Virus record (IMG/VR): IMGVR_UViG_3300042472_000277
Location: 1 to 39,922 of that record
Reading direction: 5' to 3' (one strand)
Length of the DNA stretch: 39,922 bases
DNA from: a virus
The translations under genes and the position numbers were made by a program. Position 1 is the stretch's first letter. Every line of letters starts with the position of its first letter. The notes beneath the pieces were generated by a model. It was given only the letters and a program-made list of their open reading frames with translations, was not told the origin of the DNA and did not search any database. Below are positions 1 through 39,922 of this stretch, piece after piece.

Positions 1-272
1 TTTTCATTGCTTGGTAAAGTTAGTTGTTTTCAGTGAGCCTTCGGGGTTCGTTGTATTTTGTGTGTTCATAGTGGTTTAACTTTCGCTAGTTTCTTTTCAA
101 GTGCCTTGTTGAACCTTTCAACATCAGAGTCCCTTATGATCAACCCAATGGTCTCAGGTCTGGAATTATAGGTTAGCCTGTTGAGGGCCGAAGCAACCCC
201 AAAGGGTACTTTGATATTCCTTGCTGTGTTCATCAGGTTCTTGCCTCGGATAAGCGTCATGGATAACGGCAC
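1..272. repeat. Left copy of the 272-bp contig-end overlap
   Basis: These bases recur at 39651-39922 with four differences (positions 128, 132, 134 and 161). They run through a spacer and most of a small gene, not through an intergenic terminus. This is best read as the closing overlap of a circular assembly, giving about 39,650 unique bases. True direct terminal repeats are copied from each other and would normally be identical, so the mismatches suggest two co-assembled strains. Confidence 0.9.
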
Positions 273-320
273 TTGTTCTTTGTCGAGGTTCACGTCGGGG
301 TTACGGTCGATAGGTGTCAT
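66..320 (-). CDS. Small conserved early protein of unknown function, 84 aa
   Basis: I do not recognise the family. The protein is basic and apparently soluble, with no membrane segment. Its C-terminal half is helix-prone (DVERFNKALEKKLAKVKPL). It starts 4 nt after the integrase stop, so the two are probably co-transcribed. The same gene is present, cut at its 5' end, at the right edge of the window. Three of the four differences between copies are silent arginine-codon changes and one gives Ser to Ala. That pattern of purifying selection supports a real coding gene. The spacer to the next gene downstream (39657 on the circle) is about 65 nt. Confidence 0.75.
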   Translation of the reverse strand: MTPIDRNPDVNLDKEQVPLSMTLIRGKNLMNTARNIKVPFGVASALNRLTYNSRPETIGLIIRDSDVERFNKALEKKLAKVKPL

Positions 321-324
321 GGTA

Positions 325-1143
325 TTACAGGGTCTCTAAGGCGTTACGAGCCATCGCAAGGTCACTGGGGACCAGCTTGGCATACCGAAGGGTCATGTTG
401 ATGTCCTTGTGTCCCATCCAGTTTTGAACAACCTTGATGTTGATCCCCTTGGAAAGCAGACGTGTTGCACAGGTGTGCCTTGTAAGGTAAAACACCCACT
501 CGTGATTGAGTCCCATCTCCCGGCGAACCTTTTGCCACTCGGTGCGAATCCGTTCCTCTGTCATGTTTGCCCAAGGGTAAGCCTCGGCGGTCAGGTTGAG
601 CGCATAGGTTGCCTTACGGGTCAACGGGATGGACCGCTGGTCGCCATTCTTGGACTTCCGCAGGTCAACGATCCACCCAATGCCCTCCATCTCCCTTACG
701 TCGCTGCGGTGAACGCTACGGGACTCGCTAGGTCTCATACCAGTCTCAAGGGACCACCGGAAAAACAACCGGAACTCATGGGAACAAGCACGTTCGATCT
801 CGGTGATCTGGGAGGTACTGAAGAACCTCATGCGAGCATTGGAGGCGTGTTTGATCTTCTTGATGACCAGCGGGTTGGTTGTGATCCCTAGATCCCGGTG
901 GTGGTTCAAGGTGACACTGATGGTGGACAACTTGGAGTTGATGGTGGCTGGTGAGTTGTTCAGGGAAGTCCTGAGATACTTGATGTAGTTCTCGATGTGA
1001 CCTTGGTTCAACTTGTCGAGCGGCTGGGCATCACCGAAGTACTTCTCGGCGCACCTGATGCTGCGGACCTCGGTCATCTCTCGTGCTTTTCCAATCCAAC
1101 GGGTTGAAAGGGTGCGATTGAATGCGTCTTTTAAGGTAGTCAT
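325..1143 (-). CDS. int: Tyrosine recombinase / phage integrase, 272 aa
   Basis: Site-specific recombinase expected to join phage attP to a host attB. An N-terminal SAM-like core-binding domain (about residues 1-100) precedes the catalytic domain. Visible catalytic residues are Arg137 (GMRPSE), a lysine in the beta-hairpin (K163/K165), Arg222 (LTRHTCATR), His245 (MGHKD) and the nucleophile Tyr254 (TLRYAKL). The box II histidine, three residues before Arg222, is Tyr219. The length is normal for a compact phage integrase. The gene lies among early genes upstream of the phage RNA polymerase, as in integrase-bearing marine T7-like phages. The leader is A/C-rich without Shine-Dalgarno. I see no excisionase; the small neighbours could include one but show no clear helix-turn-helix. 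Confidence 0.93.
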   Translation of the reverse strand: MTTLKDAFNRTLSTRWIGKAREMTEVRSIRCAEKYFGDAQPLDKLNQGHIENYIKYLRTSLNNSPATINSKLSTISVTLNHHRDLGITTNPLVIKKIKHASNARMRFFSTSQITEIERACSHEFRLFFRWSLETGMRPSESRSVHRSDVREMEGIGWIVDLRKSKNGDQRSIPLTRKATYALNLTAEAYPWANMTEERIRTEWQKVRREMGLNHEWVFYLTRHTCATRLLSKGINIKVVQNWMGHKDINMTLRYAKLVPSDLAMARNALETL

Positions 1144-1154
1144 ATGGGTGTGTG

Positions 1155-1388
1155 TTAATATTGGATGTTGTTGACGAATTCCTCGATGCGCTCTTGGAGT
1201 TCCTCAAGGGTTTGCTGGGCTTTCTCTAGGTCTTGGTCGATGACCTCGTCCAACGCTATGTCAACCTCCACGCTTACCGCAACAAGCTCACGGATGAGAT
1301 CCTTGAGGGTTGTGTGGATGCCTTGGGCGATTCGGGCTTCAGTGATTTCCATGTCTGGAAACATTTCGAGTTGTGTTGCAATTGTCAT
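1155..1388 (-). CDS. Small acidic helical protein, 77 aa, unknown
   Basis: No family recognised. The sequence is acidic and almost wholly helix-forming. Heptad-like hydrophobic spacing from about residue 25 to 72 (LIRELVAVSVEVDIALDEV, then LEKAQQTLEELQERIEEF) suggests a short coiled coil. It lies 11 nt upstream of the integrase start in the same transcription unit, so it could be a regulator or a partner of the integrase, but nothing in the sequence shows this. The leader is purine/AC-rich (gagagagacacaaat). Confidence 0.7.
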   Translation of the reverse strand: MTIATQLEMFPDMEITEARIAQGIHTTLKDLIRELVAVSVEVDIALDEVIDQDLEKAQQTLEELQERIEEFVNNIQY

Positions 1389-1414
1389 ATTTGTGTCTCT
1401 CTCTCTGTGTGGTT

Positions 1415-1621
1415 TTATGCGTTGATGTCTTGGACGTAATACTGGGTGATCGTAGGTGACGTGTAGTTTGAGATGGCAAAGATTCTTAGGCCGTGAGCGA
1501 AGTAGGTTGTCATTTCACATTGCTCATTGTGGCCGAAGTCCAACCAAGAGGACTCAGGGTTTCCTATAAGAAGTTCTGCGGCTTCGCTTGTGATCTCGAT
1601 GGTGTTGTGTGGTAGTTTCAT
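1415..1621 (-). CDS. Small early protein, 68 aa, unknown
   Basis: No family recognised. It is a mixed alpha/beta sequence without membrane segment or cysteine motif. It is the first gene after the 31-bp repeat array and the strong terminator, so it probably opens the early transcription unit that runs through the integrase toward the RNA polymerase. T7-like phages often place host-takeover proteins here, but no such function can be read from the sequence. Its start is preceded by a CA-repeat leader (aacacacacacacaag) and a small hairpin. Confidence 0.65.
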   Translation of the reverse strand: MKLPHNTIEITSEAAELLIGNPESSWLDFGHNEQCEMTTYFAHGLRIFAISNYTSPTITQYYVQDINA

Positions 1622-1810
1622 AATGCTTGTGTGTGTGTGTTCTCGTGTTGTCTTGGCGACAACGAAATGGTTCTAGTTCCGCCCAATGTCTTAATCAACA
1701 ACATTCTTTTCCAATCTCTTTAATCCTTTTCCAATCCTTTGGTTTTCAAAGCGTTACGACGCAAATAATTTTTCTGCCCAATGGTATTAAAGCGGTTTTC
1801 GGCGTTTTTG

Positions 1811-1994
1811 GCTGGCTCTCGGTGCTCTCTAGGCTGGCTCTAGGTGCTCTCGGTGCTCTCTAGGCTGGCTCTAGGTGCTCTCGGTGCTCTCTAGGCTGGC
1901 TCTAGGTGCTCTCGGTGCTCTCTAGGCTGGCTCTAGGTGCTCTCGGTGCTCTCTAGGCTGGCTCTAGGTGCTCTCTAGGCTGGCTCTAGGTGCT
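1811..1994. repeat. 31-bp tandem repeat array
   Basis: A 31-bp unit starts at 1824, 1855, 1886 and 1917. It is followed by two 22-bp shortened units at 1948 and 1970 that lack GCTCTCGGT; a partial unit precedes the array at 1811. Each unit is built of related 9-13 bp blocks: gctctctaggctg, gctctaggt and gctctcggt. The array is non-coding and sits directly behind a strong terminator. The position recalls the short-repeat blocks (SRL/SRR) next to the T7 terminal repeats, although the sequence differs. Confidence 0.95.
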
Positions 1995-2032
1995 AAAAAC
2001 CCCGCCCCCATAGGACAACCTATGAGGACGGG
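1995..2032 (-). terminator. Strong rho-independent terminator ending the accessory cassette
   Basis: On the minus strand a 14-bp stem (arms 2032-2019 and 2014-2001, with two G-T pairs) closes a TTGT loop and is followed by G and five T. It lies about 20 nt past the stop of the 59-aa membrane protein and should end transcription of the 4144-2052 cassette before the repeat array and early genes. Confidence 0.9.
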
Positions 2033-2051
2033 TGATGAATTGTGAAGCGGG

Positions 2052-2231
2052 CTATTTGAAGCAATGCAGAAGGAACGTTATGAAGTAAAACCAGAACGCA
2101 CAAAGGATTGCCAAAATGATCAAATAGCCTTTCCAAGGTCCGCCCCGGCGACGGCTGTTTAAAGTTGAAGACGGCAGGCCGCGAGCGCGCCGGGTGTCAT
2201 AGATTGGCAAGGGTTGCTTGTAAGGTGTCAT
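2052..2231 (-). CDS. Small single-pass membrane protein, 59 aa
   Basis: This short gene overlaps the stop of the preceding gene by ATGA (2228-2231), which suggests translational coupling. The first 35 residues are basic (RRARGLP, NSRRRGG). One strongly hydrophobic segment follows at about residues 36-55 (YLIILAILCAFWFYFITFLL), and the tail is very short. The positive-inside rule predicts an N-in orientation. Its size and single membrane span would fit a holin-like, pinholin or superinfection-exclusion protein, but no family is recognised. The strong terminator follows directly, so this is the last gene of its unit. Confidence 0.7.
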   Translation of the reverse strand: MTPYKQPLPIYDTRRARGLPSSTLNSRRRGGPWKGYLIILAILCAFWFYFITFLLHCFK

Positions 2232-2458
2232 ACTTTCCCCCCTTCTAGCGCGACTTCAATCCTCTCAGAGAATACGGTGCGAACAGTCCGCTTGTAGACT
2301 CTCCAAGGGACAGCCACCCCGTCCCCTGCTTCCCTTTCAAGCTGCCGACAGAATCGCTTTGCTTTCCGTTCTGCCGTTTCAAGCGTCTTGGCTTTTCCGT
2401 ACCCCTTTCCCCATTCGTTTCCTGCCGTTGCCCATTCGAAGCTAATCGTTTCTTTCAT
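2228..2458 (-). CDS. Small basic protein, 76 aa, unknown
   Basis: An in-frame ATG lies 18 nt further upstream (2476). I prefer the start at 2458 because AAACAAT precedes it directly, exactly as at the start of the next gene upstream (3220). The protein begins MKETISFEWATAGNEW and has a basic helix (about residues 22-43) with one cysteine. No enzyme motif is visible. Its stop overlaps the start of the 59-aa membrane protein. It probably acts with the cysteine-rich protein encoded just before it, but this is inferred from position only. Confidence 0.7.
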   Translation of the reverse strand: MKETISFEWATAGNEWGKGYGKAKTLETAERKAKRFCRQLEREAGDGVAVPWRVYKRTVRTVFSERIEVALEGGKV

Positions 2459-2503
2459 ATTGTTTCCTAGTGTCATGTTCTTGTTTTTCTACTTTGTTTA
2501 TGT

Positions 2504-3220
2504 TTATGCATTCATCGCAACTTCGCTCGCTCGCTTTGACTTTGTGCCATGAGGATTAATCCAGATTGACGGCTGTCTTGCCTTGGAAAGCCCCGCGCAT
2601 AGCTTGCATTGGCTGCATTCCATCCCGCGAGTTTCGCTGAGACATTCAAGCGTCCCTGCCGGTTGGATAGGCGAAACGTGAAACGAGCGGAAACCTAGCT
2701 CATTGGCGAGCTTGTGAGAGTCTGCCGTTTCGGTGCTTGCCATGAAATATGCAGCGTAGGATGCCGCGAGTGGATTAACTTTCCAGTCGTGGAAATATCC
2801 TGTCCAACCATTCGAGACTTTCGCAATCGATTTGACGATGGAAAGCGGAAGCAAGGTGGGATTGCCATACGCTCCGAAACGAATTTTCCTCCCGCCAAAT
2901 GCAAGCGGATAATGGGCAGGAATAATCTCAGGATAAAGCCCCCGTTGCCATGCTTTCCAGATGTTCGCCGGTGCATGTCCTAAATTCACATAACATCCAT
3001 TCCCTGCGGCAAATGGGCATTCCCTGCAGATTGTTTTCGCATCGATGCCGCTTTTCACGGCGTCCACCGGATGGACGTTCTCAAGCAAGAACCAGATTTG
3101 AACCATGTTCCCTGTTTTCCGGTTTGACGTTTCCATCGTAGCGATTGCGACGAATTTTTCTCCGTTCACTTCCCCACGGTGCAAGATGTACCCTTTAGCT
3201 CTTTTAAATTTAGTGATCAT
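2504..3220 (-). CDS. Cysteine-rich phage/plasmid protein of unknown function (DUF7227-like), 238 aa
   Basis: Two cysteine groups are visible: C65-x2-C68-x7-C76 (CRECPFAAGNGC) and C202-x2-C205-x2-C208 (CSQCKLC), with C193 nearby. Between them lie conserved-looking stretches (RFGAYGNP, GYFHDW, MASTE), and the C-terminus has RQPSIWINPHG. From memory this architecture matches a family common on phages and plasmids, usually with a CGDCP...CYVN start, annotated as DUF7227; its function is not known to me. The cysteine spacing could hold zinc or an Fe-S cluster. It is the largest gene of the accessory cassette. The DUF name is recalled, not searched. Confidence 0.8.
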   Translation of the reverse strand: MITKFKRAKGYILHRGEVNGEKFVAIATMETSNRKTGNMVQIWFLLENVHPVDAVKSGIDAKTICRECPFAAGNGCYVNLGHAPANIWKAWQRGLYPEIIPAHYPLAFGGRKIRFGAYGNPTLLPLSIVKSIAKVSNGWTGYFHDWKVNPLAASYAAYFMASTETADSHKLANELGFRSFHVSPIQPAGTLECLSETRGMECSQCKLCAGLSKARQPSIWINPHGTKSKRASEVAMNA

Positions 3221-3236
3221 ATTGTTTAATGGGTGA

Positions 3237-3485
3237 TTATTTGCTGAGATTTTTCAACTCTGATTTGATTCGCTTTGCCGTTTCTCCCCGCCATGTGGAG
3301 GCATTGGAAAGAAAGTATAGAACGATGCTTTTTCCCGTGTCCCACCCGTAGGATGCTCCAACGTCACCAATGGTTCCCATAGCGTCTAAATAGGGCTTGG
3401 CTGCATAGTTTACTTTTGGCCAATCCCTTCGGATATCGGCGGCAATAGTGTAAAGCGGGCGGGCGGGTGTGTTTTCGTTTTTCAT
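3237..3485 (-). CDS. Small conserved protein, 82 aa, unknown
   Basis: The core (TIAADIRRDW, AAKPYLDAM, SIVLYFLSNASTWRG, AKRIKSELK) resembles a small hypothetical family I recall from other phages and plasmids, often next to replication or accessory genes. The recollection is weak and gives no function. It is soluble and helix-rich with a basic C-terminus. It lies 16 nt upstream of the cysteine-rich gene and is probably co-transcribed with it. The leader is A-rich (cagaaaatagaacatc) without Shine-Dalgarno. Confidence 0.75.
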   Translation of the reverse strand: MKNENTPARPLYTIAADIRRDWPKVNYAAKPYLDAMGTIGDVGASYGWDTGKSIVLYFLSNASTWRGETAKRIKSELKNLSK

Positions 3486-3512
3486 GATGTTCTATTTTCT
3501 GTTTATTTGTTT

Positions 3513-3617
3513 TTAGACGAGGTCGAGGAATTTCAAGCACGCCCGAAAGGCTAAGGCGGTGGCGATAAATGCAAGGCCAAGGGCAAGGCATGCGGTGATT
3601 TGTGCAATTGTTTTCAT
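3513..3617 (-). CDS. Very small membrane peptide, 34 aa
   Basis: The ORF reads MKTIAQITACLALGLAF and continues hydrophobic to about residue 24, then ends with a short amphipathic tail (RACLKFLDLV). It could be a signal-peptide-like membrane peptide. It fills the spacer between its neighbours in the same direction. Its leader shares the 12-nt sequence ACACCTAATACC with the leader of the 84-aa gene at 4144. Support is the shared leader and the hydrophobic character only. Confidence 0.45.
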   Translation of the reverse strand: MKTIAQITACLALGLAFIATALAFRACLKFLDLV

Positions 3618-3622
3618 GGGGT

Positions 3623-3634
3623 GGTATTAGGTGT
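3623..3634 (-). promoter_or_regulatory. Recurring 12-nt element ACACCTAATACC (copy 1)
   Basis: This minus-strand element lies a few bases upstream of the 34-aa gene start. An identical copy lies upstream of the 84-aa gene at 4155-4166, and its 9-base core ATTAGGTGT is inverted at 4228-4236. Possible roles are leader or operator for cassette genes, or arm-type recombinase sites near the putative attP. Confidence 0.4.
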
Positions 3635-3679
3635 GAATTAAAGAGGCCTTTTAATGTCGTGCCTAGGACGTGAGAGGAT

Positions 3680-3832
3680 TTAATCAGCGAGTGAATAATA
3701 AAGTCGGAAGGATAATTTTCCGAAAGGTCTTCCAAGTGTACTAGGGAGACTCACGGAGACTCTGAAGAGAATATCGGAAAGCCAGCGGAGTTTGTGAGGA
3801 CGGAGCTTGGGGAGTTTGATTGGTTCGTTCAT
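3680..3832 (-). CDS. Possible small basic protein, 50 aa
   Basis: An ATG at 3832 opens a 50-codon frame: MNEPIKLPKLRPHKLRWL, then a basic amphipathic stretch with many serines and leucines, ending YYSLAD. It fills most of the space between the tRNA-like sequence and the 34-aa gene, with the same direction as its neighbours. No family or motif is recognised. It may be a chance ORF, because the only support is position, direction and composition. Confidence 0.35.
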   Translation of the reverse strand: MNEPIKLPKLRPHKLRWLSDILFRVSVSLPSTLGRPFGKLSFRLYYSLAD

Positions 3833-3853
3833 GGGTGGGGTGGTTGTCGTAAT

Positions 3854-3892
3854 TGGATGGTCGGGGGATTGAACCCCGGCCTGTTGGTATTA
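3854..3892 (-). other. attP: tRNA 3'-end-like sequence, putative phage attachment site (attP core)
   Basis: On the minus strand the sequence contains a perfect canonical T arm: CGGGG, the 7-nt loop TTCAATC, then CCCCG (3878-3862). ACCATCC and A follow, matching the acceptor 3' strand and discriminator of a tRNA. No matching 5' half exists upstream (no GGATGGT within about 100 nt), so it is not a whole tRNA gene. Integrases commonly recombine at host tRNA 3' ends, and the phage copy keeps just that end. It lies directly after the stop of the 84-aa gene and about 2.7 kb from the integrase. The exact core limits are unknown. Confidence 0.55.
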
Positions 3893-4144
3893 AGCAAGGC
3901 GAGCGGCGGCACGAGCGGTTTCTTCGGCGATGATAGAACGCTCGCAAACCGTAATGGAAAACTCACGGTTTGCCGTTCCACACTTGTGCAGGAGCATACA
4001 TAGGCAATCGTTTTCCCCACGTGCTGGTAGAACTAACCACCATTGGAGCGAGCGGGAAGTTTCGACGCGCATGATGGCTTTCATCCCAATCTTGGCGACG
4101 TGGTGGCGTGTGGTGTGGCGGAAGGCGGCAAGTTTCTTGGTCAT
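3890..4144 (-). CDS. Basic protein with Cys/His residues, 84 aa, unknown
   Basis: First gene of the accessory cassette. It starts with a basic His-rich region (MTKKLAAFRHTTRHHVAK), has a hydrophobic middle (SLQWWLVLPARGENDCLCML) and several cysteines, and ends in an alanine-rich helix. No family is recognised. The translation looks like a compact real protein, and the gene is preceded by the ACACCTAATACC element and a possible promoter. Its stop abuts the tRNA-like sequence, so integration at that site would leave the gene whole. Confidence 0.55.
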   Translation of the reverse strand: MTKKLAAFRHTTRHHVAKIGMKAIMRVETSRSLQWWLVLPARGENDCLCMLLHKCGTANREFSITVCERSIIAEETARAAARLA

Positions 4145-4154
4145 GTTATGTTAG

Positions 4155-4166
4155 GGTATTAGGTGT
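4155..4166 (-). promoter_or_regulatory. Recurring 12-nt element ACACCTAATACC (copy 2)
   Basis: Identical to the element at 3623-3634 and likewise placed shortly upstream of a start codon (gene at 4144). The 9-nt core occurs inverted 62 nt away at 4228-4236. Confidence 0.4.
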
Positions 4167-4201
4167 ATATGTCTTGGGAGTGTCCCGGTGACGTGCTGAG
4201 G

Positions 4202-4228
4202 ATTAAAGCGGGGATTCCAAGGAGTCAA
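4202..4228 (-). promoter_or_regulatory. Possible sigma70-like promoter of the accessory cassette
   Basis: On the minus strand TTGACT (4228-4223) is followed after 15 nt by TTTAAT (4207-4202), one mismatch each from the -35 and -10 consensus. The spacing is short. It lies about 60 nt upstream of the first cassette gene. Confidence 0.3.
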
Positions 4229-4265
4229 CACCTAATTGCATTAAAAGTGAAAATAGTTTCCCTTG

Positions 4266-4409
4266 GGTCATCTCCCGGTCATCTCCCGGTCATCTCCCGG
4301 TCAACCTTGGTCATCCCTACTGGTCATCTCCCGGTCATCTCCCGGTCATCTCCCGGTCAACCTAGGTCATCTCCCGGTCATCTCCCGGTCATCTCCCGGT
4401 CAACCTAGG
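4266..4409. repeat. 11-bp tandem repeat array in three triplets
   Basis: Nine copies of GGTCATCTCCC are arranged as three groups of three. Each group is closed by GGTCAACCT(T/A), and one degenerate unit (ggtcatccctact) follows the first group. The higher-order period is about 43 bp in the last two groups. It is non-coding and differs in sequence from the 31-bp array, but both contain CTAGGT junctions. It flanks the accessory cassette on the side of the late genes. Confidence 0.95.
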
Positions 4410-4451
4410 AGTTTACTTTGTGAATACATCAAAAAACACAAAAGGGCGGCA

Positions 4452-4487
4452 TCATCAAAAAACACACTATTGAGACTCGTTCTCAAT
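4452..4487 (-). terminator. Possible terminator behind the late genes
   Basis: On the minus strand a perfect 7-bp stem (ATTGAGA, loop ACGAG, TCTCAAT; 4487-4469) is followed after 6 nt by a run of six T. The stem is AT-rich and the T-run is displaced, so strength is uncertain. A second copy of the T-rich segment TGTGTTTTTTGATG follows at 4440-4427. Confidence 0.4.
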
Positions 4488-4708
4488 AAGGAGGCCTCCG
4501 GCCATAAGCCGTTTCAACACCGTCAAAACACCTCATTCCCCCCACTAGACACTTGGAGTGTCCCGCCATTCCCCTATTCCCTAGGCCTTTCTGGTGACGC
4601 TTGGCAACCCGGCGTTCAAATCGACCATCTGATGCCCCGGCGGGGGGATTTTTTGGCGGACATCATTACGTATACCCTTTCAGATATTTTTACCAAATTC
4701 TTAAGGAC

Positions 4709-4766
4709 ACCCGTAGTCACCTGTAGTCACCAATATCCACCCGTAGCCACCCAATATCCACCCGTA
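4709..4766. repeat. Short direct repeats ACC(C/T)GTAG
   Basis: Four copies begin at 4709, 4719, 4739 and 4759, spaced by 10, 20 and 20 bases, so they lie on the same face of the helix. The last two belong to a longer repeat containing AATATCCACCCGTAGC. They lie just past the stop of the 84-aa gene at 4769. Confidence 0.75.
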
Positions 4767-4768
4767 GC

Positions 4769-5023
4769 TCAACCACCTTCACTTGCGTAGGCATTCTCAA
4801 GCGCATCAATGGCCTCGTTGATCATCTCGATACCGCTAATGGCATCCACGTTGCTTGCTGTGTACTGCTCTCCTTTGGAGTCTATGACGGTCAACACAAA
4901 GCCCTCAAAGAATTCCCCAAGAGTCTTCACAACAACATCCACAAGTTCCTCACTTGGAATACCCTTGGGTTCTCCTTGATTAAAACAACTGTTTAAATAT
5001 TCGACTTCAGCTAAGGTGATCAT
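4769..5023 (-). CDS. Small acidic protein, 84 aa, unknown
   Basis: No family recognised. The protein is acidic and soluble with a predicted beta-hairpin (about residues 40-56, GFVLTVIDSKGEQYTASN) between helices. It stands alone in the terminal region, separated from the amidase gene by about 460 bases, so it may have its own promoter. T7 also carries small genes between the large terminase and the genome end (19.2-19.5), and this gene has that position without clear similarity. The leader is unusually purine-rich (gcaagaagaaagaaaag), nearer to a Shine-Dalgarno than most starts here. Confidence 0.7.
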   Translation of the reverse strand: MITLAEVEYLNSCFNQGEPKGIPSEELVDVVVKTLGEFFEGFVLTVIDSKGEQYTASNVDAISGIEMINEAIDALENAYASEGG

Positions 5024-5486
5024 CTTTTCTTTCTTCTTGCTACGGAGAACTTTAAGTTACTCTAGGTTACTCTAAGTTATCCTTATTTTTTTACCCCCTT
5101 ACCCCCTTATAGGTGTCCTTAAGGGTAGTTGTTACAGTTGAAACCACAACTTCAAACCACAACAATAAACTTAAGAAGACAAAAAACCGAAGTTTCTTTT
5201 CCTATTAGTGCATCAATCAAGGTCACTCTAGGGGTAAATCATTAACAATCAACCAATAAGGTGTGTTGGAACGGAACGAAGTGAAGGGAAGGACGGAGCG
5301 TAAGCGATGGATTGACCGCAACGGAGAGACCTAAAGGCCCACATTGAGGCAACCCTTTGTTTCCCACGGACGTGGTTGTTAAAGGGTAGAACTCAATAAG
5401 GCCACCTAGGAGCCATTCTGAGAGCCTATAGGGTTGTTTCCGCTGTCATCTACCACGGTAATACCCCCAAAGGCCTCCTAGACCCC
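5024..5486. other. Gene-free region downstream of the amidase
   Basis: No credible gene is seen in these 463 bases. The right part has GC-rich segments with repeated GGCCT/CCTAGG words. The left part (5045-5078) has 11-nt repeats of the form GTTACTCTA(A/G), then two ACCCCCTT blocks (5092-5109). On the minus strand ACACCTATAAGGGGG (5118-5104 region) loosely resembles the start-site half of a T7-type promoter. This could be where a phage-RNA-polymerase promoter or a packaging signal lies. Confidence 0.5.
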
Positions 5487-6128
5487 CTACAGGCCCAAAG
5501 AACGCACAGTGTTGACCAAGGCCTCACAATAGGTTTCCCCAAGGAGCCTTTGACCCTTTTCTCCCTCAAACAAAGAACACTCGTTGGTGTTGCTCCCAAA
5601 GAAGGGTTCTAGGATCACACAGGGCATCGAGGGTAGGCGTGTGAACAAACCACCACGGTCCTCCTTGGACAAACCCTTGGTTCCCCTATTTGCATTAAGG
5701 GGAAACTTTTGTTTGAAGACTTGTTGAAAGGTGTTGGCAATCACTTGGCCTTTCTTAGAAGTCTTCCAATAAAGAAACTCAAAGCCCTTTGCGGTTGGTT
5801 TGTCGGAGCTATTAAAGTGAAGTTCCACTGCAAAATCCACCTTAAGTAACTCAAGCTGAGCGCACAACCACATCATAGCCCCTGTGTACCCTTGGCCACC
5901 ATAGGTGCTGAAGACCACCGAGTTGATGTTGTTCTTTTCCAACTCCATCCTAAGAATCTCAGCGACTTTTTGGTTGTAGGTCCATTCGGAGGCTCCAGAG
6001 GCACTTAGGGCTCCCTTGTCCCCTTTTCGGCTGTGTCCTACACAAATAGCAACCAAAGGCCTCCTTGACCCCTTAGCGGCTCCGTATGGGGGTACTAGTG
6101 ACCTTGCGATGTTCTTGATTAAATCCAT
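5487..6128 (-). CDS. Endolysin: N-acetylmuramoyl-L-alanine amidase (Amidase_3), 213 aa
   Basis: Zinc amidase that cuts the bond between N-acetylmuramic acid and the peptide stem of the cell wall to release progeny. The Amidase_3 signature is complete: H32 (CVGHSRKG), E50, H106 (VELHFNS) as zinc ligands and catalytic E176 (ILEPFFG). There is no signal peptide or wall-binding domain, so export should depend on a holin. The gene overlaps the large terminase stop by 10 nt. T7 encodes an unrelated amidase (gp3.5) among the DNA-replication genes; here the lysin comes after packaging, so a role in RNA polymerase inhibition is not implied. Confidence 0.93.
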   Translation of the reverse strand: MDLIKNIARSLVPPYGAAKGSRRPLVAICVGHSRKGDKGALSASGASEWTYNQKVAEILRMELEKNNINSVVFSTYGGQGYTGAMMWLCAQLELLKVDFAVELHFNSSDKPTAKGFEFLYWKTSKKGQVIANTFQQVFKQKFPLNANRGTKGLSKEDRGGLFTRLPSMPCVILEPFFGSNTNECSLFEGEKGQRLLGETYCEALVNTVRSLGL

Positions 6129-7792
6129 GAGTTGATGCTTCGTTGGTTGTTGGTTCGTTTAAAATAAGAGTCGGCAAGCTTTGTCAGTTCATCCTTCAGG
6201 AGATCCTCCTTGCGGTCGTCAATGCGCCTTGTGGCATCTTGGGCCATATGTTCAGCCCAGTAGGCCACAGCGATTGCAAGGGCATCTAGTCGGTCATCGT
6301 GGGTCAAAGCACCACGGTCCCTTGTGATCCGTGACAACTGGTACATCAACTGGTAACGCAACTGGGAGTCCGTGGGATACACCGAGCAAGACTCGTAGTC
6401 CTTTTTGATGGACTTAGGGTCAAAGACAAGCCTGTGTTGGTTCATCACGGGTTCCAAGGTGTCCACAATGCGCTTCTCCTTTTGGGTGCTGTGACGGACT
6501 TCCTTGATGGAACACGGGTGGACCTTTTCAAGGTAAGGCTTGAAGATCTCCGTGAACATCCCGTCGCCAAAGTTGGACTCCACAATGATCTCGTTGACGT
6601 TGTGGTGGTGAGCTTTAAGGGCAAGGGTCTTTAACACGTCAGCACTGTAGCCCCCTTGAAGACCACCGAACTCAGCGACGTAAAGGTAGCCATTGAGCAT
6701 CTTCACGACTGCCCAAGCTGTTTCATCCTTACCACGTCCCGAAGGGTCAATGGACAACACAGAGCCTTGGTAATCAATGTGATCTCCCACGACCTTAAAG
6801 GGCCTATAGAACCTGTCTCCCGTGAAGCCTACGTTGGGTACTGAAGAGTCCCAAATGAGATCCGGTGACTGCGCCCACACAAGTTTCTCAGGAGCCTTGT
6901 CCCTGTCGATGTCCATCACAATCAAGTCGTTGATCTTTAAGGGATAACGGTCAAGGTCGGACAACTTAGGGTCCAACATGAACTGCATGGCAAACCCTGT
7001 GCGACCATAGGACACTTCTCGTTCTGCAAGGTCCAACTCAGAGAATCGAAGGGGTTCACTGGGGAGTCCCTCACGAGAATCATCAACACACGAAGTGCTT
7101 ACGTTGCCTTGGTAGGACTTCTCGTTCTTGGCAACCGTGATGATCTTAGAGGGCCACACCTTGCACGAGTAGTCCCGCTCGATCAGCTTGTTGTAGATGG
7201 AGTCTTCACACTGGGGAGTACCAAGGAACAAGATCCGTGACGACCCAAGGGGCTTAAGGATGGCCTCAAACTCTCGCACCTGTTCCCCAAGTTTGTCCCT
7301 AAGTGACTGGGTTGCTGAGTTGTTTGGGACTTCCACATCGTCGGCCACAATGATGTCCGCACGGGAACCTGTAAGCTGCGAGGTGATCCCAAGGGACTTT
7401 ACCGAAGGTGCGTGGGACGCTGGTGCTGGACCAACATCAAAGGAGATCTTGGAGAACCGCTGTTTATCCGTGGGCTTCAGGTGTTCCAACATGGGCATCT
7501 CGTGGATCAACCTAAGCGTGAACGTAGAGAAGTCATCAGCACGAGTCTTGGACGCAGAGACCACAAGGATGTTCTTAGAGGGATCTAGGAGCAACTGGTG
7601 GACAACATAGGCAGAGCAGATCCACGATTTACCAACACCCCGAAACCCCTGCAAGACAGCCCGCTTGGGGCCATGTTGCATCCAGTCGGCTATCTCATAC
7701 TGGATTGGTGTTGGATCAGGGAGCTTCAGGTGCTTCCAGCACAAGTACAGGAAGTTTCTAAAGTCTTTAAGTTGATGCGGAACTTGGTGCAT
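6119..7792 (-). CDS. terL: Terminase large subunit (T7 gp19-like), 557 aa
   Basis: ATP-driven motor and nuclease that packs and cuts concatemeric DNA. The ATPase domain has Walker A GFRGVGKS (49-56) and Walker B DIIVADDVE (146-154), with a coupling motif near FLGTPQ (189-194). The nuclease domain shows D349 (SIDPSGRGKDETAW), E405 (IIVESN) and D500/D503 (HDDRLDALAIA). The length is slightly below T7 gp19 (586 aa). It follows the small terminase gene by 18 nt. As a T7-type terminase it implies packaging from concatemers with direct terminal repeats. Confidence 0.97.
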   Translation of the reverse strand: MHQVPHQLKDFRNFLYLCWKHLKLPDPTPIQYEIADWMQHGPKRAVLQGFRGVGKSWICSAYVVHQLLLDPSKNILVVSASKTRADDFSTFTLRLIHEMPMLEHLKPTDKQRFSKISFDVGPAPASHAPSVKSLGITSQLTGSRADIIVADDVEVPNNSATQSLRDKLGEQVREFEAILKPLGSSRILFLGTPQCEDSIYNKLIERDYSCKVWPSKIITVAKNEKSYQGNVSTSCVDDSREGLPSEPLRFSELDLAEREVSYGRTGFAMQFMLDPKLSDLDRYPLKINDLIVMDIDRDKAPEKLVWAQSPDLIWDSSVPNVGFTGDRFYRPFKVVGDHIDYQGSVLSIDPSGRGKDETAWAVVKMLNGYLYVAEFGGLQGGYSADVLKTLALKAHHHNVNEIIVESNFGDGMFTEIFKPYLEKVHPCSIKEVRHSTQKEKRIVDTLEPVMNQHRLVFDPKSIKKDYESCSVYPTDSQLRYQLMYQLSRITRDRGALTHDDRLDALAIAVAYWAEHMAQDATRRIDDRKEDLLKDELTKLADSYFKRTNNQRSINSWI

Positions 7793-7810
7793 AAATATCT
7801 GAACTTAATA

Positions 7811-8053
7811 CTACTCTCCGACAACACGGTCAAGTCCCTCGTCGTGAAACGGAAGTAGGTTAACAAGTTCACCCAAGGGGCTACTTTTGGTTACCGTAGC
7901 ATAGATGCCGTTGTCCTTGAGCATTTGACGGGCAGCGTTAAGGAGTGCTGGGGATGACTCGCCGCCTTTGATTTGTTGAATGAACTCGTCGATCAAAAGA
8001 TCTTGGAGACCCTCCATCTTTAAGGCGCGATCAAAGTGTACTTCTTCACTCAT
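7811..8053 (-). CDS. terS: Terminase small subunit (T7 gp18-like), 80 aa
   Basis: DNA-recognition subunit of the packaging complex. The assignment rests on size (T7 gp18 is 89 aa), position between holin and large terminase as in T7, and the pattern with LLNAARQMLKDNGI, which is common in small terminases of this group. There is no obvious helix-turn-helix. The leader is A-rich (caacaaacaataaaactat). Confidence 0.85.
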   Translation of the reverse strand: MSEEVHFDRALKMEGLQDLLIDEFIQQIKGGESSPALLNAARQMLKDNGIYATVTKSSPLGELVNLLPFHDEGLDRVVGE

Positions 8054-8059
8054 ATAGTT

Positions 8060-8224
8060 TTATTGTTTGTTGTTCTTAAGTTCCTTAAGGATCTTAATGA
8101 CCATGTAAATCAAGGTAGCTAGGCCAACCATTATTGCGATACCTGTGTTCACTTGTTCAAGAGATAGGTTAGCCAAGAGTCCTATGACACCGATCAAAGC
8201 AGGAGGATGTGTGTTGTCGTTCAT
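8060..8224 (-). CDS. Class II-type holin (T7 gp17.5-like), 54 aa
   Basis: Small membrane protein expected to permeabilise the inner membrane and let the amidase reach the wall. The better start is at 8224 (MNDNTHPPALIGVIGL), 4 nt after the tail-fibre stop; an upstream ATG at 8281 would overlap that gene by more than 50 nt. Two hydrophobic segments are visible (about 8-18 and 25-42) with a lysine-rich tail (KILKELKNNK). Its place between gp17 and gp18 equivalents is exactly that of the T7 holin. Confidence 0.85.
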   Translation of the reverse strand: MNDNTHPPALIGVIGLLANLSLEQVNTGIAIMVGLATLIYMVIKILKELKNNKQ

Positions 8225-8228
8225 CCTA

Positions 8229-9335
8229 TTAGGCAATCTTCCAGATTTTAACTGAAGAGTAGAACTCAGGGCGACCCGCAAGGTTCACGGCTGCTCCTAG
8301 TCCATCGGTGGCTCTTGCTGTGGTTGTGTAGTGTTTAAGCTCAAGGACGCTTGGGGTGGTCAAGGTGAACTCACCAAATCCAACGCTGGAGGACGAAGCG
8401 GTTACCGAAGTAAACTCACTGCTTCCGTAGGCGGCTACTGAACTCGCTGTGGTGTTATTAAGCCAACAAGCGTGCGCTCCGACGTGAATTGCAGGCGCTC
8501 TAAATTCCGTGTAGTAAGTCCCAACAGGCAACGTGATCTGGTTGGCATTCAAGGATGCACCTGCAATGACGTTTCCGACTTGCACGTTGAGAGTACGGGT
8601 TACCGTTGTGGCTGCCGTAGCGGCCCCGCCAGCGGTTCCTTGTGTTTTTTGGTCAACAGCAAAGAAGTACTCTTTGGCAAACGGGTTTTGACTATCTGGA
8701 ATAATTAGGTTTTTAGCCGAAAGATCCAAGGTAGCCGCCAGCTTTCCAGCCGTCACGTTGGCATCAAGGATCTTTGAGGTAACTACAGAATTAGCTGCCA
8801 GTTTAGCATCGGTGACCGCAAGGTTCGCTAGTTTCGTTGTGGTTACAGCACCGACGTTGATGTGTTCATCAAGGATGGCGTTGTCAGCGATCTTTGTGGC
8901 AGTAACAGCATCGACGGCTAGTTTCTCAGTGGTGATTGCTCCGTTGTTGATGTCAGCGGTAAAGATGACCGACTTGTTGGCACTGTCTCCTGCATCTTGG
9001 GAAACCTCTTGGGCTGCAAACAACGAGTGTCTGTAGGCTGTGTTAAGGGCATCCTCGGACAACACAGCACCGCTAGTGAAATCAACAAGAGGCAGCACCG
9101 TGGTTGCCCTGTAGATACGAATCTTGGTGTAAGCCGAAGGAGCCGCAGAGAACGTAAGTGTCTTTGTGGTGGTGTTTACCGTTGCGATGGTAGACGTAAT
9201 GTCCGCTTTAGTCGTTCCAGAATACCCGATAGCTCTGACATCTCCTGTAGTAAGGGCATCAAAGCCGTAAACAAAGGTAGTTCCAGAAAGCCCAGTGTCC
9301 GTTTCAAAGTATGAAAGTTCGTAAGTAGTAGCCAT
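8229..9335 (-). CDS. Tail fibre anchor protein (T7 gp17 N-terminal domain), 368 aa
   Basis: The first 120 or so residues match the T7 gp17 head-of-fibre domain that binds the tail (IRIYRATTVLPLVDF, GAVLSEDALNTAYR, LFAAQEVSQDA). Then come repeats of about 15 residues (TTEKLAVDAVTATKIADNAI, TTTKLANLAVTDAKL), typical of a trimeric fibre shaft. The C-terminal domain is a short beta-rich fold ending GRPEFYSSVKIWKIA. At 368 aa it is much shorter than T7 gp17 (553 aa), so it may be mainly an adaptor for the separate fibre genes at 25481-28609. Confidence 0.93.
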   Translation of the reverse strand: MATTYELSYFETDTGLSGTTFVYGFDALTTGDVRAIGYSGTTKADITSTIATVNTTTKTLTFSAAPSAYTKIRIYRATTVLPLVDFTSGAVLSEDALNTAYRHSLFAAQEVSQDAGDSANKSVIFTADINNGAITTEKLAVDAVTATKIADNAILDEHINVGAVTTTKLANLAVTDAKLAANSVVTSKILDANVTAGKLAATLDLSAKNLIIPDSQNPFAKEYFFAVDQKTQGTAGGAATAATTVTRTLNVQVGNVIAGASLNANQITLPVGTYYTEFRAPAIHVGAHACWLNNTTASSVAAYGSSEFTSVTASSSSVGFGEFTLTTPSVLELKHYTTTARATDGLGAAVNLAGRPEFYSSVKIWKIA

Positions 9336-9344
9336 TTTAGTTAT

Positions 9345-12300
9345 TTATTGTTGATTTTCAAATTTACCCAAGCGATAATCCTTTTGTTTTTGCGTCATTT
9401 GACCCATCGTATTATACAATTCAGGGAATTCCCCAAGCATTTCAACCTGTGCCTTATTGCGATACCGCTTAATAACACGGTTAATTGCAGTGATTCTAGG
9501 TGAAGACTTTCCGATTTGATCCTCCATGTTTTGAGATGGAAAGGATTTGTACTCAGGAGATTTCATTAGCATCGATAGGGCTTGCCTTACGTTACGACCA
9601 TCAATCGTGGTTGTTCCAGACAATTCAAGCATCCTATCGTAAGCTTGAACACCTGCTGAGTTCTTAAAGTTTCTCATGTCCAAGTCAGCAATTCCGTTAA
9701 TCTTAGCTGGGGGAAGAGCAAATCCATGCATCAACCTTGAGATTTCTTGGTCAACAATGTCGTTCTTTTTGGTCGAAACATAGACAGGACTTATGACGTT
9801 CAAGAGTCCCAAAGGGTTTTCCTTATAGATTACATCTCCAAGGAAAGTTCTTTGTGGAGGAAGCTCTTCGCTTACACCGGGAACCCTTCGCATCATAGCG
9901 TCCATCACTGAGCGACTTTCTCGCTGGATCGTCATGTTCTCCGTGTTTTGAAGTTGATTCAAAGTGTTCGGAACAAAACCACCAGCAATATCTTGAATCA
10001 ACTTAGGACCATAGGTTTCTGGATCTCGCAAACAATTCAACAAGTTGTTCAATCCACGCAGGTAACTCTTGTCAGTTAAGTTGTAAGTCAACGACACCAG
10101 CAAGCCCGATAAAGCGTTCTCTGCTTGTTCTTCAGACTTAGGAGCATTTACTTTGTTGAACTCAGCAAGGTCCGCAAGGATTCCCAAGGGGGTTGCAATA
10201 GGATCAAGACGGTTGTAGCTGTAATACTTATCTCCGATTTTAATCGAGTAAGGTTGCCATCCGGTGGACTTCAAAGCGTCCTTTTCTTCTTTATTCTGTG
10301 GACCGTGTCCGGTAATTTTACCCTCACTGTTCATTAGGTAAGTAGCAACAGAAGCCGTAAATGCGCTGGCAACAGTCATTCTTCCAACAAACTCTGCACG
10401 AAACTCAGGAGATCCATTCGTAAATGCTTCTCTAAATTTAGCACTTGTCGTAAGCAATACAGCGTCCCTTGCAAGACCAAGCGGAGACCTGCTCAATCCA
10501 AACTTAAGAATGTTTGTGGGCGTTTTAACAAACGGAAGAACAAACTTTAAGACAGGATGAGCATTTAAGATTCCCATAACGCCCGTAGTAAACGCATCTC
10601 CGGTATCTTGAGAGAAGGTTCCTTGTTGGGAATATTCATAAGCAGCATCAGCAAGTGCGCTTTTTCGTTTATCAAATGGATTCTTTTCGTATTCACGAGC
10701 GATAAAGCGGTCATACTCAACACCCATATCGGCTGTCAACCCTGCTGCTTTTGCCTTTTCGTTGTAAGAATGAAACAAATTCTTTTCGTTATACATCTTA
10801 CCACCTTGAATAACAAAGTTGCTTAATTTTTTTTCAACATAAGAAGCAAGCTGTGGTCCGCTTTTGATTCCCTTATTAAGTCCCTCTGCATACAACTGCT
10901 GACGAAGAAACTGTCGATACAGTATTTGTTTTTGAAACTCATCAGAAGCCGTCAGGAGATTCGTGTTGATCCGTGTAGCTTTACCTAGCCAGTTAATTGC
11001 CGTCCCAAATGCTCCGTCAGGATCGAGTCCAAGTGTATTAGCCGTCAAAGCTCCTCCTTGAACACGTCCCTCATCAAAGCTTCCAGAACTTTTAGAATTC
11101 AACACGCCTTCTCCAATTTTCGCTGAAAGAACAGCCGCATCAAGAGCTTCACCAAATCCTTGAACAGTTGTCAATGCGCTAAAGTGAGCCTTCACGGTTG
11201 TGAAATCACCAATCAAAGCACTTCCAACCAGCATCTCTAGGTTCTTGAGAAGTGTGGTAGTAATACCTCCAAGGGCGTTAACAACGTGAGTAGCAGGGCT
11301 AAACAGGTTATTGATGTAAACTTCGTGGGTAACGTCCAACATCTTACGACCCAAAGTAGCGTTTTGCATATACGAGGCTACCCTCATGCGCTTCTCAAGA
11401 TCCTCGATGTTACTGATGGCTGCAAGTTGCGCTGTGTATTCCTTTGTTGTTTTTGATCCAAGTTGTTCTTTAGCGAACTTAGAAAAATCTTCACGACGGA
11501 GAATTTTATCAGCAGTCATACGCTCCTTACCGAGACTTACAAGGTTCCTTTGATATGTGCTAATTTGCTTTTTGAGAGCATCAATAGAACGCACAGGTTT
11601 CTGCGGAAGCATATCCTTACGAGCCTTAAGTTCCAAAGCTTCAGCCCGTGCTTGCTCTGGTGTCATATTAGACAGCTTTTCAAGCTTTTTCATTGCCGCA
11701 TCAAGCTCCGCATTCTCCTTGATGAAAGCTTTGTTGGACGCAATAAGCTCATCCAATTTAGCAATCTCAGGGTCAACAACGGAAACTTCCTTTGGTTTAA
11801 TAGGTTTCCCAGCGTCATCAAACTCAGGCTTATAACCAACACCAGTAAACGCAGCGGAACGAAGCTTATCCAACTCAGCACCCTTTGTCTTCTTTAGTTC
11901 TTCAAGTTTTGCAGCACGTTTAGCTTCAAGTTCTTTTAGCTTTGCTGCTGGGTCACTTAGAAGTTGCTTCTTAAGTTCAAGAGTCCGCGCCTTAACTTCC
12001 TTGGCTCTACTTGGAGGAAGCTTGATTTTAAGATCGTTCTTTGCCTTTTGTTCAAGCTCTAGTTCCTTAAGACGCTCTGGTCCCATCTTGCGGACGGCTT
12101 CGTATTCCACAAGAGCCTTTTGAAGCTCCGTGTGTTCGGCTTGCATCTTTCGATACGACCCAATGGTTTCCTCAAGGTGACGTTGCTTTGGAGTTTTTAC
12201 TTGTGCAGCCTTTGCTGGAATTTCAACACCCTCGTCATCTACGGTAATCTTGTAGTCTTTGGCATCTTTATCAGTAAAGGCCAGCTTACGTTCAACAGCT

Positions 12301-13874
12301 AAGTCTCCTTCAAGTTTTGCAATCTTAGCCTCATAACTTGCTGAAAGTTCTTCTGGGGTTTTTACTTTTCCTTTTGGATCTTTTGGAACAATAGGAGCGT
12401 CAGGGTTAATAGTTTCAATCTCCTTAACAATCTCATCTACGTCTGGATTAAAGGTATCAACAACAGTCTTGCGCTTTTTCCCGTCATCCAAGGAATCTGT
12501 AAGTCCTTTACCGAGTTTACGATCAAGCATCAAGTAAGAAGATCCAGTACCGTATTGGGAATACACAGCAAGAAAGTCCTGATAACGAACTCCTAAATCG
12601 TGCATCTTAGCTTCTGCTTCAAGAAGATCGTCTCCTGTTTTATCGGCAGCAGTTTTTGAACTGGCAAGCCAAGCTTCAGCAGCTTTCCAAGTTTCTGTTT
12701 TAAGGTGATATTGCTGCAAACGCAGCTTTTGAAAAACCTCTGGTGAACTAGATTGATATAGGGTATCAAAGTCATCTGGGTTAAGACCTACCGACGCATA
12801 AGCAGCACGACCGTTTTTAAGGATTTCCTCTGGCGACTCAAATGGAAGCTTTGTGTAATCGGTAAGTTCTGAAAGCTGAGCAAGCCCATCAGCAATTTCT
12901 TTTGGACTGCGAGCGTTTTTAAGCACACCACCCACAACCGTTTTAATAGACAACTTACCACCTTTAATCTTCTGTGGTTCACCTGTTGCCGGATCAATTT
13001 CAAGCGGTTGTTCAACAGGTTTTACTTCTAGGTCTATATCCTTCGGTGCTTCAATAATCAAACCAGCACCCACAGGGGTTTCAATCGCCCGTTCAAAAAT
13101 AGGAGGCTCTGCGAGGGCTTTAAGCTCCGCACCGCTTACTTGTTCTAGGGTAGTCCCAGCGGCCTTAGCGGCTTCTTCAGGGGTCATCCCAGCGTCCACG
13201 TTGCCCTTGAACTCCTTCATGGCCTTGATGCCGTTAAAGAACACAGGAGCCAACGCTTGTTGACCAGCTTCCAAAAACAAACCCTCTACGACGTTCTTAA
13301 AGCGTCCTTCAAGTTCGTTGTCATCCTTGTTGGCTTGAAGGTATTCCGAAATGGGATTCTGAAGTGCTGGAACAGATTGCATCAAGTTGGACAACCGTTC
13401 GTCTTGACCATCAAAAGCAATGAAGTCCGTGACGGCTCCTTGTAGCACCTGCTTACCGATACCCGCTGCCTTCTGGACACCAGTGCCAGCCTTAGCCAAC
13501 TTAGATCCCAGTGAAACAGCCTGACCAACCTTACCAAGCGCACCACCAACAGGAATAAAACCCGTCAAGAACTGCGTAGTTCCTTCAACAAAACCACCAA
13601 CCATCGATTCAGATTTACCTAGAAAGCGAGTATCCCAGTTTGGCAAAGAATCCCCAAGGGCGAAATCACCAAGGTTGTAGATGCTTTGGGCAAACCCCTC
13701 AATACCCCGTAGCGGAGCCAAGGCGACATCTTTGAGATCGAAAAATTCACTTCCTTCCTCTTGATTAACATCCTCCGCAAAAGGAGCATCAGTAAGTCCA
13801 CGAGAGGATGCTTCAAGTGCTGTGTTCGTTAATTCAGCAGCGTTTTCTTTGAGTAGTTCAGAAATAAGAGACAT
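9345..13874 (-). CDS. Internal core / ejection protein (T7 gp16-like), 1509 aa
   Basis: Very large virion protein expected to form part of the inner core and the trans-envelope ejection channel. Assignment rests on length (T7 gp16 is 1318 aa) and order after the gp15-like protein. The N-terminal third has hydrophobic patches (FTGFIPVGGALGKVGQA). The middle (about 480-800) is lysine/glutamate-rich coiled coil (LKELEAKRAAKLEELKK). The C-terminal half has hydrophobic segments. I do not see the N-terminal lytic transglycosylase motif present in T7 gp16, so wall digestion during entry may be done by another protein or be missing. Confidence 0.85.
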   Translation of the reverse strand: MSLISELLKENAAELTNTALEASSRGLTDAPFAEDVNQEEGSEFFDLKDVALAPLRGIEGFAQSIYNLGDFALGDSLPNWDTRFLGKSESMVGGFVEGTTQFLTGFIPVGGALGKVGQAVSLGSKLAKAGTGVQKAAGIGKQVLQGAVTDFIAFDGQDERLSNLMQSVPALQNPISEYLQANKDDNELEGRFKNVVEGLFLEAGQQALAPVFFNGIKAMKEFKGNVDAGMTPEEAAKAAGTTLEQVSGAELKALAEPPIFERAIETPVGAGLIIEAPKDIDLEVKPVEQPLEIDPATGEPQKIKGGKLSIKTVVGGVLKNARSPKEIADGLAQLSELTDYTKLPFESPEEILKNGRAAYASVGLNPDDFDTLYQSSSPEVFQKLRLQQYHLKTETWKAAEAWLASSKTAADKTGDDLLEAEAKMHDLGVRYQDFLAVYSQYGTGSSYLMLDRKLGKGLTDSLDDGKKRKTVVDTFNPDVDEIVKEIETINPDAPIVPKDPKGKVKTPEELSASYEAKIAKLEGDLAVERKLAFTDKDAKDYKITVDDEGVEIPAKAAQVKTPKQRHLEETIGSYRKMQAEHTELQKALVEYEAVRKMGPERLKELELEQKAKNDLKIKLPPSRAKEVKARTLELKKQLLSDPAAKLKELEAKRAAKLEELKKTKGAELDKLRSAAFTGVGYKPEFDDAGKPIKPKEVSVVDPEIAKLDELIASNKAFIKENAELDAAMKKLEKLSNMTPEQARAEALELKARKDMLPQKPVRSIDALKKQISTYQRNLVSLGKERMTADKILRREDFSKFAKEQLGSKTTKEYTAQLAAISNIEDLEKRMRVASYMQNATLGRKMLDVTHEVYINNLFSPATHVVNALGGITTTLLKNLEMLVGSALIGDFTTVKAHFSALTTVQGFGEALDAAVLSAKIGEGVLNSKSSGSFDEGRVQGGALTANTLGLDPDGAFGTAINWLGKATRINTNLLTASDEFQKQILYRQFLRQQLYAEGLNKGIKSGPQLASYVEKKLSNFVIQGGKMYNEKNLFHSYNEKAKAAGLTADMGVEYDRFIAREYEKNPFDKRKSALADAAYEYSQQGTFSQDTGDAFTTGVMGILNAHPVLKFVLPFVKTPTNILKFGLSRSPLGLARDAVLLTTSAKFREAFTNGSPEFRAEFVGRMTVASAFTASVATYLMNSEGKITGHGPQNKEEKDALKSTGWQPYSIKIGDKYYSYNRLDPIATPLGILADLAEFNKVNAPKSEEQAENALSGLLVSLTYNLTDKSYLRGLNNLLNCLRDPETYGPKLIQDIAGGFVPNTLNQLQNTENMTIQRESRSVMDAMMRRVPGVSEELPPQRTFLGDVIYKENPLGLLNVISPVYVSTKKNDIVDQEISRLMHGFALPPAKINGIADLDMRNFKNSAGVQAYDRMLELSGTTTIDGRNVRQALSMLMKSPEYKSFPSQNMEDQIGKSSPRITAINRVIKRYRNKAQVEMLGEFPELYNTMGQMTQKQKDYRLGKFENQQ

Positions 13875-13879
13875 GATTT

Positions 13880-16648
13880 TTATTTAGTAAGGCTGATCTT
13901 TTTAGAGGAATACCAGTTTTCTTGGCCCTTAACAAGGCGATTATAATCCCCACCATAGCGATCATCAGCAATCTTTTGTACCGCCGCTTTAGCTTTAGGG
14001 TTATCAAGGTTTTGCATGATATTCAAAGGGATAATTTGAAAGGTTGCTTCGCTATTGGGTGAGCTAAACAAGCTATCCAAGCTGTAAAGTCTTTTATCTC
14101 TTGCTCCTTTTGGTGTATAGCGACCAATAAAGTCAGCCTCAATAAACCCCTTTTGAACAGCATCCCAAGGAATCCCGATATTCTTAAAATGCTCGTTTAC
14201 GGCTCCATACGATTTAAGTTTTTCTGCTGGAGTTCTAGATTTAAAAGCATCAACAACAAGAGACTGGGCCACTTTATTGCCTTCAAATTTTACCGTGTTA
14301 TAAAGCTCGGCGTGTTCTTTAGGATCAACAAGGAGTCCAGCCGATACGTCACTGATGTACCTAGCAACATATGTCGAATCCGATTCAAAAAGATTCTTTG
14401 ATTTCCTAGGTTTACCGTTTGAATCAAGCAAAGTATTTCCTTTGGATTCCGCAATGCTCTGTTGAAGAACTGCTTTTTTGGCTTCTTCTGGATTCATTCC
14501 TACAGCAACTAGTTTTTCTTCTTCTTGTCGAATAAGCTGCGCTCTTGTTGATTCAACAGCGGTTACCGGAGCAGCAAACACAGGGTTCTTTTGGATATCA
14601 CTTTTAATCCCAGCAGAAACCGCTGCACCCATGTCTTCTTTTAAGAGTTGGGCTAGTTTAAGGTGCAAAATAGCTTGCTCTTTCTTATCTTGAGTTCCCT
14701 CAAAGCGGGCTACTTTACCGTTTACATCGTAATCAAAAGAGGTTCCCGTTAAAATCATTTCCGTTTTATCGTTCATCTCACTACTATATTGCGGAATCAA
14801 TCTACCAAGAACACCATCGACAACAACACCAAAAGCAGGGTTGATAATCTTCTTCATTCCATCTGCGCTCGTTTGAAGAACGGAGTTTTGGAGTTCTGGA
14901 TCATTCGCAATAAAAGCTTCCGCACCGCCAACTGTTCCAACATTTGCGATATTTCTAAATACAAGTTGGCTTCCACCTTCTTCAAGAGCCTTGTTAACTG
15001 CTTTATCGCCATTAGAAGCTCTCGTGAATTCCGCTGCGCTTTTATTAGATACCAGAGTATCAATGGACCTTAGAGCTTGCTCTTGTTCGGTAGGGGTTAA
15101 GCTGGAATTTTTAAAGATACTATCGGATGCTTTTTTATAAAGATCATCTAAATCTCCTCCTTGTGCCATCTGTTTTCGTATATCAATCAACACGGGAGAC
15201 ACGATATTATCAACCTTTGTTCTCGAAGTGCGTTCGTTCTCAGCACTGAATTGATCCTCTTCACGGTCCACGAGATCCTCAAGACCAACAAAGGTAGCCC
15301 TACCGTCCACCGACCCAAACAACGGTTGATCTCCTATTTTTACACTGTTAAGCGCACCAAGGATCTTACGAGCTTCGGCAAATCTACCGCCCGTTGAAAG
15401 GGTTTTTATTTGAGTTTCTAAGTTGGCTCTAAGAATCTTTGCGCGTTCTGTTGGTGAGAATTGAGCATTTGCTAAACTTTGATCCCCGGCTGAGATTACG
15501 TTATTAAGACCCTCATTAAACTTTTTAGTTTCGTCTTCTGCGCTACGAGAAAACCCAGTAAATTTTTTATCGTTCAGCGGAGAGTCCTTATTAGGGCTGT
15601 AGATATCCACACGACCCGACAAGGTTTTTCCTTTATACTCTTTGGCAGTTACGTCCATCCATCGACCTGTGTGAGTACTTCCGTCCTCCATTGTCAACGT
15701 AACCATATCCCGCAACTTGAATCCTTGAGCCTCTAGCTGCTCTTGAAGATCTGGAGACAACGCAAAGTCTTGGTTGGCTACCAGCTTGGACTTAGTAAAG
15801 ATTCCGTCCTTGATTTTTTGTTGGTCTTCTTCAGAAACATTCGATCCGATACCCAACGCTGATCTCCAATCGTAAGTGGGGTCGCCCGGCTTTTCCCATC
15901 CATAGATAGTCCCCCTTGGTTGCTCGTTAAAACTCCTAGCTTGCCCTGTAGGTGGTTCTAAAGAAACACCGTTCTCTGGACCGAGTATAGGAAGATTTGC
16001 TATTGCTTCGTCTTTGTTAAACTTGGTAATCCCTGCATCAAAGTTCGACACTTGTCGTTGAACAAGATCAGGAACAACCTCTTCGATCAACTGGTTGTGA
16101 ATTGACTGGGCATAGGGACTCTTGTCGGCGTATTTACTGAATTGATCCGTAAGTTCCTTAACACGTCCCTCTGCGTAAGCCTTAAAATCCTCTGGGGTTG
16201 TGATCCCTTGGTCAGCATATTCGTGAACTGGGCGATTCTTAAGTTCCTCCGCAAGGCCTGTGAGTTGTGGTTGAACCGTTGAGTTGTAATACCGCTTATA
16301 GGTTGTCTCAAGAAACGTCTTCTCCTTACCGAGCTTATCAAGGAAGCTGCCAGCATTAGGGTCTCCTTGTTCAACACGCTTGATAACCTCTTGAGGACTC
16401 AAAGCATTCGCTTCAATCTCCCCTTGTTTCGATTGGATGTCAACGAACTGCCCAAGCAACTGAGAGCCACCCTTAAGTGCATCCGCAAGCTGAAGCGCTG
16501 GGTTTGTTTGAGGTGCTTGTTGAACCTGTACGTTATACTGTCCACCGCGTTGAATCGTAGGACGCAACTGAACTTGACCTAGATCAAAGTTTACTTGTTC
16601 ACGACCACCGCCGCCCTTGAGTGCTTTAAGAAGTTCTTCTTGTGTCAT
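13880..16648 (-). CDS. Internal virion / ejection protein (T7 gp15-like), 922 aa
   Basis: Large soluble core protein expected to form the periplasmic part of the ejection channel. Assignment is by length (T7 gp15 is 747 aa) and order between gp14- and gp16-like proteins. The N-terminus is Gln- and Gly-rich (GGGGREQVNFDLGQVQLRP), and the rest is helical with many charged residues. No enzyme motif is visible. It lies 5 nt upstream of the gp16-like gene and is surely co-transcribed. Confidence 0.85.
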   Translation of the reverse strand: MTQEELLKALKGGGGREQVNFDLGQVQLRPTIQRGGQYNVQVQQAPQTNPALQLADALKGGSQLLGQFVDIQSKQGEIEANALSPQEVIKRVEQGDPNAGSFLDKLGKEKTFLETTYKRYYNSTVQPQLTGLAEELKNRPVHEYADQGITTPEDFKAYAEGRVKELTDQFSKYADKSPYAQSIHNQLIEEVVPDLVQRQVSNFDAGITKFNKDEAIANLPILGPENGVSLEPPTGQARSFNEQPRGTIYGWEKPGDPTYDWRSALGIGSNVSEEDQQKIKDGIFTKSKLVANQDFALSPDLQEQLEAQGFKLRDMVTLTMEDGSTHTGRWMDVTAKEYKGKTLSGRVDIYSPNKDSPLNDKKFTGFSRSAEDETKKFNEGLNNVISAGDQSLANAQFSPTERAKILRANLETQIKTLSTGGRFAEARKILGALNSVKIGDQPLFGSVDGRATFVGLEDLVDREEDQFSAENERTSRTKVDNIVSPVLIDIRKQMAQGGDLDDLYKKASDSIFKNSSLTPTEQEQALRSIDTLVSNKSAAEFTRASNGDKAVNKALEEGGSQLVFRNIANVGTVGGAEAFIANDPELQNSVLQTSADGMKKIINPAFGVVVDGVLGRLIPQYSSEMNDKTEMILTGTSFDYDVNGKVARFEGTQDKKEQAILHLKLAQLLKEDMGAAVSAGIKSDIQKNPVFAAPVTAVESTRAQLIRQEEEKLVAVGMNPEEAKKAVLQQSIAESKGNTLLDSNGKPRKSKNLFESDSTYVARYISDVSAGLLVDPKEHAELYNTVKFEGNKVAQSLVVDAFKSRTPAEKLKSYGAVNEHFKNIGIPWDAVQKGFIEADFIGRYTPKGARDKRLYSLDSLFSSPNSEATFQIIPLNIMQNLDNPKAKAAVQKIADDRYGGDYNRLVKGQENWYSSKKISLTK

Positions 16649-16657
16649 AAAAATTAT

Positions 16658-17200
16658 TTAACCTTGTTTCGGCGTAGTTGCCCCTGCGTTTTGAGCAGAC
16701 GAATAAAGACTTGCGCTTGTTTTTGCGCCTTCAATAAATGCTCCGAGATAGTTAGGTTGTGGAATTGGTTGGTTAATTCTAAATAGATTCCGTTGATAAC
16801 CAGACCCAGCTGATTGAATCTCCATTTGCCGCCCGATACCAATCATCTCCGCTTGCTTACGCTCAGAGAACGCATAGGTTGCCTCCTTACGGGAGATGTT
16901 AGCAACAAGTGCTTCCACGCTGAGACCCGCAACACCTCCTTCACCAGCAGCCACAACAGCGGATGCCTTAGCTTCCTTTCCTTTTAACTCGGCCTCTTGG
17001 AGACGCTGTGAGCGAGCTACTTGTTCTTGAGCTTCCTGTGAGCGTAACGAAGTAACCTCCTCAAGATACCGCTGGCGCTCTTGTTGGGACGCTAGTTTCT
17101 GTTGTTGCTCCTGAGCGTCCGCTTGATCTTTTTGTCCTTTAGCAGACATGTAGGTATTTAAGCCTCCTACAGTAAGCGCTAATGCCATTGGGTTACACAT
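16658..17200 (-). CDS. Internal virion protein B (T7 gp14-like), 180 aa
   Basis: Expected outer-membrane-reaching piece of the ejection machine. The N-terminus has a hydrophobic start (MCNPMALALTVGGLNTYMSAKG). A long Gln/Glu-rich helix follows (QQQKLASQQERQRYLEEV). The C-terminal part (INQPIPQPNYLGAFIEG) is of the kind seen at the end of gp14 homologues. Length is near T7 gp14 (196 aa). It overlaps the gp13-like gene stop by 8 nt. Confidence 0.88.
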   Translation of the reverse strand: MCNPMALALTVGGLNTYMSAKGQKDQADAQEQQQKLASQQERQRYLEEVTSLRSQEAQEQVARSQRLQEAELKGKEAKASAVVAAGEGGVAGLSVEALVANISRKEATYAFSERKQAEMIGIGRQMEIQSAGSGYQRNLFRINQPIPQPNYLGAFIEGAKTSASLYSSAQNAGATTPKQG

Positions 17201-17744
17201 GATTGGTAATTGTAAATTTTAAGAAGGGTTGATTATTTTTAAGAACGATCTCAGGGCTGAACTCAGCACCACAGAAAAGGAGCCACCTAGCAGCATCCGT
17301 ATTATCAATATGGAGGTAATTAGAAGCCTTACCACCCACAGCCTTTAACATGGCCTTAATCCACTCAGGGCTGTGTCTGATGAAGTCACGGGCCGCTCTA
17401 GGAACCAATAGGTCACTACCAAGCGCCCAGATGTAAGGCTCATCGGTATCCTCACCGCCACAACCAAACATAGCCAATGGTGTCCCATCGAACTTATCGG
17501 CTATCGTGAAGGTACACAGGTCGAGTGTAAGGCCAATCATGAGTGCATCCTCAGGGCTGTGGCCCCCACAACGACACTCAAGAACATCAAAGGGTCTCAT
17601 GGTCTCCGCAAGTGGGCCTATGTCGTCAACCACAGCAGACCTAATGATGCACTTTTGGTAACTCCTAAGCGTATCGGGAAGCCCTTGTGTGGGCGTTTGC
17701 TTCAAATTCTGCTGATTGGAAATTGGCTGAGAATGCGCTGTCAT
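17193..17744 (-). CDS. gp13-like virion-assembly protein (DUF2833 / acetyltransferase-like), 183 aa
   Basis: In T7, gp13 sits between gp12 and gp14 and is needed for virion assembly. This protein has the same position. Its end (AARWLLFCGAEFSPEIV, then FLKFTI) parallels T7 gp13 (FLKTIGAVFHEEY, then FTI), and DUF2833 proteins have a GNAT-like fold. I chose the ATG at 17744 (MTAHSQPISNQQN); a start at 17804 would lengthen the overlap with the gp12-like gene from 80 to 140 nt. There is no clear acetyl-CoA loop, so enzyme activity is doubtful. Confidence 0.8.
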   Translation of the reverse strand: MTAHSQPISNQQNLKQTPTQGLPDTLRSYQKCIIRSAVVDDIGPLAETMRPFDVLECRCGGHSPEDALMIGLTLDLCTFTIADKFDGTPLAMFGCGGEDTDEPYIWALGSDLLVPRAARDFIRHSPEWIKAMLKAVGGKASNYLHIDNTDAARWLLFCGAEFSPEIVLKNNQPFLKFTITNHV

Positions 17745-20319
17745 TGATGATTTTAATAACGGAATCCTTGGCCTCTGTAAAGATTGAAAACCGCATTGCT
17801 CCATCCTTGAAGATCATAGTGCCAGCACGGGACACATCAACGATACTAGGCGTGAAATCCACGGTCATCGTATCACGAGCCGCAGGTGTCACTTCGATTC
17901 TAAAGTGAGCAGCATCGGAGAAGAAGACAACACCATTACGCAGGATGAACCTAGTAAGACCCGAAGGAGTCCCCTGTGGTCCCCCTTGCTGCTTAAACAC
18001 AGGCTCACTGAAGGTGTACTCCATAGGATACCTGAGACCAATAAAGCAGGTTGCTGGGCGATCTAGGTACACAGTGTTACCCACTACGTTATCAATCTTG
18101 ATGTTGATTCCCTTTTCATCGTAGGCTTCAACAACGTCCCCTTGCTCAACATGGTAAGGAAGCGTGATGTGATCCGTAGGCCCACTGGTGACCTTTGTAA
18201 GGAGATCAAGGTGGTAAGAGAAGTTCCCAAGGGTGTCAGTCTCAGTCCGTTGTTCCTCCATGTTGATAAAGGTGAGCATTGCTCGTCCGTCTTTGTTGCC
18301 CACGATGTACAACTTAGAGTTCATGAATTCAACCCCTTGGATATCCATTGCAAAGGTGAACTTAGACCAGCTTGAGATCACCTTCTCGTTACCGCTCCAG
18401 AAGAACTTGTAAACGTAAAGGGTGTTTGAGGTTCCATCTTGGGTGTGAACACAAATGATGTTCTCCGTAGATGACGAGATCAACTTGGCTGTAGCACCCG
18501 AAAGGATGTAAGATGGGATCTGTGCAGTGATGTCAGATGAGTCGTAGGTTGACGAAGCAACATCCAAGCGGAACTCACGGACACCCAAATAGTTTCCACG
18601 TGGGAACGTGAAGTAAACGTAAGACCCAAGGCTCATAGGTTCCGATGAGGTGTCCACGTCGTAGTTGGTCACAGCAGTCACCGAAATGGTCTTAGAGGTC
18701 AAGGTGTCACCACTCTTAACCACGAACTGCCCACGGTCAGCAAACAGAATAAGGTTCTCTTGGAAGGTAACAGCAGAGGACAGCTTAGAGATGGTCGTAG
18801 AGGCCGCTGAAACGTCGATAGGATCTGAGTCCAACAACGTGCGAACGGTGGTCCTGAAGAAGTTAAAGAACTGCCCAGCTTCGCTGAACAACACCGTGTC
18901 ATCCGTGAGCAACCCAAGGCGGTTCTTGAAAAAGAAGATGTTGTTCAAGGGTTTCCCTATGAACGACGGAAGCGGATTGGAATCGTTGTCACCAACAATA
19001 CGTTCAGCCCAAGCGGTTTTATTAAGCTCAAAAGTATCAACAGCGGTATTGATAAGCCGATATGGAAGTGTTTCGGCATTAAGTTTATAAGTAATACCAT
19101 AACCCACCGCCTCGATCCACCCGCCATCGCCAAAGAAACCATTGTCGTTGGTCTTGAATTTGACGTAGTAGTCGTCTTCCTTGCTATCTAGAGAACCACG
19201 AACGGATACAGCAAAATTAACAGGTGCTTTCTTAGGTAAATCCGAAATATCGTCTACGGTTTTAAAGACGATCCCAATCGCATTGTTTGCCAGACCATCA
19301 CGGCTTGTAAGATAAAAGGTGTCACCAACTTTCTTATCAAGAATCAGAGAGCCACCGTTTATCGTACGGGTATAGGCTGCGTTTAGAGCAGTATTAACAC
19401 TGATAGCCGAGTCAATTCCTGACATGATAACAGACGTGTCAGCATTGGCTGCGCTTGTAGAATTGCCCGACGTGTAAGAAATTACAGCTTCATCAGCACT
19501 ATCGTAAGGATAGCTTACGCTTGGAGACATATTGGTATTACTATAACCACCTGACTCTAACACATCAACAGTTGTGATTTTACCAGTAGCGTCGTTGACG
19601 TTTACCTTAAAAATCGCTGCGTTATAGATATCAACTATACCTGTTTTAGCTAAGTCAAGCGTAGGTGGATACTGTGAGGAATACCCGTTGCCAGCGTCTA
19701 AAACAGTCACACCATTTATATAATAATAGTAACCATATCCTGTATTCTCGGCAGCCCACATCAACTGCACAACAGCCCGTGTTGATCCCGTTTCAGCCTC
19801 GTAAGCATTGAAGAGCAACTCATACTTCTTCTGGTAATCCCCTTGTTTGATAAACACCAAAGCCCTAGATTCATCTAAGGTCTCAGAGAGATCCGCAGTC
19901 ATAGCCGTGGTTACCTCAGTGTTCAACAAGAAGGTAGTATCTGCCAACGCCATCGGCTTAATCGTCTTGCGAGCATAGGCCGTCTTAAGGTAATCAGGAA
20001 GCGGTGTGCCGCCCGTAAGGCCGTTGATGGTTGCCTCGTTACCTGTGACAAGATTAAAGGCTCGCGCGACCTCGTCGTTAAGAACAACAGCGTATCGTTC
20101 AGTTTCCGAGCGGTTAATAAAGTGAACCAAGTCCGTAGGGTTGATCACGCTATCGTAGATGTCGGAGATCACACGGGTACACTGGCGTTTCTTTAGGCCG
20201 TCACTGATGGAACTCAAGGCGTTTATCTGCTCCTCGCACTGGCCCACAAAGCGGACTTTAGGTGACTGCTGAGAAACTCCTCCGACCAAGTTGGATACGG
20301 ATGTTGTAATGTTTGCCAT
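17665..20319 (-). CDS. Tail tubular protein B / nozzle (T7 gp12-like), 884 aa
   Basis: Forms the tail nozzle below the gp11 ring. Typical gp12 features are visible: SNLVGGVSQQSPKVRF near the N-terminus, GLKKRQ soon after, FFKNRLGLLTDD in the middle and SEAGQFFNFFRTT after it, all conserved among T7-like tail tube B proteins. Length is slightly above T7 gp12 (794 aa). It follows the gp11-like gene by 5 nt. The AT-richer part around 19000-19760 could be a variable insertion, but the frame is open throughout. Confidence 0.95.
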   Translation of the reverse strand: MANITTSVSNLVGGVSQQSPKVRFVGQCEEQINALSSISDGLKKRQCTRVISDIYDSVINPTDLVHFINRSETERYAVVLNDEVARAFNLVTGNEATINGLTGGTPLPDYLKTAYARKTIKPMALADTTFLLNTEVTTAMTADLSETLDESRALVFIKQGDYQKKYELLFNAYEAETGSTRAVVQLMWAAENTGYGYYYYINGVTVLDAGNGYSSQYPPTLDLAKTGIVDIYNAAIFKVNVNDATGKITTVDVLESGGYSNTNMSPSVSYPYDSADEAVISYTSGNSTSAANADTSVIMSGIDSAISVNTALNAAYTRTINGGSLILDKKVGDTFYLTSRDGLANNAIGIVFKTVDDISDLPKKAPVNFAVSVRGSLDSKEDDYYVKFKTNDNGFFGDGGWIEAVGYGITYKLNAETLPYRLINTAVDTFELNKTAWAERIVGDNDSNPLPSFIGKPLNNIFFFKNRLGLLTDDTVLFSEAGQFFNFFRTTVRTLLDSDPIDVSAASTTISKLSSAVTFQENLILFADRGQFVVKSGDTLTSKTISVTAVTNYDVDTSSEPMSLGSYVYFTFPRGNYLGVREFRLDVASSTYDSSDITAQIPSYILSGATAKLISSSTENIICVHTQDGTSNTLYVYKFFWSGNEKVISSWSKFTFAMDIQGVEFMNSKLYIVGNKDGRAMLTFINMEEQRTETDTLGNFSYHLDLLTKVTSGPTDHITLPYHVEQGDVVEAYDEKGINIKIDNVVGNTVYLDRPATCFIGLRYPMEYTFSEPVFKQQGGPQGTPSGLTRFILRNGVVFFSDAAHFRIEVTPAARDTMTVDFTPSIVDVSRAGTMIFKDGAMRFSIFTEAKDSVIKIINDSAFSANFQSAEFEANAHTRASRYA

Positions 20320-20324
20320 AAGAT

Positions 20325-20924
20325 TTAAGAGATATCTCCGCTGCGGTTAATACCAACACGGCTGGCAACATCGTAGTTGTCAAAGATAGTAATATCAGAG
20401 TTGCGTCCATCGGTCTCCTCTAGGCGAGCCTTGGCCATCATCTCATCACGCATGATAAGGCTCTCAAGCTCCCTAGATCCCACAAGTCTCCCTTGAAACA
20501 CCCGCCCAGCCTTAATGGTGATGTAGCGTCTTGCTTGTTCTGGAAGATCCTCCCAGTCCAAAAGGAAAGTCATGTTTACCGTGAGTGTGTCCACCGTGAA
20601 CGTCGCAGTGTTTTTAGTGCGATCCCAGATGTTCAAGCCACGCTGAACGATGTCATAGGAGCGATCCACTGCGTCCACTTGAAGGGTATTTGCAGGGACT
20701 TGAAAGGTTCCTGTGGGGATTCCTTGGGCGAGCTTGAAGTTCTCGATGGTGTTAAACTGCCAACCATCCGATTGGATTTCACGGCTCACTTCATCAAGGA
20801 TGTTCTTCGCCAACGCTGCCGAAAGCGGAAGGGCTGTAGCAGTTGCAATGCTGTTAATAGGAGCCTCTCCGATATAACCAAGCATCGTATTAACTGCCTC
20901 TAGTTTTGATGTAAGTGTAGCCAT
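20325..20924 (-). CDS. Tail tubular protein A / gatekeeper (T7 gp11-like), 199 aa
   Basis: Dodecameric ring that joins the portal to the nozzle. The pattern (LEAVNTMLGYIGEAPINSI, then EVSREIQSDGWQFNT, then YITIKAGRVFQ) is characteristic of T7 gp11 homologues. Length matches T7 gp11 (196 aa). It is the first gene after the capsid terminator, so a promoter probably lies in 20925-21010, or it is reached by read-through as in T7. Confidence 0.95.
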   Translation of the reverse strand: MATLTSKLEAVNTMLGYIGEAPINSIATATALPLSAALAKNILDEVSREIQSDGWQFNTIENFKLAQGIPTGTFQVPANTLQVDAVDRSYDIVQRGLNIWDRTKNTATFTVDTLTVNMTFLLDWEDLPEQARRYITIKAGRVFQGRLVGSRELESLIMRDEMMAKARLEETDGRNSDITIFDNYDVASRVGINRSGDIS

Positions 20925-21063
20925 GTATATGTGATTTTAAGTATAGTTGTATAGAACTTACAGCATAGGTCAAGTGCGCCTTGATCTACAGTGTAAATCC
21001 CAAACAAAAGGAAAGCCCCCTTTAGAACTTACGAACTAAAGGGGGCCAAGTGGGGATTAGCGA
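20925..21063. other. Spacer between capsid and tail genes
   Basis: This spacer contains the capsid terminator (21015-21046) and about 85 further bases leading to the gp11-like start. The latter are AT-rich and include CTGTAAGTTCTATACAACT on the minus strand. No promoter consensus could be fixed. Confidence 0.5.
21005..21046 (-). terminator. Terminator downstream of the capsid gene (T-phi position)
   Basis: On the minus strand a perfect 11-bp stem (GCCCCCTTTAG with CTAAAGGGGGC) closes a 10-nt loop and is followed by TTTCCTTTTG. The only class III-type terminator of T7, T-phi, lies at the same place behind gene 10. It should set high capsid expression relative to the tail genes, with partial read-through. 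Confidence 0.92.
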
Positions 21064-22071
21064 TTAACCAATCGTGACAGAAGCTTCAGGACGCAGGACA
21101 CCGTGGCCCATAGCGTACTTAGCAACAAACAGCGTTCCTTGACGCTCGATTTGATACTCGGATTCGGTAGCAAGATCAAGGAGCTTCACCGTGCCGATAG
21201 CACTTGGGTGAGCAACAATCATCTCGATTGCCGAAATGTCAGTAGCGTTGTAGCCGACACCAGAAGCACCGAAGACATCGTTCTTAGCATTTGCATCGTC
21301 AGCATCAGCAGAACCGGAAGCCACCGTAACGGTAGCCAAGTGGTTCGACTTGAAGAGGCGAATACCAGCGATGGTTGGGATCTTGCCAGTAGCAACATTA
21401 CCAGAACCACTGTAGTCACTGCTCATAACGGTCTCATCCGAACCAAGCAGCGTGTAATAGTCACGAGGCTTAAGGATGGCGAAACGCTCGTCCTCTGGGA
21501 CATCCTTTTCGTCCAAGCTTTGAGCAGCCAGCATGAGGGCATCAACGATCTCGGAAGCCAGTGGGGTTGCACTGAGTTTCGAGGTAAGGTTGGTTCCAGC
21601 GTATCCACCAGTGATGGAAGGCGTAGAGGTCAACGCGGCAGCCACAAGGGTCTTCATGGTTGCAATGTCGAAACGCTTTGCAAGAGCCTTGCCGAGTTCC
21701 TTAGCGTAAATGCTACGGACATCGTAGTGGTTCTTGAGTTCGTCAACATTCGCAATGAAGGTCGAAGCAACCAACAGGTCATCGATGGTGATGATCTTTT
21801 CTGCGTGTTTAATACCACTCAGATAGCCAGCATCCGCATCAGCGATGTTTTGACCGGGAGTGTGATATTTAGCAGTTGCGATACCAGTCACAGGGAACTG
21901 AGCAGACTTGCCGCTTTGAATCGTCCGCACCATGTGCAGATCCTTCATCACGTTGAGTTCTTCAAAGGTGGTCAGGATTTCTCCAGAGAACACTTTGAGG
22001 AACAGAGCGTCACGATCACCTGCACCGTTAATTTGTCCAAGGTTGGACGGGGTAGTAGCACCATTAGCCAT
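21064..22071 (-). CDS. Major capsid protein (T7 gp10-like), 335 aa
   Basis: Forms the icosahedral head with the HK97 fold. Recognisable parts are MANGATTPSNLGQINGAGD at the N-terminus, LFLKVFSGEILTTFEELNV, the segment after VRTIQSGKSAQFPVTG, and LVASTFIANVDE; all are typical of T7-like capsids. Length is close to T7 gp10A (345 aa). The end (ASVTIG) shows no slippery sequence for a 10B-type extension. It is flanked by a long structured leader upstream and the T-phi-like terminator downstream, so it probably has its own strongly expressed transcript. Confidence 0.97.
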   Translation of the reverse strand: MANGATTPSNLGQINGAGDRDALFLKVFSGEILTTFEELNVMKDLHMVRTIQSGKSAQFPVTGIATAKYHTPGQNIADADAGYLSGIKHAEKIITIDDLLVASTFIANVDELKNHYDVRSIYAKELGKALAKRFDIATMKTLVAAALTSTPSITGGYAGTNLTSKLSATPLASEIVDALMLAAQSLDEKDVPEDERFAILKPRDYYTLLGSDETVMSSDYSGSGNVATGKIPTIAGIRLFKSNHLATVTVASGSADADDANAKNDVFGASGVGYNATDISAIEMIVAHPSAIGTVKLLDLATESEYQIERQGTLFVAKYAMGHGVLRPEASVTIG

Positions 22072-22612
22072 ATAATTATTCTAGTTTTTAGTTTATTTAG
22101 TTTAACAAGCGTGTCCGTATATTACGTTCGACTATCGTTTACTTGTTAAAGAAAGAACGACTCGGTTGTCCAGCGCACTGGGCCTAGTTCTTGCTTTATA
22201 GCTTTTTAGATTGTCATCCTTTTATGGACGATTTCTCTTTAACTCATTAGTGAGCTAAAGGGGAAAGGGGTGTGGTGGTGAAGGATTCGATACCTTCATT
22301 TCCTGAGACAACTCAGGGTTCTCTTGTTGAACTAACCACCACAAAAGTGACGGCCCGTTAACTCAGTTCGGATTTGGAATCCTTACTGTTGACTCCTTGA
22401 TGCTTTGCAGGACGGGCCAAGCCCACAAGCGGGGGAGTCAAAAGAAATCCCCTACCCCCTAGCGTCCTAGAGGTTCACACGTTAATTCGTGATGTGATTT
22501 GAGCATCGTTGAGAGGCTTGTGGGGCGTGAGTCAAAGACTACATTGTTTTCTGAAACTTGTCCAGTTGAAGCTGAAGCTATCCACGACGGGCCAAGAGCA
22601 GCCTGAAAGAAA
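22072..22612 (-). ncRNA. 541-nt highly structured leader or non-coding RNA upstream of the capsid gene
   Basis: There is no gene here, but inverted repeats succeed each other on the transcribed strand: TTTAACAAG/CTTGTTAAA (22101-22109 with 22142-22150); AAGAAC/GTTCTT around CCAG-CGCA-CTGG (22153-22192); a 10-bp stem with one mismatch (22237-22260); a cloverleaf (22271-22343); GGCCCGT/ACGGGCC (22352-22418); GACTCC/GGAGTC; and the 9-bp long-range pair CCCACAAGC/GCTTGTGGG (22422-22430 with 22516-22524). Such density is unusual for phage intergenic DNA. It could be a stability or translation-control leader of the capsid mRNA, or a separate RNA. No known RNA family is recognised. Confidence 0.6.
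22271..22343 (-). ncRNA. tRNA-like cloverleaf element
   Basis: On the minus strand four perfectly paired stems form a cloverleaf: acceptor-like TGTGGTGGT/ACCACCACA (9 bp), then TA (as at tRNA positions 8-9), GTTC-AACAAGA-GAAC (D-arm position), CCTGAG-TTGT-CTCAGG (anticodon-arm position), AAAT, and GAAGG-TATCGAAT-CCTTC (T-arm position). The T loop is the tRNA loop TTCGAAT with one extra A. The D loop lacks GG and the anticodon loop is too short for decoding, so it is not a functional tRNA but a tRNA-like or degenerate structure, perhaps a processing or protection signal. Confidence 0.55.
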
Positions 22613-22807
22613 TTACTCTTTGGTTTCTAGGTCATTAACGTAGTGAAGTAGATCACCTACGATTACCTTTTGTTCCTTTGTGAAGCTCTCGTTCTTGAGA
22701 CGCTCTAGGAACACTGGGATCTTACTTTGTTTTATCGTCGGTACGCATCCAGTCATCGATAGACTCAGAATGCTTATTGTAAGCGCGACGTAGAAGTTCT
22801 TCTTCAT
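22613..22807 (-). CDS. Small lipoprotein, 64 aa (possible spanin-type)
   Basis: Signal peptide MKKNFYVALTISILSLSMTGC ends in a lipobox-like sequence with the modified cysteine at residue 21. The mature part is about 44 residues with charged helix. I chose the ATG at 22807 because it gives a proper KK signal sequence; in-frame ATGs at 22813 and 22822 would add MCTMS. A phage lipoprotein beside a holin-like gene suggests an outer-membrane spanin, but no matching inner-membrane partner is obvious. T7 has no lipoprotein gene between scaffold and capsid. Confidence 0.75.
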   Translation of the reverse strand: MKKNFYVALTISILSLSMTGCVPTIKQSKIPVFLERLKNESFTKEQKVIVGDLLHYVNDLETKE

Positions 22808-22828
22808 ACTCATGGTACACACGGAAAA

Positions 22829-22880
22829 GCAAGTCCCCTAGCTTAGGGAAAACACACAATACCTTTACTAGGAGACTTGC
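22829..22880 (-). terminator. 13-bp inverted repeat, possible terminator or mRNA-processing hairpin
   Basis: On the minus strand GCAAGTCTCCTAG (22880-22868) pairs with CTAGGGGACTTGC (22841-22829) over 13 bp with one G-T pair, enclosing 26 nt; TTTT follows directly. It lies just upstream of the lipoprotein start. A partial terminator or an RNase III-type site are both possible. Confidence 0.5.
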
Positions 22881-22912
22881 AAACACCATAACACAAACAA
22901 AGAGAAAGAGGT

Positions 22913-23098
22913 TTATTTATCCTTAGCCTTACCGACATTGAGAGCCAACAGATCAATGATCTTGTAGCCCCACTTAACAACACCATCGTCCTTTGGGGTA
23001 GGAGTAAGTGCAGCGATAAGGGAACAAGCGGTAACCACAGCAGTCAAAGCCTGAATGATTGCCGATGCGTTGTCTAGGAGATAGGATACGATTTGCAT
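22913..23098 (-). CDS. Holin-like membrane protein, 61 aa
   Basis: One long hydrophobic stretch (about residues 10-31, ASAIIQALTAVVTACSLIAA) is followed by TPTPKDD and a C-terminal helix (YKIIDLLALNVGKAKDK). The PTPKDD...NVGKAK pattern recurs in small phage membrane proteins often annotated as holins; this is recalled, not searched. It lies between scaffold and capsid next to a lipoprotein gene, making a small lysis or membrane pair apart from the gp17.5-like holin. It may instead be a virion membrane component. Confidence 0.65.
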   Translation of the reverse strand: MQIVSYLLDNASAIIQALTAVVTACSLIAALTPTPKDDGVVKWGYKIIDLLALNVGKAKDK

Positions 23099-23104
23099 AA
23101 GTTT

Positions 23105-23893
23105 TTAGATACGTGAGATGGAGATCCTTTTCTCAACTTGAGCGCGATAGGCTGGATCTTTGGCATACCGAGAGTCTTTCATGGCTTCCACCATTTGGGC
23201 ATTGGAGTTAAACGGAGTAACACCGCCACCAGCCACTTGGCCTTGCATGAGTTTCACGGGTGAACCACCATCGCTCAGGAAGCGAGCATAGAGACCCTTG
23301 ATGGCCATCTTGGCTGTGTCAGCATCGTTGGATTCAACAACACGGTTAAAGGCTGCAAGCTCTGAGTCAGTAAGCGCACCAGAAGCCCACTCGGTCATTG
23401 CACCGTAGTTGTCCTTGCCACCTACTTCACCCATGATGGCGTTCGTGTTGGCCTCTTGGGAAGCCTTGTAGCCATCGACGTAGGTCTTAACAAGCTCACG
23501 GGAGATACCGTTCTTCTCAAGGGCAGCTAGGGATGCCTCAGTGAGGTCACCACGTTCAGCATACTCAGCACTTGCGGAATTCAAAGCATCACCAACACGG
23601 GACTGCACGTCGGATGCCTCAAGCTTTACCTGAGACTTTTCCTCTTCGCGGTTCTTTGTGTGGTATTCCTTTTCAAGATTGGCATACGCCTTAGCGAGTT
23701 CCTCTGGGGATTCAAACTTCTCAGGGAGCCACTGGGGACGCTCGTCGGTTACAGGAGTCTCCTCATTGGGTTCCTCTTGTGGTTGTTTCGGTTGTTGTGC
23801 CTTGGCTTCGTCCATAAGGACCGATTGTTGCTCAAGGGTCATTTGTTCACGGGCAGTAGGCTCGTTGATTGATGTAGTATGTAGTTCAGCCAT
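23105..23893 (-). CDS. Capsid scaffolding protein (T7 gp9-like), 262 aa
   Basis: Internal scaffold that directs capsid assembly and leaves before DNA packing. The N-terminus is acidic and disordered (KQPQEEPNEETPVTDERP). It is followed by WLPEKFESPEELAKAYANL, a motif common in T7-like scaffolds, then helical segments and a basic C-terminus (YRAQVEKRISISRI) expected to bind the capsid. Order portal-scaffold-capsid is as in T7, but two small genes and the long leader intervene before the capsid. Confidence 0.93.
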   Translation of the reverse strand: MAELHTTSINEPTAREQMTLEQQSVLMDEAKAQQPKQPQEEPNEETPVTDERPQWLPEKFESPEELAKAYANLEKEYHTKNREEEKSQVKLEASDVQSRVGDALNSASAEYAERGDLTEASLAALEKNGISRELVKTYVDGYKASQEANTNAIMGEVGGKDNYGAMTEWASGALTDSELAAFNRVVESNDADTAKMAIKGLYARFLSDGGSPVKLMQGQVAGGGVTPFNSNAQMVEAMKDSRYAKDPAYRAQVEKRISISRI

Positions 23894-23905
23894 TTATGTT
23901 GGTTG

Positions 23906-25471
23906 TTATTGTTCCTGTTGAGCCGCATCGAGTTGCTGCTGTTCGGGACTATTAGCTTGTTTATACTGATCACTCAAGGCTTTAATTCCCGCTGGTCCAA
24001 GTTTCTCACTCATACTAGCAGCCATTTGTTGTTGGCTCTCTTGAGCAAGCTGCTCGGAGGTCTTGATAAGCCCAAGGGTTTTAATTCCAAGGGCTGTCGC
24101 ACGACGCTTAAAGTACTCTTGGACGTTAACAAACTGAGCAACAGCTTGTGGACCTACGACCTGAGCAGCACCTGCAAGGAACTGGTCAAGCTTGTTGAGA
24201 TCATTACCACGACCAAGGGCTTCAACACCCGTGACGATCACAGGGCTGACAAGGTTCTTAGGAAGCTTAGGGAGCTTCTTGGACTTACCCATGACGTACA
24301 TCAATCGCTCGATCAATGGAAGCTGGAGTTCATTTGAAAGCAACGAATAGAGACCACCAAGGGAACTCTCAAGTTCCTGTGACAACATACGGATCTCCTC
24401 TGCGGTTACCCGTTCGGCACTGCGTACAACACCGGAGGTAAGCAAGAAGGCAGCACCAAGGCGATCCCTGATGCCATCCATAGTCATCTGTGCGACCTTG
24501 AAGTCGTTGAACTTGTTGACTTGGAGCGTGGTAACGTCCGCTGCATTACCTTGGACAATGGCCCCATTAGGGCTATCTGCCAACGTACGCGCCCTTGTAG
24601 TTCCATTAGGAGACACAAGAAACAGAACTTTGGCAGCAGCAGCAGAACCTTCAACGATTGCCTGAGTGAGGGCTTCAAGTGATTGGACATCTCCTAGGTA
24701 TTCTTCTACGTATCCACGACCGTAAGACTCTCCGTCGATTCTAGAGAATCTAAGGGGGATATAGGGACTACGATCAAGGGGAACCTTACCACCGGACTTA
24801 GGAAGAACAACACCGTTGATGTCCTGAGTAATCTCCCACATATTGTCATCCCGGCGGATACTTGTGTAAAGATTGACATCACCCTCCATAGCCTCGTTCT
24901 CGGAAGCACCGTGGGTTTCTAGGAGTTCGTGGACTTCTGGGTCAAGAGCCTTGCGTGAGATGGTTTCCTTTGTGGCAATCGTCAGAACATTACCCATAGG
25001 GTCACGCTCAATGACAAAGCGATTCAGGTTGAACACACGGAGACCGCCTTCTTCAGGCATGTACAGGAGAGCGTTACCGGCGATGATGAGATGCTTCAGG
25101 GCTTCATGGAGTGCTACTCGGTATGCCTCTTTAGCAATCTCACTCATCACCAGATCTTCAACGCGCTGAAGAGAGTTCTCAATCTCACTAAGGACTTCCT
25201 CTGGGGTTCCATTTTTAGCGAGTTCAGCAGTGTCTGCTTGTAGACGAAAGAACGGAGCGTTGGGTGGTAGGAGTGCTAACAGTAATTTACTGGCGAGGTT
25301 ATTTACTCCACGCGCACCAACGCTCTGAAAGGGTGTGTTGAGCCTGCTGTGTGGACCAAAGGATTCTTCGGGTAGCACATAGGGCAACGTAAGTTTCGAC
25401 GAGGTTCGTCCGCGATCCAAATAGGAATATCGGAGACCTTCAAGTCGTGAATAAGTTTGTTGGGCTGTCAT
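23906..25471 (-). CDS. Portal protein (T7 gp8-like head-tail connector), 521 aa
   Basis: Dodecameric portal at one capsid vertex through which DNA enters and leaves. The N-terminal part (SVGARGVNNLASKLLLALLPP) and the later segments FSRIDGESYGRGYVEEYLGD and VTAEEIRMLSQELESSLGG are hallmarks of the T7-type head-tail connector family. Length is near T7 gp8 (536 aa). The C-terminus is Gln-rich (SPEQQQLDAAQQEQ). The start has an AT-rich leader without Shine-Dalgarno. Confidence 0.97.
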   Translation of the reverse strand: MTAQQTYSRLEGLRYSYLDRGRTSSKLTLPYVLPEESFGPHSRLNTPFQSVGARGVNNLASKLLLALLPPNAPFFRLQADTAELAKNGTPEEVLSEIENSLQRVEDLVMSEIAKEAYRVALHEALKHLIIAGNALLYMPEEGGLRVFNLNRFVIERDPMGNVLTIATKETISRKALDPEVHELLETHGASENEAMEGDVNLYTSIRRDDNMWEITQDINGVVLPKSGGKVPLDRSPYIPLRFSRIDGESYGRGYVEEYLGDVQSLEALTQAIVEGSAAAAKVLFLVSPNGTTRARTLADSPNGAIVQGNAADVTTLQVNKFNDFKVAQMTMDGIRDRLGAAFLLTSGVVRSAERVTAEEIRMLSQELESSLGGLYSLLSNELQLPLIERLMYVMGKSKKLPKLPKNLVSPVIVTGVEALGRGNDLNKLDQFLAGAAQVVGPQAVAQFVNVQEYFKRRATALGIKTLGLIKTSEQLAQESQQQMAASMSEKLGPAGIKALSDQYKQANSPEQQQLDAAQQEQ

Positions 25472-25480
25472 GTTAAATTA

Positions 25481-25807
25481 TTATGCCCAAAAAATGCTGG
25501 GAACGTCAGGGTTGAACTCAGGGCGGGGGACTTGGATCTCGCTGCCAGCATCGTCCGTGACGGTCCAGTCGGAAGACCAATAGATGAACTGCTCGCCACC
25601 TGCGGGAATCGGGATGCCTACGAGATCGCGGAAAAGCACCCAGTATTGCCCGTCACCGTTATGCTCGCCAATGATGCAGAGAGCATGGGTATGGGACGCG
25701 AGAGATGATTGCACCTCACCGTTCTCATCCAGTGCAGCAAAGCCATTGGCGATGCCGAACTGCTCGGCTACTGCTTTCGATGGGAATCTTAGGATGTAGT
25801 CGGTCAT
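25481..25807 (-). CDS. Small fibre-associated protein, 108 aa, unknown
   Basis: Its start overlaps the stop of the S74 fibre gene (TAATG), so the two are translationally coupled and probably act together. The sequence is rich in aromatic and acidic residues (YWVLFRDLVG, FIYWSSDWTVTDD, FNPDVPSIFWA). Possible roles are fibre-tip cap, fibre assembly factor or attachment protein. No family is recognised. It ends 9 nt before the portal start. Confidence 0.7.
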   Translation of the reverse strand: MTDYILRFPSKAVAEQFGIANGFAALDENGEVQSSLASHTHALCIIGEHNGDGQYWVLFRDLVGIPIPAGGEQFIYWSSDWTVTDDAGSEIQVPRPEFNPDVPSIFWA

Positions 25808-27168
25808 TAGGATGTCGGGTTTTCAAGCTCTGCTACTTTAGCGGAAAGTTGCTGGATTGCTTTAATCATCGGGCCGATCAACTCCTCGTAACCGATAGAT
25901 AGCACATCATCACCACCTTTGACTGAGTGGTTTTGGAAGCCACCAAAGTCAATGCCAGTTTCAGTAATCAACGACTGCACTTCTTGTGCGATTAGGCCGT
26001 GGTGGAATCGTGAACGCTTATGCGTGCCATCGTGCGTGATGTTCGACAACTTGTTCGCCTCAAGCCATGCGTCCTTCTCGATTACATAAGCCTCATAGGC
26101 TGGAAGGTCTGCGGTGTATTCAGCCAGCCTCGATTCGTATTCATCAAGATTCTGTTCATGCCTGCTCTTCTCAGCATCACTTGCATCGGGAACAGGAGCA
26201 ACTGGCAATACAGGTTTGATCGGATTGTTGACTAGTGCTGGGGGATCGATGCGATACGACTCACGCATATCCCACTTGTAGTCCACTGGGCGAAGCGCAT
26301 TGACGAAATCAAGACCCAACACAGTATCTTGGATGTCTGCTTTGTCTCGCACATCGGAACGGTTTTGCACTGCTCCGTATGCGTATGTTGTCGTTGCGGA
26401 GTCGCCTAATTGAATTTGATTCGATGCGGTTACTGCTGAGTTGTGGCCGATACCTGAACAGTTATCGTAACTTACTAGAGCCGATAAAGCATTCACACCA
26501 AAGGCGGAATTTGTTGAGCCTGCTGTGCAGTTGTATAAAGCACTAAGTCCAGAAGCTGAATTGGAACTTCCGGTTGTGTTGTAATAAAGAGAATTAGCAC
26601 CAATACTTACATTATTACTTCCAGTGGTATTTGAGCGATTTGATTCATGCCCAGCAGCAGTATTCCCACCCCCTGTGGAATTATAAAAAAGAGCATTTTT
26701 CCCAATACCTACATTATAACTTGCAGTATTTGACCATAAAGCACTATCTCCTACGGCAATATTATAAACACCAGCAGTATTATTGTATAAGGCGGAAGCT
26801 CCAAAAGCACAATTATCAGCACCTGTTGTGTTTTTATGGAGAGCGTCCCTGCCGACTGCCGTATTACTAGCACCTGTGGTGTTGAATGAAAGAGAGTATG
26901 AACCTACAGCAGTGTTACTGCTGCTTGTGGTGTTCAGATTCAGAGTGCCAACCCCTAATGCAGTATTCTCAGCTCCAGTAGTATTCGCATTAAGCGAACC
27001 TGAACCTATAGCTAAATTTGACGTAACATTGCCAGAACCAGAAGCGGTCACAGTCCCAGTGAATGATGGTGAAGCGAGCGGTGCTGCTCCTAATGCGGTG
27101 CGGGCGGCAGACTTGTCGGATGAATCCATGAAGTCTGCGATATCTGTTGAAACGATGATGTTTGCCAT
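25807..27168 (-). CDS. Trimeric fibre with 17-residue repeats and C-terminal S74 chaperone, 453 aa
   Basis: After a short N-terminal anchor (about 1-50) come about ten repeats of 17 residues of the type NTAVG-x-x-SL-x-x-NTTG, a pattern of beta-roll or trimeric-adhesin stalks. The C-terminal part is a peptidase S74 intramolecular chaperone (SDVRDKADIQDT, LRPVDYKW, GLIAQEVQSLI), which helps fibre trimerisation and then cleaves itself off, the Ser-Asp at SDVRDK being the expected site. The repeat section is visibly richer in A and T than its neighbours, and such repeats readily expand and contract, suggesting variable receptor range. Confidence 0.9.
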   Translation of the reverse strand: MANIIVSTDIADFMDSSDKSAARTALGAAPLASPSFTGTVTASGSGNVTSNLAIGSGSLNANTTGAENTALGVGTLNLNTTSSSNTAVGSYSLSFNTTGASNTAVGRDALHKNTTGADNCAFGASALYNNTAGVYNIAVGDSALWSNTASYNVGIGKNALFYNSTGGGNTAAGHESNRSNTTGSNNVSIGANSLYYNTTGSSNSASGLSALYNCTAGSTNSAFGVNALSALVSYDNCSGIGHNSAVTASNQIQLGDSATTTYAYGAVQNRSDVRDKADIQDTVLGLDFVNALRPVDYKWDMRESYRIDPPALVNNPIKPVLPVAPVPDASDAEKSRHEQNLDEYESRLAEYTADLPAYEAYVIEKDAWLEANKLSNITHDGTHKRSRFHHGLIAQEVQSLITETGIDFGGFQNHSVKGGDDVLSIGYEELIGPMIKAIQQLSAKVAELENPTS

Positions 27169-27187
27169 ATGTGGTAATTAGTAAGAG

Positions 27188-28609
27188 TTAACGGTAAGAG
27201 TATCGTCCTTGAGCAGATTTGACATAAAAGTCGCCGCCGCTAGTAGTGTAGTCGTAACTGTCTGTGAGAGATTGGAGTTTTGCGTCGGGCAGGCGTTTTT
27301 TGTAATACCTCAAAGACGTGATGCACTTGTTTGAATAAAAAGAGGTAGGTGTCTGCGAACGCTCATCAGCTCCAATGTTGATCTGGGATAAACTAGCTGG
27401 AACCGTTCCTGATGAGTCAGTAACAACCGCAGCTCCATTACGCGATGCTGAGAAGTCATTTAGTGAATACGCTGTGGAAATCTTATTTACTGCACCAACA
27501 GTTCCGACTGCATCAAGACTTAATGTAGCAACAAGCGAACTTCCAGAGTAATACACAGCCCTCATGTTGCCAGTGTCATTGTCAATATGAACTGAGTTTT
27601 GAGTGATATTGCCATTAGATGCTGACACATACGTTGTGTTTGTATTTGGAGATGCCTCAAATACTTCAAGCAATGTCCCAGCACTTTGATTCCAGAATCC
27701 CGTGAAATTACTTCCGCTAATCGAGCAAAGATCCGCACTGCGAACCACGGTAGATGCCACGGTCGGGATGTAGCTGGTGGCGAAGCTCCCTGCTTCCAGT
27801 TGTGCGCCCCATGCCCAGAAGGAATCAACACTGTTGCCGGGGTAGCTAATAGAAGTGCCTGAAACCGCAGCAACACGAACTGATGTAATAGCGCTGGCCA
27901 ACGCCGTGGCTGACACAGAACAACGATACCAACCATTGGAAAATTGCTGAATAGAAGCGGTTCCAGTTGGAATTCCAACAATAGAACCAGATCCAGTAAG
28001 ATCAAAGATAGCGTTTATTGGTATCGTCGCGGAGTTGTTGACGACAATATTTATCCTTGTTATCTGATTAGCTTTGAAAAAGAAGCTAATTGAGTATGCT
28101 GTGCCGCCTACAAATGAGAAAGTGTTTCTTTGAAATCCATATTCTTGTGTTGTGCTGCCAACTGTAAGTCTATCTGCGGTCGTCAGACCGTTTGGTGATG
28201 CTGTATTGTCTGGATTTACTGTTGTTGTACTTGTTGTGGTCCAAGGCGAAGACCCAATAACTTCTGATGCACTCCATGAATTCGTCCTGCTTTCCTCGAT
28301 CAGCAAGCCTTTGCACGCAAGCGTGAGAGGGTCGTGGTCGAAGCGTGCGGCGTTAACTGCAGCAGATTGGAGCAAGCCATCGCTCCCCACGAACGTGCCA
28401 GTGCTACCACGGGTGAACACCGGAGTCGGCCCTTTGCGAGCCGTCAGCGTCTTGTCGGTGGCGAACTGGAGGTCAAGGGAAAGCCCGTCTCCGTATCCAG
28501 TAAACCCCGTAGTAAACGGAGAGGTAACTGGAAAAGTATCTCCGCTGGTTCCAACTTTAAAAATTGGGAAACCAGCGAATTTCTGGGTGAGCTTTCGATG
28601 ACGGGCCAT
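27188..28609 (-). CDS. Tail spike or fibre protein with two beta-sandwich domains, 473 aa
   Basis: The N-terminal section (LSLDLQFATDKTLTARKGPT, FTRGSTGTFVGSDGL, RFDHDPLTLACKGLLIEESR) is a widespread phage structural motif. A carbohydrate-binding-like jelly roll follows (about 110-285, ending in FWAWGAQLEAGSFATSYIP), then a LamG/concanavalin-like domain (about 290-440) ending in ITSLRYYKKRLPDAKLQSL. These are typical of glycan-binding adhesins on virions. No catalytic motif is seen. It lies upstream of the S74 fibre gene with a 19-nt gap; together with the gp17-like anchor they suggest a composite receptor-binding apparatus. Confidence 0.82.
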   Translation of the reverse strand: MARHRKLTQKFAGFPIFKVGTSGDTFPVTSPFTTGFTGYGDGLSLDLQFATDKTLTARKGPTPVFTRGSTGTFVGSDGLLQSAAVNAARFDHDPLTLACKGLLIEESRTNSWSASEVIGSSPWTTTSTTTVNPDNTASPNGLTTADRLTVGSTTQEYGFQRNTFSFVGGTAYSISFFFKANQITRINIVVNNSATIPINAIFDLTGSGSIVGIPTGTASIQQFSNGWYRCSVSATALASAITSVRVAAVSGTSISYPGNSVDSFWAWGAQLEAGSFATSYIPTVASTVVRSADLCSISGSNFTGFWNQSAGTLLEVFEASPNTNTTYVSASNGNITQNSVHIDNDTGNMRAVYYSGSSLVATLSLDAVGTVGAVNKISTAYSLNDFSASRNGAAVVTDSSGTVPASLSQINIGADERSQTPTSFYSNKCITSLRYYKKRLPDAKLQSLTDSYDYTTSGGDFYVKSAQGRYSYR

Positions 28610-28621
28610 TGTAGGTGTAGC

Positions 28622-28924
28622 TTACAGTTCGATGGGCTTGATGATCACAGTCACAGAGAAACCAGCAGAGGCTCCTGAGATTGCAACACGAAGCGAACCA
28701 ATCGGGGTAACAAACAATCCACCACCATTGGCAGTCAGGGTTGTTTCAGGACCAAGGTCAACATAAGTAGAACCAATGAGTTGCTGAAGTTTCACGGTTG
28801 CCCCAGAGAATGTTCCTGCAACAGCAAAGCCCGAAGGTTTACCATTACCAGTAACGTCGATGTTAAGTGCGCCGCCAGTGAGTTCTGCAAAGAGAACCGT
28901 GCGGGAGTAGTTAAAGGTAGCCAT
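28622..28924 (-). CDS. Small beta-rich virion protein, 100 aa, unknown
   Basis: Rich in Gly, Thr, Ser and Val with alternating hydrophobic residues, so an all-beta fold is likely (GFAVAGTFSGATVKLQQL, LRVAISGASAGFSVTVI). It could be a head decoration or a fibre-connecting protein. The gene sits between the gp7.3-like protein and the spike gene with short gaps on both sides. No family is recognised with certainty. Confidence 0.72.
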   Translation of the reverse strand: MATFNYSRTVLFAELTGGALNIDVTGNGKPSGFAVAGTFSGATVKLQQLIGSTYVDLGPETTLTANGGGLFVTPIGSLRVAISGASAGFSVTVIIKPIEL

Positions 28925-28930
28925 ATTAGT

Positions 28931-29134
28931 TTAGTAGTTGATGCTTGCGCCAGTCCCAGAGGAACCAGCAGAAACCGTGGGACGACGGATGATAAGCGAT
29001 GAGATACCCGCCGTACGCTTCTTGGCTTCGGTAGGCATCTCGACAGGTTTCACGGCCTCAGCCACTGGGGTTGGTGGTGGTGGAGCCTGTGGGGGTGGAG
29101 CAGCCGCCGTCGTTTTAGGAGATGAGAAGCACAT
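28931..29134 (-). CDS. Small tail/virion protein (T7 gp7.3-like), 67 aa
   Basis: The N-terminus is Pro/Ala-rich and disordered (MCFSSPKTTAAAPPPQAPP). The C-terminus has SSLIIRRPTVSAGSSGTGAS followed by INY, which resembles the end of T7 gp7.3 (KSLSVARSSGGGINI). In T7 gp7.3 is a virion protein placed before portal gene 8, the same place as here apart from the inserted fibre genes. It is probably involved in tail or fibre attachment. Confidence is limited because similarity is confined to the short end. Confidence 0.7.
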   Translation of the reverse strand: MCFSSPKTTAAAPPPQAPPPPTPVAEAVKPVEMPTEAKKRTAGISSLIIRRPTVSAGSSGTGASINY

Positions 29135-29147
29135 ATCGTTTTAGTTT

Positions 29148-29339
29148 TTATTGGTTTAGAATATTTTCGTTTTGATCATCATACGTTTGATGAAGGAACC
29201 TAATAACACTCCGCGCCCCACAGTGGTAATCAATATCCCTGCAAGTATCACTCGGAGTGAAATCCTTTTGTGGAAACCTTTCTTCCAAAGCCTTTATAAA
29301 CTGGGAAGAAATTGCAGGGAATATTGAATACTCGTCCAT
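29148..29339 (-). CDS. Small protein, 63 aa, unknown
   Basis: The pattern FIKALEERFPQKDFTPS, then a tract with Cys-Arg-Asp-Ile and GARSVIRFLHQTYDDQ, resembles a small protein often seen between replication and structural genes in T7-like phages (similar LEERFP...SVVRFL forms are recalled from marine phages). No function is known to me. It is probably cytoplasmic. Confidence 0.7.
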   Translation of the reverse strand: MDEYSIFPAISSQFIKALEERFPQKDFTPSDTCRDIDYHCGARSVIRFLHQTYDDQNENILNQ

Positions 29340-29360
29340 TATGGTGATCCTAATAGTGCG

Positions 29361-29780
29361 CTAAATGTCCTTAAGCTCAACGGGTAAGACACCATCAGCA
29401 ATCAAATCCGCTGTCTCACTTAGGCACACGGCGTTCCAAATGATAGCACCAAGGTGATCCTCGGTATCGTCTCCGTCCATGAAGGCCCACAAGTGGCGAT
29501 ACAGGCTGTCCACATAGCGACTCAAGGGGATACCTTGTTTCCAGTTGTCCCGCTTGTACTTGGCTGCTCCGTACTCAAAGCGTCTTGCAAGCTTCAGTAA
29601 AGCCCGTGGTGGGATAGCCGAAGGAATCCCCTTGCCCACCGAGGCATCCCTCACTGCACCTGTGTTGAACTCTGAGCGTTCCCCAGAATCTGGGATCTTC
29701 GCTGGTGATAAAACACTGTCGTACCGAAAGCCTTTGAAATACTCTCGTGAGTCTGTGGTTATGCTTGTGGGGGTGTCCAT
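29361..29780 (-). CDS. dATP/dGTP diphosphohydrolase-like protein (DUF5664, MazZ-like), 139 aa
   Basis: The sequence carries the DUF5664 pattern: NTGAVRD (39-45), GKGIPSAIPPRALLKLARRF, EYGAAKY (69-75), DNW, GIPLSRYVDSLYRH (83-96), and acidic EDHL followed by WNA (107-117). The family is an all-alpha MazG-like NTP hydrolase. Its best-known member, MazZ of Z-genome cyanophages, converts dGTP or dATP to the monophosphate. Here it may adjust dNTP pools. I chose the start at 29780, which overlaps the exonuclease stop by 22 nt; the longer ORF start at 29909 lies deep inside that gene. Confidence 0.82.
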   Translation of the reverse strand: MDTPTSITTDSREYFKGFRYDSVLSPAKIPDSGERSEFNTGAVRDASVGKGIPSAIPPRALLKLARRFEYGAAKYKRDNWKQGIPLSRYVDSLYRHLWAFMDGDDTEDHLGAIIWNAVCLSETADLIADGVLPVELKDI

Positions 29781-30493
29781 AGTTTCTTGATGGTTTTCGT
29801 TTCGTGGTCTACGTCTTGGTGTTGGAGGATGTAAGCCAACCGTGCATTCATTAGTGCATCGTCGTAGGTTAGTCCAGCTTTTTCGTAAGCAGCAATAACC
29901 GTGTCCCAAGTGTACCCGTCTTTCTCCAGCATCTTCTCGGCTGTCTTTGGACCAACACCTTTAATACCAAAGTAATTGTCCGTGCTGTCTCCCATGATGG
30001 TTTGCATGAGATGGAACTTACGAGCGTGTTCTGGAGTGATGGTTCGCAACTCCCCTTTAAGGAAGTTAAACCACTGGCAAGGGACTGTTTCAAAGTCTTT
30101 ATCTGCGCTGACGATGATGGACCCTTCTTGATCCGCCGAACCCATGATGCCCAACACATCGTCGGCCTCCATGTTTTCCCAAAAGGCAATGTCGTAGCTG
30201 TCACAGACCCACTCCCTGAGATCGTTGATCCCAAGCGGTGACCTCTTGCCTTGGCGTTGTGCCTTGTACAAGGGATACATCTGGTGACGAAAGGTAAGCC
30301 TATCGCTGAACGATACGATAATCTCAGAGGCATTTAGTTCCTCTTGGATGTAGTCGATGAGTCCTACAAAGGATTTCTTAAGGTCACTGAAGTCGCTGTG
30401 AACCGTGAATATGTCATCGCTCCACCGGACCTCTTGCTCAACCGAGAAACAAGAACGATAAAGGATCATGTCGCCATCAATAAGTGCTTTCAT
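29759..30493 (-). CDS. 5'-3' exonuclease (T7 gp6-like, FEN family), 244 aa
   Basis: Flap-endonuclease-type nuclease that degrades host DNA, removes RNA primers and assists recombination. Metal-binding acids are visible at D6/D8 (LIDGDM), E109/D111/D112 (EADDVLG), D131/D133 (SADKDFE) and D169/D172 (GDSTDN), followed by the helix-hairpin-helix GIKGVGPKTAEKML (176-189). It is shorter than T7 gp6 (300 aa) but has the whole catalytic core. The start at 30493 lies 4 nt after the polymerase stop; the upstream ATG at 30544 would overlap it. Confidence 0.95.
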   Translation of the reverse strand: MKALIDGDMILYRSCFSVEQEVRWSDDIFTVHSDFSDLKKSFVGLIDYIQEELNASEIIVSFSDRLTFRHQMYPLYKAQRQGKRSPLGINDLREWVCDSYDIAFWENMEADDVLGIMGSADQEGSIIVSADKDFETVPCQWFNFLKGELRTITPEHARKFHLMQTIMGDSTDNYFGIKGVGPKTAEKMLEKDGYTWDTVIAAYEKAGLTYDDALMNARLAYILQHQDVDHETKTIKKLWTPPQA

Positions 30494-30497
30494 ATTT

Positions 30498-32330
30498 TTA
30501 GTGTGTCTCTGCCCAAGTATTTCCAATTTTGTATTCTCCGTCAATAGGACATTTGAAGTTGAGAATAGTGCCTGCTTTTTTCAACGCCAAGATAAAGGTT
30601 TCTCCAAGGTCTTTTGCGTGTTCGGGTAAGCAGGAGAACTGGACCTCATCGTGGATGTTTCCGTGTAGCTCATAGGGATACAGGGCTTTCTTGGAAAAAG
30701 AAACCAAGGCTTGTTTCATCAAGATAGCACCAGCCGATTGCAGCAAAAGGTTGAGTGCGCTGTGAGGGGAACGACAAGGCAAGATGCGACCATCGAGACC
30801 TTTAAGGGTGTTGGTCTTTTGAACGTGTTGTTGGACAACGTCATTGAGTTTACCAATGGCTGGGATTCGACGCATGAAGTCAGCCTTGAGCTTCTTCCCT
30901 TCACGTGAGGAGCCTCCCACAATGGACCCAATCTTGGCATCTCCAGCACCGTACAGGAACGCATAGATGAACGTCTTTGCTTGGTCCCGTGTCTCCAACC
31001 CAGCGGCCCTTTGGTTTGCCGTGTGGATGTCATCAGCAACGATCACCTTTGCGTACATCCCTTGGTCCCACTGGTACAAATAGTGAGCCAAGCAGCGAAG
31101 CTCAAGGCCAGCAGCGTCAGCACCTACAAGCACCTTGCCTTCGGGAGCCTCAAAGCAATCCCGGCACTCATGGCCGAACGGTGCGCGACCTGCGGGAACC
31201 TGTGCCACGTTGGGATTCCTGTGGGTACAGCGGCCACTCACGGCTCCACCTGTCACAACTTCCCCGTGGATGCGCCCATCACGAGCCAACGTGAGCCACG
31301 CTTGTTTACCTTCAGCCACCTGTGCAAGACGTTTGGCAAGCAGCAGGTACTCACACAGGAGGTCCGCTTGTGGTAACCCTACTTCACGCAGGACTGCTTC
31401 GTTGATCGCTGGTCGTTTCCCTTCAAAGGCTGTTGGTTTCCACCCTAAGCCCATGAGTCGCTCAGAGATCTGGTCGCGGCTATTAGGGTTGAACAGGACT
31501 TCCTTTTTCTTGTTGTCCAACTTGGTGGCCAGCTTCAACAAGCTTGTAATTTCACCGGGGCGTTTTCCAAGTTCCTTTAAGGTAACCCCAAGTTCCTTCT
31601 TGGTTGCTCCTTGGACTCCCTCGACTTCCCAACCCATCGAGGACTTCATCTCCTCAACTGTTGGTGGGAATGCTTCTTGGAGTTGTTGCTGGAGAATGCC
31701 TCGTGCAGCCATAAGGTTAGCCGTGAGCTTCTCAGCTTTCTCCATGTTGAATGGCCACCCGTTGTTCTCTTGAACAGCCATTAGCTTTGCGAAGTCGTGT
31801 TCCAAATAAAGCATCTGGCGACTTGGTTTACTTTTGGTCAAATAGTAGAACAACTTAGCGGTGACCCTTACGTCTTGCTCGCAGTAATCTTGCATCTCTT
31901 GGGACCACTTGGACCAATCGGTTGTCTCGCCAAACTCTCCCTTGTACTCACCAATGCGATAACCCCAAGCTTTCAACGAGTGTCTACCAATGAGATCCTT
32001 GGGGAATCCTTCGCGGTTGTAGTCGTCGTTCTTGGCATCAGGGTGAATGCACATGGCCATCACCAATGTATCAAGGACGTTCTCGTGGTTAAACCCATAG
32101 AGCTTCTTGAGACATGGTGCGTCGAACTTAATGGAGTTGTGTCCACAGATGTAATCAGCAGACGTAAGCAGATCCAGTCCCTCTTGGATGTTTCCCTTTT
32201 GGGAACTAAAGGACTGCATCCTGTCTGACACGGGTTCGTAGATGGACAAACAATGGAGATCCTTGAGACCTGCCTTGGTTTGCCAATGGTCGATTGCGTT
32301 TGTTTCGATGTCGAAGAATAGAAGTTTCAT
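30498..32330 (-). CDS. DNA polymerase, family A (T7 gp5-like), 610 aa
   Basis: Replicative polymerase with proofreading. The exonuclease domain starts at once with FDIETN (D7, E9). The polymerase motifs are A (GADAAGLELRCLAHYL), B (RDQAKTFIYAFLYGAG) and C (GNIHDEVQFS). It is about 90 residues shorter than T7 gp5 (704 aa), so loops, perhaps including the thioredoxin-binding insertion, may be reduced. The ATG at 32330 was chosen because MKLLFFDIETN is the family N-terminus and an A/C-rich leader precedes it. No partner thioredoxin is encoded in the window. Confidence 0.97.
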   Translation of the reverse strand: MKLLFFDIETNAIDHWQTKAGLKDLHCLSIYEPVSDRMQSFSSQKGNIQEGLDLLTSADYICGHNSIKFDAPCLKKLYGFNHENVLDTLVMAMCIHPDAKNDDYNREGFPKDLIGRHSLKAWGYRIGEYKGEFGETTDWSKWSQEMQDYCEQDVRVTAKLFYYLTKSKPSRQMLYLEHDFAKLMAVQENNGWPFNMEKAEKLTANLMAARGILQQQLQEAFPPTVEEMKSSMGWEVEGVQGATKKELGVTLKELGKRPGEITSLLKLATKLDNKKKEVLFNPNSRDQISERLMGLGWKPTAFEGKRPAINEAVLREVGLPQADLLCEYLLLAKRLAQVAEGKQAWLTLARDGRIHGEVVTGGAVSGRCTHRNPNVAQVPAGRAPFGHECRDCFEAPEGKVLVGADAAGLELRCLAHYLYQWDQGMYAKVIVADDIHTANQRAAGLETRDQAKTFIYAFLYGAGDAKIGSIVGGSSREGKKLKADFMRRIPAIGKLNDVVQQHVQKTNTLKGLDGRILPCRSPHSALNLLLQSAGAILMKQALVSFSKKALYPYELHGNIHDEVQFSCLPEHAKDLGETFILALKKAGTILNFKCPIDGEYKIGNTWAETH

Positions 32331-32352
32331 GTTGGTGGTTGTGTTGGTGTTA

Positions 32353-33834
32353 TTAGAACGGGCTGGCTTCGTCATCTTGCTCCTGTTCACACGAGTCTTC
32401 AAGGAAAGTTTCTTCCATGCGTCCTGTGTTCTTGTCGTACTGAAGATGGCAACAGAGACCTGTGTCACCCGTGAAGCGGTTCTTCAGAACCCTCAGTGCC
32501 GTCACGTTCTTGTTTGCTGGATCTTGTTGGTTCCTTTCGAGACCAAGAACGATGTCGGACAACTGAGCAATAGCAGCGGAGCCTCGCAGGTGTGCCAAGG
32601 ATGTTGCTGCTCCGTCCTCGTGACCCTTGCCTTCAGGTCTCTTAAGGTGACTCACGACGATCATGCCGATGTTGCATTCTTCCACTAGGGATCGCAGCTT
32701 GGTCATCGTGTTGTCAATCATGCGCCGCTCATCGCCATCTCCAAGACCAGAGACAACAATACTAAGGTGGTCCAACACAATGTAATCCACATCGAGAGCC
32801 TTGGCCATGTAGCGGATGTGACCCAACAAGTTATCGGATTCCAAGGAACCCCAGTGGTCGTAAAGGAAGAACCTTCCAGATCCCACTGTGGCATCAAAGG
32901 CTTTCTTCAGAGCCTCAGTTTCCTTTATCTCTCCCGCAAGATGTAGGAGACAGCCAAGCTCCAGCCCCACGATACCGCTAGCAGTCCGCTCAATAGACTC
33001 TTCAAGGGCAATGTACCCAATGCGTTTGTCGGTATTACGAACCAAGTTGTGAGCAATAACACGGCATATCTGTGACTTACCAATGCCGCTACCAGCGCAC
33101 ACTGTGACGATTTCACCTTTGCGAATACCTCTTGTCTTTTCATTGAGTCCTTGGAATGGGTAGGGGATGCTTTCTGTGTTCTTTGGGTTTAGTAGTCGGT
33201 CATATACTTCGCTGCCTTCAACGATGTCATCAGGTCTCCAGATCTTGGCGTCCCAAAAGGATCTCACAAGCTCCTCGGTTTTTCCCTGCATCAACATCTC
33301 GTTGGCGTCCTTAAGTGGTAGACGAGCCACCTTGCACTTACCCACTGGTAGGATCGACGAGACTTGTTCCACGGCTTTGCGGCCAGCAGTGTCTTCATCG
33401 AACATCAGGATCACCTCGTCGAATTTCTGTAGCCACTCAAGGTTCTTCTTGAAAGCACTCTTGGCTGCTGCTGCTCCTGTGGGAAGAGATACAACTGGCC
33501 ACTTGTTTCCGAATACCTGTGACAAACTAAGGGCATCAATCTCACCCTCGGTAACACAGAGCTTGCGGCCACCATTGGGCCACAGGTGTTGACCAAAAAA
33601 GGTCGAAGGTACGCCAATGGAGGAGAACGACTTGTCCTCAAAGCGGAGCTTCTGGGCCATCAGGTTTCCTTGGAGATCCCTGTACTCAGCAATGTGACAG
33701 ACCCTATCGTACTGCTTTCCAATCTTGTAGCCAAACTTCTGGCAGGTCTCGGCGTTAATCTTTCTAGCGTCCAATGGAAGAACCTTCCCGATAAGGAAAG
33801 ATCCACTGGTAGTTGGTGGTGGTGTTATAGTCAT
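32353..33834 (-). CDS. Probable internal start producing a helicase form without zinc ribbon (gp4B-like), 493 aa
   Basis: Met48 of the primase-helicase lies just after the zinc ribbon and is preceded by an A/C-rich segment (GATAACACAAACACACACAC, ending two bases before the ATG) of exactly the type found before true starts in this genome. T7 makes gp4B from an internal start at Met64, removing the zinc domain needed for primer-template recognition. The two forms mix in T7 hexamers. Here this is inferred from position and leader only. Confidence 0.55.
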   Translation of the reverse strand: MTITPPPTTSGSFLIGKVLPLDARKINAETCQKFGYKIGKQYDRVCHIAEYRDLQGNLMAQKLRFEDKSFSSIGVPSTFFGQHLWPNGGRKLCVTEGEIDALSLSQVFGNKWPVVSLPTGAAAAKSAFKKNLEWLQKFDEVILMFDEDTAGRKAVEQVSSILPVGKCKVARLPLKDANEMLMQGKTEELVRSFWDAKIWRPDDIVEGSEVYDRLLNPKNTESIPYPFQGLNEKTRGIRKGEIVTVCAGSGIGKSQICRVIAHNLVRNTDKRIGYIALEESIERTASGIVGLELGCLLHLAGEIKETEALKKAFDATVGSGRFFLYDHWGSLESDNLLGHIRYMAKALDVDYIVLDHLSIVVSGLGDGDERRMIDNTMTKLRSLVEECNIGMIVVSHLKRPEGKGHEDGAATSLAHLRGSAAIAQLSDIVLGLERNQQDPANKNVTALRVLKNRFTGDTGLCCHLQYDKNTGRMEETFLEDSCEQEQDDEASPF

Positions 33835-33975
33835 GGTGTGTGTGTTTGTGTTATCTTTCGAGGTTGGATCAAAGTTCCCACAAGAGAAACAATAGATCGA
33901 CCCATCGTCATTCATCGCGGCAGCATTAGAGCTACCACAGGATTCGCAAGGGATGTGTGTTCTTACAAAAGCCAT
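32353..33975 (-). CDS. DNA primase-helicase (T7 gp4-like), 540 aa
   Basis: Bifunctional replication protein. An N-terminal zinc ribbon (C10-x2-C13...C29-x2-C32) is followed by the TOPRIM primase core (VTEGEID 141-147 and MFDEDTAG 191-198), a linker, and a RecA-like helicase with Walker A CAGSGIGKSQ (293-302) and the Walker B region YIVLDHLSI. The C-terminal tail is acidic and ends in Phe, as in T7 gp4, for docking on DNA polymerase. The start at 33975 overlaps the endonuclease stop by 13 nt. Internal initiation at 33834 is likely. Confidence 0.96.
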   Translation of the reverse strand: MAFVRTHIPCESCGSSNAAAMNDDGSIYCFSCGNFDPTSKDNTNTHTMTITPPPTTSGSFLIGKVLPLDARKINAETCQKFGYKIGKQYDRVCHIAEYRDLQGNLMAQKLRFEDKSFSSIGVPSTFFGQHLWPNGGRKLCVTEGEIDALSLSQVFGNKWPVVSLPTGAAAAKSAFKKNLEWLQKFDEVILMFDEDTAGRKAVEQVSSILPVGKCKVARLPLKDANEMLMQGKTEELVRSFWDAKIWRPDDIVEGSEVYDRLLNPKNTESIPYPFQGLNEKTRGIRKGEIVTVCAGSGIGKSQICRVIAHNLVRNTDKRIGYIALEESIERTASGIVGLELGCLLHLAGEIKETEALKKAFDATVGSGRFFLYDHWGSLESDNLLGHIRYMAKALDVDYIVLDHLSIVVSGLGDGDERRMIDNTMTKLRSLVEECNIGMIVVSHLKRPEGKGHEDGAATSLAHLRGSAAIAQLSDIVLGLERNQQDPANKNVTALRVLKNRFTGDTGLCCHLQYDKNTGRMEETFLEDSCEQEQDDEASPF

Positions 33976-34316
33976 TCTTTCGGTAGAGTTTTGTCTGCCC
34001 ACAAGAATCCATATTTCTCACACCATTGGGCGTAAGTAGTTTTGGACTTGGTGGACAGGCGGTTCTTTGCGTTCATAAACAGGAATCGAATGTCTAGCTC
34101 TGGGTTGTACTTACGTACCAACAAGTGCTTGGTTCTATCGCTTGCCATGAACCTTCCCTTGGCTTCAATGATAATCCCGTTGCCAAGGATGAAGTCAGGA
34201 GTGTACGTGTGTTCCTTTAGGTACTTGAGATGTTTGGTCTCATACCCAAAGGGAACCCCCTCCCGTTCAAGGGAGAGGGCTATAGTTTTTTCAAAGTTAG
34301 AACGGAACCGAATCAT
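33963..34316 (-). CDS. Endonuclease I / Holliday-junction resolvase (T7 gp3-like), 117 aa
   Basis: Resolves branched DNA before packaging and helps break down host DNA. The similarity to T7 gp3 is direct: FRSNFEKTIALSLEREGV; the catalytic segment YTPDFILGNGIIIEAKG (Asp, Glu and Lys of the PD-(D/E)XK fold); KHLLVRKYNPELDIRFLF; and the end WCEKYGFLWADKTLPKEW. The start at 34316 (MIRFRSNFE) matches the family; upstream ATGs at 34358 or 34424 would run far into the SSB gene, which it already overlaps by 20 nt. Confidence 0.95.
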   Translation of the reverse strand: MIRFRSNFEKTIALSLEREGVPFGYETKHLKYLKEHTYTPDFILGNGIIIEAKGRFMASDRTKHLLVRKYNPELDIRFLFMNAKNRLSTKSKTTYAQWCEKYGFLWADKTLPKEWLL

Positions 34317-34896
34317 TTGAATCGTCTTCCGTGAAGGCGTTGTTGAAACTTTCGCCATTACTGACGTAGCCTTCCTCTTCCGAGGAAAACCCAAAGTTAT
34401 CACCACCTCCACTTCCGCCGCCATACTCGCAAAGCTCGATCACCTGTGCAGCCTTGAGACGCAAGGTGTAACCTGCGCCAACCGTTGGGGAATACCAAGC
34501 AGCAGGTTCAACGGCCAGCTTAAGAACTGAACCAGAGCCAACGCTTGGGCCATCAGTAATCTTCGCACCTTTGGAATCAAACAAGGCAATCGTGAACGTA
34601 AGCTCACCTTTCTTGGTTTGCTTCTTGGCGACCTGCTTTGCGTAGATCTGGAAGTCTCCTTCAGGTGTGATGCTCAATGGACACGTAGCGGATTGACGAA
34701 GCTTCTTGCCTCCGTTCTCCTCGCAGAGTCGTTTGTATTCGCCAGCGAACCACTTGTCGAGTTGACCCTTGAATGCGTGGTAGTCGCCTTCGGTAACGTG
34801 GATCTTTGCGCTGTAAACTCCATCCACATTGAACTTGGTGTCAGGTTCGTTGAGGCGTGGATAGATGGCTTTGCCTTTAGGTGTAGTCAGTGTCAT
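34297..34896 (-). CDS. Single-stranded DNA-binding protein (T7 gp2.5-like), 199 aa
   Basis: Coats single-stranded DNA and recruits polymerase and helicase. The OB-fold region shows YSAKIHVTEGDYHAFKGQL, GGGKL-type loops and LRLKAAQVIELCEYG. A glycine-rich linker (GGGSGGGDNFGF) follows, then the acidic tail with terminal phenylalanine (DDSNDSVPF), the classic gp2.5 docking end. Length is slightly below T7 gp2.5 (232 aa). The leader is strikingly A-rich. It lies 33 nt after the RNA polymerase gene. Confidence 0.93.
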   Translation of the reverse strand: MTLTTPKGKAIYPRLNEPDTKFNVDGVYSAKIHVTEGDYHAFKGQLDKWFAGEYKRLCEENGGKKLRQSATCPLSITPEGDFQIYAKQVAKKQTKKGELTFTIALFDSKGAKITDGPSVGSGSVLKLAVEPAAWYSPTVGAGYTLRLKAAQVIELCEYGGGSGGGDNFGFSSEEEGYVSNGESFNNAFTEDDSNDSVPF

Positions 34897-34929
34897 ATTA
34901 TTGGTATTCTTTTATTTTTTGTTTTTACG

Positions 34930-37362
34930 TTAGCTGAAGAAGTATTCCGACTTCAGTAGGGATGAGACATCTAGGTTCCCGATACTTGGTGTAGCGGGTA
35001 GTTCGACGCTCGGATGCAGAGACTGGATTTCGTCCCTGAAATTGGCAAGATAATTCTCTGAGAAAATATCCACAAAGACCTCACGAAGCACCTTACTCAT
35101 TGTTTCACAGTTGGTTGAGTGGGTTCCGTAGGAGTCGTGGATCATGGCAAAGTCGTGGATATCGTGCTGTTCCTTGCACCGTCTCACGGTTTCATGGAGT
35201 GCCGCAGCGTCCAACGAGTGGACAACATTTGGTGACGCACCGTTACACTGGCGGCTGACATCCATCGCATCAATCTCATCGTAGAACTTAAGGTACTTCC
35301 CTTCACCGTTGAGCCACGTACGGATTCTCTTGGCTTGGGTTTTCTTGTAGTCTTGTCGAACCTTAAGCCCACTAGGTGTTGTCCACTCAAGGAACTCTCC
35401 GTCCTTTGCAGTCAACCGTGCGATATCTTGGAACCACGCCATGACCTCCTTGGGTTTTGTGAGGACTTGCTCGATGGCGAGCCACACAAGGTCCGCAAGG
35501 TATTGGATTGCTTGGTATCGTTCGCTGCGAATGAACGGTGTGTCCTTGCCCTTCTTGGTCAACTCCAAGTACCAATCGGCAATGTACTGGCGGTTGCTGT
35601 AGGCTGTGAGGCCGTAGCTATAACACATGACAGGTCTCTTGGTACAGTTGCGGTCGATCCCAAACTTCAGCCAGTGGTACGCAAAGGGCTTCTGAAGCTC
35701 CACATCGTTCTTCAAGGCAAGCAACACGTTGTCCGCTACAACCCCGTAGATGTCCGCAGGTGTGTCTGTGGGCGATACGTTGGTAGCTGCTGCTCCGAAT
35801 TCATCACGAGACAACAGGGACAGGATCTGAAGGCCGTTGTTGGTTGCGTCCATAGAACACGGAAGGTGGCTAAGGAAGTTCTTAGAGTCCCGTCCGTGAT
35901 ACCCTGCCCACTCCTTGCACCACGCCAGAAACTGCCACGGGCTATCAGCCTCGGTCCACTCGCGGTTACCCATAGGGTCTTGGGCGATCTTGATAGCAGT
36001 CGCTGTGTAGTTACTTGCCCAAGCAAGGCGTTTCGCATAGGTCACCTTGTCGTATCCAAAGGAGTTTGCCCCGTGGATCGCCAGCCACTTAAGGTCAGCA
36101 TCAGTCTTGATCTTAACACCACGGTGGAACTTCAGCAGTCCCCGGCAATGGTCTGGTCCTTGGTAGTTAAGGAAGCTTGGGATCTGGTAGACACGCCCAC
36201 GGAAGTCGATGTTGGATGGGAAGAACATACGCTCACCTTTCATCTTGTGGCCCAACCACTGGATCTTTCCAATCAACAAGCGTTTCGACTGGGTGGCGTG
36301 GTTGTGCTGGGAGACCTCCTTGCGTGACCTGTTGAGTTCCTTTTGTTCCTCTTCCGGTAACGACCCACGTTCCACTTGAAGTGGCAATGGGACATCCTCC
36401 TTGTTTGGTAAACCAATCATCGTGTTGTTCTCCCACGCCCAATCGAACACTGTTAAAACATCCATATTGATACTATATGGAGTCTCTTGGATGTAGTTCA
36501 CGGCTGCAAAAACACCTTCTAGGTTCTTTAATCCACGTAGCCACTTGCGGTCTGGGGTCTTGATGAAGGGCAACACAGGGATCGCAGCGTCCCCAATATC
36601 GTATCCACCGTCCCAGATATCCTGCCAAGGCTTAGGACACTCCAGCATAGGGAGCCAGAAGGGTTCCAAGAGTTCCCGGTTTAGGTTGTATCCATTGACC
36701 CAATCCAAGGTAGACTCAGATGCTACTACAAACCTAGTAGGTTGCTTGCGGCGGGGCTGGATGATCATCTGGTAGTCGATGATTCCTGTGGTCTTGTGGA
36801 GGAGTTGGATCAAGTAGGCTCCACAGGTGATCTTGTCCCTCTTGGCCCAATCATCCCACGCATCAATGTCCCCTTGTCGAACCGAAGACTGAAGAGTCCC
36901 ACGAAGAAACTTACGAACTGTTTGTTCTCCTCTGTGTGCCATCCGCTTGGCCCCAAGGATCTTCCCTTCACCTTTCTCCATGTTCTTTACCATGTAGTCG
37001 GCCATCAGTTGATCCTCGATGGTTCGTCCGATGCGATAGCTTAATGAGGTGAAGGTAACACGTTCTGTGAGACCATCTAGGGCAACCTTAAGTGTCAGAT
37101 AGGCTACCTTTTGTAGGTGGTGAGGTGTCAACTCTGCAAGGTGCTTTTGGAACTTCGCCTTGTTCTGGATCTTCTTAATGGATTGCTGCCAGTCAACAAT
37201 GGAAACAAACAAGGGCTTACAGGCTTCTCTCATTAACCTTTGGCCGTATGATGCTGTTGCTTCTGATCCTCGTTCCTTTGCCGACGATACCTTGTTGCGA
37301 TACCGTGTGACTCCAATGTCCACCATTTCCTGTGACAAGCTTTGCTGTGTGGGTGTACTCAT
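34930..37362 (-). CDS. Phage single-subunit DNA-directed RNA polymerase (T7 gp1-like), 810 aa
   Basis: Transcribes middle and late genes from phage-specific promoters. Key residues are D505 (SMDATNNGLQ; T7 D537), K575 and Y583 (TKRPVMCYSYG; T7 K631 and Y639) and D743 (MIHDSYGTHS; T7 D812). The C-terminus ends SEYFFS, near the T7 FAFA foot. It is somewhat shorter than T7 RNAP (883 aa). Promoter specificity cannot be derived here. The gene closes the early region, and the leader (CAATAACAACAC...) has no Shine-Dalgarno. Confidence 0.98.
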   Translation of the reverse strand: MSTPTQQSLSQEMVDIGVTRYRNKVSSAKERGSEATASYGQRLMREACKPLFVSIVDWQQSIKKIQNKAKFQKHLAELTPHHLQKVAYLTLKVALDGLTERVTFTSLSYRIGRTIEDQLMADYMVKNMEKGEGKILGAKRMAHRGEQTVRKFLRGTLQSSVRQGDIDAWDDWAKRDKITCGAYLIQLLHKTTGIIDYQMIIQPRRKQPTRFVVASESTLDWVNGYNLNRELLEPFWLPMLECPKPWQDIWDGGYDIGDAAIPVLPFIKTPDRKWLRGLKNLEGVFAAVNYIQETPYSINMDVLTVFDWAWENNTMIGLPNKEDVPLPLQVERGSLPEEEQKELNRSRKEVSQHNHATQSKRLLIGKIQWLGHKMKGERMFFPSNIDFRGRVYQIPSFLNYQGPDHCRGLLKFHRGVKIKTDADLKWLAIHGANSFGYDKVTYAKRLAWASNYTATAIKIAQDPMGNREWTEADSPWQFLAWCKEWAGYHGRDSKNFLSHLPCSMDATNNGLQILSLLSRDEFGAAATNVSPTDTPADIYGVVADNVLLALKNDVELQKPFAYHWLKFGIDRNCTKRPVMCYSYGLTAYSNRQYIADWYLELTKKGKDTPFIRSERYQAIQYLADLVWLAIEQVLTKPKEVMAWFQDIARLTAKDGEFLEWTTPSGLKVRQDYKKTQAKRIRTWLNGEGKYLKFYDEIDAMDVSRQCNGASPNVVHSLDAAALHETVRRCKEQHDIHDFAMIHDSYGTHSTNCETMSKVLREVFVDIFSENYLANFRDEIQSLHPSVELPATPSIGNLDVSSLLKSEYFFS

Positions 37363-37380
37363 GTTGTTGTTATTGTGTTG

Positions 37381-37518
37381 TTATTGTCCTTCTACGTCGT
37401 GCTTCTCGTAATCGTAATCGTCATCATCGAAGTCCCTTGGGTCTTCTTCCGGCGGCTCCTCCCAGCAAACATAGCAGCTAGGATTTGGACGGTTTGCTCC
37501 GCAGCGATTACAGTTCAT
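37381..37518 (-). CDS. Tiny zinc-knuckle protein with acidic tail, 45 aa
   Basis: A short gene whose ATG overlaps the stop of the preceding gene (ATGA, 37515-37518) and which ends 18 nt before the RNA polymerase start. Residues 3-18 hold C3-x2-C6...C15-x2-C18 (CNRCG, then CYVCW), a zinc-ribbon or rubredoxin-like knuckle. The rest is strongly acidic (EEDPRDFDDDDYDYE), which may mimic DNA or bind a basic partner. T7 early proteins that bind host RNA polymerase are likewise small and acidic, but the role here is unknown. Confidence 0.75.
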   Translation of the reverse strand: MNCNRCGANRPNPSCYVCWEEPPEEDPRDFDDDDYDYEKHDVEGQ

Positions 37519-37715
37519 ATGTTGTACGGTGGGTAAAACTTGGTTGGCACTTCGTTATACAAGGTTTCATCGTGACTGTCAAAGTCATCGTCCTTTCCGT
37601 CCACCTTTAGTTTCCTAAAGATGTTATCGTAGTTGCTACGGAACTCGTCACCTTTGACTGGTCGCTTGGTGTCCCCCTTGCCAGCCCCCTTCTTTACTTG
37701 GAATTGTTCGTTCAT
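37515..37715 (-). CDS. Small charged early protein, 66 aa, unknown
   Basis: No family recognised. The first half is basic and glycine-rich (VKKGAGKGDTKRPVKG), the second acidic (VDGKDDDFDSHDETL), so it is probably disordered in part. It lies between a coiled-coil protein gene (14 nt gap) and the zinc-knuckle gene, with which it shares an ATGA overlap. The compact spacing indicates one early operon leading into the RNA polymerase. Confidence 0.7.
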   Translation of the reverse strand: MNEQFQVKKGAGKGDTKRPVKGDEFRSNYDNIFRKLKVDGKDDDFDSHDETLYNEVPTKFYPPYNI

Positions 37716-37728
37716 CGTGGTGGTTCCA

Positions 37729-38076
37729 TTAGAATTTCCCGTCGTTCATCTCCTTGTCCAACTCCTTGATTTTAGCAATGACGCTTGCGATACGCTTCTT
37801 GGCTTTCTCAAGGTCGCCCTCAAGCATCTCATCGTATTCCAAATACATATCGCGCCAACGTTTAGTCTCGGCTTTCCAAAGGTCTCGGTCATTAGTCATA
37901 GAAACAAGATCCCTCCAAGCTTTCTCCAGTTGCTTCGTCTGGAAAGCGTAAAGGTCTCGGCGGAACTCCAAGTCTGATTTCGCTTCTTCAAGTTGCTTTC
38001 TTAACTGATCGTTGTGCGCCAAGGCGTAGTCTGCTGGTGTCATATTGTTGTGGTCGTGGTCGTGTGGTGTGTTCAT
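37729..38076 (-). CDS. Early coiled-coil protein, 115 aa, unknown
   Basis: The start at 38076 (MNTPHDHDHNNMTPADYALA) was chosen because it forms an ATGA overlap with the stop of the preceding gene; the ATG at 38130 would lie within that gene. The N-terminus is His/Asp-rich and may bind metal. Residues about 20-110 form a continuous charged coiled coil (LRKQLEEAKSDLEFRRDL, RDLWKAETKRWRDMY). The style recalls the two neighbouring early coiled-coil proteins, suggesting a family of related paralogues or shared partners. Confidence 0.75.
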   Translation of the reverse strand: MNTPHDHDHNNMTPADYALAHNDQLRKQLEEAKSDLEFRRDLYAFQTKQLEKAWRDLVSMTNDRDLWKAETKRWRDMYLEYDEMLEGDLEKAKKRIASVIAKIKELDKEMNDGKF

Positions 38077-38516
38077 AGTTCGTTCGGGTTGGTTGTTTTT
38101 AATATACGGTTTAAACCGCATCTCAAGCATCCGCCTTGTGGTAAAGGATTACTGCAATCGCACTCGGAAATATCCCGCCAGTATTTCAATGGCTCGACGG
38201 ATTTGATAAGCCTGTCCCGCTGTGCGGTGACGGCGGTTAGTTCTTCGGTAATCCGCTTGTGGCACTGACTCGCTACGTCGCGCTGCTGCAAAGCGATCTC
38301 AAACTTTTGTGCAAGCTCATTGTTATGGGCATCACTTGATTTGAGTGTTTCCTTATGCTGGTTGAGCATCAGTTCAAGATTCATAATCTTTTTCGCTGGT
38401 TCTTCGTAGCCAGTTCCAAGGCAGTCGGGACAATCGTAGTCGTGTCCTTGGTGGTGGGCATCTCCTGTCCCGTTGCATTCTTCACACGGCTTGAGGTCAA
38501 ATAGTTTAGTAGTCAT
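38073..38516 (-). CDS. DnaJ-type zinc-finger and coiled-coil early protein, 147 aa
   Basis: The N-terminus carries two CxxCxGxG motifs (CEECNGTG at 11-18, CPDCLGTG at 29-36), the hallmark of DnaJ-type zinc fingers, but there is no J domain. A coiled coil follows, with ITEELTAVTAQRDRL shared with the upstream gene. A second Cys group (CDC...CLRC) stands near the end. The start at 38516 forms ATGA with the preceding stop. Function is unknown; such small CxxCxGxG proteins are common in phages. Confidence 0.8.
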   Translation of the reverse strand: MTTKLFDLKPCEECNGTGDAHHQGHDYDCPDCLGTGYEEPAKKIMNLELMLNQHKETLKSSDAHNNELAQKFEIALQQRDVASQCHKRITEELTAVTAQRDRLIKSVEPLKYWRDISECDCSNPLPQGGCLRCGLNRILKTTNPNEL

Positions 38517-39004
38517 CTGTTCTTTTCTGGATTCTCGTAAATAGTTACGATGCGCTTCAAAGCCTCCGCCAGCCTGTCGCGCTGTGCGGTGACGGTGGTG
38601 AGTTCTTTGATGATGCGTTTGCGGTCTTTCCTGCACCATTCGTGACACTGCATCGCAGCATCCCGTTGCATCTCAGCATCAATCATGCGTTCTTGAGTAT
38701 TGCCTAATCTGAGTGTTACAGCATCCCGCTGCCCCCACGCTTCGTCACGCTCGCGTTGCAATGTCTTAGCATGATCCCAGATGGTTCCGTTAGGGTCGCG
38801 GAGTTCGCAGCCAAAGTCTTTGTTTTGCTGGATGTATTTCGCCTTCCATTCGTCGCGCTCGCGTTCTAGCTTTTGGCATAAAAAAACAATTGGGTTTTCA
38901 TACGTAATTTTATTGTCATTAACCCAAACGTATTCTTGCAAGAATTTAAGATGCTTGTTTTGTTTTACGCATTTGTCCGTTTCTGGTGTTGGTGTATCGT
39001 TCAT
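38513..39004 (-). CDS. Early coiled-coil protein, paralogue of its neighbour, 163 aa
   Basis: No family recognised apart from repeated coiled-coil motifs (REREWxxK-like: LERERDEWKAKYIQQ, LQRERDEAWGQRDAV). Its C-terminal part (QRDAAMQCHEW, then RIIKELTTVTAQRDRL) closely resembles the middle of the next gene (QRDVASQCHKRITEELTAVT), also at DNA level, so the two arose by duplication. It has no zinc finger. Overlaps of ATGA type join it to both neighbours, 39001-39004 and 38513-38516. Confidence 0.78.
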   Translation of the reverse strand: MNDTPTPETDKCVKQNKHLKFLQEYVWVNDNKITYENPIVFLCQKLERERDEWKAKYIQQNKDFGCELRDPNGTIWDHAKTLQRERDEAWGQRDAVTLRLGNTQERMIDAEMQRDAAMQCHEWCRKDRKRIIKELTTVTAQRDRLAEALKRIVTIYENPEKNR

Positions 39005-39291
39005 TGGTTCTGGGCGATTAGTTTTTGATCCCTACGGAATTGACGTAGGATGTCGGCTGCAAAAGTCCTTGAGATGTTGTCGTATGCGCCACCATAAAAC
39101 AGCATAACGCCGTGTTGCTTTGATACTCCGTTTTCGATCATCCATTTTCCTGTGCAAACGCATAACCTAGTGGTCTCAGGTCCGCTGGTGTATTGCTTAG
39201 AGGTTTTTGATTTGTATATTCTCATTGTTTTTCTGCTTGGTTTTGGTTCGTCTTCGGGGTTAGGCCATCCGAGTCCGTCTAGTCCGCTCAT
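39001..39291 (-). CDS. Early protein, 96 aa, unknown
   Basis: No family recognised. The N-terminus is Pro/Asp-rich (MSGLDGLGWPNPEDEPKPS). The middle has two cysteines (RLCVCTGKWMIENG), and the end is basic and helical (ADILRQFRRDQKLIAQNQ). It begins 3 nt after the upstream stop and overlaps the downstream start (ATGA). Probably cytoplasmic. Confidence 0.72.
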   Translation of the reverse strand: MSGLDGLGWPNPEDEPKPSRKTMRIYKSKTSKQYTSGPETTRLCVCTGKWMIENGVSKQHGVMLFYGGAYDNISRTFAADILRQFRRDQKLIAQNQ

Positions 39292-39294
39292 AAC

Positions 39295-39657
39295 TTATTG
39301 GCAGCTTTCGCATTCGGGGTCATCGAGCCTACAAGCCTCGCCCAATGGCTCGTCCATATCGTCGTCAATAGACTCAAGGTGCATGGTCAAACCACCGTCC
39401 ATCCTGCTCTCCAGCTTCTTGATCCTTAAGTTTGGGAGATCAGGATGATACTCACGGGCAAGGGAGCCGTGGGCGATTAGGGGTCCACCGGAAGGGTCGA
39501 TAAAACTCAAGCCCTCTGAGATGCCGTCCGCAAATCCGCCGAACCTACAATGGTAATCCACTAACGCCAGACGGTAAACTCCGTCGGAGACTTTGATCGC
39601 TGTTACTGTGTGTGTGCCGTAGTGGCCCTTGATTTCAATGGATTCCTGTGTTTTCAT
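39295..39657 (-). CDS. Early protein, 120 aa, unknown
   Basis: No family recognised. A beta-rich N-terminal half (IKGHYGTHTVTAIKVSDGVY, then RLALVDYHCRFGGF) is followed by an acidic C-terminus with a cysteine pair at the end (DPECESCQ) and one before it, possibly a small metal site. It is the first of the contiguous early genes after the conserved 84-aa gene, about 60 nt downstream of it. The leader is A-rich. Confidence 0.72.
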   Translation of the reverse strand: MKTQESIEIKGHYGTHTVTAIKVSDGVYRLALVDYHCRFGGFADGISEGLSFIDPSGGPLIAHGSLAREYHPDLPNLRIKKLESRMDGGLTMHLESIDDDMDEPLGEACRLDDPECESCQ

Positions 39658-39922
39658 TGCTTGGTAAAGTTAGTTGTTTTCAGTGAGCCTTCGGGGTTCG
39701 TTGTATTTTGTGTGTTCATAGTGGTTTAACTTTCGCTAGTTTCTTTTCAAGTGCCTTGTTGAACCTTTCAACATCAGCGTCTCGTATGATCAACCCAATG
39801 GTCTCAGGTCGGGAATTATAGGTTAGCCTGTTGAGGGCCGAAGCAACCCCAAAGGGTACTTTGATATTCCTTGCTGTGTTCATCAGGTTCTTGCCTCGGA
39901 TAAGCGTCATGGATAACGGCAC
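39651..39922. repeat. Right copy of the 272-bp contig-end overlap
   Basis: Matches bases 1-272 at 268 of 272 positions. It begins 7 nt inside the 5' end of the 120-aa gene and ends inside the 84-aa gene, so the break has no relation to gene borders. Joining at this overlap restores one continuous early region. Confidence 0.9.
39716..39922 (-). CDS. 5'-truncated second copy of the 84-aa early gene (variant allele)
   Basis: Same gene as at 66-320, cut at the window edge so that about 16 N-terminal residues are missing. One residue differs (IIRDADVERF here, IIRDSDVERF in the other copy), and the remaining differences are silent. It is an overlap artefact carrying a strain variant, not a duplicated gene. 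Confidence 0.85.
   Translation of the reverse strand: MPLSMTLIRGKNLMNTARNIKVPFGVASALNRLTYNSRPETIGLIIRDADVERFNKALEKKLAKVKPL

Follow-up and report, generated by a model that had tools for sequence, protein, structure and literature searches.

Genome setting and the 541-nt gap

The DNA analyzed here (the window) is a 39,922-base virus record from a T7-like phage whose late genes lie on the minus strand. It has terminal direct repeats of 272 bp that are 99% identical (1-272 and 39651-39922), so it is probably a complete genome; a tyrosine-type integrase is encoded at 325-1143, and among annotated relatives the closest in capsid DNA, at 71%, is an uncultured marine phage. Two further sets of repeats are present, a tandem array of ~31-bp units (GCTCTCGGTGCTCTCTAGGCTGGCTCTAGGT) near the integrase gene, at 1784-2006, and clustered 11-bp repeats (GGTCATCTCCC) at 4266-4414, in an apparently gene-poor stretch. 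The late gene order on the minus strand is portal (25471-23906), scaffold (23893-23105), small lysis-type ORFs (23098-22613), a 541-nt gap and the T7 gp10-like major capsid gene (21064-22071, with its ATG at 22071). An earlier, sequence-only reading of this DNA placed an ORF-free region at 22072-22612. This gap is the exact interval from the stop of the preceding 69-aa, small lipoprotein-like lysis ORF (22613-22822, minus) to the capsid ATG, and its transcribed strand lacks any ORF of at least 40 aa; two plus-strand ORFs overlap it, one of 44 aa (22509-22643) and the other a shadow ORF of the capsid gene. PADLOC found no relevant defence gene among ten small or unassigned ORFs of the window. 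A scan for sigma-70 promoters, a consensus that says little for a T7-like phage, found none.

That reading took the gap for one undescribed structured RNA. Its minus strand does fold far better than expected, at -158 kcal/mol versus -131.4 +/- 6.5 for shuffled sequences (z = -4.11, 0/100), and the plus strand gives z = -2.1, but the first 88 nt (22612-22525), which hold the remnant of a gene, are unstructured (z = +1.4). Nor is there a single element or a single leader: the gap consists of four RNA modules, designated A to D, one of which has a core known from the abiF family (RF03085). Taken piece by piece, the fold z-scores are -4.0 for the cloverleaf (module C), -3.1 for the capsid leader (module D), -2.3 for the abiF module (module A) and -0.7 for module B. 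Compensatory changes, which had been named beforehand as support for such structures, are seen in number among relatives in modules A, B and C. At Rfam gathering cut-offs nothing was detected in the whole window, and ARAGORN called 0 tRNAs there; matches in the gap to SSRC8 (E = 1.1) and STnc540 (E = 6.3) lie far under gathering and have been dismissed as chance.

Module A, an abiF-like RNA

RF03085, the abiF RNA, serves as the antitoxin in the type III-like toxin-antitoxin systems of AbiF/Abi_2. Its core, AAGCCUCUCAACGAUGCUCAAAUC, was identified by a permissive Rfam scan of the gap at 22496-22519 on the minus strand, where 24/24 letters are identical to positions 7-30 of the 37-nt RF03085 model. 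The match scores 31.8 bits (E = 8e-4 in a 581-base search of the gap region only), below the gathering score of 37 bits, and the window copy is therefore abiF-like rather than a curated member of RF03085. The low score reflects the fact that no outer stem adjoins the core; the canonical 6-bp helix is missing there, and in its place a closing stem, CCCCAC (22525-22520) / GU-A-GGGG (22455-22449), encloses two extra hairpins. The resulting long form, module A (22449-22525, minus), has the abiF hairpin followed by hairpin 2 (CACG-AAUUAA-CGUG) and hairpin 3 (CCUCUAG-GACG-CUAGGGG), and this three-hairpin arrangement with its closing stem is the minimum free energy (MFE) fold of 22527-22447. The MFE fold of the copy in L154 has the closing stem and hairpins 2 and 3 alike, with the abiF core paired otherwise; the L119 stretch is cut short at its 5' end and its fold is uninformative. 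Apart from its score and its long form, module A differs from RF03085 in lying in a phage without Abi_2, while it shares with that family the identical 24-nt hairpin core, strand-specific structure and, in the window copy, the AGC/GCU stem.

Across eight phage copies of module A, two-sided changes are found in 11/18 pairs (slid controls, 1-7; shuffles, 1/500). The core stem reads UCC/GGA in place of AGC/GCU in L325 and L332, and hairpin 2 occurs as CACG/CGUG, CGUG/CACG, CAUG/CAUG and UGCG/CGCA; the closing stem has no two-sided change in these eight copies. The three-hairpin long form has been found in viral records only. Three close relatives, L003, L004 and L005, carry a canonical abiF hairpin in the same capsid leader, downstream of the cloverleaf (E = 0.005-0.1, 30.6-35.9 bits), and none was found in the capsid leaders of L001, L002 and L087.

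Module B, a new structured RNA

Module B (22352-22441, minus) is a conserved structured RNA that is new both to Rfam, where the window's gap gives no match for it up to E = 10 and the copies in relatives give none, and to the collection of named phages, in which blastn yielded no convincing match. It is known from 22 distinct copies in viral contigs and comprises an outer helix, P0 (UUGACUCC/GGAGUCAA), a hairpin, P1 (GCUUGUGGG/CCUGCAAAGC, with loop CUUGGCCCGU), and a second hairpin, P2, around GGAUUCCAAAUCC; P0 and P1 each beat 2000/2000 cross-sequence permutations, and P2 beats 1995/2000. We propose that the P1 loop pairs with the 3' strand ACGGGCC (22358-22352) as a pseudoknot; since both strands are invariant across the copies and thus carry no covariation signal, this pairing is inferred from sequence. 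The weak z of module B folded alone is as expected if its core is a pseudoknot, which is beyond the folding program's model. The UUCCAAA of the loop is reminiscent of the anticodon loop of a tRNA, and the end of the module is ACGGGCC-GCCA in many copies; the window has GUCA instead, and module B has not been called a tRNA mimic because the CCA is not conserved.

A long-range helix between 22422-22430 and 22516-22524 had also been put forward for the gap. The 9-bp complement exists but is probably not a native pair: the relatives with the same abiF module, L119, L126, L133 and L135, lack the partner, and GCUUGUGGG is the 5' arm of P1 in L332, L334, L335 and L337, phages in which P1 is conserved without an upstream abiF.

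Cloverleaf and capsid leader

The full cloverleaf claimed for the gap has been located at 22343-22271 on the minus strand (z = -4.0 for 22345-22273). This module C is present in all close relatives inspected; in 8 sequences, 94.8% of cells are paired and two-sided changes affect 8/24 pairs, with 0-2 in slid controls. Like a tRNA, it has a 2-nt linker and D, anticodon and T stems, but it has no D-loop GG and no CCA, its T loop is 8 nt, and a UUGU tetraloop replaces the 7-nt anticodon loop, which sets it outside the definition of a tRNA and accords with the missing ARAGORN call. In L087, whose cloverleaf has a loop of seven bases, ARAGORN calls this element tRNA-Thr, and on that comparison module C appears to be a former tRNA that has become a structural element. 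Module D, the conserved capsid leader (22072-22271, minus), includes hairpins at 22259-22238 and 22231-22214 and shows 3 pairs with two-sided changes in an alignment of 7 relatives. Modules C and D, which are present in close relatives, form the spacer ancestral to this phage clade, and their action is probably in cis, on the late mRNA; the constancy of the cloverleaf beside the capsid leader suggests such a role, which might be, for example, RNase P-type cleavage or 5'-end protection.

The sequence-only reading went further and suggested that the whole gap could be a cis-acting 5' leader governing capsid translation or mRNA stability. Its position on the late strand, immediately before the capsid gene, is in keeping with this, as is the covariation with which the cloverleaf and 3' leader are conserved in relatives, and control of capsid translation is plausible for these two parts only. 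Modules A and B do not fit: both are absent from L002 and L087, which retain the same capsid leader, and in L115 and L119 they occupy other genomic slots, so that they are not needed for capsid expression; module A, moreover, has the core of a family of antitoxin RNAs that act in trans. A cis-acting leader is thus an unlikely explanation for the gap as a whole. The alternative of a free RNA, raised at the same time, suits modules A and B, which more likely act in trans.

Recent import of modules A and B

From 22575 to 22346 the window matches L115 (8389-8618) at 98.3% identity, versus 86-95% in the remaining matches between the two. In L115 the same sequence ends an intact 195-aa ATPase ORF (7845-8432), a homologue of which in L135 matches AAA/IstB models; the window retains just the last codons (22573-22532) of this AAA/IstB-like ATPase gene (remnant at 22532-22575, minus; ..SFNWTSFRKQCSL*), recognized by their match to the end of the L115 ORF. 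The insertion is flanked by two copies of a module B fragment, at 22596-22573 and 22421-22398, and a partial second copy of the module B P1 loop (CUUGGCCCGUCGUGG) lies at 22582-22596 on the minus strand. The CUUGGCCCGUCGUGG copy is a remnant of the module B that preceded the insertion and that is still present in L001. The difference in identity, the gene remnant and the flanking module B fragments together indicate that recombination has recently brought the cassette in from a related phage, where it occupied a different slot.

The flanking gene remnant and partial repeat, along with the patchy presence of modules A and B, would also be expected if these were hitch-hiking mobile RNA relics, now functionless and moved about by homologous recombination at repeats. 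The compensatory changes in both modules across phages show selection on structure, however, the abiF loop sequence has been kept to the base, and unrelated groups of named phages keep an abiF RNA above the Rfam cut-off, all of which makes functionless relics quite improbable.

Other arrangements have been seen in relatives and in another phage. Apparently structured inserts that differ from one relative to the next lie between the cloverleaf and the abiF hairpin in L005 (1440-1560) and L003 (4670-4750), and these may be further RNA modules of the same slot. The other phage, L343, has module B at 577-938, behind the ATPase gene, together with parts of the long-form abiF RNA and a weak element resembling a tRNA.

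abiF RNAs without an adjacent toxin gene

No Abi_2 (PF07751) is encoded in the window, so there is no adjacent toxin gene, and none was found in L001-L005. An exact 20-mer of the abiF core occurs in 111 viral records, many of them fragments, of which 2 encode Abi_2 and 109 do not; in both of the former the motif adjoins the Abi_2 ORF, which served as a positive control. Abi_2 lies directly downstream at 48 of the 95 testable bacterial loci among the matches listed, versus 2/98 viral loci (Fisher p = 3e-16 with those bacterial loci, a value that is only a guide because the bacterial genomes among the matches listed are mostly Bacteroidota and the sequences are not independent). About half of the bacterial 20-mer loci among the matches listed (L204-L323) have no recognizable adjacent Abi_2. 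Since orphan abiF RNAs thus exist in bacteria as well, an orphan copy alone is no proof of counter-defence. What the window does contain is an antitoxin-like RNA in a toxin-less phage, the arrangement to be expected of an antitoxin mimic.

Seven complete genomes of named phages carry an abiF RNA at 50-58 bits, above the Rfam cut-off, without Abi_2: Aeromonas phages T7-Ah and PZL-Ah8, Roseobacter phage CRP-143, Salicola phage CGphi29, Acinetobacter phage Acj61, Mycobacterium phage Thibault and Synechococcus phage S-SZBM1. The T7-like CRP-143 has it between scaffold and capsid, in almost the same slot as the window, and in T7-Ah and PZL-Ah8, also T7-like, it is found between portal and scaffold. 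Other named carriers have it within or next to tRNA genes; that of S-SZBM1 is part of a tRNA cluster. In Thibault, a sub-threshold DUF3800-IV RNA (L349:3381-3462) was also noted beside a tRNA gene, near the abiF RNA. An abiF sRNA has been annotated, as conserved and with no decoy mechanism given, in cyanophage S-CREM1 (PMC9964418); this too is an abiF RNA in a lytic phage, differing from that of the window in its canonical hairpin and in belonging to a myovirus. The genome of lactococcal phage sk1, a DNA region of which protects phage 712 from AbiF according to a review, has no abiF motif in Rfam terms, just two tRNAs, and it therefore neither supports nor refutes a decoy function.

A probable decoy against host AbiF

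AbiF is a HEPN RNase, and abiF RNA complexes it tightly and neutralizes the toxin in trans; RCd22 neutralizes AbiF in trans, for which the abiF stem is required, and mutations that break the stem abolish neutralization while compensatory ones do not (PMC12373285). Module A is probably an RNA decoy against host AbiF, by analogy with pseudo-ToxI of phage PhiTE, a toxin-less mimic of an antitoxin RNA whose antitoxic activity has been shown (PMC3475682). Both are phage copies of an antitoxin RNA without its toxin that were acquired or changed by recombination. The toxin of pseudo-ToxI is ToxN, though, its repeats form pseudoknots as against the hairpins found here, and its antitoxic activity is an experimental result where that of the window's RNA is predicted. 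The RNA anti-CRISPRs (Racrs) are also solitary viral copies of an RNA that is bound by a defence protein, with the difference that they mimic CRISPR repeats (PMC10651486). No proposal of a decoy role for abiF RNA was found in the open-licence literature.

The reading that we prefer, with a probability of roughly 0.6, has two layers: modules C and D probably act in cis, and they are preceded by a cassette of exchangeable RNA, the main known part of which is an abiF-type antitoxin RNA, toxin-less, that serves as a decoy against host AbiF. The abiF-like RNA would be expressed along with the capsid transcript and would bind the Abi_2-type HEPN RNase of a host presumed to have one; AbiF would then stay inactive at the point where the host's own antitoxin RNA is disturbed by infection, and the outcome would be counter-defence against abortive infection, in which module B may also have a part. 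The abiF core, the covarying structure, a phage without Abi_2, the recent import and the patchy presence argue for a decoy, as does the recurrence of abiF RNA in late-gene gaps of other T7-like phages; binding of AbiF is not assured, given the 31.8 bits and the lack of a canonical outer stem next to the core.

AbiF has also been reported, in a review (PMC12737573), to process the RNA cognate to it. This, with the recurrent position between late cistrons in T7-like phages, could mean that the abiF RNA of the phage does not inhibit host AbiF but enlists it, or a different RNase, for processing of phage late mRNA. Among close relatives that share the gene order, abiF is only patchily present, and abiF RNA also occurs in tRNA clusters away from late genes; recruitment is accordingly highly improbable.

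A broader possibility, and a rather doubtful one, is that the capsid-leader gap of these T7-like phages serves as a slot for exchangeable counter-defence RNAs, the abiF decoy among them. Module B, pseudoknotted, widely conserved and with an anticodon-like UUCCAAA loop, would in that case be directed as a decoy at a second RNase of the host or at a defence that targets tRNAs. Were this so, RNA anti-defence would be modular and collected in islands, as anti-CRISPR genes are. If the decoy reading of module A is true, many phages in nature would counter AbiF with toxin-less copies of the antitoxin RNA that belongs to it, as has been shown to date for ToxIN. The toxin concerned would be of the family from which Cas13 is thought to descend, AbiF having been described in a review as related to the Cas13 ancestor (PMC12737573).
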